Assembly (NCBI RefSeq): GCF_024721265.1
Contig: NZ_JAMXOC010000001.1
Span: forward strand, 186,001-250,000
From: Ohessyouella blattaphilus
GTDB taxonomy: Bacteria; Bacillota; Clostridia; Lachnospirales; Lachnospiraceae
Direction of reading: 5' to 3'
DNA length: 64,000 nt
Shown here: positions 1 through 64,000 of the stretch, one piece after another
Layout: every line of letters begins with the position of its first letter
Numbering within the stretch: the first letter of the stretch is position 1
The notes under the pieces: generated by a model
Databases searched by the model: none
What the model was told of the DNA's origin: nothing
The model's input: only the letters and a program-made list of their open reading frames with translations
Made by a program: the position numbers and the translations under genes

Positions 1-845
1 TTATCCATTCCGCCGACCAGGTTATAAATGGTTTTCGTCAGAATGAGCACAAGAGGCACAATAATTGGCGCCATCGAGTTCCAAAGAGATGGTAACTGCT
101 TTTCGCCCATAATCTTATCTAACTCTTCCATTGACTTTAAGTACTCAGGACGGAATTCTTTCCGCTCGTAACCGCCGTTATCTAAAGGAATCTGATAGAT
201 TTTCTTTCCGATGTACTGGCAATAAAAAACAGCTACAATTAACATCGGTACAGATAACAAGGCACCTAACATAATCATCTGACCCACATCCACGTTTAAC
301 ATACCCGCCGCTGTCAGCGGTCCTGGTGTTGGTGGTACCATACAGTGCGTTAACTGCAAACCGGCTGCTAGCGCCAGCGCTAGGCCAACTACGGATTTGC
401 CCGTCACTTTCGATAGAGCTTTACATAGGGGCGCAAAGATTACGATCGCCGAGTCCGCAAATACGGGAATGGAGATAAACCAGCCGGTGATAGCCAGCGC
501 CCATTCTTCCTTCTTTTTGCCTACTGCTTTAATAAAGGTGTAGGCTAGCTTTTCGGCGGCTCCTGATTTTTCCAAAATGCCGCCCATCATAACTCCTAAG
601 CCGATAATAATACCGGTACTCTTTAGTGTGTTACCAAATCCGTCCTTAATGGCCGTCATCAGACCCACTTGAACGGTCCCGTCTGCTAAAGTAATATCTA
701 CTGGAGACATTCCCCCTATGAGACCTGTGACAATCGCCGCTAATAATAAGGCAATAAAGGTATGCACTTTTGTCTTCATTACTAAAACGATCATTAAAGC
801 GATACCAATTACTAAACCGAGTAACATTCTCGTTGATTCACTCAT
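1..845 (-). CDS. GntP-family sugar-acid permease (3' end cut off by the window)
   Basis: Integral membrane carrier of the GntP gluconate:H+ symporter family, probably importing glucarate, galactarate or gluconate. About 281 codons are visible from an ATG at 845; the C-terminus lies beyond base 1. The visible protein is a run of hydrophobic segments, beginning with two helices at about residues 5-18 and 25-45. It includes family-like stretches FADSAIVIFAPL and THCMVPPTPGPLTAAGML. An AGGAG site lies just upstream of the ATG, and the gene starts 27 bases after the gudD stop, so it is the distal gene of the garD-gudD unit. That context points to aldarate uptake; the exact substrate is inferred. 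Confidence 0.85.
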   Translation of the reverse strand, partial: MSESTRMLLGLVIGIALMIVLVMKTKVHTFIALLLAAIVTGLIGGMSPVDITLADGTVQVGLMTAIKDGFGNTLKSTGIIIGLGVMMGGILEKSGAAEKLAYTFIKAVGKKKEEWALAITGWFISIPVFADSAIVIFAPLCKALSKVTGKSVVGLALALAAGLQLTHCMVPPTPGPLTAAGMLNVDVGQMIMLGALLSVPMLIVAVFYCQYIGKKIYQIPLDNGGYERKEFRPEYLKSMEELDKIMGEKQLPSLWNSMAPIIVPLVLILTKTIYNLVGGMD

Positions 846-872
846 TTTTCCTTCTCCTCTTATCCTTTAGTC

Positions 873-2198
873 CTATCTACAAAGACAGGGTCTTTTCGCA
901 TCAAACTTCCAATCCTTAACTAAGTACTGCATTCCTAGGGCGTCGTCTCTAGCGCCTAGGCATTTTTCTTTATATAGTTCATGAGCTTTTAACACTTGTT
1001 CTCTATCTACTTCAATCCCCAGTCCTGGTTTCTTAGGAATCTCCACGTAGCCATCCACGATTTGCAGAGGTTCTTTCGTTAGTCGCTCCAGCCCCTCTTG
1101 CCAGATCCAGTGGGTGTCGATAGCATTGACTTTCCCTGGTACCGCGGCTGCCGTATGGGAGAACATGGCAAGCGAGATATCAAAGTGATTATTGGAGTGA
1201 GACCCCCAGGTCAAACCAAAGTCATCACACATCTGACCCACTCGTACCGACCCAGCCATGGTCCAAAAATGAGGGTCTGCAAGAGGAATATCTACGGAAT
1301 GGAGAGCCACTGAATGAGCCATTTGTCGCCAATCTGTGGCAATCATATTTGTCGCTGTCGGTAGTCCGGTAGCCTTTCTAAACTCGGCGAGAACCTCTCT
1401 ACCTGAATACACGCCTTCGGCACCGCAAGGATCTTCACAGTATGTCAAAATGCCGTTCATATCCTTACAGATTTCAATCGCATCTTTTAATAACCAACCG
1501 CCGTTAGGATCTAAGGTGATGCGCGCCTCTGGGAAAGCTTCTTTAAGAGCCTTGATGGCTTTAATCTCTTCCTTCCCTTCTAAGACACCGCCTTTTAATT
1601 TAAAATCATTGAAGCCGTATTTATCCTTTGAAGCCTTCGCTAAAGCCACAATCGCTTCTGGGGTTAAAGCCTCTTCGCTTCGCAAGCGATACCACTCACA
1701 GTCACTATCTAGTTCGGAAGTATACTCAAGATCCGTCTTCTTCCGGTCGCCTACATAGAATAGGTAGCCTAACATCAACACTTTATCCCGAACCATCCCG
1801 TCACCAAGAAGGGCGGCTACTGGTACATCTAAAAACTTTCCAGCCAGATCAAGTAGAGCCGCTTCAATTGCCGTTACTACGTGAACGCCGGTTCGCAGAT
1901 CAAAGGTTTGGTTTCCTCTTACGTCCTCTTCATCAGCTAGATTGTTCTTAACGGCTAATAACGTATTTTTATAAGCCCCAATACTGCTACCAACCACAAT
2001 CTCCTTTGCCTGCTCTAGTCCCGCGGTAATTTTGCCGCCACCAGGCACCTCACCGACACCGGTATTGCCGTCACTATCGGTTAAAATCACAATATTTCTG
2101 GTAAAGTACGGAGCGTGAGCACCGCTCAAATTAAGGAGCATGTGGTCTCTACCAGCAACTGGGTACACTTCCATCTTTGTTACTACGGGTGTTTTCAT
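873..2198 (-). CDS. gudD: Glucarate dehydratase
   Basis: Enolase-superfamily dehydratase converting D-glucarate to 5-keto-4-deoxy-D-glucarate in the cytoplasm. The 441-residue protein shows the KxK base pair at about K200/K202, metal ligands at D230, E255 and N284, and the second catalytic base in GSHSNNH at H334. These sit five residues earlier than in E. coli GudD as I recall its numbering. I chose the ATG at 2198 because AGGAGG lies nine bases upstream and the conserved N-terminus ([12 protein letters not shown]) starts there; a longer reading frame to 2267 has no family match. It lies between garD and the permease and is probably co-transcribed with both. Confidence 0.95.
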
Positions 2199-2361
2199 TT
2201 TATTCTTTCCTCCTATTATTTCCTTTTTTTTACTATAATTTTTCGGAGGACTATTTACCATTCGCAATCTGGCTAATTTTCAAGGATATAATTCAGCATC
2301 CTTTTATTTCTTTCATTTTTAGAATTTTATCGTTTCACTTTCCTTTCAAAACGTTTCATTT

Positions 2362-3891
2362 TTAAGTAATGGGTGCCGGGTTAAAAATGCAAAAATCGTT
2401 ATGGAGCTGATATTTTTCCGCAAAAGACTGCTCTTCTCCCGAGGCAACCCGAATAATTTTATCAAATAGCAGTCCCCCCATTTCGGCGATGGTAGACCCC
2501 CCTGTCGCCACTGCCCCAGCATTCACATCAATTAAATCCGCCCACAAATCCTTCATCTCATTACGAGAGCAAACCTTAATCACAGGGGCCGCCGCCAAAC
2601 CATAAGGCGTTCCCCGCCCTGTCATAAAGACTTGCAGCGTAATGCCGGAAGCCAGTTGAGAAGGTCCGCAGACAATATCGCTAGCAGGCGTCGCCGCATA
2701 GATTAATCCTTTGCTCCTTGGCCGTTCACCTGGCGAGAGGACCTCAGCAATCGGCGCCGTTCCCGACTTGGCAATCGAACCCATGGCTTTTTCAACGATA
2801 TTACTAAGACCACCTTTTTTATTTCCTGGGGTAGGATTGGCACTTCTATCCACTTCCCCTTGTTCAAGATAGCGGTCATACCATGCCATCTCACCAATTA
2901 GCTTATCCCTCACTTCACTACTTTGACAGCGCTTAGCTAAGTACTGAACTCCGTCTCTCACTTCTGTCACCTCTGAGAACATAACCGTCGCCCCGGCACC
3001 CACTAATAGATCCGCTGCATACCCAGCCGCCGGGTTAGCGCTGATTCCTGAAAATGCATCGCTACCGCCGCACTGCATACCAATGCATAGCTGATCTAAA
3101 GGAAGAACTGTTCTGCGCCTAGCGTTTAGACGTTCTAATTTGCTTTCTGCCATCGCCATTAGCGCCTGGATCATCGCTTCGAAGCCCGGTAAATCTTGCA
3201 AAACAATGACGTTCTCCGACTTATTATCCTCTTCCTCCAGCAGCATCTCGGGAGTAAGCTTCTCGCAACCAAGAGCCACCACCATTACCTCACCACCAAA
3301 ATTAGGATTATGGACGAGGTTCCGTAGCGAGCGAATCGGAACCTTGGCCTCCTTCGCATTAATCGCCACTCCGCAACCATAGGCGTGGTTAATCGGAACA
3401 ATATCATCCACATGAGGATACTTTGGCAATAGCTCCTGCTTCATCTTCTTCACTGCCACATTTAAAACCCCACTTACACACTGAACAGTCGTGTGAATGG
3501 CCAAAATATTACGGGTTCCGGCAAAACCACCCCGGGGATTTTCATAACCTGCAAACGTTCCCTGCTTTGCAACCGGTAACGCCACCTGATAGTCCCTGTC
3601 ATAATCCATCTGCTCTAGCGATGGCATCTTCGGCAGGGTAACCATCTCTTCATTAATCCAGCTCCCCTCTTTAATTTTCCGGTTTGCATATCCAAGTAAT
3701 ACTCCGTAGCGAATGATTTCATCGCCAACATGCAAATCCTTTAGCGCTACTTTATGAGCCTGAGGTATTTTCTCTAACGTTACCACATTTTCTGTGGTTC
3801 GCACACCCGCTTCTAAGTCATAAAGTGCAATTGCTACATTATCCTGGGGATTAACCTTCACCGTCTGAGCTAACTTCTTTGTCTCTTGCAT
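2362..3891 (-). CDS. garD: Galactarate dehydratase
   Basis: Iron-dependent dehydratase of the UxaA/GarD family that turns D-galactarate into 5-keto-4-deoxy-D-glucarate, the same product as GudD. The 509-residue length fits GarD. An N-terminal SAF-like domain (about 1-110) ends in RYGVLLGYANRKIKEGSWI. The catalytic part carries NHAYGCGVAIN, MQCGGSDAFSGISANPA and DRSANPTPGNKKGG. The C-terminus HNDFCIFNPAPIT closely resembles the GarD end HNQLAVFNPAPVT, which favours GarD over altronate dehydratase UxaA. It is the first gene of the minus-strand aldarate unit. No strong sigma-A promoter stands out in the 197-base upstream gap. Confidence 0.92.
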   Translation of the reverse strand: MQETKKLAQTVKVNPQDNVAIALYDLEAGVRTTENVVTLEKIPQAHKVALKDLHVGDEIIRYGVLLGYANRKIKEGSWINEEMVTLPKMPSLEQMDYDRDYQVALPVAKQGTFAGYENPRGGFAGTRNILAIHTTVQCVSGVLNVAVKKMKQELLPKYPHVDDIVPINHAYGCGVAINAKEAKVPIRSLRNLVHNPNFGGEVMVVALGCEKLTPEMLLEEEDNKSENVIVLQDLPGFEAMIQALMAMAESKLERLNARRRTVLPLDQLCIGMQCGGSDAFSGISANPAAGYAADLLVGAGATVMFSEVTEVRDGVQYLAKRCQSSEVRDKLIGEMAWYDRYLEQGEVDRSANPTPGNKKGGLSNIVEKAMGSIAKSGTAPIAEVLSPGERPRSKGLIYAATPASDIVCGPSQLASGITLQVFMTGRGTPYGLAAAPVIKVCSRNEMKDLWADLIDVNAGAVATGGSTIAEMGGLLFDKIIRVASGEEQSFAEKYQLHNDFCIFNPAPIT

Positions 3892-4046
3892 CTTTCTTCC
3901 CTTCCTTCTAATAGTATATCGGCAAAACTTCTCTTCACAGTTATTGTAGATGCTCGTTACTCTTATGTATACTTCGACATTTTAAGATATCTCTTAGTTT
4001 TTCTACTATGTGTGGTCTGTCCTGAATAATTGCTATTTTTACTGAC

Positions 4047-4077
4047 ACAAAAAACAGCCGAGAAAATCTCGACTGTT
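4047..4077 (-). terminator. Rho-independent terminator after uxaC
   Basis: On the minus strand, AACAGTCGAGA and TCTCGGCTGTT form an 11-bp stem with one mismatch and a short T-rich loop, followed by a T-run. It lies 12 bases after the uxaC stop and separates the glucuronate unit from garD. Confidence 0.85.
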
Positions 4078-4088
4078 CCTTTCACTAC

Positions 4089-5471
4089 TTATATTCCAAA
4101 ATACTCTGCCCCATTATCGTGGGCAATCCCTTCCACAATCCGCTTTAAGGCCTTTTCATCGGCCGGATATTCATCCCCTTCCACGAGCTCTCCTAAGTAA
4201 TTACAGAGAATACGACGAAAGTACTCGTGCCGCGTATAGGACAGAAAGCTCCGAGAATCGGTAAGCATACCGATAAAGTTTCCGAGAAGCCCTTGGCTTG
4301 CTAGCGTCGCCAAATGCTCTTCCATCCCCTTTTTGTGGTCGTTAAACCACCAAGCGCTGCCGTGCTGCATTTTCCCCTTTACTGCTCCCGATTGAAAGCA
4401 GGCCAGAATGGTATCGATGGCTGTATTATCCTCTGGATTAAGAGAATAGACGATCGTCTTCGGTAAAGCGTCCTCCACTTCTAAAGCATTGAGAAATTCT
4501 GCCAGTTCACTAATTGGCGCCACGCTGCCAATACTGTCAAAGCCGGTATCGGCTCCTAGGTCCTGAAACTGCTTCTGATTATTATTGCGGCGAACGCCGT
4601 AGTGAAGCTGCATCACCCAGCCTCGCATAGCGTACTCTTTACCGAGGAAAAGCAGCAGCGCCGTCTGATAAATGGCAATTTCTGAGGCGCTAAGTTCCTC
4701 ACCTCGTCCGCGCTTTTTAAGAATCCCTTCTATCTGGTCCTCGCTATCAGGCTGATACATTACGTACGCTAACCCGTGATCGCTTAGCTTACAGCCGTGG
4801 GCATCGAAGTAATCAAGCCGCTTAATTAGCGCTTCTTTTACATCCTTAAAAGTGGTAATCTTGTTCCCGGTTGCAGCTGTTAACTCTTCGAGATACGCCA
4901 AGTAATCATGGCTAGCGATATTAAGGGCTCGGTCCGGTCGCCATGCCGGTAAAACCTTTACCTTGAAAGTCTCATCAACGGCTAGCTGTTCGTGATAGCA
5001 CAAATCATCTATGGGATCATCGGTAGTACAGATTACTTCTACATTAGAAGCCATGATAAACTGTCTAGCGGACATCGTCTTTAGCTTTTCGTTACACAGC
5101 TCCCAGACCGCTGGCGCTGTCTCTTCATTTAATATCCCCTCATAGCCGAAGTACCGCTTAAGCTCTAGGTGACTCCAGTGATAAAGAGGATTGCCGACAG
5201 CTAGTGGCAACGTCTTCGCCCAGCAGAGAAACTTCTCGTAATCCGTGCCCTCGCCGGTAATATATTTTTCTGGGATGCCGTTGGCTCTTAGCAGGCGCCA
5301 TTTATAGTGGTCGCCCCCTAGCCACAATTTCGTAATGTTCGAAAAGCGAACGTCTTCGGCAATTTCCCGCGGGCTTAAGTGGCAGTGATAGTCAATGATT
5401 GGCTGTGACTTCGCATACTCATGGTAAAGCCTGCTAGCAGTCTTTGTTTTTAACAAAAAATCTTCATTCAT
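4089..5471 (-). CDS. uxaC: Glucuronate/galacturonate isomerase
   Basis: Amidohydrolase-fold uronate isomerase interconverting D-glucuronate with D-fructuronate and D-galacturonate with D-tagaturonate. The 460-residue protein has the N-terminal metal-binding IIDYHCHLSP, then GDHYKWRLLRANG, the central CTTDDPIDDL and the C-terminal MLTDSRSFLSYTRHEYFRRIL, all typical of UxaC. It starts 3 bases after the SDR gene stop and is the last gene of a tight uxuA-SDR-uxaC operon, followed by a terminator. Together the three genes take glucuronate to 2-keto-3-deoxygluconate; the downstream kinase and aldolase are not in this window. Confidence 0.96.
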   Translation of the reverse strand: MNEDFLLKTKTASRLYHEYAKSQPIIDYHCHLSPREIAEDVRFSNITKLWLGGDHYKWRLLRANGIPEKYITGEGTDYEKFLCWAKTLPLAVGNPLYHWSHLELKRYFGYEGILNEETAPAVWELCNEKLKTMSARQFIMASNVEVICTTDDPIDDLCYHEQLAVDETFKVKVLPAWRPDRALNIASHDYLAYLEELTAATGNKITTFKDVKEALIKRLDYFDAHGCKLSDHGLAYVMYQPDSEDQIEGILKKRGRGEELSASEIAIYQTALLLFLGKEYAMRGWVMQLHYGVRRNNNQKQFQDLGADTGFDSIGSVAPISELAEFLNALEVEDALPKTIVYSLNPEDNTAIDTILACFQSGAVKGKMQHGSAWWFNDHKKGMEEHLATLASQGLLGNFIGMLTDSRSFLSYTRHEYFRRILCNYLGELVEGDEYPADEKALKRIVEGIAHDNGAEYFGI

Positions 5472-5474
5472 ACG

Positions 5475-6323
5475 CTACACTCCTGAATAGGCAGAAAAGC
5501 CACCATCAACAGGAATCACAATCCCAGTAATAAAGCTTGCTGCTTCATTATTTAAGAGAAAGAGAAGGGTACCTAAAAGCTCTTCTGACTCCCCGAATCT
5601 ACCGAGCGGTGTCGCGGCCATTATCTTCCCGGTGCGAGGTGTAGGGGTGCCGTCTTCGTTAAATAAAAGCTTGGCATTTTGCTTCGTAGAAAAAAAGCCT
5701 GGCGCGATCCCATTCACCCGAATCCCTTCTTTAGAAAAGTGAACTGCTAACCACTGGGTAAAATTAGAAATCGCCGCCTTAGCACCACTGTACGCGGGAA
5801 TCTTTGTAAGTGGAGTATACGCATTCATAGAAGAGATATTTAAGATGTTACAGCCTGCTTTTCCTAGCATATCCTTAGCAAAAATCTGGGTTGGCAAAAG
5901 GGTTCCGATGAAATTTAAGTTAAAGACAAATTCCACTCCCGCTGGGTCAAGGTCAAAGAAGGAAATCGTATCCGCTTCTAAATCCCCTGTTTCATAGTAT
6001 TCTTTGGTGGTGGTCGCCTTCGGGTTATTGCCGCCGGCGCCGTTAATCAAAAGATCACAGCTTCCCAGCTCCTGATTAATCATCCTGCGGACCTCTTCTA
6101 GATTCTCTTTTTCTAACACATTGGCCTTATAAGCCTGGGCAATACCGCCTTCTTCAGTAATGGCTTTTGCCACCTCAGCAGCTACCTCCTCATTTAAATC
6201 AAGAACTGCCACTTTCGCACCGGCTAAGGCTAGGGCTTTCGCAAACATGCCACAGAGAACGCCACCAGCTCCCGTTACTACCGCTACTTTTCCTGATAAA
6301 TCTGTATTAATTGGTAATTTCAT
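5475..6323 (-). CDS. SDR-family D-mannonate oxidoreductase (fructuronate reductase)
   Basis: A 282-residue classical short-chain dehydrogenase. The N-terminal Rossmann glycine motif is TGAGGVLCG (about 17-25), NGAGG is the structural NAG-type motif, and the catalytic Ser plus Tyr-x-x-x-Lys are in NISSMNAY and YSGAK. The C-terminal PVDGGFSAYSGV is typical of the Firmicute UxuB/YjmF type that reduces D-fructuronate to D-mannonate. It is wedged between uxuA and uxaC with 3-base gaps on both sides, so translational coupling is likely. The specific reaction rests mainly on operon position. It is unrelated in sequence to the long-chain UxuB of enterobacteria. Confidence 0.9.
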   Translation of the reverse strand: MKLPINTDLSGKVAVVTGAGGVLCGMFAKALALAGAKVAVLDLNEEVAAEVAKAITEEGGIAQAYKANVLEKENLEEVRRMINQELGSCDLLINGAGGNNPKATTTKEYYETGDLEADTISFFDLDPAGVEFVFNLNFIGTLLPTQIFAKDMLGKAGCNILNISSMNAYTPLTKIPAYSGAKAAISNFTQWLAVHFSKEGIRVNGIAPGFFSTKQNAKLLFNEDGTPTPRTGKIMAATPLGRFGESEELLGTLLFLLNNEAASFITGIVIPVDGGFSAYSGV

Positions 6324-6326
6324 CTT

Positions 6327-7376
6327 CTATACCTCGCTCTTTCTAATCGCTTCCCATAAGCCATTTAAATACGTTGCTCCTAGGGCTCTATCATAGAGAC
6401 CGTAACCAGCTCTTCCTGTCTCGCCCCAGATCATCCGTCCATGATCCGGTCGTATATATCCGTCAAAACCATTATCGTAAAGGGCCTTCATAATCCCATA
6501 CATATCAAGGCTTCCATCCTTTGAAAGGTGACCGCTCTCTTCAAAACCGTTATCTAAGACCTTTACATTGCGCATATGCACGAAGTGAATGCGCCCCTTT
6601 GCTGCGTATTTTGCCGCCATCGCTACCACGTCGTTATCCCTAGAACAACCCAGAGAGCCGGTACAAAGGGTGAGTCCATTATGAGGATCGTCAACAAGCT
6701 GCAGGAAACGGTCAAGATTCTTTTCACTAGTAATAATTCTTGGCAGACCAAAGATACTCCAGCACGGGTCATCCTCGTGAATTGCCATGTTTACATTGCA
6801 AGCGCTAGCAACAGGAATGATTCTTTCCAGAAAGTACTGCAAATTCTCCCACATCTTCTCTTCATCCACATTTTGATACTGGGCCACCACCGCTTTTAAC
6901 TCATCCCTGGTATAACTAGCATCCCAGCCTGGAAGGGTTAAATCGCTGTCGCTTTCTAAAGGATTTACCTGGTCCACCTGCTCCTGATAATACACTAGCG
7001 TCGTCGAGCCATCGGGAAGGCGATGGTCTAACTGGGTTCTGGTCCAGTCAAAGACGGGCATAAAGTTATAGCAGATACATTTGATGCCCGCCGCTGAAAC
7101 CCGGCGAATATTCTCACAGTAATTCTCGATATAGGCATCCCTTGTAGCTTTTCCTAACTTAATATCCTCGTGAACAGGAATACTTTCAATCACGGCAAAG
7201 CCAAGACCGGCAGCTTCTACCTGGGCTTTTAAAGCGGCAATACTCTCTACAGGCCACACCTCACCTACGGGTACATCGTAGATGGCTGTAACAATCGACT
7301 CCATCCCCGGTATTTGTCTAATGTTTTGCAATGTCACCTGATCCGTCTCTCCGTACCATCTAAATGATAATTTCAT
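6327..7376 (-). CDS. uxuA: Mannonate dehydratase
   Basis: TIM-barrel enzyme dehydrating D-mannonate to 2-keto-3-deoxy-D-gluconate. The 349-residue protein begins [23 protein letters not shown] and contains [38 protein letters not shown] and [10 protein letters not shown], followed by [12 protein letters not shown]; the His, Cys and Asp residues in these motifs match the UxuA metal site. It is the first gene of the minus-strand glucuronate operon. It is transcribed divergently from the AraC-family gene at 7499, which is its likely regulator. Confidence 0.96.
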
Positions 7377-7413
7377 CTACACTTCTCCTTTTCCTAATGC
7401 TTTTTATGACTAT

Positions 7414-7442
7414 ATTATAGCCTTCGGGGAAAAGATGAGCCA
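7414..7442 (-). promoter_or_regulatory. Candidate uxuA promoter with a poor -35
   Basis: The minus strand carries a consensus -10 TATAAT (7414-7419), 38 bases before the uxuA ATG. At 17-bp spacing the -35 position reads TGGCTC (7437-7442), a poor match. That pattern fits a promoter needing an activator, plausibly the divergent AraC protein. Confidence 0.5.
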
Positions 7443-7463
7443 TGGCACCCCTTGTCGTATACA

Positions 7464-7498
7464 TTGCAAAAGTTGTGGTAAACGTATATAATCAAACT
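7464..7498 (+). promoter_or_regulatory. Strong sigma-A promoter of the AraC-family gene, giving a leaderless mRNA
   Basis: TTGCAA (7464-7469), a 17-bp spacer, and TATAAT (7487-7492). The usual start point, about 7 bases after the -10, falls on 7499, the A of the best-supported ATG. There is no Shine-Dalgarno sequence between the -10 and that ATG. Confidence 0.7.
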
Positions 7499-8368
7499 AT
7501 GAAGAAAAAACTAACGACCAAATTTACCCCTAGACAGCAAATGCTGCCCTCGAATTATGAGATTTTCTATTACGATGACTTAGGACGGCAAAAACTAGCC
7601 CCCCACGCTCACGACCATTACGAGTTCTACTATTTTATGGAAGGAGACTTAGACTACCAAATAGCTGATCAAAGGTATTCCTTGCAAAAGGGTGACTTTA
7701 TGCTAATTCCTAGTAGCGTTAGGCATCAAGCCCTTATGAAAGGCGATAGTGTTCCGTATCGCCGAATTATCCTCTGGCTAAAGGAAGCTTTCTACGAAGA
7801 GCTTGCTGGGAGTTTTGCCGATCTAACCTATGGGTACGACTATGCAAAAACTAACAGCGTCTATCACTTTCGCCCCGACGCCATTTCCACTAAGGAGCTG
7901 CAAGGGAAACTAATTGAGCTAATCGAAACCTTAAGAGGCAGTAGCCCCTTTAAAGACCTTGAAGGAAAGCTTAAAATCGCTAACTTTTTAGCCGTGATAA
8001 ACAGTACCATCTGGAGCCTAAAAGCTCGGTCTACCCCGCAAAAGACACCGCTATATCTGCAGCTTGGCGACTATATCACGGCTCATCTAGAAGAGCCCTT
8101 AACCCTAGATACCCTTGCCAGGGAATTCTACCTAAGTAAGTACCATCTCGCCCATACATTTAAGGAGCATATGGGCATCACTTTGCATCAATACATCAGC
8201 CAAAAAAGGTTGCAAGCTATCAAAAACGAAATCCCTACCGGCACCCCCATTACCGAACTGGCTGCCACCTACGGTTTTCCCGATTACACCACCTTTTACC
8301 GCGCCTTTAAAAAGGAGTACGGGCTATCACCCACCGAATACAAAAGGAGTTTTTCCCTATGGACGTAA
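7499..8368 (+). CDS. AraC-family transcriptional regulator
   Basis: A regulator of about 289 residues. It has an N-terminal cupin-like sensing domain (HAHDHYEFYYFMEGDLDYQI, then LQKGDFMLIPSSVRHQ) and a C-terminal double helix-turn-helix domain ending in YGFPDYTTFYRAFKKEYGLSPTEYKRS. It stands divergent to uxuA, so control of the glucuronate operon by a uronate or breakdown product is a reasonable inference. The frame is open to an ATG at 7442, but that start lies upstream of the promoter -10; the ATG at 7499 coincides with the predicted transcription start. Its last 10 bases overlap the LysR gene, so the two regulators are translationally coupled. Confidence 0.9.
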   Translation: MKKKLTTKFTPRQQMLPSNYEIFYYDDLGRQKLAPHAHDHYEFYYFMEGDLDYQIADQRYSLQKGDFMLIPSSVRHQALMKGDSVPYRRIILWLKEAFYEELAGSFADLTYGYDYAKTNSVYHFRPDAISTKELQGKLIELIETLRGSSPFKDLEGKLKIANFLAVINSTIWSLKARSTPQKTPLYLQLGDYITAHLEEPLTLDTLAREFYLSKYHLAHTFKEHMGITLHQYISQKRLQAIKNEIPTGTPITELAATYGFPDYTTFYRAFKKEYGLSPTEYKRSFSLWT

Positions 8369-9279
8369 AACAATTAGAATACATTACCACCATTGCCAGA
8401 GAAGAGAGCATTACGAAAGCGGCGGCTAAGCTTTTTATCACCCAATCAGCGCTTAATCAGCAGCTTTTAAAACTAGAGAAAGAGTTAGGTACCCCTCTTT
8501 TTATCCGCGGTCGCAATTTCTGCTATCCCACGGAAGCAGGTGAGATTTATTTAAAAGGGGCTCGCGAGGTTCTAACCATCAAAGAGAATACGTATCATCA
8601 GCTCGATGACCTAGTGGATAACCGGAAAAGCCTGCTCCGAGTCGGCTTTACCCCTACGCGAGGAATCGATATGTTTACGAAGGTCTATCCGAATTTTCAT
8701 CGTAACCACGTAAACGTAACGGTCTATCCATTTGAAATGAGTGTAAAAGAACAGCACGAAGGCTTACGTAGCGGGACCTTAGACCTGGCTTTTGCTACAC
8801 TTACACCGAGGCAGTATCATAGTGGCATCGCCTATCAGGAAATTATGGACGAGGAAATCTACCTGGCAATCCCCAGACGCCATCCCTTGGCCGCTTCTTA
8901 CCAAGAAAATCAAGAAAATCTGCCTACCCTAGACTTAGCTAAGGTGAAGGAAGAGCCTTTTGTCCTTCTCCACCAAGACTCCACCCAGAGACCGCTCCTA
9001 GACGAGCTCTTTGCAAAAGCCGACTTTACCCCACACATTCTCTTTGAGACCAGCAGTCCGCGAACCATGGTCTCTATGATTGAAATGGAACTGTGCTGCG
9101 GCTTTCTCCCGGCCTACTACGTAGACCGAAAAAACGAAAAAATCGCCTACTTCGCTTTGCCTGAGCGTCCCCGCTGGAAGGTGGTCGCTAGCTACCAAAA
9201 GCAGCGTTACCTAAATAAAACAGCCAAGGATTTTCTCTCCCTGGCTGCTCAGTATTGGCACGAAACCATTACCATTTAA
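8359..9279 (+). CDS. LysR-family transcriptional regulator
   Basis: A 306-residue LTTR. The N-terminal winged helix-turn-helix is at about residues 1-60 (MDVKQLEYITTIAREESITKAA, AALF-type ITQSALNQQLLKLEKELGTPLF). A substrate-binding domain follows, with RVGFTPTRG opening the first lobe. AGGAG lies nine bases before the ATG, inside the end of the AraC gene, so both are made from one message. Targets are unknown; the garD unit and uxuA unit are the nearest candidates. Its stop codon overlaps the stop of the convergent PrpR-like gene and no terminator separates them. Confidence 0.9.
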   Translation: MDVKQLEYITTIAREESITKAAAKLFITQSALNQQLLKLEKELGTPLFIRGRNFCYPTEAGEIYLKGAREVLTIKENTYHQLDDLVDNRKSLLRVGFTPTRGIDMFTKVYPNFHRNHVNVTVYPFEMSVKEQHEGLRSGTLDLAFATLTPRQYHSGIAYQEIMDEEIYLAIPRRHPLAASYQENQENLPTLDLAKVKEEPFVLLHQDSTQRPLLDELFAKADFTPHILFETSSPRTMVSMIEMELCCGFLPAYYVDRKNEKIAYFALPERPRWKVVASYQKQRYLNKTAKDFLSLAAQYWHETITI

Positions 9280-11180
9280 AATTCGTCTTTCACTTCATAC
9301 TTCTTAATATGGCGCCACAGCGTCGTCGTACTAATTCCTAGTTCCTTGGCGACGGCGCTTCGGTTACCGTGGTGCTTTTCTAATAATTCAGCGATCTCCT
9401 TGGCCCTCGGGTGCTTATAGACTACCACCTTTCGTTCACCGGCAACCACCTCTGTCTCCGGATACAACTCCCTTAACAGATACTTGGCATATTCAACCGA
9501 CACGTTCTTCTTTGGCGTGCCGAGAAACAAACGCTCGCAAAACATCTCTAATTGGATGCCATTCCCAGGCCAGTGATATTCTTTTAAAACCTCTATGGTC
9601 TCTTCAGGAACACTGATATAGCGGGTGTAATGCTTGACGAATTGATCTCGGTAACCACTCACTAAGTTCTCCACATCCTCCGGTCTTTCCCGGAGGGGCG
9701 GAATCTGCAAGCTAAGGGCTGTCACTAGATAGTACAAATCTTTACGAAAGCGTCCTGCTTCTACCTCCGCCTGTAAATCGATACTGGTGGTTAGGATTAG
9801 ACGGCAATCGTAGTACTCCTTAATATTCACCGCATTGCGAATACTCTCGCCGTGACGAACCACCCAGAAAAGTCGCTGCTGCACTACCGGCGAAAGCTTT
9901 TCTACCTCGGTAATTAATAGCGTACCACTATCAGCGGTAGCTAGCACTCCTTGGCGCTCTCTCACGCCCTTCTTTTCAGGGTCACCAAAGAAAATTTTTA
10001 GCTGCTCCTCCTCCGTGAGGCCGCTGCCGTTTACCATCACATAGGGTCCTGCTTTGTAGGGGCTATTGTTGTGAATCGCTTGAGCAAAGCGCTCCTTTTC
10101 TGTGCCCACTTCCCCTTGAATCAGAATCGGCTTTTTGGAAAGGGCGAAGTTTTTAGCCCTTTCCATCACCGGTTTCATTTTGCCTGATTTATAACGGAAA
10201 TTGGCAAAGACGTGACGAGCGTACATGCCCTGAAGGTGAACGTCCTCGTACTGCTTAGCCTCTTTTCCGGGACGGGCGGTAATCCTCAAGATATTCAGGA
10301 TAATACCGCTGGTCTCCTCCTCACCGCGAATCGGCACACACGTAATCATTACCGCCTGGCTTCCTAGAAGCGCTGAGGTGGTATAGATATCCCGCTGATT
10401 GTCTAACAGACTCTTGATACTCTCCCCATCTAAGTCCTTTACTACCTCCAGAATCGACTTACCAATTAGACGCTCCTCCTTCTTACCAAGCATGTCTAAG
10501 CTGGCCCGGTTAAGGTTGGTAATCAGCATCTGAGTATCGATTTTGATAATGCCACTTTCCGACGTATCGATTACGGTTTCAAACTGCGCCCGGTACTCTT
10601 TCTCCATATTTGCGGCATAAGCCATACTAGTAGCCGTGTGAAGAGCGGTCTGTAAGGACTCCTTCGTAGATTCAAAGAAAAGAGACGGCACTTGGTACTT
10701 AGCCGCTAATTCATTAATTACATCGCCGCCGATAATCAAATCCGCTCCGTCTTCTACTGCCTTTCTGACCGCTTCGTCTGATTCCTCCATGGCCTTGGTG
10801 TAATAGATTTTCCGCTTAATATCAAAGATTTCCTCAAAGTAGGTGGTATCCACAAACATGTTGGCAAAGCCTACCAGCGCCACTTGCGGGTAAGGTTTAT
10901 CCACCATCTTTAGTCCTCTTTTGACGAGACGGGCTAGCTCCTGGGCCGTAATCTTAATCTCCACAATCGGCACCTTGGTATACTTTTTAATCAGGTAGGC
11001 CTGGGCTCCTCTGGCAACGATAATCGTCGCCCCTTCGTCCATCGCCTGCCTCGCCTCATCCACCGCCGTAGCGGTGGTAATCAGCTTAACATACCCAATA
11101 TCTAATTGTTCTTCTTCAATAATGGCCTTTACTTCCTCAACCATCATCTCTCTCGGTAAAAGTACGGCAATCTTCGCCAT
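9276..11180 (-). CDS. PrpR_N/PAS/AAA+/Fis-type regulator with degenerate sigma-54 activator motifs
   Basis: A 634-residue regulator in four parts. They are a PrpR_N-like sensor (about 3-180), a PAS domain (about 200-300, FETVIDTSESGIIKIDT), an AAA+ module (about 330-545) and a Fis-type helix-turn-helix (about 600-630, NRSAVAKELGISTTTLWRHIKKY). The AAA+ core is eroded. Walker A reads GEVGTEKE (356-363) instead of GExGTGKE. Walker B reads LLITEVE instead of LFLDEIE. The GAFTGA loop is replaced by FFGDPEKKGVRERQG. It therefore probably does not drive sigma-54 promoters. The ATG at 11180 has AGGAGAAGG upstream. It follows the hydroxyacid dehydrogenase by 13 bases, so that enzyme and its substrate are likely linked to the signal. 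Confidence 0.88.
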   Translation of the reverse strand: MAKIAVLLPREMMVEEVKAIIEEEQLDIGYVKLITTATAVDEARQAMDEGATIIVARGAQAYLIKKYTKVPIVEIKITAQELARLVKRGLKMVDKPYPQVALVGFANMFVDTTYFEEIFDIKRKIYYTKAMEESDEAVRKAVEDGADLIIGGDVINELAAKYQVPSLFFESTKESLQTALHTATSMAYAANMEKEYRAQFETVIDTSESGIIKIDTQMLITNLNRASLDMLGKKEERLIGKSILEVVKDLDGESIKSLLDNQRDIYTTSALLGSQAVMITCVPIRGEEETSGIILNILRITARPGKEAKQYEDVHLQGMYARHVFANFRYKSGKMKPVMERAKNFALSKKPILIQGEVGTEKERFAQAIHNNSPYKAGPYVMVNGSGLTEEEQLKIFFGDPEKKGVRERQGVLATADSGTLLITEVEKLSPVVQQRLFWVVRHGESIRNAVNIKEYYDCRLILTTSIDLQAEVEAGRFRKDLYYLVTALSLQIPPLRERPEDVENLVSGYRDQFVKHYTRYISVPEETIEVLKEYHWPGNGIQLEMFCERLFLGTPKKNVSVEYAKYLLRELYPETEVVAGERKVVVYKHPRAKEIAELLEKHHGNRSAVAKELGISTTTLWRHIKKYEVKDEF

Positions 11181-11193
11181 AAAACCTTCTCCT

Positions 11194-12144
11194 TTACGCG
11201 TAACCCTTGTTTCTATCAATCTGATTCTTAAGCTTATCGCCCTTTTGGAAGCTACGTATATTCGCGGCCGCTATCTCCGTGATAATATCTAGCGTCTCCG
11301 GTAGATGAAATTGTCCAGAGACGTGAGGCGTCAGTAGCACTCGGGCTTCCTGCCAAAGGGGATGGTCTGCCGGCAGCGGTTCGGGAGTAGTCACATCAAG
11401 GGCTGCTTGTCCGAATTCACCAGCTTCTAGCGCCGCTAGCAAATCCTCCTGGACAACGGCGGTGCCTCGACCCCCGTTCATAAAGATAGCCGTCTTCTTT
11501 AAACCCTTAAAAAATTCCCGGTTGTAAATACCGATGGTTTCTGGCGTATGGGGCAAGAAAGAGATGATCACGTCAAATTCTCCTCGCTTTTCCATAAACT
11601 CTTCCATATCGTAGATGCCATCTACTTCAGGAACACTTTTGCTCTTGTCTTTACGCACGCCGATAACCGCCCCGCCGAAAGCCTTACAAAAGCCGGCAAA
11701 GCGTTTCCCGATGTCGCCAATCCCCACGACGGCAACCCGGCTGCGGCTAAGGGTCATCACCTCGCCCAAATCATTCCACGCCCCGCGAAACTGCTGATCC
11801 CGGTAGAGCTCTAACTTCTTCTGAAGGGTCATCAGCATGGCAAACATATGCTCAGAAACAGATTTTCCGTAGGCACCTGTAGCATTGGCGAGAATGACCT
11901 GGTCTGGTAATACACCGGGTGCTAAATACCGGTCCACCCCGGCAGAGTCTGTCTGTAGCAACTTAAGAGCTGGCATCTGGGCTGGCTGTTCCGTAAGTAA
12001 CTGCCCTACGACCACCTCTATTTCGCCTAACTCAGAGGCGGTTAAATCGGCAGCCTTCTGATAGATAAACGTCGCCCCTTGACTAGCCTCTTCTAACACT
12101 TGTTTTTGTTTTTCATTTACTGGAATTGTTACTAATATTTTCAT
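11194..12144 (-). CDS. D-isomer-specific 2-hydroxyacid dehydrogenase
   Basis: An NAD(P)-dependent 2-hydroxyacid dehydrogenase of 316 residues. The central Rossmann motif is VGIGDIGKRF. Catalytic residues fit the family: Arg in MNGGRGTAVV, Glu in TTPEPLPADHP and His in LLTPHVSGQF. The N-terminal MKILVTIPV fits a start at 12144, with GGGGA seven bases upstream; a longer frame from 12162 is possible. It is directly upstream of the PrpR_N-type regulator and 27 bases after recO on the opposite reading side of the operon, so it may be the regulator's partner enzyme. Substrate cannot be told from sequence. Confidence 0.87.
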   Translation of the reverse strand: MKILVTIPVNEKQKQVLEEASQGATFIYQKAADLTASELGEIEVVVGQLLTEQPAQMPALKLLQTDSAGVDRYLAPGVLPDQVILANATGAYGKSVSEHMFAMLMTLQKKLELYRDQQFRGAWNDLGEVMTLSRSRVAVVGIGDIGKRFAGFCKAFGGAVIGVRKDKSKSVPEVDGIYDMEEFMEKRGEFDVIISFLPHTPETIGIYNREFFKGLKKTAIFMNGGRGTAVVQEDLLAALEAGEFGQAALDVTTPEPLPADHPLWQEARVLLTPHVSGQFHLPETLDIITEIAAANIRSFQKGDKLKNQIDRNKGYA

Positions 12145-12171
12145 CTTTCCCCAACTTTCCACATCTTATTC

Positions 12172-12918
12172 TTAACTTATAATCGTCTCGAGAATCGTTC
12201 TCGATTTAAATTCTTTATCTACATAATGGGCCAAATAGGCACTGCTAAGACGACTGATTTCGGCGGCCACCTCTGGCTTTAAAACAAAAGAATACAGCTT
12301 CTGGATCCGGCTGCTACTAATAAACTGAAGCGTATAAAGGGCACTGTCAGAAATGGGAACGGCATCGGGGTATGCGCTCTGGTAACGCTCTTTTAATACC
12401 CCACCTTTGCTCACCGAGAAAAGGGCCTTTGTGGTTATTTCCTCTCCGCTTTCTAAGCAGCGAAAAGCCTGAGGTCCTTCCCCGTTTAGCATGATTAACT
12501 TCAGTTCAAATACCGAACGCACTAAGGAATTCGGCAACTTATCGCTAATCAAAGCCCGCAAGCTCTGATACAAAAGCTTTAGCGTCTCCGTCTCATCAAG
12601 ACCTTCTCTAGCGTAGTAATTAGCCAAATCCAGAAAATACATCCCATAGTAAGCCCCTATCATGTCGGTGCGTAGCTCAGTAAAAAAGTTCTGAACCTTA
12701 ACCCCTGTTAACGTGTAAGAGGAGCGCCCCTCGTATAGACTAAACTCTCCAAACGTAAACGGATCTGTCATGCCAACGAGAGCGTTATTCTGTTTTCTTG
12801 CACCTCTAGCAAAGGCCGAAATCTTGCCTCGCTCTCTCGTAATCAACACCACCCGGCGGTCGTATTCTCCCGCCGGCGAATTGCCGATGACCATCCCCGT
12901 TACCGTCAACGTGTTCAT
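12172..12918 (-). CDS. recO: DNA repair protein RecO
   Basis: RecFOR-pathway protein that anneals single strands and helps load RecA. The 248-residue length is usual. The N-terminal OB fold (TVTGMVIGNSPAGEYDRRVVLITRERGKISAFARGARK) is characteristic, followed by the helical domain with YYGMYFLDLANYYAREG. The zinc-finger cysteines seen in many RecO proteins are mostly absent: only FRCLESGEE retains one. It starts 3 bases after the era stop, the standard Firmicute era-recO pairing. Confidence 0.93.
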   Translation of the reverse strand: MNTLTVTGMVIGNSPAGEYDRRVVLITRERGKISAFARGARKQNNALVGMTDPFTFGEFSLYEGRSSYTLTGVKVQNFFTELRTDMIGAYYGMYFLDLANYYAREGLDETETLKLLYQSLRALISDKLPNSLVRSVFELKLIMLNGEGPQAFRCLESGEEITTKALFSVSKGGVLKERYQSAYPDAVPISDSALYTLQFISSSRIQKLYSFVLKPEVAAEISRLSSAYLAHYVDKEFKSRTILETIIS

Positions 12919-12921
12919 TTT

Positions 12922-13824
12922 CTAATCTTCTTTCCGGTAGCCAAAATTCTTAATCAAAAAGTCTGAGTCTCGCCAGTCTTTTTTCACCTTTACAAACAAC
13001 TTTAAGTTCACCTGGCACTCCAGCATCTGCTCTAACTCGTAGCGAGCCGTGCTGCCGATTTTCTTCAGCATGCTTCCGCCCTTACCGATAATAATCCCTT
13101 TATGGCTATCTCGTTCACAAATAATCGTGCCTTCAATGTGATACACTTTTCCTTTTTTCTCCATCCGATCAATGGCCACCGCAATGCCGTGAGGGATCTC
13201 TTCATTTAAACTATGAAGGGCTTTTTCTCTAATAATCTCGGCCACAATCTGGCGCATCGGTTGATCCGTAATCGTATCCTCATCGTAAAACATCGGCCCG
13301 TAAGGCAAGTGATTGACGATAACTTTTAAAAGTTCATCGGTATTCTTTCCATCTCTTGCGCACACCGGTACAATATCCGAAAAGTCGTATTCATCCTTAT
13401 AAGCATTAATGGCTTTAATTAACTCCTCCGGGCCAACCGTATCGATTTTATTGATGACTAAGATTACCGGCACCCGCACCTTTAAAAGTTGCTCGATAAT
13501 ATGGCGCTCGCCGGCCCCGATAAAGGTAGTGGGCTCTACTAACCACATCACCACATCCACGTCCCTTAGGGTACTCTCAGCGATATTTACCATATAATCC
13601 CCTAGGCGATTCTTAGCTTTATGAATCCCCGGAGTATCCAGAAAGACGATTTGTCCCTCCGGTGTGGTTAGCACCGTTTGAATACGGTTTCTTGTGGTCT
13701 GGGGCTTATTCGAGGTAATGGCAATTTTCTGGCCAATTAAGTAATTCATCAGCGTCGACTTCCCCACATTTGGCCGTCCGATAATCGTTACAAACCCCGA
13801 TTTATATTCTTTGTTCTCTTCCAT
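12922..13824 (-). CDS. era: GTPase Era
   Basis: Essential GTPase that binds 16S rRNA and helps mature the 30S subunit. The 300-residue protein has G1 GRPNVGKST, G3 DTPGIHK, G4 NKID and a C-terminal type II KH domain (IIIGKGGSMLKKIGSTARYELE). It is placed between the M16C peptidase gene (5 bases upstream) and recO (3 bases downstream), in one minus-strand operon. Confidence 0.97.
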   Translation of the reverse strand: MEENKEYKSGFVTIIGRPNVGKSTLMNYLIGQKIAITSNKPQTTRNRIQTVLTTPEGQIVFLDTPGIHKAKNRLGDYMVNIAESTLRDVDVVMWLVEPTTFIGAGERHIIEQLLKVRVPVILVINKIDTVGPEELIKAINAYKDEYDFSDIVPVCARDGKNTDELLKVIVNHLPYGPMFYDEDTITDQPMRQIVAEIIREKALHSLNEEIPHGIAVAIDRMEKKGKVYHIEGTIICERDSHKGIIIGKGGSMLKKIGSTARYELEQMLECQVNLKLFVKVKKDWRDSDFLIKNFGYRKED

Positions 13825-13829
13825 AGTCT

Positions 13830-16742
13830 CTAAAAGCTCCTTATCTCTTTGAAGATGTCTTCTGCTTCTACTATCTTTTCTTCACTACCGACCACGCACT
13901 GCCAATCGGCATCCATAACCGCCTTCGTAATCGGCGCTAGGCGGCGAATATCCTCAACGGTGGCGTTTAAAATCTGCAACCGCTCTGTCTTTAACATCTC
14001 TTCCGTTACCCCTGCCAAACGCAGATTCAAAGAACGTTCTCCTTTAACGGACGGCGTTAAGGGCTGATCAAGATTACTAATCGTGCCGATAATATACTTC
14101 GTCAACTCTCGCTCGTTGGCGCTAAAGTTCTCTAGATACTCAGGAATCCCAGCAAACACTTCTAGACTCCTACGCAAATGGGGATCCCGGTACGTCACAA
14201 AATACCCTGAACCATCTCGGCTAAAACCGCTCATGCAGCCATAAGCACCGCCTTTTACCCGAATGTTCTGCCACAAGTATTCATAGCTTAGGATGACTTT
14301 AAGTATTTGAAGAACTCCAGTATAAGTTTCTCCGGCTTTAACGAAATTACCACAGCGGGCTACGTATTGTACTTTACCAGCGGTTTTAAAGCCTTCGTTT
14401 TTCACCTCTAGTTGGACGTGATAGGGCTTCGTTACTTCGGCCTTATCCGGCAGATTATCCATTAGCTTCTGAAGGCCTTTTTCTAATTCACTTAAGCCTT
14501 CTCTACGTCCAGTAAAGCTAACTAAGAGATTCTCCTTACAGAAGATACCCTGTGCCACTTCCCCTACTTTCCGGATCACCTGGGGGAACTGCTGATCAAA
14601 GTCCTCATAAATCGCTTTTATCCGGTCGTAGAAAGCAATGCCTGCCGTCTGGTCTTTGTATTTCGCGACCTTGCTACCGTAAGAAGCTGCTCTTCCCACC
14701 GCCACTGAGTGGCCGGCATTTTGAAAACGCATCTGCATCCGGGATAGTAGCATAGCTAAGATTTCTTTCACCCGCTTGTCATCTTCTAAGAGGGAATTCC
14801 CAATAATCTCCTTAATCATCTCAAGGGCTACTGGTAACTTCTGATAAAGGGCCTTACTCTTAATCTCGAAGGTTCGCTTAAAGTCACCTTCTAGATCGTT
14901 TACATTCACATACGTATCAAGCTCTGTGCCAATACCACCAGTATGAACGTTGATCTCATCTGACAACTCGCCGTAGGTATAGTTCTTCGTATCCACCATG
15001 CCGAGAAGGGCTTGAAGAATTCCTAGATACACTGCCCCTTCTTCGCCTACCCCTTGAATATTAAAGAGCAGGTTTACGTAGCCAATCCCGTTGGTCTCTA
15101 GGTCATGGAAGACGGTTTTCACTCCCCCCACTTCCATATCTTCGTTGATAATCGGAGTAATCTCTTCACTTAGATCCTCCCGCTTAAGGAGCGGTATTTT
15201 CTCAATGTTCTCCTGAGTTTCTTCGGCATTTTGATAGTCATCTAACGCTTTCGTCTTCGCTACTAGCTCCGCTATTTCTCCTTCGCTAAGGCTAGCCTTA
15301 AAGGCGGCTAGCTTGTCCGCCAACTCTTTATCCAGGCGACCGGTACGTCCCTTTTCGGGCACCACATTCACCATGGCTCCGTGAGTATTTTCTAACAAAT
15401 ACTTGGTAATCAGCTCCTCGTAGTAATCCGTCTGCAGTTGCTCCCGCAAAAAGCCAAAGGTCGAGAGCGCCTCTAGGTGCATAAAGGGTTCATTTTCATC
15501 ATAGAGCCAGCTGTCAAAGAGCTGTAAGCCGTAGATTAAGCCCTTAGGATAGTTGCCAAAATCCGCCTCTCGGAAACGGAATTCGTGGTAATTAATCGCA
15601 GCTTCAAGAGCTCTTCTATCGATACCGGTCGCTACCAAGTCTTTTAGAGTCTTGTCCACCACCTGGATAAAGCGGTCCTTATCCTCAATATTGGCACCCT
15701 TCGCAATCACTGAAAATAGTGGTTGGTAGATGCTACTGTCATAACCACCGAAAATATCTTCGCCGATACCGGCCTCGGTAAGGGCCTTCTTAAGATACGC
15801 TCCCGGTGAAGCTAGGAGCACGTAATCAAGAATCTGAAAGGCCAAGTAGAGCTCTTTATCTAAGACGTTACCAATCACCTTATTATAGGATAGATACGTC
15901 TTATTTTGCTCGTCTTCATCGGAGGCAATAGAGTACGGCTCCTCTCGGTAGACGTCCTCCTTAAACGGCGTTTGTACACCCACCTGGATATTTTCTGCTA
16001 GTGGCTCGAAGTCAGCAAGATACGCTTCATCTAGGAATTCCAGTCGCTCCTCAAAGTCCATATCGCCATATAGGTAGATGTAGCTATTAGCCGGATGGTA
16101 ATACGTCCGGTGAAAGTCTAAAAACTGTTCATACGTAAGGTCAGGAATGAACTCCGGATCGCCACCGGATTCGTTACCGTAATTCGTATCCGGCAAAAGG
16201 GTATTAAGAATCATCCGCTCAAGGACGCTCTCCGGCGAGGAAAAAGCCCCTTTCATTTCGTTATATACAACGCCGTTATACGTAATCTCATCTTCCGGGC
16301 TAGCAATCTTATAGTTCCAGCCCTCTTGTCTAAAAATCTCTTCTCGCTCATAAATCTTCGGATAGAAAACCGCATCTAGGTATACGTGCATCAGATTTTT
16401 AAAATCCTTATCGTTTAGACTAGCAACTGGATATACCGTCTTATCTGGGTACGTCATGGCGTTCAAAAAGGTGTTAAGCGAGCCTTTTACTAACTCTACA
16501 AAAGGGTCTTTGGCCGGAAAATTCTTGGAACCGCAAAGAACAGAATGCTCCATAATATGAGCCACCCCCGTGCTATCGCTAGGCGGCGTCTTAAACCCAA
16601 TGGTAAAGACCTTATTGGGATCATCATTTTTAATCAACAGGACTCTCGCCCCTGTCTTTTTATGCTTTAACAAATACCCCTGGGCAGAAATATCCGCTAA
16701 CTCTTCTTCTCTTAGAAGTTCATACGCTTTCATATTCTTCAA
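13830..16742 (-). CDS. M16C insulinase-family zinc metallopeptidase (presequence-protease type)
   Basis: A 970-residue oligopeptidase of the PreP/Cym1-like M16C group, degrading unstructured peptides. The inverted zinc motif HxxEH is HIMEH (H62, E65, H66), followed by LCGSKNFPAKDPFVELVKGSLNTFLNAMTYPDKTVYP, a family hallmark. A later Glu in VVYNEMKGAFS is the likely third ligand. Four M16 lobes plus a helical hinge fit the length. I chose a TTG start at 16742: GGAGG is nine bases upstream, whereas the first in-frame ATG (16733) would be 18 bases away. Probably first in the era-recO operon. Confidence 0.92.
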   Translation of the reverse strand: MKNMKAYELLREEELADISAQGYLLKHKKTGARVLLIKNDDPNKVFTIGFKTPPSDSTGVAHIMEHSVLCGSKNFPAKDPFVELVKGSLNTFLNAMTYPDKTVYPVASLNDKDFKNLMHVYLDAVFYPKIYEREEIFRQEGWNYKIASPEDEITYNGVVYNEMKGAFSSPESVLERMILNTLLPDTNYGNESGGDPEFIPDLTYEQFLDFHRTYYHPANSYIYLYGDMDFEERLEFLDEAYLADFEPLAENIQVGVQTPFKEDVYREEPYSIASDEDEQNKTYLSYNKVIGNVLDKELYLAFQILDYVLLASPGAYLKKALTEAGIGEDIFGGYDSSIYQPLFSVIAKGANIEDKDRFIQVVDKTLKDLVATGIDRRALEAAINYHEFRFREADFGNYPKGLIYGLQLFDSWLYDENEPFMHLEALSTFGFLREQLQTDYYEELITKYLLENTHGAMVNVVPEKGRTGRLDKELADKLAAFKASLSEGEIAELVAKTKALDDYQNAEETQENIEKIPLLKREDLSEEITPIINEDMEVGGVKTVFHDLETNGIGYVNLLFNIQGVGEEGAVYLGILQALLGMVDTKNYTYGELSDEINVHTGGIGTELDTYVNVNDLEGDFKRTFEIKSKALYQKLPVALEMIKEIIGNSLLEDDKRVKEILAMLLSRMQMRFQNAGHSVAVGRAASYGSKVAKYKDQTAGIAFYDRIKAIYEDFDQQFPQVIRKVGEVAQGIFCKENLLVSFTGRREGLSELEKGLQKLMDNLPDKAEVTKPYHVQLEVKNEGFKTAGKVQYVARCGNFVKAGETYTGVLQILKVILSYEYLWQNIRVKGGAYGCMSGFSRDGSGYFVTYRDPHLRRSLEVFAGIPEYLENFSANERELTKYIIGTISNLDQPLTPSVKGERSLNLRLAGVTEEMLKTERLQILNATVEDIRRLAPITKAVMDADWQCVVGSEEKIVEAEDIFKEIRSF

Positions 16743-16844
16743 TACTAATCTCCTCCTGTATTTTCTCTAAATTACATTCTATCATTTTTTCCCGAATTGT
16801 TATAGTATATATGGTACAAGATTTTTATTATGAAGGGACTCAAA

Positions 16845-18014
16845 ATGAAAAAACACCACCTTAAAATATACTTTATCATCACTTTACTCCAGTACCTAGC
16901 CGCAAACTTTGTCCATCCTGTCACGCCTACTATCATTCACGATCTCCAACTTGGAGATTATATGTTTGGTCTGGCCTTCGCGGGGATGGCCTTTACCAAT
17001 TTCCTCTTTTCGCCCTTTTGGGGAAAAATGCGAGATTATTTTTCTTGTCGCAAACTCCTAACCGTTGGCTGCGTAGGCTACGCTGCCGGTCAGTACCTGT
17101 TTTTTATCGCCAAAACAGCGGGCGCTATTATGTTCGCCCGCTGCTTCTCTGGTTTTTTTGTTGGTGCCATTAGTGTCTCAACTATGGTGTATATTATGGA
17201 CTTCTCTAGGAAAGAGCGAATCAGTCAAAACTTAGTGGTTTTGGCGGTTATCCAATCTTTAGGAGCCGCCTTTGGCTATCTAACCGGCGGCCTATTAGGA
17301 GTCGTCTCCATACCTGCTGCCTTTATCTTACAGTCAAGCACTCTCGTTCTTTGTGGTCTTCTTTATTTTCTCTTTCTCAAAGATAACGCCGACACCAAGA
17401 CAAATCCCCACCAACCGAAGGCTTTCTTTAAGGATATCAATCCCATCAAATCCTTCTTCGACTGTGGCATTTTTATGACACCGGCTTTCGCCCTACTGTT
17501 TGCCGCCGTTCTCTTTTCTTACCTCGGTTCCAATGCTTTCGACCAGTGTTTTAATTACTACTTAAAGGATCAGTTCGGCCTAAGCTCAGCTTATAACGGT
17601 AGTATAAAGGCGATTATCGGCGTCATTACTTTGATCGCTAATTCCACCATCTGTATGTGGATTATTCGTAAGACCAATCTCCAAAAATCCAGTTCATACG
17701 TACTAACGGCCTGTGGAATTAGTATCTTTACCATGTTAATGTTTCCAAGTCTCATACCTTTTATTGTAACGGCGCTAATCTTCTTTACCTTTAACGCCAT
17801 CTTCATTCCCTTATTGCAAAGCTTAGTCGCTGGTAGAACAAAAGAACACGCCAACCTAGTCATGGGCTTCTACAATGCAGTGAAGTCCTTAGGACTGGTT
17901 GGCGGTGCTTTAATCGCTGGTCTCATTTATGGTTTTGGTAAGACTTTGCCTTTCATTTTCGCAGGTATCTGTTTCCTCATTAGCGCCTTCTTCCTCCGAG
18001 TGAAGAAAAAATAA
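16845..18014 (+). CDS. MFS transporter
   Basis: A 389-residue major facilitator permease with about 12 hydrophobic helices. The loop 2-3 region FWGKMRDYFSCRKLLTVG resembles the MFS motif GxLaDrxGrkxxl. A second half begins after about residue 190 (NPIKSFFDCGIFMTPAFALLFAAV). The ATG at 16845 follows AAGGGA by six bases; an ATG at 16830 is less well placed. Substrate unknown; the sequence looks like multidrug or sugar efflux types. It converges with grdB with a single base between the two stop codons. Confidence 0.85.
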   Translation: MKKHHLKIYFIITLLQYLAANFVHPVTPTIIHDLQLGDYMFGLAFAGMAFTNFLFSPFWGKMRDYFSCRKLLTVGCVGYAAGQYLFFIAKTAGAIMFARCFSGFFVGAISVSTMVYIMDFSRKERISQNLVVLAVIQSLGAAFGYLTGGLLGVVSIPAAFILQSSTLVLCGLLYFLFLKDNADTKTNPHQPKAFFKDINPIKSFFDCGIFMTPAFALLFAAVLFSYLGSNAFDQCFNYYLKDQFGLSSAYNGSIKAIIGVITLIANSTICMWIIRKTNLQKSSSYVLTACGISIFTMLMFPSLIPFIVTALIFFTFNAIFIPLLQSLVAGRTKEHANLVMGFYNAVKSLGLVGGALIAGLIYGFGKTLPFIFAGICFLISAFFLRVKKK

Positions 18015-18015
18015 T

Positions 18016-19323
18016 CTAGTCTTCAAAAACCGTCTGTCCGGATACCGGTGTTTCTAGCGCCTTAAGTGCTCTTTCCACCAAATTTCGACGGATTTTCTTG
18101 CTTTCCACCTCACCTAAAGTGGGATCACCTAAGGGGTAGGGAATCCCTACCGCCGGAATAATCCTATTCGCGCCAATCGTTAAGGAGATTGGCACTACGG
18201 TACACATATGAACCACAGGAATTCCTACTCGTTCGATTTCCTTTACCATCGTTGCCCCGCAACGTGTACAGGTGCCTCAAGTAGAAGTAAGAATAACTGC
18301 ATCCACCCCATCCGCTAACAACTTCTTACTAAACTCTTCACCAAAAGCTTTGGCATTACCTGTGGATGTTCCCGTTCCCGTTGTGGTTACAAAGTAATTG
18401 GCAAGTTCGCCGATTCTCCCTTCTTTTTCCATTTCTCTAAGCACGTCTAAGGGTATTACTAGGTTAGGATCTTGCAAAACAAACTGCCTATCGTAGCCAC
18501 CATGGACGGTCATAAAATCTTCCGGACTCATGGTATCCATACCGGTAATGTCGTAGATTCCATAACGAGTTGCACTTGAGGACTCTATGTGATCCGGGTT
18601 CCCTTGAGGCACAATCCCCCCTGACGTAACAATGGCAATCTTTATCTTTGACACATCTGTCACCGCCCCGCACGGATCTACTCGGTCAAAGACAGGCATG
18701 GGATAATCGGTGTGATACTCTTCACCCTTTACCTTTCGCAGAAGTTGTTCAATCGCTCTTGTAGAAGCTCTTTCTTCGGCAAAATAATTCACCCGAATAC
18801 CTCGTTCTAAATATCCTTCTTCTGCTGGGCCTAATATTTCTTCACCATTGGCCAGCTTTTTTATCAAAGTCGTAAATACCGGCACTACTTTTCTCATGCC
18901 AGCTGCCGAATTCGGCGTCGCCACTACTAACATATCCTTACGGAACATGTCTGCCCCTGGGTTTTCCTCGTACATCCCTGTTAAAACAGGAATTTCTAGC
19001 TGCTCGGCAACCGCCTTAGCAATGGTCCCACAAGCCACCCCATATCGCCCTGCATTAAATGCCGGTCCAGCAACAAATACATCTGGTTCATATTTTTTTA
19101 CCATTTCCATGATTTCGGCTACCGCCTCATCAATATTCTCACCGAAATAATTATCGCCGCAAATAATTGTGGCTACAATCTCGTAATCTTCTCCTAGAGC
19201 CTGGGCCAAGCTAGCGCCTGGCCCGACCACACCCTCGCGCATCTCAGGACGAACATCGGCTTTTTCTTCGCCACCAATTCCCCCGAAGAATTGATTAATG
19301 TAATGAACGATTCTCTTACTCAT
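18016..19323 (-). CDS. grdB: Glycine/sarcosine/betaine reductase component B, selenocysteine subunit (in-frame UGA)
   Basis: A 435-residue selenoprotein that binds the amine substrate on the component-B pyruvoyl partner and passes a carboxymethyl group to the GrdA selenol. An in-frame UGA at 18279-18277 (residue 349) lies in TST-U-GTCTRCGA. The protein reads on as MVKEIERVGIPVVHMC to a TAG at 18016, exactly as in known GrdB/F/H. Automatic callers would split it into pieces of 348 and 77 residues. HYINQFFGGIGGEEKA, VAGPAFNAGRYGVACG and GNPDHIESSSA resemble glycine-type GrdB most. It starts 14 bases after grdE with AGGAGG. GrdA, GrdC and GrdD are not nearby, so sarcosine or betaine specificity stays possible. 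Confidence 0.93.
18250..18276 (-). promoter_or_regulatory. Candidate bacterial SECIS hairpin in grdB
   Basis: Immediately 3' of the UGA, in the mRNA sense, CGTTGC-GGG-GCAACG forms a perfect 6-bp stem whose loop begins 19 bases after the UGA. Outer ACC/GGT pairing could extend it. Position and G-rich apex fit SelB-dependent recoding hairpins. Identification is by position and fold only. Confidence 0.6.
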
Positions 19324-19337
19324 GATGTTCCTCCTTC

Positions 19338-20624
19338 CTAGTATCCTTTTGCCGCCAAATGATTATAGCCATTAGCAATTGTTGAGGCGATTATAATCTG
19401 TAACTCCGCATCAAAGCTGCCGTCTTCAGCAATACAGCCGGCACTTCCGCCTATCTGTGACTCGATATAGTCTAGCATGCCAATGACTCGGTCCATTGCC
19501 GGAAAATGAAGCATCGCATTCCCCTGACCACAGGATAATAATAAATCCGCCTCCGGAACACTATCTGCTAACGACTGAGATTTCCCGTCTTTTCCCGGGA
19601 ACTCGTCGGTAATAAGTGCCACCTTTACGCCGTGCCTAGTGATTTTTCTGCAGTTCATCATCAAGTCGGTATCCGGATTCCCGTAGCCTTCTTCGGTAAT
19701 AATAACACCATCTAGTCCCATAAACTCCGCCAACTTAGCGGTCATATCCGAACACCTTTCCTTATCTGCAAGAAAGACATTTTCATTGGTCAAAATAACG
19801 CCGATAAAATTCAAATCCTTTCCGTGACGTTTAAACAAATCTTCGATAACCGGATTATTCAAATGATGAAACGTCGTTACCTTATCGCAAGGGGCCACGC
19901 AATTCCCCGAAACAATAGCCCCATCCATGATTTCCTGAGGATACATAAAGGTGGGAATAAATTTCTTCGCATCCACCCCGTAATAATACGTATCATGCAA
20001 AAGCCCCTGTGACTGAAGCATATGCACATAACCAATTCGCGGAAGCTCAGGGTACAGAGCCACTTGTTCTAATAGTGGCTTTGTTTCATAGACAGCCACC
20101 TCATCCGGTTCCACTTCTCTTCCCGCTTTCCCGAGATAAGTGGCCACCTTAAGTCCCGCCAAACGGGCCGCTTCTTCGTAAGCATGGGTTTCCAGCCCTT
20201 CTCGGGGTTCCACCACCACGCAGAGGTTAAACGTCTTCGAAAACGGACAGTAAGCAGCCGCCGGGCCACTCATATCAATCACGCCCTCTTGAAAACCAAC
20301 AATGCGTCCTACCGTTACCACATTGGCTCCTACGAGAGCGTGGGTTCTTCCTTGACCCACCTCGTCAACCTTACTGATAACCCCTGGGAAGATACCCCCA
20401 TTACCACTTACCTTCACCCGGGGCTCAATCACGTCCTTAACCGGCGTGATTCTCGTAGACTCACCTGGTTTGGCAATTTCTACGGACACTTTTAGAAAAC
20501 GCTCATCCTCCATTACCAACTTTTCCACATCTTCCTTGCAGACAATCAGAGTGCTGCCATCAACCCTTGTCTCTCCACCAAATTGGAGATCTTTGATAAA
20601 AATTTTTCCTAATTCGAGCTTCAC
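19338..20624 (-). CDS. grdE: Component B proprotein (alpha/beta precursor, pyruvoyl-forming) of glycine/sarcosine/betaine reductase
   Basis: A 428-residue precursor that is cleaved to give the two smaller component-B subunits. The cleavage cysteine becomes a pyruvoyl group that forms a Schiff base with the substrate amine. The motif SGNCVAPCDK places that cysteine at residue 242, the position I recall for GrdE of Clostridium sticklandii. GTG start at 20624 with AGGAGG eight bases upstream. The gene follows grdX by 30 bases and precedes grdB by 14. In most glycine reductase operons grdA sits between grdE and grdB; here it does not, an order more usual for sarcosine or betaine B components. Confidence 0.92.
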   Translation of the reverse strand: MKLELGKIFIKDLQFGGETRVDGSTLIVCKEDVEKLVMEDERFLKVSVEIAKPGESTRITPVKDVIEPRVKVSGNGGIFPGVISKVDEVGQGRTHALVGANVVTVGRIVGFQEGVIDMSGPAAAYCPFSKTFNLCVVVEPREGLETHAYEEAARLAGLKVATYLGKAGREVEPDEVAVYETKPLLEQVALYPELPRIGYVHMLQSQGLLHDTYYYGVDAKKFIPTFMYPQEIMDGAIVSGNCVAPCDKVTTFHHLNNPVIEDLFKRHGKDLNFIGVILTNENVFLADKERCSDMTAKLAEFMGLDGVIITEEGYGNPDTDLMMNCRKITRHGVKVALITDEFPGKDGKSQSLADSVPEADLLLSCGQGNAMLHFPAMDRVIGMLDYIESQIGGSAGCIAEDGSFDAELQIIIASTIANGYNHLAAKGY

Positions 20625-20654
20625 TCAACTCTCCTCCTTTCGTTATTGCTATTT

Positions 20655-21047
20655 TTATAGACGCTCTATTGCTGGTTCCATAAGTGACAAATCCACTGTC
20701 CGAAAATCCTCTCTTGAACGCTCACTCCACGCAGGTATTTCACGGCATTCATAAAACTTGTGATATGCCGCCATTGCCCTTTCAATAAGCTCAATACTGT
20801 TCATATCAAGCGCTCCCCGTTTTTCAACTCGTTCTAATATAATCGTCTTAAAAGGAGTCTGATTAGGCTTTAAGCTTCCTGACATAGGATGAGTAAGTAG
20901 TCTATATTCTGTCTGCAGAGCGTCTCGTGTCCGAAGCAAAACTTCACCGTACTCCGCTAAGAGCTCCACTTGAAACCCTTCGCCAAACCGTTCGGCCACT
21001 CTCTCATTATTCGTGATTATGAGAATATTCTCTCTCTTTCTCAGCAT
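20655..21047 (-). CDS. grdX: GrdX-family protein
   Basis: A 130-residue protein of unknown function that usually leads glycine reductase operons. The N-terminus ENILIITNNERVAERF matches the GrdX pattern of a short beta strand followed by TNN. The ATG at 21047 has AAAGGAG upstream; the longer open frame to 21104 would run through the palindromic operator at 21062-21077 and is unlikely. It is the first gene of grdX-grdE-grdB. Identity rests on the N-terminal motif, length and position. Confidence 0.8.
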   Translation of the reverse strand: MLRKRENILIITNNERVAERFGEGFQVELLAEYGEVLLRTRDALQTEYRLLTHPMSGSLKPNQTPFKTIILERVEKRGALDMNSIELIERAMAAYHKFYECREIPAWSERSREDFRTVDLSLMEPAIERL

Positions 21048-21061
21048 GGCTTTCTCCTTTA

Positions 21062-21077
21062 AGTTATCACGATAACT
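21062..21077 (-). promoter_or_regulatory. Candidate TetR operator upstream of grdX
   Basis: AGTTATC-AC-GATAACT, with perfect 7-bp half-sites around a 2-base centre. It lies 15 bases upstream of the grdX ATG, just before its Shine-Dalgarno sequence. Related sites lie in the promoters of the NSS gene (23412-23425) and the tetR gene (about 21890-21902). I could not define a clear -35/-10 pair here. Confidence 0.65.
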
Positions 21078-21147
21078 AAACCTTAAAAGAAACGCGCGGC
21101 ACATCAGAAATAACTATATTTCGTCGCACTGAAATGCTCGCGCTATC

Positions 21148-21843
21148 CTATTTACTACGCTTAATATTTAGGGGATCTTTAGCATACATACACACAATGT
21201 CGGTGATGCAATCCACCACTTCTGTCACCAATTGCTCTACATCAATCTTCTTTTTTTCGCCCTTTTCCCGTTGTTCCAAAACTCCTTTGAAGATGCCTTT
21301 AAAACAGTATACACTCATGTGATTCATCCGAATGGCATTATCCAAAGTAATAACTCCCGCCTCCAAACAACGCAGCGACATATAGAAATCGCGTTTGACA
21401 AAATCCCCCTCTTGGAGCATATATTGCAGATAACCACTTAAAATCTGCAATTCTTCCGGAAACATCTCGTAATACTCTCTAAGAGCCTCTGGTAAATGCT
21501 TGCTTTGGGTCCCAAAGAATATACAATCAAAGGCCTCTGGCGTAGTAAATGCCTGTCTCGAAAAACACTCCCAAACACCGATATGGCTTTCCCAAACATT
21601 ATTCCAGGCGCCTTCATGACCTCGCAAATCCTCCAGATAGTCCTGCAAGTAACCTAGCTGAGCAAAGAATAGCAACTCTTCCAGATTGCTAAAATGCCGA
21701 TAAAGCGAGGTGCTACTGCATCCTAATTCTTTGGCAAGTCGTCTAATCGAAATCGCTTCCGCCCCTTCTTTTTCGAGAATTTCATGGGCTTTTTCTACAT
21801 ATTCCTTTCGACACAAATCCTTAATATGCTTTTCTGTCCTCAT
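21148..21843 (-). CDS. TetR-family transcriptional regulator
   Basis: A 231-residue regulator with an N-terminal TetR helix-turn-helix (AISIRRLAKELGCSSTSLYRHFSNLEELLFFA, about residues 34-65) and an all-helical ligand domain without further family signature. It lies between the NSS symporter gene and grdX, all on the minus strand. Candidate operators of one type occur at its own promoter and those of its two neighbours, so it likely represses uptake and reduction of the amine substrate. The inducer is presumably that substrate; this is inference. Confidence 0.9.
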   Translation of the reverse strand: MRTEKHIKDLCRKEYVEKAHEILEKEGAEAISIRRLAKELGCSSTSLYRHFSNLEELLFFAQLGYLQDYLEDLRGHEGAWNNVWESHIGVWECFSRQAFTTPEAFDCIFFGTQSKHLPEALREYYEMFPEELQILSGYLQYMLQEGDFVKRDFYMSLRCLEAGVITLDNAIRMNHMSVYCFKGIFKGVLEQREKGEKKKIDVEQLVTEVVDCITDIVCMYAKDPLNIKRSK

Positions 21844-21883
21844 TTTCCTGCCACCTCTCCATAAGTATCGTTCTTCTCCTTAC

Positions 21884-21917
21884 GATAGCATTATCATGAC
21901 AGAACTTCAAGAGCCAG
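21884..21917 (-). promoter_or_regulatory. Candidate tetR promoter with an imperfect operator in its spacer
   Basis: On the minus strand: TTGAAG, a 17-bp spacer, then TATCGT. The spacer contains TGTCATGATAAT, a one-sided match to GTTATC-NN-GATAAC. This repeats the layout seen at the NSS promoter and suggests autoregulation. The -10 is weak. Confidence 0.45.
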
Positions 21918-21918
21918 A

Positions 21919-23316
21919 CTATTTAATGAAACCAAAGACATTTAACAAAATAATAATCATAAATATCGGAACTACTACCATCGTAAGAATTTTTGAGAAC
22001 GAACTTAATTTGCCGTCTCTACCATCCTGGGTAAGTTCCTTCTCATACCCTTTAAAGCCCCATACTTTTGCCACAAAAATGCATGTAAGTAAGCAGCCAG
22101 CCGGAAGCAACACATAACCGGTGAAGCAGTCAAACCAGTCGTACAAGCCATAAAACTCAACGCCCGTTACGTAAGGCCAAGGGATGGAAATATTCTTTAA
22201 TGCTCCAAAGCCTAAAGAGACAAAGATGTTGCCGATAAAAATAATTGCCGCCACAATCAGAACAGCCTTTTTGCGCCCCATCTTAAGCTTCTGCTCTACC
22301 GTCCTCATCGGAATCTCAAAAAACGAAAACAGTGAAGATATAACCGCAAAGGCAAGAGCTAAAAAGAATAGAATGCCAATAAATCTTCCTCCCGGTAATT
22401 TACTGAAAATCCCTGTCATAACTTCAAACACAAGCCCAGGTCCTTTTTGCACATCTACGCCACCGGCAAACGCCGAAGGAATGATTACAAAACCAGCAAG
22501 AATTGCCGCCAGTGTATCGCACACACTAACCCATATAGCATCTGACTTCAAATTGCTCTTATCCGATATATTAGCTCCTAGAGTGGTGAAAATTCCCCAC
22601 CCGATACCTACTGAGAACAAGACCTGGGTCGCGGCATCGGCAAATACTTTAATATTAAACTTGCTAAAATCTGGGAGCAAATAATATTTAAGCCCTTCCT
22701 TCGCGCCCTCGTCCACTGTCAAAGCCCAGATACCACATACAATTAGTAAAACAAAAAGAAGGGGCATCATCACTTTCGTAACTTTTTCAACGATGTTCGT
22801 TATGCCAAAGACTAATAAAGCAGAAACGAAAGCCAGTAAAATAAAAGACCAAACAATCGGTTCTACTGGAGACTGGGTGAATTTTGTAAAGTAATCACCG
22901 CTATTTGTTCCAAAATCGCCGCTGATTATGTACTGCACGGCGTATTTTAGCACCCAACCACCCACAACTACATAATACATGTTAATCATCATGGTACAAA
23001 GATTGGCTATCCAGCCAACAAAGCCCCACTTCTTATTAATCTTTTCGAAAGCAGTGACGGTATCGCTCTTGGAATGACGGCCAATGGCTGTTTCCATCTC
23101 CACCATCGGATGCGCCATAATCGCGATTATAATAATGTATACTAGTAAAAAAATCCCGCCCCCTCCTCGATATGCCAAATAGGGGAATTTCCAGATATTA
23201 CCCAAACCAATTGCTGCACCAGCAGCAACCATGATATAGCCGAACCTCGAATTCCACTGGGCGCTCGCTTGCCCTGGTGAATTAGATACGGTGTTACTAG
23301 GTGTTATCTCACTCAT
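21919..23316 (-). CDS. Neurotransmitter:sodium symporter (NSS/SNF) family amino-acid transporter
   Basis: A 465-residue Na+-coupled symporter of the LeuT fold. TM1 carries GYIMVAAGAAIGLGNIWKFPYLAYRGGGG with the unwound GNIWKFP substrate/Na+ segment. TM6-like FADAATQVLFSVGIGWGIFTTLGAN follows. I chose the ATG at 23316 because AGGAGG lies upstream and the longer frame to 23382 is not family-like. It heads the tetR-grdX-grdE-grdB neighbourhood and probably imports glycine, sarcosine or betaine. A close paralogue lies at 32153-33517; both end in LN(V/C)FGFIK. Confidence 0.92.
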   Translation of the reverse strand: MSEITPSNTVSNSPGQASAQWNSRFGYIMVAAGAAIGLGNIWKFPYLAYRGGGGIFLLVYIIIIAIMAHPMVEMETAIGRHSKSDTVTAFEKINKKWGFVGWIANLCTMMINMYYVVVGGWVLKYAVQYIISGDFGTNSGDYFTKFTQSPVEPIVWSFILLAFVSALLVFGITNIVEKVTKVMMPLLFVLLIVCGIWALTVDEGAKEGLKYYLLPDFSKFNIKVFADAATQVLFSVGIGWGIFTTLGANISDKSNLKSDAIWVSVCDTLAAILAGFVIIPSAFAGGVDVQKGPGLVFEVMTGIFSKLPGGRFIGILFFLALAFAVISSLFSFFEIPMRTVEQKLKMGRKKAVLIVAAIIFIGNIFVSLGFGALKNISIPWPYVTGVEFYGLYDWFDCFTGYVLLPAGCLLTCIFVAKVWGFKGYEKELTQDGRDGKLSSFSKILTMVVVPIFMIIILLNVFGFIK

Positions 23317-23394
23317 ACATCCTTTCCTCCTCAGCCTTTCATCGGCCTCACATTCAACAGTTACCGCCTTGCGCAAGGGCATATTATCTTTTTC

Positions 23395-23435
23395 TATTTG
23401 TAGAATATCATGTTATCGCGATACTTTCAATAATC
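23395..23435 (-). promoter_or_regulatory. NSS gene promoter with TetR-type operator in the spacer
   Basis: On the minus strand: TTGAAA, a 17-bp spacer, TATTCT. The spacer holds the palindromic core TATCGCGATA (operator AGTATC-GC-GATAAC, 23412-23425). A repressor bound there would block RNA polymerase. The predicted start lies some 70 bases upstream of the ATG. Confidence 0.7.
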
Positions 23436-23588
23436 TTTGTCTATTTCTTGACATTTCACGAATTTCAGAGCTTTTTATTGTGCATTATTTATATTTATCT
23501 GTATTTATACTATTTTTTATTTACTTTTATGTCATTTATCTGCCTGTTTTCTACTATTTATTCATGTAATCGCGAAAACTTCTGCTTT
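23436..23588 (+). other. Gene-free AT-rich stretch
   Basis: Part of the 479-base gap between the NSS and NhaC-type genes. It is strongly T-rich on the plus strand. I see no reading frame with a ribosome binding site, no RNA-gene signature and no clear promoter here. Confidence 0.5.
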
Positions 23589-23698
23589 TTACATAAAATA
23601 GAATTTGCCTTGGCAAATTCTTGCGCCTTCGGCGTGTGCTGTTGCACAAAATTCCTATCGCCGAAGTGCGCATCCTTAGCGGAGCGCTTTTTATGTAA
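23589..23698. repeat. 110-bp structured element with 10-bp terminal inverted repeats
   Basis: Bounded by TTACATAAAA (23589-23598) and its exact complement TTTTATGTAA (23689-23698). Inside are a perfect hairpin GAATTTGCC-TT-GGCAAATTC (23601-23620), a small GTGC-TGTT-GCAC hairpin, and paired arms TTCGGCG and CGCCGAA. The whole could fold as a branched, cloverleaf-like RNA or be a short palindromic mobile repeat (MITE-like). No coding sequence. No second copy was seen in this window. Confidence 0.6.
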
Positions 23699-23731
23699 TA
23701 GGAAAGTTCTTTGAACTTTCCTATTACATAA
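23691..23731. repeat. Perfect 19-bp inverted repeat with 3-base loop
   Basis: The arms 23691-23709 and 23713-23731 are exact complements around TTT. The left arm shares TTATGTAA with the right terminal repeat of the 110-bp element, so that strand can pair either with 23589-23598 or with the downstream arm, but not both. Confidence 0.8.
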
Positions 23732-23775
23732 AAAACAGCGATATTGTCAGCTACTATCAGCCAAACAATATCGCT
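23730..23775 (-). terminator. Rho-independent terminator of the NhaC-type gene
   Basis: AGCGATATTGT (23737-23747) pairs with ACAATATCGCT (23765-23775) in an 11-bp stem. On the minus strand it is followed by TG and six T residues. It lies 21 bases after the stop of the antiporter gene. Confidence 0.8.
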
Positions 23776-23795
23776 ATATTTAAAACAAATAAACC

Positions 23796-25418
23796 TTATT
23801 CAGATTTTGTTTTTTTACGAATTACTAGTAGCGTACCAATCATCAAGACAATTCCAATCGGTAAAGCAATTACTGGTGTCTTCACAAAGCCCGCAACAAT
23901 ATATGTTATAAAAGACACTGCCGCCACCGTAATCGCATATGGCATCTGGGTAGACACGTGATTGACGTGATTACACTGAGCTCCCGCCGAAGCCATAATC
24001 GTGGTATCGGAAATCGGTGAGCAGTGATCGCCGCATACGGCACCCGCCATACAAGCGGCCATCCCCATAACCATCATATTGTGGTCAACCCCTTCAAATA
24101 CTGAAAGGACAATCGGAATCAGAATACCAAACGTTCCCCAGGAAGTCCCGGAAGCAAAGGCTAAGAGGCAAGCCACCAAGAAGATAACCGCTGGTAGGAA
24201 GTACATCAGCTCGGCTGCCGTTCCTGCCATCGCTCCTTCAACGAATTCTTTAAGACCTAAGCTATCGGTCATCGCCTTAAGAGTCCAAGCTAGAGTCAGA
24301 ATCAGAATCGCTGGCACCATGGCCTTAAAGCCATCTGGCACGCAGTTCATCGACTCTCTAAAGCTTAACACTCTTCTGGCAGCGTAAAAGATAATGGTAA
24401 TAACAAACGCGCAGAAGCTTCCATATACCAAGCCGATAGAAGCATCACTTTGAGAAAAAGCTTCCACAAAGTTGGCACCGCTAAAGAAACCTCCCGTGTA
24501 AATCATACCGATGGTACAAGCCACAATCAGAAGCAAAATCGGAAAGACCAAATCAATCACCTTTCCTTTTCCCGCTGGCATCACCTCATCCGTCGTCTGA
24601 TATGGTCTATCTGGTGTCGTATACAAATCACCATTCATAGCATTTTTTTCATGAAGTTTCATCGGGCCGTAATCGAACTTCAACAAAGTAATCGTAATCA
24701 ACATAACAATCGTTAAAAGTGCATAGAAGTTATAAGGAATAGCCTGGATAAAGAGGGAGAACCCATCTTCCCCATCAACGAAACCAGTAACCGCTGCTGC
24801 CCAAGAAGAAATCGGAGCAATAATACACACCGGTGCTGCCGTGGCATCGATTAGATACGCTAGCTTCGCTCTGGATACATTCTGCTTATCGGTAACAGGC
24901 CGCATAACGCTGCCAACCGTCAAGCAGTTAAAGTAGTCATCGATAAAAATCAGGACACCTAAGGCTACGGTAGCTAACTGCACACCCACCCGGGACTTGA
25001 TATGCTTACTAGCCCAGTCCCCAAAAGCCGCGGAACCACCGGCCTTATTCATCATCGCTACCATAATTCCTAGAACCACTAAGAAAACGATAATCCCCAC
25101 ATTGTAGCTATCGGATAAGACACTTACAATGCCGCCTTCAAAAATATGATTAATCGTCCCTTCAAAGCTAGCACCGGAATAGAAAACACCACCGATTAAG
25201 ATCCCGATAAAGAGGGAACTATACACTTCTTTCGTAATCAAGGCTAAAATAATCGCCACTAGGGGCGGAATCACTGCCCAAAAGCTCCCAAACATCGCCG
25301 GAACGTATTCTTCTCCATCTGCCGCCACAACCGGTAGCGCCAGCGAAACGAGAAGCAGTAATACCGCGAATAAACTTCCCCACCATTTTGTCTTTAACTT
25401 TACTCTCTTCATATTCAT
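23796..25418 (-). CDS. NhaC-family Na+/H+ antiporter
   Basis: A 540-residue integral membrane antiporter of the NhaC family, exchanging Na+ for protons or carrying organic-acid/amine counter-ions. After a signal-like first helix (WWGSLFAVLLLLVSLALPVVA) come about a dozen hydrophobic segments. Conserved stretches are VFLVVLGIMVAMMNKAGGS, FIDDYFNCLTVGSVMRPVTD and CGDHCSPISDTTIMASAGA. The ATG at 25418 follows AAGGAG by four to five bases; the ATG at 25412 is nearly as good. It is divergent from gdhA and shares a 157-base promoter region with it. Confidence 0.87.
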   Translation of the reverse strand: MNMKRVKLKTKWWGSLFAVLLLLVSLALPVVAADGEEYVPAMFGSFWAVIPPLVAIILALITKEVYSSLFIGILIGGVFYSGASFEGTINHIFEGGIVSVLSDSYNVGIIVFLVVLGIMVAMMNKAGGSAAFGDWASKHIKSRVGVQLATVALGVLIFIDDYFNCLTVGSVMRPVTDKQNVSRAKLAYLIDATAAPVCIIAPISSWAAAVTGFVDGEDGFSLFIQAIPYNFYALLTIVMLITITLLKFDYGPMKLHEKNAMNGDLYTTPDRPYQTTDEVMPAGKGKVIDLVFPILLLIVACTIGMIYTGGFFSGANFVEAFSQSDASIGLVYGSFCAFVITIIFYAARRVLSFRESMNCVPDGFKAMVPAILILTLAWTLKAMTDSLGLKEFVEGAMAGTAAELMYFLPAVIFLVACLLAFASGTSWGTFGILIPIVLSVFEGVDHNMMVMGMAACMAGAVCGDHCSPISDTTIMASAGAQCNHVNHVSTQMPYAITVAAVSFITYIVAGFVKTPVIALPIGIVLMIGTLLVIRKKTKSE

Positions 25419-25490
25419 AACTCTCCTTTTCTCTCTATAATAAGTTTTATCATATGCCCCCTCTTCCGTCAATTACTTTAACGTTTTAAC

Positions 25491-26910
<1,420 letters not shown>

Positions 26911-26921
26911 GTAAGCAATGC

Positions 26922-26950
26922 TTGAAATTAATCTCACCCTAGACTATACT
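26922..26950 (+). promoter_or_regulatory. MATE gene promoter embedded in the gdhA terminator
   Basis: TTGAAA (26922-26927), a 17-bp spacer, TATACT (26945-26950). The -10 sits in the loop of the gdhA terminator hairpin, whose left arm is the promoter spacer. Predicted start near 26957, about 17 bases before the MATE ATG, so the short leader contains the right arm of the hairpin and its GTGAGG ribosome site. Confidence 0.65.
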
Positions 26951-26973
26951 CTAGTCTAGAGTGAGGTTTTTTT
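26933..26973 (+). terminator. gdhA terminator whose right arm holds the MATE ribosome binding site
   Basis: CTCACCCTAGACT (26933-26945) pairs with AGTCTAGAGTGAG (26953-26965) with one mismatch, followed by seven T residues (26967-26973). The next base is the A of the MATE ATG. The only Shine-Dalgarno candidate, GTGAGG, lies at the base of the right arm. Confidence 0.8.
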
Positions 26974-28329
26974 ATGAGAAAAAGTGTAGATTTATTACAA
27001 GGAAATATTCTAAAATCATTAGTTCAGTTATCTCTCCCCATCATGCTGACTTCTTTTATCCAGATGGCGTATAACATGATTGATATGATCTGGCTCGGTC
27101 GCGTAGGAAGCGGAGCGGTTACTAGTGTCGGAACTGCTGGCATGTATCTGTGGTTTGCCGGCGGTGTCGCTTCTCTATCCCGCATCGGTACCCAGGTAAA
27201 ACTAGGTCACGCTCTCGGAGAAGATAAGCCAGACGCCGCCAGAACGTATATTGCCGTAGGCCTGCGTCTGGCATTCATTAGTGGCTTACTATACGGAGCC
27301 GTCTGTGTCCTTTTTGCCAAGCCACTCATCGGTTTCTTTCATCTCAGTAACCCTGAGACTATCCGCAACGCTATTCTCTATCAATATATCACCTGTGCCT
27401 TGATTGTCGCCCAGTTTTTAAACCAGGTCTTCGCTGGCGTGATGACCGCTATGGGGCGCAGCCTAAATATGCTACTAGCCACTGCCACTGGGTTAATCAT
27501 CAATATCGTCCTTGACCCCCTGCTGATCTTCGGCATCGGTCCTTTTCCCAAAATGGGCGTAGTAGGTGCGGCGATTGCCACCGTCTTGGCCCAAGTCGTA
27601 GTGTTATTCATCTTTATCTTCCTGGCCCGGGGAAATAAAGAGATGTTTTCCTTTCAGGCGATTTTCAAACGACAGGACCGTAATTACCAGCGGGAAATCA
27701 TCCGCATCGGTCTACCCACCGCCTTACAAAACATCTTCTTTACCTCCATTGGCATGATTATCGCTAGGCTAGTTACCAGCTTCGGCGACCACGCCATCGC
27801 TATCCAAAAGGTGGGCTCCCAAATCGAGTCTATCTCGTGGATGATTATCGAAGGTTTCGGTACTGCCATCAACGCCTTTATGGCGCAGAACTACGGCGCT
27901 GGCAATACGAAACGTATCCGTAAAGGCTACCACACCGCCCTTGGTATCGCCGTCTGCTGGGGTATCTTTTGCACTGCCCTCTTAGTGGGTCTCCCAGGAC
28001 CGCTGTTCTCTTTCTTTTTACCAGAGAAGGAACTGCTGTCTTTAGGGATTGACTACCTAGTAATTCTCGGCTTTAGTCAGATTTTTATGTGCATTGAATT
28101 ATCCGTAGCCGGCATGTTCTCTGGTCTTGGTAAGACGAAGCCGCCCTCTGTTGTCAGCATAGTTTTCAATGCCCTACGTATTCCCTTAGCGCTGATTCTC
28201 GTCCGCACGCCCTTAGGTTTAAACGGCATCTGGTGGGCGATTACGATTTCTAGCTTTATCAAAGGGATTGTTTTATGGATTTGGTTTCAAATTAGTTACA
28301 AGAATATCAACAAAGCCCCCAAGTCATAA
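26974..28329 (+). CDS. MATE-family multidrug/cation exporter
   Basis: A 451-residue exporter with two six-helix halves. The N-terminal NILKSLVQLSLPIMLTSFIQMAYNMIDMIWLGRVG and the second-half REIIRIGLPTALQNIFFTSIGMIIARLV are typical of MATE (NorM/DinF-like) proteins, which use H+ or Na+ gradients to expel cationic compounds. The ATG at 26974 directly follows the U-run of the gdhA terminator and uses GTGAGG as ribosome site. Its own TAA lies inside the loop of a downstream terminator. Substrate unknown. Confidence 0.92.
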   Translation: MRKSVDLLQGNILKSLVQLSLPIMLTSFIQMAYNMIDMIWLGRVGSGAVTSVGTAGMYLWFAGGVASLSRIGTQVKLGHALGEDKPDAARTYIAVGLRLAFISGLLYGAVCVLFAKPLIGFFHLSNPETIRNAILYQYITCALIVAQFLNQVFAGVMTAMGRSLNMLLATATGLIINIVLDPLLIFGIGPFPKMGVVGAAIATVLAQVVVLFIFIFLARGNKEMFSFQAIFKRQDRNYQREIIRIGLPTALQNIFFTSIGMIIARLVTSFGDHAIAIQKVGSQIESISWMIIEGFGTAINAFMAQNYGAGNTKRIRKGYHTALGIAVCWGIFCTALLVGLPGPLFSFFLPEKELLSLGIDYLVILGFSQIFMCIELSVAGMFSGLGKTKPPSVVSIVFNALRIPLALILVRTPLGLNGIWWAITISSFIKGIVLWIWFQISYKNINKAPKS

Positions 28330-28353
28330 GCGACTCGGGGGCTTCTTTTTTTT
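28314..28353 (+). terminator. Terminator overlapping the end of the MATE gene
   Basis: AGCCCCCAAGTC pairs with GACTCGGGGGCT (one mismatch) around a six-base loop that contains the MATE stop codon, followed by a run of T. It separates the convergent MATE and nifJ genes. Confidence 0.88.
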
Positions 28354-28355
28354 AA

Positions 28356-31300
28356 CTACTCAGCTTTGTATAGCTCTTCAAGCTTCTTGTAGTGTGCATA
28401 TTTTTCTTTTGCTTCTTTAGCAGATTTCTCGAATAACTTCGTAGCTCTTTCTGGATTCGCTCTCATCAAAGCGTTGTAACGTACTTCGCTGTTGAGGAAT
28501 TCGATGTAATCTTCAGATGGCTCTTTCGAGTCTACTACTAACTTGTTGCCTTCAGCATCAGGATTGAAGCGGAAGCAGTGCCAGTAACCAGCTTTAACTG
28601 CTCTTTCTTCTTCTGTCTGAGACATGGTCATACCGCCATTCTTGATACCATGGTTGATACATGGAGCGTAAGCGATAATCAGTGATGGTCCTGGATAAGC
28701 CTCTGCTTCAGCAATTGCCTTAACCGTCTGATTGAAGTCAGCACCCATAGCGATTTGTGCTACGTATACGTATCCGTAAGTCATAGCAATTTGCGCTAAG
28801 TCTTTCTTCTTCGTATCCTTACCAGCAGCTGCGAACTGAGCAGTTGCGCCTGTTGGTGTTGATTTGGAAGCTTGTCCACCGGTGTTAGAGTATACTTCAG
28901 TATCGAATACCATGACGTTGATATCTTTACCAGAAGCCAGTACGTGGTCAACACCGCCGAAGCCGATGTCGTATGCCCAACCGTCACCACCGAAGATCCA
29001 TTGTGATTTCTTAGCTAAGAAATCTTTATTATTTAATAAGTCTTTTGCTTTTGCATCGTCAGATCCTGCTAAAGCTTTTACTAGCTTGTCTGTAGCATCG
29101 CCGTTCTTAGCGCCTTCTTGGAAGGTATCTAGGTATTCGGTAAGTGCTTCTTTCAGATCACCAGTAGCTGTTTCTTGCAGTTCTGTTGCCACTTCGCCAA
29201 GACGCTTTCTAATAGCGATTTGACCGAGTAACATACCGTAACCGAACTCAGCGTTATCTTCGAATAAAGAGTTCGCCCAAGCTGGTCCTTTACCTTCTGG
29301 TGTTACTGTGTAAGGTGTAGAAGGTGCTGAGTTACCCCAGATTGAAGAACATCCGGTAGCATTAGCGATATACATTCTGTCACCGAATAATTGGGTGATC
29401 AGTTTTGCGTAAGGAGTCTCTCCACAACCTGCACAAGCTCCTGAGAACTCGAGAAGAGGTTGTTTGAACTGGCTACCTTTTACGCTGTCAGCTTTAAATT
29501 TAGCAACAACTTCTGGTTTAACTTCGATTTCTCTACCAAAGTCAAATACTTCTTGAGCTGCTACGTTTTCTTCTAAGCTTTCCATAAGAAGTGCTTTTTC
29601 ACCCTTCTTACCTGGGCAAACGTTAGCACAAGAACCACAGCCTAAGCAGTCAAGAGCAGATACGGTAATGGTGAATTTCATTCCCGGTACACCGATCATA
29701 TCGATCGCCTGCGTTCCTTCTGGAGCCTTAGCTAACTCGTCTTCCGTTAAAGCTACTGGACGAATAACTGCGTGAGGACAAACGTATGCACAGCGGTTAC
29801 ACTGGATACAGTTGTCTGCTTGCCATACTGGAATATCAACGGCTACACCACGTTTTTCAAAAGCGGCTGTGCCTGAAGGAGTCGTACCATCTACGTATTC
29901 TTTAAAGGCAGATACTGGAAGCTTGTTTCCTTCTTGCGCGTTAACTGCTTTTTGAACACCGTCAACGAAAGCGAGAACTTCTTTTCTTCCACCCTTAGCT
30001 TCGTAGCTGTGAAGTCCTTCATCAGCTGCTGATTTCCAAGAGTCCGGTACTTTAATTTCTACTGCTTGCTCAGCACCTGCATCGATTGCATCGTAGTTCA
30101 TCTTAACGATCTTATCACCTTTACGGCCATAAGTTGCTTTTGCAGCGTCTTTCATGTACTTAATTGCATCTTCTTGAGGAATGATGTTTGCTAAGTTAAA
30201 GAATGCTGACTGAAGTACCGTATTGATACGTCCGCCAAGTCCGATTTCTTTACCGATTTTAATACCATCGATGGTGTAGAACTTGATGTTGTGGTTAGCG
30301 ATATAAGCTTTCACCTGTCCTGGTAAGTGCTCTTCCAAGCCGTCCATATCCCATGAACAGTTAAGAAGGAAGGTACCACCATCTACTAACTCTTGAACCA
30401 TGTTGTACTTGTTCACGTAAGATGGGTTGTGGCAAGCTACAAAGTTGGCTTGCTTGATTAGGTAAGTTGACTGAATTGGTTTCTTACCGAATCTTAAGTG
30501 AGACATGGTAATACCACCTGACTTCTTAGAGTCATAGTCAAAATATGCCTGAGCATACATGTCTGTGTGGTCACCAATAATCTTGATTGAGTTCTTGTTA
30601 GCACCAACGGTTCCGTCAGCTCCAAGTCCCCAGAATTTACACATAATTGTGCCTTCTGGTGTGGTATTGATTTCTTCACCAACTTTAAGAGAAAGATTGG
30701 TCACATCATCTTCGATACCGATGGTGAACATTCTTTGATCGGTGTTGTTATATACAGCAACGATTTGCGCTGGAGTTGTGTCTTTTGAAGAAAGACCGTA
30801 ACGACCAGAGTTAACCACTACATCTTTAAACTTGCTGTCTTTTAATGAAGCAACAACGTCTAAGTATAGAGGCTCGCCAAGAGCACCTGGTTCTTTCGTT
30901 CTGTCTAATACGTTAATATATTTAACTGAATCTGGAATGGCTGCAAGTAACGCTTCTTTTACCCATGGACGGTAAAGACGAACTTTAACAACACCCACTT
31001 TATCGCCAGCACCATTTAAGTAATCAATGGTTTCGTCGATGGTCTCACAGACAGATCCCATAGCTACGATTACTTTCTCTGCATCTGGAGCACCGTAGTA
31101 GTTGAATAGTTTGTAATCTGTACCAATCTTAGCGTTTACCTTATCCATGTAATCTTGAACGATTCCTGGAAGGGCATTGTAGTATGGATTACTAGACTCT
31201 CTTGCTTGGAAGAAGATGTCTGGGTTCTGTGCTGAACCGCGTTGTACTGGGTGATTTGGATTCAGAGCATTCTGTCTGAAAGCGTCTACAGCTTCAAGAT

Positions 31301-31886
31301 CCATCATATCTTTCAAATCATCATATTCCCAAGTCTGGATCTTTTGGATCTCGTGAGAAGTTCTAAAGCCGTCAAAGAAGTTGATAAATGGTAACTTACC
31401 AGCAACTGCTGCACAGTGAGCAACTGGAGCTAAGTCCATAACTTCTTGTACAGATGACTCGCAAAGCATTGCGGCACCTGTGCCACGACAGGCATACACG
31501 TCAGAGTGATCCCCAAAAATTGATAAAGCGTGAGATGCCAGGGTTCTTGCTGATACGTGGAACACACCTGGAAGTAATTCTCCCGCTACCTTGTAAATGT
31601 TAGGAACCATAAGTAACAAACCTTGTGACGCAGTAAAGGTTGTTGTCATCGCTCCCGCTGCTAATGCACCGTGAACTGCTCCAGCGGCACCAGCTTCAGA
31701 TTGCATCTCGGTAACGTTAACTGGTTGACCAAAGATGTTTTCTTTTCCTTCAGCTGCCCACTCATCGATGTGTTCAGGCATTACTGAAGAAGGGGTGATT
31801 GGATAGATAGCGGCAACTTCTGTGTACGCATAAGCCACGTGTGCTGCTGCTTGGTTTCCATCCATAGTTTTCATTTTTCTTGCCAT
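28356..31886 (-). CDS. nifJ: Pyruvate:ferredoxin (flavodoxin) oxidoreductase
   Basis: Homodimeric single-chain PFOR of 1176 residues, oxidising pyruvate to acetyl-CoA and CO2 while reducing ferredoxin; central to clostridial fermentation. In order: pyruvate-binding domain (AYAYTEVAAIYPITPSS near residue 20), domain II, a two-cluster ferredoxin domain (CIQCNRCAYVCPH near 690 and CLGCGSCANVCPG near 750), the CAGCGETPY cysteines near 820 for the proximal cluster, and the TPP motif GDGWAYDIGFGG near 970. AGGAGG is placed eight bases before ATG. It is transcribed alone, divergent from the second NSS gene. Confidence 0.98.
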   Translation of the reverse strand: MARKMKTMDGNQAAAHVAYAYTEVAAIYPITPSSVMPEHIDEWAAEGKENIFGQPVNVTEMQSEAGAAGAVHGALAAGAMTTTFTASQGLLLMVPNIYKVAGELLPGVFHVSARTLASHALSIFGDHSDVYACRGTGAAMLCESSVQEVMDLAPVAHCAAVAGKLPFINFFDGFRTSHEIQKIQTWEYDDLKDMMDLEAVDAFRQNALNPNHPVQRGSAQNPDIFFQARESSNPYYNALPGIVQDYMDKVNAKIGTDYKLFNYYGAPDAEKVIVAMGSVCETIDETIDYLNGAGDKVGVVKVRLYRPWVKEALLAAIPDSVKYINVLDRTKEPGALGEPLYLDVVASLKDSKFKDVVVNSGRYGLSSKDTTPAQIVAVYNNTDQRMFTIGIEDDVTNLSLKVGEEINTTPEGTIMCKFWGLGADGTVGANKNSIKIIGDHTDMYAQAYFDYDSKKSGGITMSHLRFGKKPIQSTYLIKQANFVACHNPSYVNKYNMVQELVDGGTFLLNCSWDMDGLEEHLPGQVKAYIANHNIKFYTIDGIKIGKEIGLGGRINTVLQSAFFNLANIIPQEDAIKYMKDAAKATYGRKGDKIVKMNYDAIDAGAEQAVEIKVPDSWKSAADEGLHSYEAKGGRKEVLAFVDGVQKAVNAQEGNKLPVSAFKEYVDGTTPSGTAAFEKRGVAVDIPVWQADNCIQCNRCAYVCPHAVIRPVALTEDELAKAPEGTQAIDMIGVPGMKFTITVSALDCLGCGSCANVCPGKKGEKALLMESLEENVAAQEVFDFGREIEVKPEVVAKFKADSVKGSQFKQPLLEFSGACAGCGETPYAKLITQLFGDRMYIANATGCSSIWGNSAPSTPYTVTPEGKGPAWANSLFEDNAEFGYGMLLGQIAIRKRLGEVATELQETATGDLKEALTEYLDTFQEGAKNGDATDKLVKALAGSDDAKAKDLLNNKDFLAKKSQWIFGGDGWAYDIGFGGVDHVLASGKDINVMVFDTEVYSNTGGQASKSTPTGATAQFAAAGKDTKKKDLAQIAMTYGYVYVAQIAMGADFNQTVKAIAEAEAYPGPSLIIAYAPCINHGIKNGGMTMSQTEEERAVKAGYWHCFRFNPDAEGNKLVVDSKEPSEDYIEFLNSEVRYNALMRANPERATKLFEKSAKEAKEKYAHYKKLEELYKAE

Positions 31887-31942
31887 TTGGGATTTCCTCC
31901 TTAAATAAACAGTTAAATTTATAATAATTTGCGCGTACTTTC

Positions 31943-31971
31943 ATTATATCGCTGTAATGCCCAAAAAACAA
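31943..31971 (-). promoter_or_regulatory. nifJ promoter
   Basis: On the minus strand: TTGTTT (31966-31971), a 17-bp spacer, TATAAT (31943-31948). The leader to the ATG at 31886 is about 50 bases. Confidence 0.7.
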
Positions 31972-32065
31972 GGAAGAAAGCGCTCTATATTGTTTATTTT
32001 TCAGTACAGAATCGGCTTTTCAATTGACAGACTTCTCTATTTTATGCATATTTTTTACAGATAAC

Positions 32066-32094
32066 TTGACGATTTTTCTTAAAAATTATATAAT
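32066..32094 (+). promoter_or_regulatory. Promoter of the second NSS gene
   Basis: TTGACG (32066-32071), a 17-bp spacer, TATAAT (32089-32094). No copy of the GTTATC-NN-GATAAC site is present, so this paralogue is probably outside the TetR circuit. Confidence 0.78.
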
Positions 32095-32152
32095 TTACCA
32101 TATAACACTGCTTCAAACAGAAACTTTTAAGTCGAAAGATCGGAGGATGTGT

Positions 32153-33517
32153 ATGAATACAGAAAAGAAACAAGCCGAATTCGGCTCACGCTTTGGGTAT
32201 ATTATGGTAGCTGCCGGGGCAGCTATCGGTCTTGGTAACATTTGGCGCTTTCCTTTTCTCGCCTACCGCGGCGGTGGCGGTATCTTTATCCTCTTCTACA
32301 TCCTGATCGCCATTTTTATGGGGCATCCCATGGTGGAGATGGAGACAGCCATCGGCCGCTTCGGTAGGGGCAACGTGGCCGCCTCTTTCGGTAAGGTCAA
32401 AAAGAAGTACACCTTTATCGGTATTATCGCCGTCATCTGTACCACCTGTATCGATGTGTACTACGTAGTTGTTGGTGGCTGGGTAATCAAATACGCCGTA
32501 GCTTATATTACGGGCACCGATTTTGGCGTGGATACCAGGCAGTATTTTGACGGCTTTATCGCCTCCCCTGTAGAACCGGTAGTCTATACCGCCATCTTAA
32601 TTATCGTAACCGCTTTTCTTTTATTTTTCGGGATAACGAACCTGGTGGAAAAGGTCACGAAGTTTATTATGCCCGCCCTTTTCGTTCTGCTACTGGTCTG
32701 TGGCGTTTGGGCTATTTTTTCTTCCGAAGGCGCCCTAGAGGGACTTAAGTATTACCTGGTTCCCGACTTTAGCAAATTTAGCATCAAGATGATTGCCGAT
32801 GCCGCTACTCAGGTGCTCTTCTCCGTCGGTATCGGTTGGGGAATCTTCGTTACTTTAGGGGCAAGCCTGGGACGAGACCACAATATCAAAAGGGATTCCA
32901 TGTGGGTAACCATTTGTGATACCTCCGTCGCTCTTTTAGCAGGATTCGTAATTATCCCCTCGGCTTTCGGGGCTGGAGTAGACGTAGCTAGCGGACCTTC
33001 CCTTATCTTCGTGGTAATGACTCAGATTTTCGATGATTTACCTGGTGGCCGCCTCATCGGCTTACTATTTTTTGTCGCCCTTATTTTTGCTGTTCTTTCC
33101 ACCCTCTTCACCATTATCGAAATTCCGATTAAGTGGTTTGAAGAAACAGTTAAAGTCACCCATCGGAAAGCTACCGTTGCGGTTTCGGCTATTATCTTCG
33201 TGGCTAGCATCTTCGTTTCCTTAGGTTTTGGTCTCCTAAGTATGGTAAAGCTCCCTTGGTTAGATGTAAACGGCATCGCCTTCTATAACCTTTACGACTG
33301 GCTAGACACCTTTACCGCCTACCTGCTCTTGCCGCTTGGTTGTCTCCTAACCTGCTTCTACATTGTCAAAGGGTGGGGCTTTAACGGTTACGGCAAGGAG
33401 CTAACAGCTGATGGTAGGGACGGCACGATTAGTACCCTTCATAAAGCTTTGGCAACGGTGATTATTCCCGCTTTAATGATTCTAATTCTTCTAAACTGTT
33501 TTGGGTTTATCAAATAA
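32153..33517 (+). CDS. Neurotransmitter:sodium symporter (NSS/SNF) family transporter, second copy
   Basis: A 454-residue LeuT-fold Na+ symporter closely similar to the one at 21919-23316. It has the same TM1 (GYIMVAAGAAIGLGNIWRFPF) and the same TM6 region (ADAATQVLFSVGIGWGIFVTLGA). I chose the ATG at 32153 because GGAGG lies six bases upstream; the open frame extends to 32024 but that would include the promoter. Substrate probably a small or hydrophobic amino acid; unknown. A terminator follows. Confidence 0.92.
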   Translation: MNTEKKQAEFGSRFGYIMVAAGAAIGLGNIWRFPFLAYRGGGGIFILFYILIAIFMGHPMVEMETAIGRFGRGNVAASFGKVKKKYTFIGIIAVICTTCIDVYYVVVGGWVIKYAVAYITGTDFGVDTRQYFDGFIASPVEPVVYTAILIIVTAFLLFFGITNLVEKVTKFIMPALFVLLLVCGVWAIFSSEGALEGLKYYLVPDFSKFSIKMIADAATQVLFSVGIGWGIFVTLGASLGRDHNIKRDSMWVTICDTSVALLAGFVIIPSAFGAGVDVASGPSLIFVVMTQIFDDLPGGRLIGLLFFVALIFAVLSTLFTIIEIPIKWFEETVKVTHRKATVAVSAIIFVASIFVSLGFGLLSMVKLPWLDVNGIAFYNLYDWLDTFTAYLLLPLGCLLTCFYIVKGWGFNGYGKELTADGRDGTISTLHKALATVIIPALMILILLNCFGFIK

Positions 33518-33532
33518 TTATGCTAAGGACAA

Positions 33533-33566
33533 AAAAAGGACGTTTCTTCGTTGAGACGTCCTTTTT
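33533..33566. terminator. Bidirectional terminator between the NSS and lgt genes
   Basis: AAAAAGGACGT pairs with ACGTCCTTTTT, extended by three more pairs around a TTCGTT loop. T-runs occur on both strands, serving both convergent genes. Confidence 0.88.
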
Positions 33567-33572
33567 AAAGTT

Positions 33573-34445
33573 CTAGTTTTCTTTTTTATTCCTCTTACTT
33601 CTGACTAAGCCAAAGATTAGTAAGCCACCCGCGATAACCGCAAAGATTGCCGCTAATACCTGAGAAACGGGTATGGTCGTACCAATTAAAAACAATGTAT
33701 CCGTACGAATACCCTCAAAGATAAAACGACCAATACCATAAAGGCACATGTAGATTAAGAAAAATTCGCCGTCGAATTTCTTGTGCCTGCGCAGAGCCAT
33801 TATGACTAGGATAATCATCACACACCACAGGGATTCATAGAGAAAGGTGGGATGAACCTGAATCGTTTTGATTCCATCGATCACTTCCAGATGCTCGCGC
33901 ATCTTCTCACTCACATCAGACGCCCGGACAGCGTCTAGTGGCAAACGCATCGCCACCAAGTTATCCGTATACTCACCGAATACTTCCCGGTTAAAGAAAT
34001 TACCCCACCGTCCGAGGGCTTGGCCAATAGGCAAACTCATGGCAATGGTATCGAAAATGAGTAGCGGTGATTTCTTTTTATACTTAGCAAAGACAAGCAC
34101 GGCGATAACCGCCCCGATAATGCCACCGTATATCGCCAGTCCCCCTTGGCGGATATTAAAAATACTAAGAAGGTCATCCTGATATTGATCCCAGGAAAAG
34201 ATCACGTAGTAGAGGCGGGCACCAAGGACGCCGACAATCACCCCAAAAATCGCCAGATCAATATAATCTTCAGCTTTCTGTCCCGTTCTCTTTGCTTCCA
34301 TATAAGCCAGGAGGACGCCGGCAAGCACTCCCAAACCGATAACCATACCGTAGTAGGCGATATCAAAGCCAAAAACGGTAATATGATCGCCCACGTCGGC
34401 TAAATGGATTCCTAGATTTGGAAAATCAATTGATTTTACTGTCAT
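33573..34445 (-). CDS. lgt: Prolipoprotein diacylglyceryl transferase
   Basis: Membrane enzyme that transfers diacylglycerol from phosphatidylglycerol to the lipobox cysteine of prolipoproteins. The 290-residue protein has about seven helices. It shows the early ARLYYV, then GGLAIYGGIIGAV and the Lgt signature GRWGNFFNREVFG, with HPTFLYESLW further on. The last gene of the minus-strand housekeeping run, 16 bases after ychF. Confidence 0.96.
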   Translation of the reverse strand: MTVKSIDFPNLGIHLADVGDHITVFGFDIAYYGMVIGLGVLAGVLLAYMEAKRTGQKAEDYIDLAIFGVIVGVLGARLYYVIFSWDQYQDDLLSIFNIRQGGLAIYGGIIGAVIAVLVFAKYKKKSPLLIFDTIAMSLPIGQALGRWGNFFNREVFGEYTDNLVAMRLPLDAVRASDVSEKMREHLEVIDGIKTIQVHPTFLYESLWCVMIILVIMALRRHKKFDGEFFLIYMCLYGIGRFIFEGIRTDTLFLIGTTIPVSQVLAAIFAVIAGGLLIFGLVRSKRNKKEN

Positions 34446-34461
34446 TTCTACTCCCTGTTAA

Positions 34462-35562
34462 TTAGACGTTAAAACGGAAGAGAATTACATCTCCGTCTTT
34501 TACCACATACTCTTTGCCCTCTAAGCGGACTAAGCCTTTTTCCTTCGCTGCAGCGTTAGAACCGCAGGCGACCAAATCGTCATAAGACACTACTTCTGCC
34601 CGAATAAATCCCCGTTCAAAGTCCGTATGAATCTTTCCGGCAGCACCAGGAGCTTTCGTGCCCTTCGTAATGGTCCAGGCTCTTACTTCCGGTTCACCTG
34701 CTGTTAAGTAACTAATCAGGCCGAGGATGTGGTAACTTGCGGTAATCAGCTTTTCTAGTCCTGATTCGCTAAGGCCCAGGTCTTCTAAGAATTCTTTTTT
34801 CTCATCGGCATCTAGTTCCGCTAGCTCTTGTTCAATTCCGGCACTGACCACAAAGACTTCGCTATTTTCTGCCTGAGCGTACTCTCTAACAGCCTTTACC
34901 CCGGCGTTACTAGCGCCGTCATCAGCCAAATCCTCTTCACCGACGTTGGCGGCGTAGATAACTGGTTTGTATGTCAACAAATTGTAGCTGTTAAGCCACT
35001 CCTGCTCTTCTTCATCGGCTACTTCGGCAAAGGTCTTTGCTAGCTTCCCTTCTTCTAAATGAGCTTTGATTTTCTCCAGGAAGCCTAACTCTTTCGCCGC
35101 GGCTTTATCGTTTCTCGCTAACTTAGTCGCCTTAGCAATTCGGCGTTCAAGGATCTCTAAATCAGAGAAAATCAGTTCCAGATTGATAGTTTCAATATCT
35201 CTAAGAGGATTGATGCTGCCGTCCACGTGAACAATGTTGGTATCTTCGAAGCAGCGAACCACATGCACGATGGCATCTACTTCCCGGATATTAGCAAGGA
35301 ACTGATTCCCAAGCCCTTCCCCTTTCGAAGCTCCCTTTACCAGTCCCGCAATATCGACAAATTCGATTACCGCCGGTACGATTTTTTTCGTCTGGTACAT
35401 ATCTCCTAAAACCTGTAAGCGCTCGTCGGGAACCGTCACCACGCCTACATTGGGGTCAATCGTACAAAAGGGATAGTTAGCTGACTCGGCGCCCCCCTTA
35501 GTTAATGAGTTAAACAGGGTGCTTTTCCCTACATTTGGTAATCCTACAATTCCTAATTTCAT
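34462..35562 (-). CDS. ychF: YchF/OLA1-type ATPase
   Basis: Obg-family P-loop protein that hydrolyses ATP in preference to GTP and binds ribosomes. The 366-residue protein has G1 [13 protein letters not shown]3 [20 protein letters not shown], the altered specificity motif in YAANVGEED (instead of NKxD), and a C-terminal TGS domain (ending [16 protein letters not shown]). Lies between thiN (4-base gap) and lgt. Confidence 0.97.
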
Positions 35563-35566
35563 TGAT

Positions 35567-36229
35567 TTAAAATCCTTCCTTATCGTTTGTTTCCATCAAT
35601 ATTAGCGTTCCTGTGCGAAAGCTCACTTTCACCGCCTCGTCCTTAATCTCGTTACTTACACAGAGGCTATCCTGAGGCTCCATGGTGTGGTTCTTCAGGG
35701 GATACTTGGCTCCCTCCAAAGTCAGACCGTGTACCACCTCACCTAGTGGAAAGAGAGAAAAATACTGGCCATAGGCTTCCTCTTTATTTAGAACGAAATC
35801 CTCGTCGTGAAGAGAAATGCGGTTTTGAGGATCCACGAGCGTTGCCTTAATATCTTTTTTTAATGGGATATAGAGGCACTGCACATTGGCCCAGAGGTGA
35901 TCTAGGCGCCCACCGGTGGCTCCGTGAATTTCAATTTCCGTCGCCCCAATTGTCATCGCTAGGCGAATAGCAATCTCCGTATCGGAAGCGTCTTTTACTG
36001 GATTATACTCCTTAATCGGCACATCGGTCTCTTCCCGAAAGTACCTAGCCACTTCTTCATTTACGCTATCAAAGTCCCCAACAATATAGTTGGGAACTAT
36101 TTTATGCCTGTATAAAAACTCAATCCCCCGGTCCACGCCGATAACTCCAATATTTCCCCCTGAAAGGCTTCTTAGGGTTAACTCATCGGTAATATCGCCA
36201 CCGCTAATAATCACTACTCGCTTACTCAT
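35567..36229 (-). CDS. thiN: Thiamine pyrophosphokinase
   Basis: Converts thiamine plus ATP to thiamine diphosphate. The 220-residue protein shows VDRGIEFLYRHKIVPNYIVGDFDSV (substrate Asp residues), DASDTEIAIRLA and GATGGRLDHLWANV, then a C-terminal thiamine-binding beta domain. It starts 9 bases after rsgA. In many Firmicutes rpe (ribulose-phosphate epimerase) lies between rsgA and thiN; it is missing here. Confidence 0.93.
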   Translation of the reverse strand: MSKRVVIISGGDITDELTLRSLSGGNIGVIGVDRGIEFLYRHKIVPNYIVGDFDSVNEEVARYFREETDVPIKEYNPVKDASDTEIAIRLAMTIGATEIEIHGATGGRLDHLWANVQCLYIPLKKDIKATLVDPQNRISLHDEDFVLNKEEAYGQYFSLFPLGEVVHGLTLEGAKYPLKNHTMEPQDSLCVSNEIKDEAVKVSFRTGTLILMETNDKEGF

Positions 36230-36238
36230 AGGCTTTTC

Positions 36239-37117
36239 TTAATACCTCTTTTTATCTTTCTGTTCATTGTACATATTGACATAACTGTCATAGCGGCTCT
36301 TCGAAATCTGGCCTTTATCTAGCGCTTCCCTAACGGCACAGGCCGGTTCGTGGATATGGTCACAGGTCTGAAAGCGACACTGTCCTTCATAGGGAGCAAA
36401 TTCTGGAAAGTAAAATTTAAGCTCTTCCTTCTCCGTCGCCAGCACGTAAAGGGAACTAAACCCTGGAGTATCGCAAATATAAGTATCCTGGGCAATGCGA
36501 AATAGCTCCGAATGTCTGGTGGTGTGTTTTCCTCGTTCAATTTTCCGGCTAATGGCGCCAGTCTCCATCTGGGCCTCTGGGTAGAGGCGATTAAGCAGCG
36601 AAGACTTACCCACCCCTGAGGGCCCGGCAATTACTGTGGTCTTGCCCTGTAATAATTGGCGCAATTCTTCCACGTGATACCCGCTTTCGGCACTGGTAAA
36701 AATAACGGGATAACCAACATTTTTATAGATATTACCTAATTCGGTTATCTCTTCCTCGCCGGCGATATCCTCTTTGTTAAAACAGAGAATAACCGGTACC
36801 TCTAGGTACTCCATCATCACTAAGAAGCGGTCTAGCAGATTTAGATGAGGCACTGGCGATTTGATAGCAAACACCACCAAAGCTTGATCCACATTGGCAA
36901 CCAGTGGTCGCACCAGCTCATTCTTTCTCGGCAAAATCTTGGTAATCGAGCCTTCCATATCCTTTTCATCGAGAACTTCAATCTCCACGTTGTCACCAAC
37001 TAAGGGTTTGATTTTCTCCTTGCGAAAAATTCCTTTAGCCTTACACTCGTAAACGGCAGATTCGCCTACGTGTACGTAGTAGAATCCGCCGATACCTTTA
37101 ATTATTTTCCCTTGCAT
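36239..37117 (-). CDS. rsgA: Ribosome small-subunit GTPase RsgA
   Basis: Circularly permuted GTPase that checks late 30S assembly. The 292-residue protein has an N-terminal OB fold (GKIIKGIGGFYYVHV), then G4 NKED before G1 GPSGVGKSSLLNRL and G3 DTPGFSS. The permuted order is diagnostic. A C-terminal zinc knuckle CRFQTCDHIHEPAC closes it. It follows prkC by 16 bases, as in most Clostridia. Confidence 0.97.
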   Translation of the reverse strand: MQGKIIKGIGGFYYVHVGESAVYECKAKGIFRKEKIKPLVGDNVEIEVLDEKDMEGSITKILPRKNELVRPLVANVDQALVVFAIKSPVPHLNLLDRFLVMMEYLEVPVILCFNKEDIAGEEEITELGNIYKNVGYPVIFTSAESGYHVEELRQLLQGKTTVIAGPSGVGKSSLLNRLYPEAQMETGAISRKIERGKHTTRHSELFRIAQDTYICDTPGFSSLYVLATEKEELKFYFPEFAPYEGQCRFQTCDHIHEPACAVREALDKGQISKSRYDSYVNMYNEQKDKKRY

Positions 37118-37133
37118 ATGCTCCTTTATCCGC

Positions 37134-39098
37134 CTATGGCGTCTCGTCTGGATTGTCTGCAGGACCGATACTCACGTAGATGGTAACCGTAGCGCCTTTT
37201 TCTAGCTGGGTGCCAGCGCTTGGATCCATCCGGGTAATTGTGCCTGGGGTCTTGTCACTATTTTCCTGAATCACCGTAACTGCAAATCCATAGTTCTTCA
37301 GTAACGTTTCTGCATTTTCTTTCGTCTGTCCGGTTACTTCAGGAACCGTTATTTTTTCTGCTGGCTTTGGTCCATCACTAACCACCACATCAATGGTGGT
37401 GCCTTTTGACTGTTTCGTGCCGCTGTGACTCTGTCTGATAACCACACCCATAGCTACGGAATCGCTATATTCCCGGGTTACATTGGCATTTAGACCGACG
37501 CCTTGAATAGCCGCCACCGCACTTCCTTCATCGGTACCGACTACATTAGGCACCTTTACCTTCTCGGAACCGTTACTGACGTACATCGTAATGGTGGTTT
37601 CTTTGGTACCCTTTGAGCCAGCACCGGGATTGGTGCTGATAATATGACCTTGCTCTACCTCATCACTAAATTCAGCTTTTAATTCTATATGGATAAAACC
37701 AGCATCATTTAGCGCTTGCTCTGCTTCATTATCTTTTAAACCTTTAACATCAGGCACGGTTAATTCCTTACCCTTTAAGCCAGAGCTTAAAACAATATTT
37801 ATCTTGCTGTATTTACTAGCCTTCTTGCCAGCTTTCGGGTCTTGTGAGATAACCCGACCTTCTTCGTACTTTTCTGACTCTTTACGCTCGGTAATCTTAT
37901 AGCCTAGGTTAAGCTTATCTAGAGCGGCTTTCGCCTCCGCTTCCGTCTTCCCTACGAGATCGGGAACGGTCACCTGCTTAGAGCTTTCCGCCGACGTCCC
38001 GGGACCGAAGCGGAAGATACCTACTGCTCGACCAACGGCAAAAATAAGGACTAAAGCGATTAAAACCGCGGCCACAATCGTTAGAATCTTGGTCATCTTG
38101 CGCATCTTCGGATTAAGCTTATCTCCTTTTTTGCGCAGCATCTTACTATCTTCAAAATCATCGTCATCGTAATCGTCATCATCGAGATCATCGTACTGAC
38201 GACGGAAATCGTCTAATTCAACATCGGTAATCATTACCGTATCCGCATTGCCCACTGGATCAATTTCCACAAAATCGCCTTCCGGGTCGATTAAGGAATG
38301 CTTTAAATCCGCAATCAGAGACTGGGTGTTAGGATACCGGCGCTGAGCATTCTTAAGCGTACACTTAAGGATAATCTGCTCTAAGCTATAGGGTATATCC
38401 GGTACGATATCCGAAGGCAGCGGCAGCTCTTCCTGCAAGTGCTTCATCGCCACGTTTACGGCCGAATCCCCATCAAAGGGAACGTCACCGGTTACCATTT
38501 CATAAAGGGTAATCCCCATCGAATAGATGTCGCTTCGCATATCCGAATAGCGACCCTTAGCCTGTTCCGGTGAAGTATAGTGAACCGAACCCATCACCGT
38601 AGAGCTGGTGGTATTAGAAGACATGGCTTTGGCGATGCCAAAGTCAGTAACCTTCACTTTGCCCTCTTGGGAAATAATTATATTCTGAGGCTTAATATCC
38701 CGGTGGATAATACCGGCCGCGTGAGCCGCGCCGATTCCTTGACAAATCTGAATGGCAATACTAATCGTCTCTTTATAAGAAATCTTGCCCTTTTTGTGAA
38801 TATACTCTTTTAAAGTAATGCCCTCAACTAGCTCCATTACCATATAGTTAAGGCCTCTATCCTCGCCAACGTCGTAGACGTTAACGATATTTGGATTGGT
38901 TAGCCCGGCCGCCGCTTGAGCTTCTGAGCGGAATTTTTCCACAAAACTTTCATCGACTCGAAATTCTTTTTTAAGCACTTTAATCGCCACGTTCCGATTG
39001 AGCATCAGATCGCGACCTTTATATACATCTGCCATGCCGCCGGCACCAATCTTCGACAGCACTTCATATCTTTTTCCTAATACAATTCCCTTACCCAT
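37134..39098 (-). CDS. prkC: PASTA-domain Ser/Thr protein kinase
   Basis: Membrane-anchored kinase that senses muropeptides or lipid II and phosphorylates cell-wall and translation proteins. The 654-residue protein has an N-terminal kinase domain (about 10-270; HRDIKPQNI and DFGIAKA), an acidic Asp-rich juxtamembrane stretch (about 300-320), one membrane helix (ILTIVAAVLIALVLIFAVGRAVG, about 340-362) and four PASTA repeats outside. Its ATG overlaps the prpC stop (TAATG), so kinase and phosphatase are translationally coupled. Confidence 0.97.
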   Translation of the reverse strand: MGKGIVLGKRYEVLSKIGAGGMADVYKGRDLMLNRNVAIKVLKKEFRVDESFVEKFRSEAQAAAGLTNPNIVNVYDVGEDRGLNYMVMELVEGITLKEYIHKKGKISYKETISIAIQICQGIGAAHAAGIIHRDIKPQNIIISQEGKVKVTDFGIAKAMSSNTTSSTVMGSVHYTSPEQAKGRYSDMRSDIYSMGITLYEMVTGDVPFDGDSAVNVAMKHLQEELPLPSDIVPDIPYSLEQIILKCTLKNAQRRYPNTQSLIADLKHSLIDPEGDFVEIDPVGNADTVMITDVELDDFRRQYDDLDDDDYDDDDFEDSKMLRKKGDKLNPKMRKMTKILTIVAAVLIALVLIFAVGRAVGIFRFGPGTSAESSKQVTVPDLVGKTEAEAKAALDKLNLGYKITERKESEKYEEGRVISQDPKAGKKASKYSKINIVLSSGLKGKELTVPDVKGLKDNEAEQALNDAGFIHIELKAEFSDEVEQGHIISTNPGAGSKGTKETTITMYVSNGSEKVKVPNVVGTDEGSAVAAIQGVGLNANVTREYSDSVAMGVVIRQSHSGTKQSKGTTIDVVVSDGPKPAEKITVPEVTGQTKENAETLLKNYGFAVTVIQENSDKTPGTITRMDPSAGTQLEKGATVTIYVSIGPADNPDETP

Positions 39099-39838
39099 TA
39101 ATTATTCACCTCACCGTCCAGTGGTTTGGCCATAACAACCCCGATGTTGTCTCGACCGCCATTACTATTTGCCTGTTCTATCAGCATATGTACAGCCTCC
39201 ACTAAGTCTCTTGCCCCCTTAACAATATCAAACATATCTTCATCCTCGACCATATTGCTTAAGCCGTCGGTACACATCAAGATAATATCGCCCTTCTCGA
39301 TGCGATACTCATAGACATCCGCTTCCGCATCCGACTTTACGCCGATTGCTCTCGTAATGATGTTTTTATCTGGATGAAATTTGGCTTCTTCAGCCTTAAT
39401 CCCCCCTAAGCGTACCATCTCCTCTACTAGTGAGTGGTCCTTGGAAATCTGGAGGATTTTGTCGCTGATTAAATATAAGCGACTATCACCAATATTGGCA
39501 AAATACATGGTGTTGCCAATCACCGTTGCTACCACTAGCGTTGTGCCCATGCCTTCAAGCTTAATGTCGCTAGCTGCCGCCTCTATCACTTTTTCATTAA
39601 CCGTGGTAAAAATTCTTCGCAAAATTTCTTCAGGATTGCGTAACTTCGTCTTTGCTAACTCTTCCTTAAAGACGCTGATGGCGTACTTTGAAGCGAAGTC
39701 GCCAGCCTTATGCCCGCCCATACCATCAGCTACCGCCAACAGATTCGGGAAAGGCCCTATCGGCTCGTCACTGACAAAGACATAATCCTGATTTATTTCT
39801 CTTTTCCTACCCACATCTGTAAGCGCATATTGTTTCAT
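39098..39838 (-). CDS. prpC: PP2C-type Ser/Thr phosphatase
   Basis: Metal-dependent phosphatase that reverses PrkC phosphorylation. The 246-residue protein carries the PP2C motifs REINQDYVF, LLAVADGMGGHKAGDFAS, NIGDSRLYL, KDHSLVEEMVRLG and the C-terminal GGRDNIGVV. It follows rlmN by 10 bases and overlaps prkC by one base. Confidence 0.96.
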   Translation of the reverse strand: MKQYALTDVGRKREINQDYVFVSDEPIGPFPNLLAVADGMGGHKAGDFASKYAISVFKEELAKTKLRNPEEILRRIFTTVNEKVIEAAASDIKLEGMGTTLVVATVIGNTMYFANIGDSRLYLISDKILQISKDHSLVEEMVRLGGIKAEEAKFHPDKNIITRAIGVKSDAEADVYEYRIEKGDIILMCTDGLSNMVEDEDMFDIVKGARDLVEAVHMLIEQANSNGGRDNIGVVMAKPLDGEVNN

Positions 39839-39848
39839 CTAATATCCT

Positions 39849-40889
39849 CTACTCATCTTTATTCAAGTAATGTCTTCTAAGTTGCCCGCAAGCACCGTCA
39901 ATATCGGTGCCACGTTCCCTTCTTATAGTAACATTTATTGCATTTTTTTCAAGTTTATTTTTGAATGACAGCGCACTTGCGGCATCTGGTTTTTCGTATT
40001 TTCTTTCCCTAACGGGATTGACGGGAATCAGATTCACGTGGAATGGTCTTTTTTTCAAAAGGGCGATTAATTCCCGGGCATCCTCATCGGTATCGTTCAC
40101 TCCTTTTACCAGCGAATACTCGAAAGTAACCCGCCGTCCCGTCTTTTTGTAGTAGTAATCACAAGCTCCAAGCACCGATTTTAGCGGGGAGGTCCTGGCT
40201 ACTGGCATCAGCTGCTCCCGCTTCTTCTGAGTGGTTCCGTGAAGGGAAAGAGCCAGGGTAATCTGAAAATTCTCATCAGCCAAGCGCTTCATTTCCGGCA
40301 CCAGACCACAGGTAGAGACGGTTAAGTTGCGCTGGGAAATATTAAGGCCATCGCCGCCTGTAATCATCGTGATAAAGCGTACTAGATTGTCGTAGTTATC
40401 GAGAGGTTCCCCTGTCCCCATAACCACTACGTTGGAAATCCGCTCCCCGATTAACGTCTGGACCTGGTAAATCTGTCTTAGCATCTCAGAGTTCTTTAAA
40501 TTCCGAATCAGGCCGCCGATGGTAGAAGCACAAAAGGTACACCCCATGCGACACCCTGCTTGGGACGAAATACAGACGGAATTTCCGTAGTCATAGCGCA
40601 TTAACACCGTCTCAATCACCTGATTATCATCTAAGGCAAAGAGATACTTTCGCGTCCCGTCAACCTGTGAAACTTGCTCTTCTAAGAGCTCCATCTTCGG
40701 CAGATAAAAATGTTCAACTAACCTTTGACGTAAACTCTTAGAAAGGTTCGTCATCTCTTCAAAGTCCCCTACGAGATGGACGTGAAGCCATTCGTATATC
40801 TGCTTGGCGCGAAAGGGTTTTTCATTTATTATTTCCATTTCTCTTTTTAGCTCTTTTAGATTAAGAGAAAGAATATCTATTTTATCCAT
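39849..40889 (-). CDS. rlmN: Dual-specificity RNA methyltransferase RlmN
   Basis: Radical-SAM enzyme methylating C2 of A2503 in 23S rRNA and A37 in some tRNAs. The 346-residue protein has the CxxxCxxC cluster motif GCRMGCTFC (C113, C117, C120) and a C-terminal SIRRERGTDIDGACGQLR-type end (here VTIRRERGTDIDGACGQL) with the methyl-carrying cysteine. It overlaps rsmB by 8 bases. Confidence 0.97.
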   Translation of the reverse strand: MDKIDILSLNLKELKREMEIINEKPFRAKQIYEWLHVHLVGDFEEMTNLSKSLRQRLVEHFYLPKMELLEEQVSQVDGTRKYLFALDDNQVIETVLMRYDYGNSVCISSQAGCRMGCTFCASTIGGLIRNLKNSEMLRQIYQVQTLIGERISNVVVMGTGEPLDNYDNLVRFITMITGGDGLNISQRNLTVSTCGLVPEMKRLADENFQITLALSLHGTTQKKREQLMPVARTSPLKSVLGACDYYYKKTGRRVTFEYSLVKGVNDTDEDARELIALLKKRPFHVNLIPVNPVRERKYEKPDAASALSFKNKLEKNAINVTIRRERGTDIDGACGQLRRHYLNKDE

Positions 40890-42165
40890 GTGTTTTCCTC
40901 TGCATCAGGGCAATGTAGAAGCCATCCCCTGGGTCTATCCCTGGTAAATACTGCTTTTCGCTAACTAGTGAAAAATCAGGATTGGCGGCTAAAAACTTCC
41001 CGGTATTATCTTCGTTTTCCCTTTTGTTAATGGTACAGGTGCTATAAAGCAGCTTACCACCAGGCTTTACATACGCTTTCACGACGGCTAGTATCTCTTG
41101 CTGCAAGGTCGCTAGTTCGCTCAAATCCGCTTCGGTAATACGTCGCTTTAAATCCGGCTTTCGCCCCAATACCCCTAGTCCCGAACAAGGCAAGTCAGCA
41201 ATGACGATATCTGCTTGTGCGACGGCTTGTTCATCGAGAACAAGGGCATCTTGCACCCTCGCCTGAATGTTTGTCAAACCGCTTTTAGCGATGTTTTCCT
41301 TAATTAATCCTACTTTGTATTCTGTCAAATCGCGAACGCTTACCTGGCCACTGCCTTTTAATAGCTCGGACACGTGTAAGGCCTTGCCACCTGGAGCCCC
41401 GCAAACATCGATGACGTAATCGCCCTCTTTCGGAGCGGCCACCACGCCGACCCGCATGGAGCTTAAATCTTGGACGTAAAACTCACCTGCGCGGAAGCTC
41501 TCCGACTTTTCTAGGTAATCTATCTCTGTCAGTTCTATGGCCGCCGGAAAATCAGGTACTTTCCTAGCGGTAATACCTTCTTTTGCCAGCTTGGTAAGCA
41601 AAGCATCGACGGCGATTTTCCCTTCGTTTACCCGAACCGTTAATGGCGCCCGGCTAAGAAAAGCGGCTCCCATGGTGGCAATCACCTCACTATCATAGTC
41701 TTGTTGCCAGTAGGTCACTAGCCACTGAGGTAGGGCGTAGCGGGTAGCCAAATCCGGAAAGCTAATCTTCTCCTTCTCCCGGCTAATCGTTCGCAGCACT
41801 CCGTTTACAAAACCTGAAAGAGATTTAAAGCCCTTCTTCTTAGCTAGCTTAACCGCCTCGTTACAGATAGCCGCATCAGGAACTCTGTCCAAATACATAA
41901 TCTGAAAGACGCTACTTCTAAGAATCTCCCGAATAACCGGTTTCATTTTCTTGACTTTTACCTTGCTGTAGCTATCGATGATATAATCCAGCTGCAACAT
42001 GAACTCAAGCGTGCCGCTCACCACTTTCGTGATAAAGGCACGCTCTTTCTTTTCTAAGTATTGGTATTTATCCAAAACGTTTTTCAGCGCTTGGTGGCTA
42101 AAAGCCCCCTCCTTTGTAACCATAAGGAGGGTTTCTAAAATTATTTCCCGATCGTTATTTGTCAT
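40882..42165 (-). CDS. rsmB: 16S rRNA m5C967 methyltransferase RsmB
   Basis: The 427-residue protein combines an N-terminal NusB-like RNA-binding domain (about 1-140) with a C-terminal SAM-dependent RNA m5C methyltransferase. The SAM site is YVIDVCGAPGGKALH, and the two catalytic cysteines are in DLPCSGLGVLGRKPD and YSTCTINKREN. It sits between the YugP-type protease and rlmN in the long minus-strand operon. Confidence 0.96.
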   Translation of the reverse strand: MTNNDREIILETLLMVTKEGAFSHQALKNVLDKYQYLEKKERAFITKVVSGTLEFMLQLDYIIDSYSKVKVKKMKPVIREILRSSVFQIMYLDRVPDAAICNEAVKLAKKKGFKSLSGFVNGVLRTISREKEKISFPDLATRYALPQWLVTYWQQDYDSEVIATMGAAFLSRAPLTVRVNEGKIAVDALLTKLAKEGITARKVPDFPAAIELTEIDYLEKSESFRAGEFYVQDLSSMRVGVVAAPKEGDYVIDVCGAPGGKALHVSELLKGSGQVSVRDLTEYKVGLIKENIAKSGLTNIQARVQDALVLDEQAVAQADIVIADLPCSGLGVLGRKPDLKRRITEADLSELATLQQEILAVVKAYVKPGGKLLYSTCTINKRENEDNTGKFLAANPDFSLVSEKQYLPGIDPGDGFYIALMQRKTHG

Positions 42166-42175
42166 TTATTCTTCC

Positions 42176-42877
42176 TTAGTCTCTGCGTCCTCGCGTCAAT
42201 ATGAGCAGTCGTAGTAATTGTAATATAGAACCAGCAGCGGCGGCTACGTAAGTCATGGCAGCGGCTTGAAGCACTTCTTTCGTCTGGCCTACCTCTTGAG
42301 GATTAAGTAGTCCGGCCTTTCCAGCCACCTCTAAGGCTCGGCTAGAAGCGTTAAACTCCACCGGTAGCGTCACTAGCTGAAAGAGTACGGCTGCAGAAAA
42401 CAAAGCAATACCGATGTTGATAAGTAGTGCCGAAGAACTGGAATTAATCAAAAGACCGATAATAATTAGTGGCCACGCCAGATTGCTTCCTAAGTTCGCC
42501 GCTGGTACTAAAGCCGTCCGCCACTTAAGGGGCGCATAGCTTTGATGGTGCTGCATCACGTGTCCACACTCGTGGGCAGCTACCCCAATGGCCGCAACCG
42601 AAGGGTTATTATAGGTGGCGTCAGAAAGACGTACGGTCTTAGTCCGAGGATCGTAATGATCCGTCAAATTACCACTGACGTGCTCAATTCGCACATCGGT
42701 GATTCCCTCTGCTTGTAAAATTCGCGCTGCCGCCTCTCTACCAGTAATCCCGGTCAAACTTCTAACCTTTGAATACTTCGCAAAAGTGGACTTCATCTTC
42801 GATGAAGCGAGCATACTTAAGCCAAGCCCTATCAATACCAAAATATAGGTAGGATCAAAAAACATTCCATAACCCAT
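42176..42877 (-). CDS. YugP-type membrane zinc metallopeptidase
   Basis: A 233-residue protein of the neutral zinc metallopeptidase family (YugP-like). The zinc motif HEXXH is in VAAHECGHVMQHHQSY. There is an N-terminal membrane helix (FFDPTYILVLIGLGLSMLAS) and two to three further hydrophobic segments around the middle and C-terminus. Physiological substrate unknown. Its position between fmt and rsmB is standard in Clostridia. Confidence 0.93.
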   Translation of the reverse strand: MGYGMFFDPTYILVLIGLGLSMLASSKMKSTFAKYSKVRSLTGITGREAAARILQAEGITDVRIEHVSGNLTDHYDPRTKTVRLSDATYNNPSVAAIGVAAHECGHVMQHHQSYAPLKWRTALVPAANLGSNLAWPLIIIGLLINSSSSALLINIGIALFSAAVLFQLVTLPVEFNASSRALEVAGKAGLLNPQEVGQTKEVLQAAAMTYVAAAAGSILQLLRLLILTRGRRD

Positions 42878-42889
42878 TCTAATACCTCC

Positions 42890-43825
42890 TTACCTGTTAA
42901 ATACTGTGCCGATTTCTAGCTGATGGCCTCGCAAATACTCTTCCGCCTTCATGCGCTTCTTCCCTGGTGCCTGAAGCTGGGTAATCCTTAAGCTTCCTTT
43001 GCCCGTCTGCACGGTGATACCGTCTCTAGTAGTCTCGGTAATCGTTCCCGGAAGAGCCTCACTCTCTTGGTTTAAAACCTCAGCTTGCCATATTTTATAA
43101 ACTTTATCTTCCATCCGTGAATACGCACTGGGCCAGGGATTTAATCCCCTAATTAAGCGTTCAATACTCTTGGCCTCTTGTTCCCACTGAATATCACCTA
43201 GGGCTTTATCTAGCATCTTTGCATACGCTGTTGGGCTCGCCTCTGGCTGGGACTTGGGCTTTAACGTGCCCGCTTCTAGCCCCTTTAACGTCTCCACTAG
43301 TAACTTGGCCCCAGCTACTTGTAATTTATCGTGAAGGCTACCGCCGGTTTCCGTATCTTCTATAGTTATGACCGTCTTAAGAAGCATATCACCGGTATCT
43401 AAGCCTTCATCCATCTGCATGGTGGTGACACCGGTTTCCTTTTCCCCATCGATAATAGACCACTGTATCGGCGCGGCTCCTCGGTACTTAGGGAGTAGGG
43501 AGGCGTGAACATTGATACACCCATAAGGGGTCATCTCTAGCACGGCCTTAGGTAAAATCTGACCAAAAGCCACTACCACCATCACATCAGCTGGGTATTT
43601 ACGCAGCTCTTCTAAGTGTTCTTCCTTGCGAATGCGATCCGGCTGAAAAACCGGAATCTGACACTTTAATGCCATCTCTTTAACCGGCGAGAAAGCTAGT
43701 TGCTTGCCCCGTCCTTTCGGCTTGTCCGGTTGGGTCACCGCTAAGACGACTTGATGACCGGCTTTTACAATCGCCTCTAACGTGGGCGCCGCAAAATCGG
43801 GAGTTCCCATAAAGATTACTCTCAA
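42890..43825 (-). CDS. fmt: Methionyl-tRNA formyltransferase
   Basis: Formylates initiator Met-tRNA using 10-formyl-tetrahydrofolate. The 311-residue protein begins RVIFMGTPDFAAPTLEAI and carries HASLLPKYRGAAPIQWSI with the catalytic Asn-His-Asp region and a C-terminal OB fold. I chose a TTG start at 43825, seven bases after AGGAGG; it overlaps the def stop as TTGA. A longer open frame upstream runs inside def in another frame and has no family match. The short overlap implies coupled translation of def and fmt. Confidence 0.94.
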   Translation of the reverse strand: MRVIFMGTPDFAAPTLEAIVKAGHQVVLAVTQPDKPKGRGKQLAFSPVKEMALKCQIPVFQPDRIRKEEHLEELRKYPADVMVVVAFGQILPKAVLEMTPYGCINVHASLLPKYRGAAPIQWSIIDGEKETGVTTMQMDEGLDTGDMLLKTVITIEDTETGGSLHDKLQVAGAKLLVETLKGLEAGTLKPKSQPEASPTAYAKMLDKALGDIQWEQEAKSIERLIRGLNPWPSAYSRMEDKVYKIWQAEVLNQESEALPGTITETTRDGITVQTGKGSLRITQLQAPGKKRMKAEEYLRGHQLEIGTVFNR

Positions 43826-44313
43826 AGCGCTTCCTCCTCTTCTTCTATCGGCTCTTCGCTTACATCGTGAAGACCGTCTAAGGTTTGATCGACATACATT
43901 TTTCCTTGTAGGTGATCGATCTCGTGGCAAAAAGCTCTAGCTAGTAAATCGGTGCCCTCAACTTCGAAAGGTTCCATATTCTCGTCTAAGGCTCTTACCT
44001 TCACATATTCTGGTCTCGTTACGATCCCGTATTTGCCAGGAACGCTTAAGCAACCTTCAGAACCGGTCTGCTCGCCCTCTTCTTTAATAATTTCAGGGTT
44101 GATTAAAATAATCGGTCCCTCGCCCACATCGATGACGACGACTTGCTTTAAAACCCCGACTTGGGGTGCGGCCAAACCGACACCGTAGGCTTCATACATC
44201 GTATCTAACATATCCTCAATGAGCTCCCTAGTCCTAGGCGTCATTTCCTTGACTGGTTTTGCTTTCTTATATAGGACGTCATCTCCTAATTCTCGTATTT
44301 CTCTAACTGCCAT
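43822..44313 (-). CDS. def: Peptide deformylase
   Basis: Metal-dependent enzyme removing the formyl group from nascent proteins. The 163-residue protein has all three motifs: GVGLAAPQVG, EGCLSVPGKYG (metal Cys) and FCHEIDHLQG (HExxH). A glutamate-rich tail (EEPIEEEEEAL) encodes the strong GAGGAGG used by fmt. It follows priA by 9 bases. Confidence 0.97.
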   Translation of the reverse strand: MAVREIRELGDDVLYKKAKPVKEMTPRTRELIEDMLDTMYEAYGVGLAAPQVGVLKQVVVIDVGEGPIILINPEIIKEEGEQTGSEGCLSVPGKYGIVTRPEYVKVRALDENMEPFEVEGTDLLARAFCHEIDHLQGKMYVDQTLDGLHDVSEEPIEEEEEAL

Positions 44314-44322
44314 ACTACCTCC

Positions 44323-46551
44323 TTAAATTCCCTGGGCAGGGTCAAAATCAAATTGTATATATATTTTATTATAACCACGGTTAATTGAAGTATAAGCCTC
44401 AATTTTGTCTTTTGCGTGAATTAATGCTTGATATTCTTCACTTTTTATATAAATTACCCGGCGATAAACGTCTTTAATCTTAGCCACGTACGGAGTGGCC
44501 GGACCGATGATGCCATAAAGGTTCTCTTTATTAAGAAGCTTCGTAAAGTCTTTTAGGTATTTAGCGCCTCTCTCTAAGAGCTCCTCTTCTGGCGAACTAA
44601 GAAGAATCGCTAGCAGGTGCTCCGCTGGCGGATACCCCATCATCTCCCGGAAGGCATACTCCCTTTGGTAAAATTCTTCGTAGTCGTGATTGGCGGCTAG
44701 CTGGATGCTAAAATGCTCAGGGGTGTAGGTTTGAATAATGACCTCCCCCTTTTTCTCGCCTCGGCCGGCTCTTCCTGCCGCCTGGGTGAGTAACTGAAAC
44801 GTCCGCTCGCTGCTGCGATAATCATTTCCGTACAGGGACATGTCTGCTGCCAATATTCCCACCAAAGTAACGTTTGGATAATCGTGACCCTTTACAATCA
44901 TCTGGGTGCCGATTAAGATATCCGCTTCGCCTTCGCCAAAGCTTTTCAAAATTTTTTCAAAAGCTCCTTTTTCTCTTGTGGTATCCCTATCCATTCGCAG
45001 CACCCTAGCTTCTGGGTATTCCTTTTTCAAAAGCTCTTCAATCTGCTGAGTGCCGGCCTTAAAGCCGCCGATGTATTTGGAACCGCACTCCGGGCAAAGG
45101 CTTTGATTCTGAGTCTCATATCCGCAGTAATGACAAACTAAGCGATTGTTCTTATGAGCCGCTAACGACACGTCGCAGTGGGGGCACTTATAGACAAACC
45201 CACACTCCCGGCAGCTCACAAACCCGGCGTAGCCCCGCCGATTAATGAATAGCATGGTCTGTTCTTTTCGCGCTAACCGCTCCCTTATCTGTTCCTGTAA
45301 GTCTTCGCTTAAAATCGAACGATTGCCCTCTTTAAGCTCTGCTTTCATATCCACGATTCGCACCTCCGGTAGGAGGCCTTTCGTCGCCCGGTTCGGGAGC
45401 TTTAAAAGGGTATACTTACCGGTTTCACAAGCGTGATACGCTTCTAGCGACGGTGTGGCTGAGCCCAGTACCAAGGCCGCCCCTTCGGTTTCGGCTATTT
45501 GCCGGGCCACCTCCCGGGCGTGATACCTAGGCATCTGCTCGCTTTTATAGCTGCTTTCGTGCTCTTCATCGATGACGATAAGCCCTAGTTTTTCAAAAGG
45601 GGTAAAAAGCGCAGAACGAGGACCGATCATCACATCTACCTCGCCGTTTTTAACCCGTTCCATCTGATCAAAACGCTCCCCTAGGGAAAGCCTAGAATTG
45701 ATAATCGCCAGTCGCTCACCAAAGCGGCTATAAAAGCGGCGTACCGTCTGATAAGTCAGGGCGATCTCCGGAATCAGCATAATCGCCTGAGAGCCTTCTT
45801 TTACCACTTCTTCAATCATCTCTAAATAGAGTCTAGTCTTGCCGCTGCCGGTAATCCCGTGAATCAAATAACTCTTTTGCTCACCCCTGCGATAATCTTC
45901 TAAAAAAATGTCTAAAGCCTTTTGCTGCTCACTCGTTAAGGCTTCATCGCTCCCCTCTTCGCCGCTCATCTGGGGCAGTCTAAAGACGCGCTTGGTCTCG
46001 ATTTTCACCAGTCCTTGATCGGCTAAGGCTTTTAAAACGCTTGGTGTCACCTGATACGCATCCTTTAACGTCTTAAAACTTAAGCGTTCGTGATCTAACA
46101 GGGCGGCCAGTGCCCGCACCCGGGCCTTTTGGTTTTTATAAAGCAATAAATGCTCAAGCTTTGCCACCGCCTCTTCCCTCGATACGGCCAAACTGGCACT
46201 TTTTTCTTCTTTATTATTTTCCCGCTTTTTGATCGGCATAACGGTTTTTAGCGCCGCCACAAAGGTGCCACCGTAATGCTCTTTCATCCAGGCCGCTAAA
46301 GCCACCATTTTCCCCTCAAGAGCGATATCTTTTTCTAGAATCCCGGCGATATCCTTGATTTTTGTAGGTTCATAATCGGTCTTATCGGTAATATCTACCA
46401 CGTAACCACTGATTTCGTGATTGCCTTTACCGAAAGGGATTTGCACCCGGCTACCAATCTTTACTTTTTCCTGCAAAGCTTCTGGGATTCGGTACTGAAA
46501 AATCCGGTCTAACTTCCCACTCGTAACATCTATAATAATATCTGCAAACAT
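44323..46551 (-). CDS. priA: Primosomal protein N' (PriA helicase)
   Basis: Superfamily 2 3'-5' helicase restarting stalled replication forks. The 742-residue protein has an N-terminal DNA-binding region (FADIIIDVTSGKLDRIFQYRIP), Walker A GITGSGKTRLYLEM, the DEEH box VIDEEHESSYKS, eight cysteines of the two zinc sites (CRECGFVYKCPHC and CHYCGYETQNQSLCPECG) and helicase motif QAAGRAGRG. The ATG at 46551 fits the family start better than the GTG at 46563; GGGG lies six bases upstream. Confidence 0.96.
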   Translation of the reverse strand: MFADIIIDVTSGKLDRIFQYRIPEALQEKVKIGSRVQIPFGKGNHEISGYVVDITDKTDYEPTKIKDIAGILEKDIALEGKMVALAAWMKEHYGGTFVAALKTVMPIKKRENNKEEKSASLAVSREEAVAKLEHLLLYKNQKARVRALAALLDHERLSFKTLKDAYQVTPSVLKALADQGLVKIETKRVFRLPQMSGEEGSDEALTSEQQKALDIFLEDYRRGEQKSYLIHGITGSGKTRLYLEMIEEVVKEGSQAIMLIPEIALTYQTVRRFYSRFGERLAIINSRLSLGERFDQMERVKNGEVDVMIGPRSALFTPFEKLGLIVIDEEHESSYKSEQMPRYHAREVARQIAETEGAALVLGSATPSLEAYHACETGKYTLLKLPNRATKGLLPEVRIVDMKAELKEGNRSILSEDLQEQIRERLARKEQTMLFINRRGYAGFVSCRECGFVYKCPHCDVSLAAHKNNRLVCHYCGYETQNQSLCPECGSKYIGGFKAGTQQIEELLKKEYPEARVLRMDRDTTREKGAFEKILKSFGEGEADILIGTQMIVKGHDYPNVTLVGILAADMSLYGNDYRSSERTFQLLTQAAGRAGRGEKKGEVIIQTYTPEHFSIQLAANHDYEEFYQREYAFREMMGYPPAEHLLAILLSSPEEELLERGAKYLKDFTKLLNKENLYGIIGPATPYVAKIKDVYRRVIYIKSEEYQALIHAKDKIEAYTSINRGYNKIYIQFDFDPAQGI

Positions 46552-46621
46552 CCATTGCCCCACTTTTTTAACATTTTGCGCTTAGTAATTATATCACTAT
46601 TTATAGGTCTTTGCCACTCCC

Positions 46622-46650
46622 TTGAAATCCGAACGAGCAAGTGTTATCTT
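46622..46650 (+). promoter_or_regulatory. pepT promoter
   Basis: TTGAAA (46622-46627), a 17-bp spacer, TATCTT (46645-46650). The predicted start near 46657 leaves a leader of about 24 bases with GGAGG. Confidence 0.7.
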
Positions 46651-46680
46651 ATGAGTATCAACTAACTTGGAGGTATGAAA

Positions 46681-47898
46681 ATGAGTAATTTAGAAAGACT
46701 ACTTCGCTACACGGTGATTCGCACTCCTAGCGATGACGGTGCGGACACGGTTCCTTCTAGCAAGGTCCAATTTGATCTGGCGAAAGTCCTAGAGCAAGAA
46801 ATGAAAGATTTGGGGTTAACCGATGTGGAACTGGATGACAAGTGCTACCTATATGGTAAGCTTCCTGCTACTCCTGGCTATGAGGACCATACCCGTCTCG
46901 GCTTTATCGCCCACATGGATACGGTCTCCGATTACTGCGACCACGAAATTAAGCCGATGGTAACTGAGAACTACGACGGTGGTGACTTGCCTCTTGGGGA
47001 TAGCGGCAATGTACTCAGCGTCAGTATGTTCCCTCATCTAAAGGGTTTAAAAGGTCGAACCCTGGTAACCAGTGACGGTACGACGATTCTCGGCGCAGAT
47101 GATAAGGCGGGTATCGCCGAAATTCTCACGATGGTGGAGCGCCTAATCAATGAGAACATTCCTCACGGTCCTCTTAGCATCGCCTTTACCCCTGATGAAG
47201 AAATCGGTCTAGGCGCCCATAACTTCGACGTGGATAAATTCGGCGCCAAATACGCCTATACTTTAGACGGAGACACGGAAGGAGAAATCCAGTATGAAAA
47301 CTTTAATGCGGCAAAAGCGGTATTTGAAATTACTGGCGTCAGCGTCCATCCAGGCTCGTCTAAAAATACGATGATTAACGCTTCTCTCGTGGGCATGGAA
47401 ATCAACAGCCTCCTTCCTGGCTGCGAGACCCCTAGAGGTACGGAAGATTACGAAGGTTTCTACCATCTCGACGGCTTTACCGGTGACGTGGCGAATGCCA
47501 CCGCTTCGTATATCATTCGCGATCACAACGCCACTGCCTTTGAAGCCCGCAAGAATACACTACGTTTAATCGAAAAAGATTTGAATGAAAAATGGGGTGC
47601 TGGCACCGTTAAGCTTACCATTACAGATCAGTACCGCAATATGGCAGAAATTATCGAAGGTTGCATGCAGTTAATCGAAAATGCCAAGACCGCCGCCGAA
47701 AAAGTGGGCATCGAGCCTCTCGTACGTCCGATTCGCGGCGGCACCGACGGCGCCACCTTAAGCTTTATGGGTCTTCCTTGCCCTAATCTGGGCACCGGCG
47801 GCCACGCCTATCACGGTCCTCTCGAACACATCACCGTGGAAGGTATGGATTTAGCAACCGCAATGGCCTTAGAAATCGTTAAAATCAATACTATCTAA
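46681..47898 (+). CDS. pepT: Peptidase T (tripeptide aminopeptidase)
   Basis: M20-family di-zinc aminopeptidase removing the N-terminal residue of tripeptides. The 405-residue protein has the zinc ligands in FIAHMDTVSDY, ILGADDKAGIAE, TPDEEIGLGAHNFD and the C-terminal GTGGHAYHGPLEH. The ATG at 46681 follows GGAGG by seven bases; the ATG six bases earlier is too close. It is a single-gene unit with its own promoter and a strong terminator. It fits a peptide- and amino-acid-using lifestyle. Confidence 0.97.
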   Translation: MSNLERLLRYTVIRTPSDDGADTVPSSKVQFDLAKVLEQEMKDLGLTDVELDDKCYLYGKLPATPGYEDHTRLGFIAHMDTVSDYCDHEIKPMVTENYDGGDLPLGDSGNVLSVSMFPHLKGLKGRTLVTSDGTTILGADDKAGIAEILTMVERLINENIPHGPLSIAFTPDEEIGLGAHNFDVDKFGAKYAYTLDGDTEGEIQYENFNAAKAVFEITGVSVHPGSSKNTMINASLVGMEINSLLPGCETPRGTEDYEGFYHLDGFTGDVANATASYIIRDHNATAFEARKNTLRLIEKDLNEKWGAGTVKLTITDQYRNMAEIIEGCMQLIENAKTAAEKVGIEPLVRPIRGGTDGATLSFMGLPCPNLGTGGHAYHGPLEHITVEGMDLATAMALEIVKINTI

Positions 47899-47905
47899 AC
47901 AAATG

Positions 47906-47942
47906 GGGAGGTCGTTTTTTTCAAAAAACGACCTCCCTTTTT
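47906..47942 (+). terminator. pepT terminator
   Basis: A perfect 15-bp stem (47906-47920 with 47923-47937; GGGAGGTCG core) followed by five T residues that run into the stop codon of the convergent YitT-type gene. Confidence 0.9.
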
Positions 47943-48819
47943 ACAACTGAAGATCTTTTAGTTCTTCTTTAAACCCTTCACCAACCACTTCGTTTGATTC
48001 TACAATAATGGTAAAGGCTTTGGGATCAATCTCATGAACCATCTTTTTTATCACATACATCTGCTTGTTGTTACAAGCACACATTACTACGTCTTTCTTT
48101 TCTTTGGAAAAACTTCCGTGTCCGTGGATAATTGTCGAGCCGCGTCCAGAATACGCGTCGATTTTCTCAGCGATCTCTTCGCCGTTTTCCGTAACGATTA
48201 ACGTCATCTTACCTTCGTCTGCTCCGTAGAGAATCTTATCCATTACCGCTGCCAACAGGTAGGTAACCAGGATTCCGTAGATTAAAGCATCTACATCCTT
48301 AAAGACCACCACAAACCCGATAACAATTGTGACCACATCTAAGAAAAAAGTAATTACCCCTAAGGTAACGTGAGGCTTTATCTGCTTAATTGACACCGAA
48401 ATAAAGTCTTGACCGCCAGTAGATGATCCTCGCATAAAGATCATGGCGTAGCCGATGCCACAAAGCACACCCATACACAGGGCCGCTAATAACCGGTTCC
48501 CGTCATACACCGGGAAAAGGGGAGCTACGTAGTCAATCATTATCGAAGAAATAACCATACTTTTAACAGATTTGAAAAAGAAATTCTTCCCCAAGAATTT
48601 GTAACACAAAATCGCCACTGGGATATTAAGTAGCAAGGTTCCGATACCAATCGGTAGCCCAAATAAATGATATAGCACAATTGCAATACCAGAAAATCCC
48701 GCTACTGGGAACGCGGCATTAAGGGCAAAGTTATGTAAGCCGATACCAATAAGAAAACCGGCCACTAAGTCAAATAGCAAATCCAGCCCCAACTCTTTTA
48801 AATTGTATTTTTTGTTCAT
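47941..48819 (-). CDS. YitT-family membrane protein (DUF161/DUF2179)
   Basis: A 292-residue protein of the YitT family. The N-terminal half holds five to six membrane helices with GIGLHNFALNAAFPVAGFSGIAIVLYHLFGLPIG and the conserved RGSSTGGQDFIS. The C-terminal soluble DUF2179 domain (about 205-285) has GRGSTIIHGHGSFS and VVMCACNNKQMYVIKKMVHEIDPKAF. Function unknown; members are proposed to be transporters or their sensors. It stands alone on the minus strand. Confidence 0.9.
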   Translation of the reverse strand: MNKKYNLKELGLDLLFDLVAGFLIGIGLHNFALNAAFPVAGFSGIAIVLYHLFGLPIGIGTLLLNIPVAILCYKFLGKNFFFKSVKSMVISSIMIDYVAPLFPVYDGNRLLAALCMGVLCGIGYAMIFMRGSSTGGQDFISVSIKQIKPHVTLGVITFFLDVVTIVIGFVVVFKDVDALIYGILVTYLLAAVMDKILYGADEGKMTLIVTENGEEIAEKIDAYSGRGSTIIHGHGSFSKEKKDVVMCACNNKQMYVIKKMVHEIDPKAFTIIVESNEVVGEGFKEELKDLQL

Positions 48820-48848
48820 ATAAAACCTCCTCTTCTGACCTTGCTATT

Positions 48849-49952
48849 CTAACCTATATCGTTCCCTTTTTCTAGTCCCAATGTTAATTGCTCTGGTTCG
48901 CTGGCATCTACAAGTTTTGAGGTACGAATTCCTAAGAGACGTACCGGTTCTTTATCCCAGATCCTTTCAAAGAGTTCTGCCGCTACCTGGTAGATTTCGC
49001 CGGCCTCACTGGTATGGCTTTCAAGCTGGCGCTGATGGGACACATTGGTGAAATCGTGGTATCTGATTTCCACGCTGATATTACCAGCCTTTTGCCCCTT
49101 CTTCTGTAAGCGCGTTGCCACTTTTGCCGCAAGTTTCGCAAGAATTCCTTGGATCTCGTCTAAGGTTACCGCATCCGCCGAAAGGGTGGTGGAATTCCCC
49201 ACATTCTTTGCCTCCCGGCGCTCTCTCTTTACTTTACTCTCGTCATAGCCGTTGGCATACTCCCACATCTTGCGACCGTGCTTCTTTAAATGCAGTTCTA
49301 AAATACCGATATCCGTCTTGGCCAAGTCACCGATGGTATTGATTTCTAAATTTTTCAAGATCTTTACACTGGATTGTCCTACCATATATAGCTCCTCCAC
49401 CGGTAAAGGCCACATCTTCTCCTCTATTTCTTCAGGGAAAAGGGTGTGGGTGCGGTCGGGCTTCGTAAAATCCGACGCCATCTTCGCCAAAATCTTCCTG
49501 GTGGAAATGCCTACATTAACGGTAAAGCCAAAACGCTCTTTCACTTCCCGGCGAATCATCTGGGCCGCGGCTTCGGGGGATTCATAATCGCTAAGTACGG
49601 CCGTCATATCTAGGTAACACTCATCCACGCTCATTTGCTGAATCAGCGGACTAATCGTCTCTAAGTATGCCATCAGCTCCCTACTATAGCGAGAATAGAC
49701 ACCGTGTTCCGGCTTTACCATCAATAGTTTTGGACACTTACGAAAGGCATTCGCAACAGGTTCCCCTGTGCGAATGCCATATTTCTTTGCTGGTGTCGAC
49801 TTGGCTAGTACCACTCCGTGGCGAGACTTTTGGTCACCGCCAACGATGGAGGGCACTTCCCGCAAATCGATAGTGCTACCTTTTTTCAATTCTTCCACGG
49901 CGCTCCAGCTAAGGAACGCGCTATTTACATCAATGTGAAAGATAACTGACAC
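48849..49952 (-). CDS. dinB: Y-family DNA polymerase IV
   Basis: Translesion polymerase lacking proofreading. The 367-residue protein has the metal-binding FHIDVNSAFLSWSAVE, the catalytic MSVDECYLDMT, the finger/palm SRHGVVLAKSTPAKKYGIRTG and the helix-hairpin-helix region VEELYMVGQSSVKILKNL. I chose a GTG start at 49952, just one base after the clpB stop and eight bases after GAGG; the longer frame would lie inside clpB. Usually SOS-controlled, but no LexA box was seen here, and the gene is read on from clpB. Confidence 0.93.
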   Translation of the reverse strand: MSVIFHIDVNSAFLSWSAVEELKKGSTIDLREVPSIVGGDQKSRHGVVLAKSTPAKKYGIRTGEPVANAFRKCPKLLMVKPEHGVYSRYSRELMAYLETISPLIQQMSVDECYLDMTAVLSDYESPEAAAQMIRREVKERFGFTVNVGISTRKILAKMASDFTKPDRTHTLFPEEIEEKMWPLPVEELYMVGQSSVKILKNLEINTIGDLAKTDIGILELHLKKHGRKMWEYANGYDESKVKRERREAKNVGNSTTLSADAVTLDEIQGILAKLAAKVATRLQKKGQKAGNISVEIRYHDFTNVSHQRQLESHTSEAGEIYQVAAELFERIWDKEPVRLLGIRTSKLVDASEPEQLTLGLEKGNDIG

Positions 49953-49953
49953 T

Positions 49954-52536
49954 TTACTTACCTCTTGCCACAAGCTTTCCGTCTGCTACGTCTATCTCAA
50001 TAATCGAGTTAGCGCTAATGTCTCCTTGTAGCATTAACTTCGCTGCCAAGGTCTCTACATGCTTCTGTAAGAAGCGCTTCAGTGGTCTTGCTCCGTACAA
50101 AGGATCATACCCACCCTCAACCACAAATTCCTTCGCCGCTGGTGTTAGCACAATCTCTACTTCGCGGTCGGCTAAGCGCTTATTTACATCGGCTACTAGT
50201 AAATCAATGATGTCATAAATATTACCTTTCGTCAACGGCTTAAAGCTGATAATTTCGTCTAAGCGATTTAAAAACTCTGGGCGGAAATGAGCCTTTAGGG
50301 CATCCATAACCCTTTCACTAGCCTCTTCCTTAATATGTCCTTCTTCATCAATCCCCTCTAAAAGATAGGAGGAACCAATATTTGAGGTCATAATCAAAAT
50401 CGTGTTTTTAAAATCTACTGTCCGGCCTTGAGAATCGGTAATACGACCGTCATCAAGAACTTGTAAAAGTACGTTAAACACATCGGGATGGGCTTTTTCA
50501 ATTTCATCAAAAAGTACCACGGAGTATGGTTTACGACGTACGGCTTCCGTTAACTGGCCACCTTCATCATAACCTACGTATCCCGGAGGCGCTCCAATCA
50601 AACGGGAAACGGAATGCTTTTCCATATACTCACTCATATCGATACGCACCATGTTGCTTTCGTCATCAAAGAGACTTTCTGCTAACGCCTTCGCAAGCTC
50701 CGTCTTACCAACACCGGTAGGACCTAAGAAGAGGAAGGAACCAATCGGTTTGCTAGGGTCTTTAATCCCTGCCTTCGACCGAATAATCGCTTCTGTCACC
50801 AGGTCAACCCCTTCTTCTTGTCCGATTACCCGTTTGTGTAACTCATCTGCAAGATGTAAGGTCTTATTGCGTTCGCTTTCATTTAGTTTCGAAACAGGGA
50901 TACCCGTCCAGCGCGACACAATCTTCGCGATTTCTTCATCGCTTACACTTTCATGAACAAGGGTATTGTCTTCTTCCTTAACTAGCTCTTCTTGAACCTC
51001 TAACTCTTTTTGTAGCTGTGGCAATTTGCCGTATTGGAGCTCTGCTGCCCGATTAAGATCATAGGACTGCTGAGCCTTCTCAATCTCTTTATTCACCCCT
51101 TCGATTTCTTCCCGGAGTTTCTGAACCTTTTCTACACCTACTTTTTCGTTATCCCACTGGGCCTTTTTGCCCGCAAACTCTTCTTTGTGGACACTGAGTT
51201 CTTCCTGTAGATGAGTCAAACGGTCCTTACTTAAGCGATCGTCCTCTTTCTTAAGCGCTGCCTCTTCAATCTCTAGCTGCATAATCTTTCGCTGAAGCTC
51301 ATCTAACTCGGCCGGCATCGAGTCAAGCTCAGTCTTAATCAGGGCACAAGCCTCATCCACCAGGTCGATGGCTTTATCCGGTAGAAAACGATCCGAGATA
51401 TAACGATCTGATAACGTCGCCGCCGCGACCAAGGCACCATCGGTAATCTTTACCCCGTGGAACACTTCATACCGTTCTTTTAATCCCCTAAGGATAGAAA
51501 TGGCATCCTCAACCGTTGGTTCTGTAACCATAACCGGTTGAAAACGACGCTCTAAGGCAGCATCCTTTTCGATATACTGACGGTACTCATCTAGGGTGGT
51601 GGCGCCGATACAGTGAAGTTCACCTCTTGCTAGCATTGGCTTTAACATATTGCCAGCATCCATGGCCCCATCTGACTTACCGGCACCTACTATCGTATGA
51701 AGCTCATCGATAAACAAGATAATACGCCCGTCAGAGCCTCTTACTTCTTCAAGAACAGCCTTCAACCGCTCTTCAAATTCGCCCCGGTACTTAGCACCGG
51801 CTACTAGAGCTCCCATATCCAAAGAGAAAATCGTCTTTTCTTTTAGACCTTCCGGAACGTCCCCGCGAACAATTCGCTGGGCAAGCCCTTCTACAACTGC
51901 CGTCTTACCAACACCAGGTTCACCGATAAGAACGGGATTGTTCTTCGTCTTTCTCGATAAGATACGCACCACGTTACGAATCTCAGCGTCACGGCCGATT
52001 ACCGGATCAAGCTTCTGATCTCTCGCCCGCTCTACAAGATCGATTCCGTATTTCGTCAAGGTATCGTAGGTATCCTCAGGATGATCAGAAGTTACTTTCT
52101 GGTTGCCTCTGACACTGGATAAGGCCTTTAAAAAATCATCTCTTTTAATACCCATTTCCCGGAAAATAGTCTTCACTTCTTTGCCTGCATACTTCATCAG
52201 CGCCAAGAAAAGATGCTCCACGGAAACGTACTCATCTCCCATGGCTTTCGCCTCATCCTCAGCATGAATCAGGACCTTATTTAAGTCACTGCCAATATAA
52301 GGGTTACCTCCACTAACTTTCACCCGCTTTGCTAGCGCTTCCGCTACGCGAGTCATTAGGACATTTTTATCGATGCCCATCTTCGTGAGCAGCTTCATAA
52401 TTAAGCTGTTTTCCTGATTTAGGAGCGCGTAAAGCAAATGCTCCTGTTCAATTTCTTGATTTCCATATTCCAAAGCAATCCGTTCCAAATCCTGCACGGC
52501 AGCCATGGAATTCTGCGTAAATTTATTAATATTCAT
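49954..52536 (-). CDS. clpB: ClpB disaggregase
   Basis: Hexameric AAA+ chaperone that pulls apart protein aggregates with DnaK. The 860-residue protein has an N domain ([20 protein letters not shown]), AAA1 with [17 protein letters not shown], a coiled-coil middle domain (about 405-525, [20 protein letters not shown]) and AAA2 with [16 protein letters not shown]. The ATG at 52536 fits the family start, with AGGAGG 11 bases upstream. A CIRCE operator overlaps the promoter, so HrcA repression is expected. It is directly coupled to dinB downstream. Confidence 0.96.
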
Positions 52537-52582
52537 AAATGTATAGTCCTCCTCTGTTATAGTCTTTATATAACACAAGTAT

Positions 52583-52610
52583 AGTATAACACAAAAATTA
52601 GCACTTTCAA
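52583..52610 (-). promoter_or_regulatory. clpB promoter
   Basis: On the minus strand: TTGAAA (52605-52610), a 16-bp spacer, TATACT (52583-52588). The -35 lies inside the CIRCE element. Confidence 0.7.
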
Positions 52611-52624
52611 GTCGAGAGTGCTAA
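52598..52624 (-). promoter_or_regulatory. CIRCE operator (HrcA site) of clpB
   Basis: TTAGCACTT-N9-GAGTGCTAA on the plus strand, one base from the CIRCE consensus TTAGCACTC-N9-GAGTGCTAA. It overlaps the clpB -35. On the minus strand the hairpin is followed by TTTTTG, so it may also end transcription from the C39-type gene upstream. Confidence 0.92.
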
Positions 52625-52651
52625 TTTTTGATCATCTTTATATTTTTTTTA

Positions 52652-53515
52652 CTATTTGGAATAGGACCAACAGGCGCTAATCTCAGGCATAATATCCGCG
52701 TACTTCCAATTGCTGTGAGAATTGGATTTTCTAAAAGGATCGTGAACGGTCACATATCCCTCTTCATAGCTGGTTAAGACGATAAAATGTCCCACGTCTG
52801 TAAATGTACCCTTTTGCATACTGCAGATAATCGGTGCTCCGCTTTGAAGGGTGTTCTTAATATACTCCTCGTCACCTGGGTAGGCTTCACTTACCTGAAC
52901 GCCCCAGTTTCTAGCGCCGTCGGACATCAGTTGCCAAAGGCTACCGGAGTCCTCGGTAATAAAGCCCTGCTGGGTCGAATACGCCGCCACCTTATCAGGG
53001 GTTATCGCAGGATCTCCTGTGACGCCAATCAGCACCATCGACAGACACGTAGGACCGCACCCGGTAATTCCCATGGGCGAAGGGCCGTACATCGTATATC
53101 CCCAGCGTTCATCCCACTGGAAAAGGGTAGGAATATTGCCAGCCACAAAGTCTGCCCCAATGTCCTCAGCAGGGGCGTCATCCTTTTTCTCACCGTAATT
53201 GGCAACGTAATCCACCGTCTCTGGGTTCCGGTCTAGAAGTTCAATTATCTCAGCTGGGTATCCCTGCTTTGTGGCCTCAGCTCGTACTTCTTCAATTTCT
53301 TCACTAAGGCTAGGATCTTGCTTTTTCGTTTTTTCCTTTTCCTTACTTTGATCATTCTCCGCCGTCGCTTTGGTCTTTGGCTCAGTCTCTTTGTCGTCTT
53401 TCGCTGTGGCGATACAGATAATGATAAAAGCGGCTACTAGCACCAGTACAGCGATAATCGCTCTATTTATTAAAACTTTTTGTCTTCTTAATTGGGTATT
53501 TTTTCTTCTGCTCAT
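52652..53515 (-). CDS. Membrane-anchored C39-like cysteine peptidase
   Basis: A 287-residue protein with an N-terminal membrane anchor (AIIAVLVLVAAFIIICIATA, about 19-38), a charged Lys/Glu linker (about 40-80) and a C39-type papain-fold domain. The likely catalytic Cys is C153 in MGITGCGPTCLSM; the His is in DVGHFIVLTSY and the Asp in VTVHDPFRKSNS. It probably acts outside the membrane; substrate unknown. Its own TTGATT/TATAAT promoter lies upstream and GAGGAG precedes the ATG. The only hairpin after its stop is the clpB CIRCE. Confidence 0.85.
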   Translation of the reverse strand: MSRRKNTQLRRQKVLINRAIIAVLVLVAAFIIICIATAKDDKETEPKTKATAENDQSKEKEKTKKQDPSLSEEIEEVRAEATKQGYPAEIIELLDRNPETVDYVANYGEKKDDAPAEDIGADFVAGNIPTLFQWDERWGYTMYGPSPMGITGCGPTCLSMVLIGVTGDPAITPDKVAAYSTQQGFITEDSGSLWQLMSDGARNWGVQVSEAYPGDEEYIKNTLQSGAPIICSMQKGTFTDVGHFIVLTSYEEGYVTVHDPFRKSNSHSNWKYADIMPEISACWSYSK

Positions 53516-53547
53516 AAAACGTGTTACTCCTCTTCTAGCTATCCTGC

Positions 53548-53576
53548 ATTATACCCCAAACTTCTACAAGAATCAA
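53548..53576 (-). promoter_or_regulatory. Promoter of the C39-type peptidase gene
   Basis: On the minus strand: TTGATT (53571-53576), a 17-bp spacer, TATAAT (53548-53553), about 33 bases before the ATG. Confidence 0.75.
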
Positions 53577-53596
53577 ATCACTCCGCTCCGGAAACG

Positions 53597-53605
53597 TGGT
53601 ATAAT
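53597..53605 (+). promoter_or_regulatory. Extended -10 promoter of the hydroxyacid dehydrogenase gene
   Basis: TGGTATAAT: an extended -10 (TGn plus consensus TATAAT at 53600-53605) with no good -35. Predicted start near 53612, then AGGAGG and the ATG at 53633. Confidence 0.65.
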
Positions 53606-53632
53606 GGAACAATACTTAGGAGGTAATGACTT

Positions 53633-54568
53633 ATGAATATAGTATTTTTAGATGCAAAAACCATCGGCGATGATATTGATTTAAGCTCATTCGACGAGCT
53701 CGGAAAGGTTACGAAATACGATTTTTCGACGGCTGCCGAGGCTAGAGAGCGCTCCGTAGACGCCGATATCCTGGTGATTAACAAGGCCCCCGTAAACGCT
53801 TACACGACGGAAAAAGCAGACCGCTTAAAGCTGGTGTGCGTAACGGCTACCGGGACAAACAACCTAGATAAGGACTATCTAAAGGAGCGAGGCATCCAGT
53901 GGCGAAACGTGGCCGGCTATTCAACTGACTCAGTCACTCAGCATACCTTTGCCATGCTTCTCTATCTCTATGAAAAACTCAGCTACTACGACCACTACGT
54001 AAAGTCCGGGGGCTACGTAAGCGACGTGATTTTTTCTCATTTTAGCGAAACCTTTAGAGAGCTTAAGGGAAAGACCTTTGGCATTATCGGCCTGGGAAAT
54101 ATCGGGCGCAGCGTTTATCACGTAGCTAAGGCCTTTGGCCTAAATACCATCTACGCTTCCCCTAGTGGCGCACCCCCTCAGGAAGGGTATACCCAGGTAA
54201 GCCTTGATACCCTTTTAAAAGAAGCGGATATCGTCTCCATTCACGCGCCGCTAACGCCGGCTACGGAGAACTTAATCAACCGGGAACGTCTGGCCCAAAT
54301 GAAGGAGACCGCTATTCTCCTCAATCTCGCCAGAGGGCAAATTGTGGACGAAGACGCTTTAGCCGGAGCCCTTGAAAATGGCGTAATCGCCGCCGCTGGT
54401 CTCGATGTGCTGCGGACAGAACCCATGAGTGAAAAGAATCCTCTGCTAAAGATAAAGGATAGCCGCAAGCTCCTTATTACCCCCCATATCGGCTGGGCAA
54501 GCGTGGAAGCCCGAACTAGGCTGATGGCGACCATCCATGGACAGATCAAAGAATTTTTAGAAGTATAA
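53633..54568 (+). CDS. D-2-hydroxyacid dehydrogenase (hydroxypyruvate/glycerate dehydrogenase type)
   Basis: An NAD(P)-dependent dehydrogenase of 311 residues. It has the Rossmann motif GIIGLGNIGRSV, catalytic Arg in LNLARGQIVDE, Glu in LRTEPMSEKNPL and His in LLITPHIGWASVEAR. The C-terminal pattern resembles glycerate/hydroxypyruvate reductases, but substrate is not certain. AGGAGG is well placed before the ATG. It is a single-gene unit closed by a strong terminator and is only distantly similar to the dehydrogenase at 11194-12144. Confidence 0.9.
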   Translation: MNIVFLDAKTIGDDIDLSSFDELGKVTKYDFSTAAEARERSVDADILVINKAPVNAYTTEKADRLKLVCVTATGTNNLDKDYLKERGIQWRNVAGYSTDSVTQHTFAMLLYLYEKLSYYDHYVKSGGYVSDVIFSHFSETFRELKGKTFGIIGLGNIGRSVYHVAKAFGLNTIYASPSGAPPQEGYTQVSLDTLLKEADIVSIHAPLTPATENLINRERLAQMKETAILLNLARGQIVDEDALAGALENGVIAAAGLDVLRTEPMSEKNPLLKIKDSRKLLITPHIGWASVEARTRLMATIHGQIKEFLEV

Positions 54569-54570
54569 GA

Positions 54571-54610
54571 AAAAGAACCGGGACGATTGCTCAAATGTCC
54601 CGGTTCTTTT
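54571..54610. terminator. Bidirectional terminator
   Basis: AAAAGAACCGGGAC (54571-54584) pairs perfectly with GTCCCGGTTCTTTT (54597-54610). T-runs on both strands serve the dehydrogenase and the convergent small gene. Confidence 0.92.
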
Positions 54611-54616
54611 CTACTC

Positions 54617-54892
54617 TTAAATACCTAGAGAATCTTCTTTTTCTTTCTTTTCAAAATTCCGTGCTTCAATGCTTTCGCAAAGGGCGATATACTCGGGTTC
54701 GATAGATTCCGAAGCCGCAAATTTCTCGAATACAATCCGGCCGATATGAGCAAAGTCACGTTCGTTGGCCCGGTCTATGGAGCGTATCTCACTTTTGATC
54801 TTCTGCTCTTCGATAACCTCCTCAGCCTTCTTCCCTAAGTCACTGGCCACATCCTTGGCTTTCTTACCAAAATCTCTAATAAAGTCTTCCAT
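54617..54892 (-). CDS. Small helical protein of unknown function downstream of clpX
   Basis: A 91-residue, highly charged protein. The N-terminal half (EDFIRDFGKKAKDVASDLGKKAEEVIEEQKIKSEIRSIDRANERDF) should be a long amphipathic helix or coiled coil; the rest continues helical. No cysteine pair or membrane segment is present; one Cys lies in YIALCESIEAR. The ATG at 54892 follows AAGGAG by seven bases. It is the last gene of a clpX-proximal unit ended by a terminator. I do not recognise a characterised family. Confidence 0.75.
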   Translation of the reverse strand: MEDFIRDFGKKAKDVASDLGKKAEEVIEEQKIKSEIRSIDRANERDFAHIGRIVFEKFAASESIEPEYIALCESIEARNFEKKEKEDSLGI

Positions 54893-54914
54893 AACCATTC
54901 TCCTTTCTTCTAGC

Positions 54915-56336
54915 TTAACCGATAACGTTTTGGTTGCGTAAGCGAATCACCGGTCCGCCGGTACCTTCTATATATTCTTTCGTAATAATAACCTTACCGA
55001 TATTGCTGTCCTTAGGAACCTCGTACATAATATCTAACATAAACTCCTCGATAATCGCCCGCAAGGCACGAGCTCCGGTATCTTTTTCAATGGCTCGCTT
55101 AGCAATAGCGTGAAGGGCTTCTTCATTAAACTCTAGCTGAACCTCATCTAGGGCCAGAAGCTTTTGGTACTGCTTCAAAATTGCATTTCGTGGTTCTTTT
55201 AAAATCGTTACTAGCATTTCTTCGTCTAAAGCCTTCAAGGTAACAATCACCGGCAAACGCCCGATAAACTCTGGAATCATACCGAAGGTTCGCAGATCCT
55301 CTACCGATACCTTATCCAGAAGATTCTTATCGTTATCATACTTATCTTTAAGGTCTGCCCCAAAACCGATAGAAGATTTCTTAAGCAATCGCTCCTTCGT
55401 AATCTTCTCTAAATCCGGAAAGGCACCGCCACAGATAAACAAGATGTTCCGAGTATTCACCGTGGTTAACGGCACCATGGCATTCTTACTATTAGCGCCA
55501 ACTGGAACCTCCACATCGCTACCTTCTAAAAGTTTTAGCATTCCTTGCTGAACTGACTCACCGCTAACGTCCCGCTGAGAGGAATTTTTCTTCTTGGCGA
55601 TCTTATCAATCTCATCGATAAAGATAATCCCCTGCTCGGCCTTTTGCACGTCGTTACCGGCAGCCGCTAGAAGCTTAGAAACCACGCTTTCGATATCATC
55701 ACCGATATAACCGGCTTCCGTCAGTGACGTGGCATCGGTAATCGCTAGCGGGACCTCGAGAATCTTCGCTAAGGTTTTGACCAAATACGTCTTACCAGAG
55801 CCTGTAGGTCCAATCATCAGCATATTGGACTTTTCGATTTCGATGTCGTCCATGGTGTCTGTTCCCACTCGTTTATAGTGGTTATAGACCGCCACCGACA
55901 TGGCCTTTTTCGCTTGTTCCTGACCGATCACATACTCATCTAGGCTGGCCTTAATCTTATGAGGGGCCGGGAGATTATTAATATCAATTAACGGAACCAC
56001 CTCTTCGTCTTCTTTTTTCTTTTTAAGCTTTTGCTGCTTGGGAATATCCTTTGGCAAATCATCCATATTAAAAATCTGCACATTGGGATTATCCATTAAT
56101 TGGGAAAAATCATAACGACCGCTACTCATGGCATCAAAGCTCTTCTGCATACAATCGTTGCACACATAGATGCGATTTGGTAACTCAATCATCTTCCCCG
56201 CCGTACTTTCGGGACGATGGCAGACGAAACACACTTTTTCGTACTCGTCGTCTTCGACTTTATTTTCTTCTGTCTCTTCTACAACGCCCTTATTAACTTC
56301 CAGTTCTTCGTCATTCGTATATTCTTTATCTGACAT
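54915..56336 (-). CDS. clpX: ClpX unfoldase
   Basis: AAA+ unfoldase feeding substrates to ClpP. The 473-residue protein has an N-terminal zinc-binding domain with C36, C39, C59 and C62 (CFVC...CNDC), Walker A GPTGSGKTYLVKTLA, Walker B IIFIDEIDKIAKK and the C-terminal sensor GARALRAIIEEFMLDIMYE. An acidic extension of about 32 residues precedes the zinc domain, longer than in E. coli ClpX. clpP is not adjacent. It follows ligA by 10 bases. Confidence 0.96.
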   Translation of the reverse strand: MSDKEYTNDEELEVNKGVVEETEENKVEDDEYEKVCFVCHRPESTAGKMIELPNRIYVCNDCMQKSFDAMSSGRYDFSQLMDNPNVQIFNMDDLPKDIPKQQKLKKKKEDEEVVPLIDINNLPAPHKIKASLDEYVIGQEQAKKAMSVAVYNHYKRVGTDTMDDIEIEKSNMLMIGPTGSGKTYLVKTLAKILEVPLAITDATSLTEAGYIGDDIESVVSKLLAAAGNDVQKAEQGIIFIDEIDKIAKKKNSSQRDVSGESVQQGMLKLLEGSDVEVPVGANSKNAMVPLTTVNTRNILFICGGAFPDLEKITKERLLKKSSIGFGADLKDKYDNDKNLLDKVSVEDLRTFGMIPEFIGRLPVIVTLKALDEEMLVTILKEPRNAILKQYQKLLALDEVQLEFNEEALHAIAKRAIEKDTGARALRAIIEEFMLDIMYEVPKDSNIGKVIITKEYIEGTGGPVIRLRNQNVIG

Positions 56337-56346
56337 AGAAATCTCC

Positions 56347-58332
56347 TTATTTCCCCTGCTTTTCTGCCACTAAGTCCAGAAAAGCCTCCTCGGTGATAAT
56401 CGGTACATTAAGATCCTTTGCCTTCTTATTCTTCGAGGAAGTAGAATTTACATTGTTGTTGATTAGATACGAGGTTTTGCTCGTAACCGATCCTGTTACT
56501 TTACCACCATAGCTTTCAATTAGCGCCTTTACCTCTCCCCGGTTTTTAAAATGAGTGACCTCCCCGGTAATGACAAAGTTAAGGTTCGCAAAGATTAGCG
56601 GATTACCGCTAGCCTCTGGCTTGACGACTTCTAGCTCCCTTTGTAGGTCCTTGAATTCCTGTAAGTGCTTTTCGTCGGCAAAATAGCTAGTGAACGTACT
56701 GGCGATTACCTCGCCGATGGTATTTATAGAAACCAGCTCCTCAGGCGTAGCCTGAATCACCCGGTTAATATCGTTAGCAAACGCCTGGCAAATCACTTTC
56801 GCATTAGCCAGCCCCACATTTTCGATTCCCAGTCCGTAGATCAAATTCGCCGGTTCTACCTTCCGGGCTTTTTCGGCGCTGGCAACGAGATTTTCATAGG
56901 ACTTCTTACCAAAGCCCTCTAAAGTCTCAATCTCCTCTTGATACCTAGCCAACCGAAAGATGTCCCGGTACTCCTTGATAAACCCGTGAGTGATAAACTT
57001 TGTAAGCGTCGCCTCTGAAAGGCCTTCCACGTTAAGCGCATCTCGGCTAACCAAGTGCACAAAATTTCCCACGTGCTTCGCCTGACAGTCCGGGTTAGCA
57101 CAATAAAGGGACTGAGCTTCGCTAATCTGGCGAATCTGGGTGGGGCCATTACAGACGGGACACGTTTTGGGAATCTCAAGATTGCCTGACTGCGTAATAT
57201 TCTCCCCAATTTGGGGAATGATCATATTGGCTTTATAAACAGTAATCTCATCGCCAATCCCTAGTTTTAACTCTTCTAACACACTGAGATTGTGGACGCT
57301 AGCTCGGCTAACGGTGGTCCCTTCTAGCTCCACTGGTTCGAAGATGGCCACCGGGTTAATCAGCCCTGTCCTAGAAGGACTCCACTCGATTTCTAAAAGC
57401 TTCGTCTCTTTGATTTCATCGGCCCATTTAAAAGCCATAGCATCCCGCGGAAACTTGGCCGTTCGCCCTAGGCTCTGACCGTACTCTATGTCATCATATA
57501 GTACCACAAGTCCATCTGAGGGAAAATCGTTTTCCTTGATTCTTTCGGAAAATTTCATAACTTCCCCGGCAATCGACTTTCTATCGGCCCTCACATGCTC
57601 TACCACTTCAAATCCTTGGCTTTTTAGCCACTGGAATTGCTGCTCTCTGGAGTTGTGAAAATCCACGTCGCCAGCAGAAGGTAAGGCAAAGGCGAGAAAA
57701 TGTACGCTACGCTTAGCCGTTACTTCGTTACTTAGCTGGCGTACACTCCCGCTACATAAGTTACGAGGGTTCTTATATTTGGCCTCCGTCTCGGGGATCT
57801 CTTCATTAATCTTTTCAAAATCCCGGTAGCCGATAATAGCTTCCCCTCTAATCACCACTTCCCCCTTATAAGGAATGGCTAGAGGCAAATTCTTAAAGAC
57901 CTTGGCGTTATTGGTTACCACTTCTCCGACGGTGCCGTTTCCACGGGTTACCGCCTTATAAAGGCGACCATCTCGGTAGGTAAGCACCACCGTTAGACCG
58001 TCTAATTTCCAAGAAACCAACACCGGCTGGGAACCGCAAAACGCCTCTAAATCCTCCACGCTTTTCGTCTTATCAAGGGAAAGCATGGGGGAGGCGTGTC
58101 GCTCCTTGGGTAGGTTGCTCACCGTCTCATATCCCACATTTCTCGTCGGGGATTCCGGTAAATACGTACCCAGTGACGCTTCAAGAGCCACCAGCTCATC
58201 ATAAAGAGTATCGTACTCATAGTTACTCATCATTTCATCGGCGTCCACGTAATACGCTTTGCTCGCTTTATTTAAAAGGGAGACGAGCGCTTCCATGCGC
58301 GCCATTCCCTGGGGATTCTTCTTGTTCTCCAT
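56347..58332 (-). CDS. ligA: NAD+-dependent DNA ligase
   Basis: Essential ligase sealing nicks with NAD+. The 661-residue protein has the adenylation site KLDG (K109), a four-Cys zinc finger (CPVCNGPTQIRQ...YCANPDC), helix-hairpin-helix repeats and a C-terminal BRCT domain (about 585-660). Start at 58332 with AGGAG upstream; ATGs at 58305 and 58296 are possible. The chosen start overlaps the 3' end of the rluF-like gene by 65 bases. Confidence 0.96.
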   Translation of the reverse strand: MENKKNPQGMARMEALVSLLNKASKAYYVDADEMMSNYEYDTLYDELVALEASLGTYLPESPTRNVGYETVSNLPKERHASPMLSLDKTKSVEDLEAFCGSQPVLVSWKLDGLTVVLTYRDGRLYKAVTRGNGTVGEVVTNNAKVFKNLPLAIPYKGEVVIRGEAIIGYRDFEKINEEIPETEAKYKNPRNLCSGSVRQLSNEVTAKRSVHFLAFALPSAGDVDFHNSREQQFQWLKSQGFEVVEHVRADRKSIAGEVMKFSERIKENDFPSDGLVVLYDDIEYGQSLGRTAKFPRDAMAFKWADEIKETKLLEIEWSPSRTGLINPVAIFEPVELEGTTVSRASVHNLSVLEELKLGIGDEITVYKANMIIPQIGENITQSGNLEIPKTCPVCNGPTQIRQISEAQSLYCANPDCQAKHVGNFVHLVSRDALNVEGLSEATLTKFITHGFIKEYRDIFRLARYQEEIETLEGFGKKSYENLVASAEKARKVEPANLIYGLGIENVGLANAKVICQAFANDINRVIQATPEELVSINTIGEVIASTFTSYFADEKHLQEFKDLQRELEVVKPEASGNPLIFANLNFVITGEVTHFKNRGEVKALIESYGGKVTGSVTSKTSYLINNNVNSTSSKNKKAKDLNVPIITEEAFLDLVAEKQGK

Positions 58333-59026
58333 ATAACTCCTCGATCTCCTCTTTTCGTAGTTTGCGGTACTCGCCTACCGGTAGGCTACCCAGTTCCAAA
58401 TTCATAATCCGAGTACGCCTAAGTGTCTTCACCTGAAATCCAAGGGCGCTACACATTCGTCTAATTTGGCGATTAAGCCCTTGGGTCAAAACAATGGTAA
58501 ACGTATTCTTTCCAATAATCTCTACCTTAGCTGGTCGCGTTACGGCGTCTAAGCGCTTCTCTTCATCGAAGATATGAACACCGCTTTCCATGGCCTTTTT
58601 AAAGGCAGTATCTATTTCTTTATCCACGGTTACTTGATACTCCTTTTCGTGGTGATTACGAGCACGCATAATGTGATTAATCAAATCCCCATCATTCGTC
58701 ATAATCATTAAGCCCTCGGAGTCTTTATCTAAGCGCCCGGCATACGTAATTCGCTCTGGGTAATTCATGACCCGAATAATATTATGGCGGTCTCTTTTAT
58801 CCTCGGTACAGACTACTCCGCGAGGCTTATTATACATCAGCACCACTTTCGTAGCTGGCCCAGAGATCACCTTTTTCCCCACGGTTATCTCCATGGAATC
58901 ATCGACTTGCATACCCATAGTCGCTACTTGGCCGTCAACTTTCACCCGGCCCTGCGCGATTAGTTTATCGGCGCCGCGCCGGGAAGCTACCCCGGCATCG
59001 CTTAAAAACTTATTTAATCGTATCAT
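58268..59026 (-). CDS. rluF: 23S rRNA pseudouridine synthase, RluF/RluB type
   Basis: A 252-residue pseudouridine synthase with an N-terminal S4 domain (MIRLNKFLSDAGVASRRGADKLI) and the catalytic Asp in GRLDKDSEGLMIMTNDGDL. The stretch MRARNHHEKEYQVTVDK and the later QGLNRQIRRMCSALG and RTRIMNLELGSLPVGEYR resemble RluF more than RsuA. The ATG at 59026 has GGAGG seven bases upstream. The C-terminal tail (about 20 residues) is encoded within the ligA overlap. It shares a 33-base divergent gap with the DUF5721 gene. Confidence 0.9.
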   Translation of the reverse strand: MIRLNKFLSDAGVASRRGADKLIAQGRVKVDGQVATMGMQVDDSMEITVGKKVISGPATKVVLMYNKPRGVVCTEDKRDRHNIIRVMNYPERITYAGRLDKDSEGLMIMTNDGDLINHIMRARNHHEKEYQVTVDKEIDTAFKKAMESGVHIFDEEKRLDAVTRPAKVEIIGKNTFTIVLTQGLNRQIRRMCSALGFQVKTLRRTRIMNLELGSLPVGEYRKLRKEEIEELYGEQEESPGNGAHGSARLPFK

Positions 59027-59041
59027 TGTTGTTCCTCCATA

Positions 59042-59054
59042 TGTTATAATACCA
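59042..59054. promoter_or_regulatory. Symmetric bidirectional extended -10 between rluF and the DUF5721 gene
   Basis: Plus strand: TGTTATAAT (59042-59050). Minus strand: TGGTATTAT (59046-59054). Both are TGn-plus-hexamer extended -10 elements sharing the same bases. Predicted starts are near 59057 (plus) and 59039 (minus). Neither side has a good -35. Confidence 0.55.
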
Positions 59055-59059
59055 TAGAT

Positions 59060-59518
59060 ATGAATACTTATATAATCGATACGAAAATTTCTATGAACCA
59101 AATACTCCTAGGAACCACTTTTGACGCCTTTTTCTTGGTGACTGGTGAAATCCGCACCGGATTTACCCACACCCTGGATGGGCGTCTTAATGTTGCCTAT
59201 TTTGACGAGGCACCTGGCCACCAATTCGCGCGCTGGGAAGAGGCTAAGCCCTACGTCCTCTCCCTAATCAAAGGAAAGCGCACGCCGCTAGCAATGCACC
59301 TAATCTTTGCCCTTAACGAGGAGATGATAAGTAGCGTCAGTACGAATCCCGAGTTAGAGGGTCTCTATCTCAATCTCCACTTTAAAGAAAACGTCTTAAC
59401 CCTTACTACCGGTACCGCTTATAAAACCTTTTCCCTTGATAAGAGTACCGACATTCTCTTCGCCGAATACGTAGAAGCGTTCCTCCGGAAAAAAGGGATT
59501 CCCTACGAAAAGCTATAG
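59060..59518 (+). CDS. DUF5721-type protein of unknown function
   Basis: A 152-residue soluble protein resembling a Clostridia-specific family of unknown function (DUF5721). It has the family-like pattern of an N-terminal IIDTKISMNQILLGTTFDAFFLV, a central SLIKGKRTPLAMHLIFAL and a C-terminal LTTGTAYKTFSLDKS. No catalytic motif is visible. The ATG at 59060 lies 10 bases after the -10, with no Shine-Dalgarno site, so the message may be leaderless. An in-frame ATG at 59093 also lacks a ribosome site. Family assignment is from memory of the pattern. Confidence 0.75.
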   Translation: MNTYIIDTKISMNQILLGTTFDAFFLVTGEIRTGFTHTLDGRLNVAYFDEAPGHQFARWEEAKPYVLSLIKGKRTPLAMHLIFALNEEMISSVSTNPELEGLYLNLHFKENVLTLTTGTAYKTFSLDKSTDILFAEYVEAFLRKKGIPYEKL

Positions 59519-59529
59519 AGGTATTTTAC

Positions 59530-59557
59530 AAAAGGAACTGCATCAGCAGTTCCTTTT
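59530..59557. terminator. Terminator between the DUF5721 gene and htpG
   Basis: AAAAGGAACTGC pairs perfectly with GCAGTTCCTTTT around ATCA. T-rich tails on both strands serve the two convergent genes. Confidence 0.88.
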
Positions 59558-59571
59558 GCTTCTTTATAATA

Positions 59572-61563
59572 CTATTTCGTTAACAGTAGCATAATCTCAT
59601 TGCTACGCTTTACAAAGTCGGTCATCTCTTCCGGTGACAAGCGCTTGTGAGAAAGCATTGCCAAATCGTAGAGTTGCTTACAGATAACCGGTACGCTCTT
59701 AGAACGCTTATGCTCTACCACAAACTTAACCAGTGGGTGGTTGGCATTTAAAATCAGCGTCTCTTGACCGCCCATATCCATCTGATCCATGCCGTAAGCC
59801 TTCATCATATCTTGCATCCGGCGACTTTCTTCGGCTAAGACCATCATGGAAGCCACGTCAGCATCTTTTAACTTCTCTACCTTAATATCTAGCTTGTCGT
59901 TATCAACGGCTTTGCGGAACACTTCCATCAAACTAGCGGATAGCTTATCAAAGGCTTCCTTCTCTTCTTCGCCAATTTCTTCTTTGGCATCATCGGTAAG
60001 ACCGGCATCGATTCTCTGGAAACGAACCGTCTTATACTTCTGCTCTAATAAAGTAATGAACGCGGAATCGATATTGGCATCCAAGATAACCGCATCTTTT
60101 CCTTGGTTCTTAAACATCTTTACGTACTGACTTTGTTGCTGAACATCCGATACGTAGTAAATCGTCGTCTTCAGCTCATCCTCTACCACTTCATTTTCGC
60201 CGTCTTCGCCCTTAGTCTCTTCTACCACCTTACCGCCGTTTGCTTCCACACACTCTTCTAAAGTAAGGTACTTGTCTTCTAAGTTTTTAAAAAGAATAGC
60301 GGATTTCATCTTATCGGCAAACTTCTCGTCTTTTAAGCAACCAAATTTGATAAATGGATTGATGTTATCCCAGTATTTTTCATACTCGTCTCTTTTTGTC
60401 TTCGCCATGCCCGCCAGCTTATCAGCCACCTTCTTTGAGATGTACTCAGCAATTTTATTAACAAAGCCGTCGTTTTGCAGGGCACTACGGGAAACGTTGA
60501 GGGGTAGGTCTGGGCAATCGATTACGCCTTTTAAGACCATTAAGTACTCAGGAATCACCTCTTTAATATTATCGGCAATAAACACCTGATTATTATAGAG
60601 CTTAATCACTCCTTCTAAATTATCGTATTCCGTATTTACTCTTGGAAAATACAGAATCCCCTTTAAGTTAAAAGGATAATCCATATTTAGGTGAATCCAG
60701 AAGAGAGGCTCTTTATAGTCTAAGAAGACTTTGCGGTAAAACTCCCGGTAATCTTCTTCACTGCACTCATTGGGATGCTTCGTCCACAGCGGCGTAGTAT
60801 CGCTAAGAGAAACTTCGCGCTTAACGATTTTGACTTTTTCTTCGCCTTTTTCTTCGTCCTTAATCTCTTCGACCACTTCGTCGCTATCAAGTAGCTGATC
60901 TTTATCGATGGTCTCGTACTCGGTCTCAGCGCCTGCCTTGGTTAGGAAAATCTCCACTGGCATAAAGTCACAGTACTTCTGGATAACTTCTCTAATCCGG
61001 TATTCGTTGGCAAATTCTAAGCTGTCGTCATTGATAAATAAGGTAATAGTAGTACCCACACCCTCTTTATTGCCTTCTGACATCTCATACTCGGTACCGC
61101 CGTCGCTTACCCAGTGAACGCTAGTCGCTCCCTCTTTATAAGAAAGAGAATCGATCTGCACTTCGTCGGCCACCATAAAGGCCGAGTAGAAACCGAGACC
61201 GAAATGACCGATCATATCATCTTCGGTGGTCTTATCTTTATATTTTTCTAAGAACTGAGTCGCTCCGGAAAAGGCGATTTGGGTAATAAATTCCTCCACC
61301 TCGTCAGCGGTCATTCCCAGTCCGTTATCGGTAAACTTAAGGCTCTTCTCCTCCGTATTAACCTCCACGTCAATCCGGGCTTTGTAATCTTCCGGCAAGC
61401 TATACTCGCCCATCATATCCAATTTTTTTAACTTTGTTATGGCATCCGTACCATTAGAAATGAGCTCCCGCACAAAGATGTCGTGGTCGGAATACACCCA
61501 TTTTTTAATGATTGGAAAAATGTTTTCACTACTGATTTTTAAGCTTCCTTTTTTCGCACTCAT
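59572..61563 (-). CDS. htpG: Hsp90-family chaperone HtpG
   Basis: A 663-residue Hsp90. The N-terminal GHKL ATPase shows ELISNGTDAITKLKKL, DNGLGMTADEV and GHFGLGFYSAFMVAD; the middle domain has NVSRSALQND; a C-terminal dimerisation domain completes it. There is a short acidic insert (about 225-245, DSDEVVEEIKDEEKGEEKVK). AGGAG lies nine bases before ATG. A TTGACT-17-TATCAT promoter and a perfect CIRCE operator lie upstream, so HrcA control is likely. Confidence 0.97.
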   Translation of the reverse strand: MSAKKGSLKISSENIFPIIKKWVYSDHDIFVRELISNGTDAITKLKKLDMMGEYSLPEDYKARIDVEVNTEEKSLKFTDNGLGMTADEVEEFITQIAFSGATQFLEKYKDKTTEDDMIGHFGLGFYSAFMVADEVQIDSLSYKEGATSVHWVSDGGTEYEMSEGNKEGVGTTITLFINDDSLEFANEYRIREVIQKYCDFMPVEIFLTKAGAETEYETIDKDQLLDSDEVVEEIKDEEKGEEKVKIVKREVSLSDTTPLWTKHPNECSEEDYREFYRKVFLDYKEPLFWIHLNMDYPFNLKGILYFPRVNTEYDNLEGVIKLYNNQVFIADNIKEVIPEYLMVLKGVIDCPDLPLNVSRSALQNDGFVNKIAEYISKKVADKLAGMAKTKRDEYEKYWDNINPFIKFGCLKDEKFADKMKSAILFKNLEDKYLTLEECVEANGGKVVEETKGEDGENEVVEDELKTTIYYVSDVQQQSQYVKMFKNQGKDAVILDANIDSAFITLLEQKYKTVRFQRIDAGLTDDAKEEIGEEEKEAFDKLSASLMEVFRKAVDNDKLDIKVEKLKDADVASMMVLAEESRRMQDMMKAYGMDQMDMGGQETLILNANHPLVKFVVEHKRSKSVPVICKQLYDLAMLSHKRLSPEEMTDFVKRSNEIMLLLTK

Positions 61564-61596
61564 GTATATTCACTCCTATCGTATTTTCTAAATCAT

Positions 61597-61625
61597 ATGA
61601 TAATACCGTTAAAGGCAAAAGTCAA
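61597..61625 (-). promoter_or_regulatory. htpG promoter
   Basis: On the minus strand: TTGACT (61620-61625), a 17-bp spacer, TATCAT (61597-61602), starting seven bases after the CIRCE element. Confidence 0.75.
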
Positions 61626-61632
61626 CAAAAAA

Positions 61633-61659
61633 CTAGCACTCTTTTTAAGCGAGTGCTAG
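61633..61659 (-). promoter_or_regulatory. CIRCE-type operator (HrcA site) of htpG
   Basis: CTAGCACTC-N9-GAGTGCTAG: perfect 9-9-9 symmetry, differing from consensus only at the outermost base of each arm. On the minus strand it is followed by six T residues, and it is the only hairpin after the ABC permease stop at 61679. Confidence 0.9.
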
Positions 61660-61678
61660 TAATCGTGATTTTTTATTT

Positions 61679-64000
61679 TTATTCCACGCTTTTTAGTGAT
61701 TCCACCATATCGATATTTCGCAGCTTATAGAACATCACCACGTTAACGATCAGGGAAAAGAATACGGTAAAGAGGATGCTGTAGATATAGCTAGGGAAAT
61801 TAATCACCCGGCCAAACATTACGTACTCTACTTCTACCGTCTGAATAATATACTGGTGCAAGAAGTAGCCAAAACCAATGCCACAAATCGCGCCAATAAC
61901 CGTCAACACGATATTCTCGCGGTACACGTATTTCGCTACCTCCATATCATAAAAGCCAAGGACCTTTATCGTCGCTAACTCTCGGCGACGCTCCGAAATA
62001 TTGATGGTGTTTAAGTTATAGAGCACCACAAAAGCTAGGAGCGCGGCGGCGATAATCAAAACGATAATAACCAGATTAAGGGTTTTAATCATATCATCCA
62101 TCTGCCGCATTAAGTCCTTCGAGTACTGAATACTTAAAACCCCGTCTTGAGTCAGGAGACGCTCACCAGACTCTTCAATGCGATCGTAGTCCGCGCTCTT
62201 CGTATTAAAGAGCATGCTATTGTAATCGGGAGCCTGGCCGAAGATTTCCTCGTAGTACCCAGGGGATAAGTAGAGATAGTGACCGACGTAATTTTCGCAA
62301 ATATTGGCAATCTTAACCGGCGTCTCCACCTCTTTAATCTTAATCGTATCGCCCACTTCTACCTCTAGTTCCTTCGCCGTCTTCTCGGAGATAATCGCCC
62401 CTTTGTCATCCAAGCGATACTCTTCGTGACTCTTCCGGTCCCGGAAGTGGATATAATCCTCCAAATCCTTAAGGGTATCCGGGCTAAAGATATAAGCATC
62501 CCACTTGGTCTTCCCCTTCGTCAGGGTAACGTTCTTCATGTAGACGGGAAGCGCGGCCGTAATATTACTATCGTCTAAGGCATAATCTAAGATATCTGCC
62601 TCTTCGCTTTCGGTCACATCCTCGGTAAAAATCGCTTGCCCCTCATACTGTTGCAAATCCGTATACTGGACGTAGGTAATGTCGTAAATGGAATCCCGAA
62701 TACCAAAAGCCGTAATCAACAGCCCCATACAAGCGGCAATACCAAAGACCGTCATAAAGAAGCGCTTTTTATACCGCATTAAATTGCGGATAGTGGATTT
62801 CCAGATAAAGCTTAAATGCTTCCAGATAAACCCGATCCGCTCTAAGAACACCCGGGTTCCCTTTTTCGGTGCCGGCGGTCGCATCAGCACTGCCGGTCTT
62901 TGCCGTAATTCCTTATAGCAAGAAAAAATGGTCGCTAGCAGCGTACTAAAGACTGCTAAAGCCGTGGCAAACAAACCTAGAGGCAAGTTATACGGCACGA
63001 TAATATCCGGCAGATGCCGATACATCATTCCGTAAGAATAGATAATTATATAGGGGAATATCTTTTCACCAAAGAGCACCCCGAAGATACTTCCCGTCAC
63101 CGTTGCTAGGAGGGCATAACCGATGTACTTCATGGCAATACTCGGCTTATTGTAGCCAAGGGCCTTCATGGTACCAATGGCCATTCGCTGCTCTTCCACA
63201 AGACGGCTCATAGTGGTTAAACTAACGAGAGCGGCCACCAGGAAGAAAATCACCGGGAATACCTCGCCGATTTTTCCTATTCTCAGGGCATTATCGCCAT
63301 ATCCTGTATAATCGGGAAAGGTTGAGCGGTCCTCAATATACCACTTGGGCTTCTTAATATCGTTGACTTTTGCTTCGGCTTCAGAAAGCTCTTTATCTGC
63401 CTCCTTTGACTGCTCGGTCAGTTCCTTCATACCACTATCTAGCTGATTCTTTCTCACGTCTAGCTCGGCTCTTCCTGAGGCCAGCTGTGTGCCTCTGGCT
63501 GAAAGTTCGTTTTTACCGGCTTCTAACTGGCTCGTCCCACTAGCTAATTTCTGATAGCTCGCCTGAAGCACGGCCTCATTGCTAGCAATTTCCGCCTTTG
63601 AAGCATCCAGCTGCTGCCGGATACTCTGGGCCTGAGCATTTAACTGGGATAAGGTGGCGCCTAGCTGACCTTGATTTTCTTTCATCACTCCTAACTGGGC
63701 TTTTAAGCCGGCTAACTGAGCCGCCTCATCAGCCGTTATGCTGCCGTTACTGGCCTTTTCTTCTAGAATCGCAATCTGACCCTCAATCTGGGTTATCCCC
63801 CCGGTGAGTTCATCGTAACTAGCCTGCAACTGCTGAATCTGGTCGCTTAGCTGAGAATACCCAGACTCTCCCGCTTCGTATTTGGCTTTTCCTTCGGCTA
63901 AGGCGTTCATACCGGCATAATAAGCACTCCAACCCTGGTTAAGCTCTTGTTCCTGGGCATATAACTGGGCCCAGGCAGCCTCAATCTGGGCCTCCCCAGA
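61679..64000 (-). CDS. FtsX-type ABC transporter permease with long coiled-coil domain (5' end cut off)
   Basis: The frame is open to base 64000, so the start lies outside; about 773 residues are visible. The first 195 or so are a Gln/Glu/Ala/Ser-rich coiled coil, expected outside the membrane. Then come a first FtsX permease domain (three helices from VFPVIFFLVAALVSLTTMSRL), a linker, a helix at RFFMTVFGIAACMGLLITAFG, a second extracytoplasmic domain and a second FtsX domain (LVIIVLIIAAALLAFVVLYNLNTINISERRRELATIKVLGF). The layout matches large permeases often paired with a MacB/LolD-like ATPase, presumably upstream of the window. Substrate unknown. Confidence 0.88.
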   Translation of the reverse strand, partial: SGEAQIEAAWAQLYAQEQELNQGWSAYYAGMNALAEGKAKYEAGESGYSQLSDQIQQLQASYDELTGGITQIEGQIAILEEKASNGSITADEAAQLAGLKAQLGVMKENQGQLGATLSQLNAQAQSIRQQLDASKAEIASNEAVLQASYQKLASGTSQLEAGKNELSARGTQLASGRAELDVRKNQLDSGMKELTEQSKEADKELSEAEAKVNDIKKPKWYIEDRSTFPDYTGYGDNALRIGKIGEVFPVIFFLVAALVSLTTMSRLVEEQRMAIGTMKALGYNKPSIAMKYIGYALLATVTGSIFGVLFGEKIFPYIIIYSYGMMYRHLPDIIVPYNLPLGLFATALAVFSTLLATIFSCYKELRQRPAVLMRPPAPKKGTRVFLERIGFIWKHLSFIWKSTIRNLMRYKKRFFMTVFGIAACMGLLITAFGIRDSIYDITYVQYTDLQQYEGQAIFTEDVTESEEADILDYALDDSNITAALPVYMKNVTLTKGKTKWDAYIFSPDTLKDLEDYIHFRDRKSHEEYRLDDKGAIISEKTAKELEVEVGDTIKIKEVETPVKIANICENYVGHYLYLSPGYYEEIFGQAPDYNSMLFNTKSADYDRIEESGERLLTQDGVLSIQYSKDLMRQMDDMIKTLNLVIIVLIIAAALLAFVVLYNLNTINISERRRELATIKVLGFYDMEVAKYVYRENIVLTVIGAICGIGFGYFLHQYIIQTVEVEYVMFGRVINFPSYIYSILFTVFFSLIVNVVMFYKLRNIDMVESLKSVE

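Follow-up and report, generated by a model that had tools for sequence, protein, structure and literature searches.

The genes gdhA and a MATE family efflux transporter follow each other on the forward strand of the window, by which we mean the whole stretch of 64,000 nucleotides analysed here (Ohessyouella blattaphilus, contig NZ_JAMXOC010000001.1, positions 186,001 to 250,000). The genome around it measures 3.25 Mb and is 98.9% complete. Only 63 nt separate the stop codon of gdhA (26910) from the ATG of the MATE gene (26974). The features of the locus, in window positions, are:

25491..25519, + strand: promoter-like site of gdhA, TTGAAA-17-TATAAT, 11/12 in the promoter scan, putative function
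25576..26910, + strand: gdhA, glutamate dehydrogenase family, 444 aa (Pfam PF00208 and PF02812)
26922..26927, + strand: TTGAAA, -35-like hexamer of the putative MATE promoter
26930..26968, + strand: hairpin from folding, 8 bp, a C.A mismatch and 8 bp, with the loop at 26947-26951
26945..26950, + strand: TATACT, -10-like hexamer of the putative MATE promoter
26957..26958, + strand: transcription start of the MATE gene expected from the distance to the -10
26963..26966, + strand: GAGG, core of the ribosome site, in the right arm of the hairpin and 7 nt before the ATG
26967..26973, + strand: run of seven Ts, putative U-run of the terminator
26974..28329, + strand: MATE family efflux transporter, 451 aa (Pfam PF01554; TIGR00797 above cut-off)

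The site TTGAAA-17-TATACT matches 10 of 12 consensus letters, its 17-nt spacer falls within the 16-18 nt of -35/-10 pairs of the sigma-A type, and it is likely the promoter of the MATE gene. The initial annotation had placed a promoter within the hairpin region, and it can indeed be read there directly, from 26922 to 26950. Its -10 had been assigned to the loop, but only four of the six bases lie there and the other two belong to the left arm. This arm ends at 26946, upstream of the predicted start at 26957-26958. The stem begins 19 nt after the gdhA stop and counts 16 bp in total around the mismatch at 26938/26960. As had been claimed, the right arm carries the ribosome site of the MATE gene, a modest one, and the T-run reaches the start codon: it adjoins the ATG directly, and its first two Ts are able to pair at the base of the stem. 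The start codon itself is supported by the alignments of relatives, which begin at residue 1. At the other end of the MATE gene, the stop codon lies inside a terminator-like hairpin (window 28312-28353, GCCCCC...GGGGGC and then a T run), making it another gene end that falls within a hairpin. Elsewhere in the window, at 18239-18276 on the minus strand, a SECIS_4 element (Rfam RF01990, 59 bits) points to a selenoprotein gene.

The hairpin between the two genes is likely a terminator. It has the stable stem and the U-run of intrinsic terminators (16 bp and seven Ts) and scores between +20 and +36, depending on the position at which the stem closes, by the d'Aubenton-Carafa formula. A simple terminator scan listed only its minus-strand image, and a second scan recovered it on the plus strand. 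Such a structure is expected at this place, since a terminator-like hairpin lies within 150 nt of the gdhA stop in 20 of 28 relatives' loci, against none of 28 control windows; the sequences of these hairpins look unrelated. What is special about the window locus is that the MATE gene starts inside the terminator hairpin of gdhA. We shuffled the 42 nt upstream 5000 times, preserving dinucleotides and keeping the right part unchanged, and only 2 shuffles fold equally well, as do the upstream segments of 6 among 729 other genes, which may contain hairpins of their own. On the fold, this chance test and the terminator score, we assign the hairpin two putative roles, as the stem of a terminator and as a lid on the ribosome site.

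Pairing of this strength is not the rule in the genome. Our own-genome sample covers 857 kb and 730 called genes, 142 of which have a ribosome site with a promoter-like site upstream of it, and the MATE gene comes first when the 142 are ranked by how well the ribosome site pairs with the promoter region of the same gene. Over these 142 genes the mean pairing is 0.396, at the level obtained with swapped regions (0.379, sd 0.016). Twenty genes exceed 0.9, against a null mean of 11.7 and a maximum of 18. We thus abandoned the idea that such pairing is a genome-wide rule: the averages fail to support it and there is no strong trend. Strong ribosome-site hairpins were only modestly above shuffles in the first sample of 464 kb, with 27 of 345 at -12 or below (shuffle mean 17.5, maximum 26) and 7 at -18 or below (mean 2.2, maximum 7). 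A T-run before an ATG is meaningless by itself, with 58 matches against 56 in the backward control, and several such places that we first took as starts turned out to be short frames, T-box terminators or weak folds.

We modelled the two RNAs that could carry the MATE gene. In RNA read through from gdhA the hairpin has a predicted energy of -19.9 kcal/mol and the GAGG is unpaired in 0.3% of cases. Burial of the ribosome site in this RNA, which had been proposed from the outset, is nearly certain as a prediction, and the model has the read-through RNA form a stable hairpin whose 3' arm contains the site, as in the locks of the T4 I-TevI and sigG type. In RNA starting at 26957-26958 the GAGG is unpaired in 21-22% of cases and the six bases GUGAGG in 28-30%. 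To unfold the stretch that begins at the ribosome site and ends shortly after the start codon would cost 11.1 kcal/mol in the read-through RNA and 4.5-5.0 kcal/mol in the RNA starting at 26957-26958. The initial annotation had called the shorter RNA free of the hairpin and translatable. The model agrees with the former, but the latter is true only in relative terms, the GAGG being still 78-79% paired.

These observations fit a scheme in which the 63-nt gap would be one element with three jobs. The hairpin and the T-run would terminate most transcription of gdhA at about 26970. From a vegetative (sigma-A type) promoter inside the element, MATE transcription would begin beyond the left arm, near 26957-26958, and yield a message that contains the ribosome site yet is unable to form the hairpin. 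Polymerases reading through from gdhA would make RNA with the ribosome site locked in the stem, and the MATE protein would be made solely from its own promoter. The terminating ribosome of gdhA should not melt the stem, because 19 nt lie between the stop codon and the stem. The parts and their predicted folds are there; that they work together as terminator, internal promoter and read-through lock is in our view the best explanation and a fairly probable one, in which transcription start, termination and loss of translation on read-through would follow as described. Insulation of the exporter from gdhA expression, which the initial annotation proposed, may or may not be what selection has acted on; the hairpins kept at SpoIID-like genes of relatives and those described for sigG and T4 genes lend it indirect support.

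Conservation of the layout in relatives, which the initial annotation had put forward as a check, was not borne out. We searched the gdhA and MATE proteins each in 397 genomes of the family, plus 39 named loci and 60 relatives. MATE relatives within the family reach 58% identity, and among the closest named matches are Robinsoniella (58%) and Marvinbryantia (51%). Eighty MATE loci were scanned, a set that includes near-duplicates (four strains of C. difficile) and some distant relatives, and 79 gave a start. None of the 79 has a ribosome-site hairpin of -15 kcal/mol or below. A single one reaches -12 or below, but without a T-run, so that the combination of ribosome-site hairpin and T-run is absent from all 79. 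Among the loci compared (flanks of 1.5-3 kb, scripted), gdhA and MATE occur together only at the window's own locus, and no shared synteny was seen when coordinates were compared by eye among the matches listed. A promoter-like site near the start was found in 41 of 77 MATE relatives and in 24 of 77 gene-internal windows, weak support that we count against the scheme.

To find further instances we surveyed ORFs of at least 90 aa whose ribosome site lies in the 3' arm of a hairpin of -18 kcal/mol or below, with a T-run before the ATG. The own-genome sample gave two cases, the MATE gene and a CmpB-like gene (PF06541) at C1:331562, the latter behind a gene that we take to be HydF-like. The hairpin of the CmpB-like gene contains TGATATACT, an extended -10. 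A -10 lies inside the hairpin in both cases; when upstream parts were swapped 30 times, such hairpins averaged 0.03 and never exceeded 1. The second case is not conserved: among 29 CmpB-like loci scanned, a hairpin of -15 or below was found in 1 of 25. Some look-alikes, presumably leuB, a DUF1062-like gene and glyA, resembled the layout but were rejected for the strength of the stem, the -35 or the position of the start. Also in this genome, at C1:281553 on the minus strand, a TATAAT downstream of a terminator-like hairpin stands just 7 nt ahead of an ATG, so that the message would have almost no leader; we assume that the gene is another MATE-like one, behind an aquaporin-like gene.

In ten relatives (1.2 Mb) the same survey gave five hairpins, where swaps yielded 0.17 on average and at most 1, and none of the five holds a promoter of the vegetative type. 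One (G060, minus strand, 76209) was discarded, since by eye the fold lies inside a longer gene, with the start within a MutS-like frame. The other four precede a SpoIID-like gene (PF08486), a SpmA-like gene, a SpmB-like gene and a Clp-type protease gene (PF00574). Pfam gives a Gate domain for the SpmA-like protein; the names SpmA-like and SpmB-like are provisional. A hairpin of -15 or below was present at 3 of 30 SpmA-like loci, not above the swap maximum of 3.

The SpoIID-like gene gave the clearest recurrence. It had a match in 59 of 149 genomes, and of the 30 loci taken 28 gave a start. The ribosome site lies in a hairpin of -12 kcal/mol or below with a T-run before the ATG at 12 of these 28 loci, nine of them at -18 or below, and 16 lack the hairpin. 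With upstream parts swapped among the loci, 4.0 on average and no more than 8 reached -12 or below, a null that is inflated because the arms of orthologs pair with each other through shared ancestry. Eleven of the 12 hairpins hold CATACAGT, CATATAAT or similar, i.e. a CATA-type -10, to the left of the ribosome site; L292 has a different kind of hairpin without it. The CATA-type elements resemble the -10 of sigma-E, and at L281, L282, L285 and L286 a GAATAAA or GTATAAA can be seen by eye 14 nt upstream of the -10. Transcription from such a promoter would start past most of the left arm. We further built a sequence pattern on the SpoIID hairpin form and ran it on the 397 family genomes. The loci with this form are:

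L281, L282, L284, L285, L286, L287, L290, L291, L293, L296, L307 and L232:9272-9336: SpoIID-like genes whose ribosome-site hairpin holds a sigma-E-like -10, with a T-run adjoining the ATG
L384, L393 and L394: hairpin form before SpoIVA, from the pattern search, L393 by sequence only
L390 and L229:10674-11387: hairpin form before a Clp-type protease

At eleven of the SpoIID-like loci and in G256, whose protein passes the cut-off of the SpoIID_LytB domain but not that of the SpoIID equivalog, the ATG lies 41-120 nt after an upstream stop. Judged by C-terminal sequence, at least three kinds of gene stand upstream, and the hairpin thus accompanies the SpoIID-like gene. Among the twelve stems (the eleven loci and G256), the three pairs immediately beyond the ribosome site vary in both partners: C-G to A-T or T-A, A-T to G-C, and A-T to G-C or T-A. 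This reading is limited to the three outer positions, as changes further in are partly a one-base shift of register, and a MAFFT alignment was kept out of the counting because it broke the register. The twelve stems were chosen for folding, and hence the count shows that pairing is kept up among them, not how frequent it is.

The pattern matched in 116 of the 397 genomes, with 147 matches against 52 in the backward control among the matches listed (counted by eye; a few overlap). Ten of the 30 loci examined have frames shorter than 60 aa, and nine have a longer frame and a fold of -16 kcal/mol or below; these nine include SpoIID (PF08486), SpoIVA (PF09547; at L394 above the TIGR02836 cut-off) and the Clp-type protease (PF00574). 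SpoIVA was found in 64 of 99 genomes and has a pattern match at its start in three: G092, which is the query itself, G027 and G099, by reading of the matches. The letters of the pattern matches suggest that more genera may have the hairpin form. The window's genome has no pattern match, no SpoIVA match and no SpoIID-like or SpmA-like match at 1e-20, hence its species probably does not form spores.

Might the gdhA-MATE layout reflect nothing but compaction? The terminator of one gene and the promoter of the next would then overlap in a short gap, and the hiding of the ribosome site would be a by-product without selected value. Where a terminator adjoins the ATG the ribosome site must lie in the stem, so the geometry by itself forces it into the arm. 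Moreover, the layout is specific to the window's genome among those compared, and the average pairing of ribosome sites with promoter regions stays at the swapped level. Yet the geometry recurs, with a promoter in the hairpin, in the same genome, and at the SpoIID-like genes it is kept with paired changes behind varied upstream neighbours, which compaction alone does not predict. We consider this explanation unlikely, if a serious one.

It is quite improbable that the promoter is a chance match and that gdhA and MATE form an operon, the transporter being expressed at a low level by read-through past an attenuating hairpin and from a weak ribosome site. gdhA does have a good promoter-like site, the promoter near the start is weakly supported in MATE relatives, and matches of equal quality occur inside genes; but sites of at least 10/12 at the matching distance are six times more common upstream of starts (24 of 728) than within genes (4 of 728 windows). 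An operon is also at odds with the nearly full burial of the ribosome site in the modelled read-through RNA, and no relative of the MATE gene lies beside gdhA among the loci compared. The hairpin could alternatively be incidental to an operator in the DNA, with a repressor bound to the 8-bp inverted repeat (26939-26946 and 26952-26959) over the -10 controlling the MATE gene. The inner arms are perfect, spaced by 5 bp and centred on the -10, as an operator might be, but the T-run and the placement of the gdhA stop fit a terminator, and no regulator gene was recognised among the neighbouring ORFs. In a search for exact copies the inner palindrome and the 111-nt region each occur once in the genome, so that they belong to no dispersed repeat either. 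Such control strikes us as very improbable.

The promoter-in-hairpin translational lock that we propose for the three-job element is already known from T4 and from sigG of B. subtilis. In the T4 gene I-TevI and other homing endonuclease genes, a ribosome-site hairpin forms on upstream transcripts only, and such hairpins are also named for soc, e and other late genes (PMC2988022). As described there, the late promoter lies within the ribosome-site hairpin in I-TevI, I-TevII, I-TevIII, segB and mobE of Aeh1, and, much as predicted for the window locus, transcripts from it start too far downstream to include the left arm, while on upstream transcripts the ribosome site is hidden. The window case differs in that the gene is bacterial and chromosomal, its promoter is of the vegetative type, and the stem is terminator-like with a U-run adjoining the ATG. 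In B. subtilis, sigG lies behind the spoIIG operon, and a large hairpin has been proposed to block translation of read-through from PspoIIG and to be impossible in RNA from PsigG (PMC5942855). The likeness is that the hairpin would form on the read-through RNA and not on that of the own promoter; in contrast, the word "terminator" is absent from the main text of that paper, and sigG is a sporulation gene whereas the MATE gene is not.

Protection from outside transcription would be shared with insertion sequences such as IS10/Tn10 and IS200. Their transposase genes are reported to be preceded by terminators that keep them unexpressed when the element lies in a transcribed region (PMC2965389). 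Those belong to mobile elements, and the likeness covers the terminators. RNA structure has reportedly been studied in Tn10 and IS200. Leader attenuators such as the T-box also place a terminator hairpin before a start codon and sometimes the ribosome site in its arm. One such case in this genome is L200 (minus strand, start at 1551), where a terminator-like hairpin bears the ribosome site and adjoins the ATG; we take the gene to be thioesterase-like and its leader motif to be T-box-like. Unlike these, the gdhA-MATE gap has no leader or sensor, its hairpin begins 19 nt after the gdhA stop, and a search of Rfam found no family at the site at gathering scores. In the open-licence literature, which lacks most subscription papers and is thus weak evidence of absence, we found neither a fusion of the lock with a U-run terminator adjoining the ATG nor the SpoIID case. 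The new parts are, on this basis, that lock and terminator are fused within about 50 bp and that the fusion recurs in Lachnospiraceae.

Single-hairpin insulators might be a standing device of Lachnospiraceae, a wider reading that we hold tentatively and rate just short of an even chance. Within 40-60 nt the device would combine a promoter with a terminator-like hairpin whose right arm carries the ribosome site and whose T-run adjoins the ATG, such that only RNA from the internal promoter is translatable. In spore-formers a sigma-E-type promoter in the hairpin would guard genes of mother-cell sporulation against vegetative read-through (SpoIID-like genes, SpoIVA in some genomes and the SpmA-like Gate-domain gene in a few), while in the window's species vegetative promoters would play this part before the MATE and CmpB-like genes. 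Of the two, the putative device before sporulation genes deserves more attention than the gdhA-MATE case, as it rests on conservation and not on a single locus, and the conserved SpoIID-like cases make it testable. If the reading is true, a compact genome can stack the ends and starts of genes without leak, and a phage trick is a recurrent device of the host, recognisable from sequence alone. A single hairpin would then suffice to silence, during growth, sporulation genes that lie directly behind metabolic genes.
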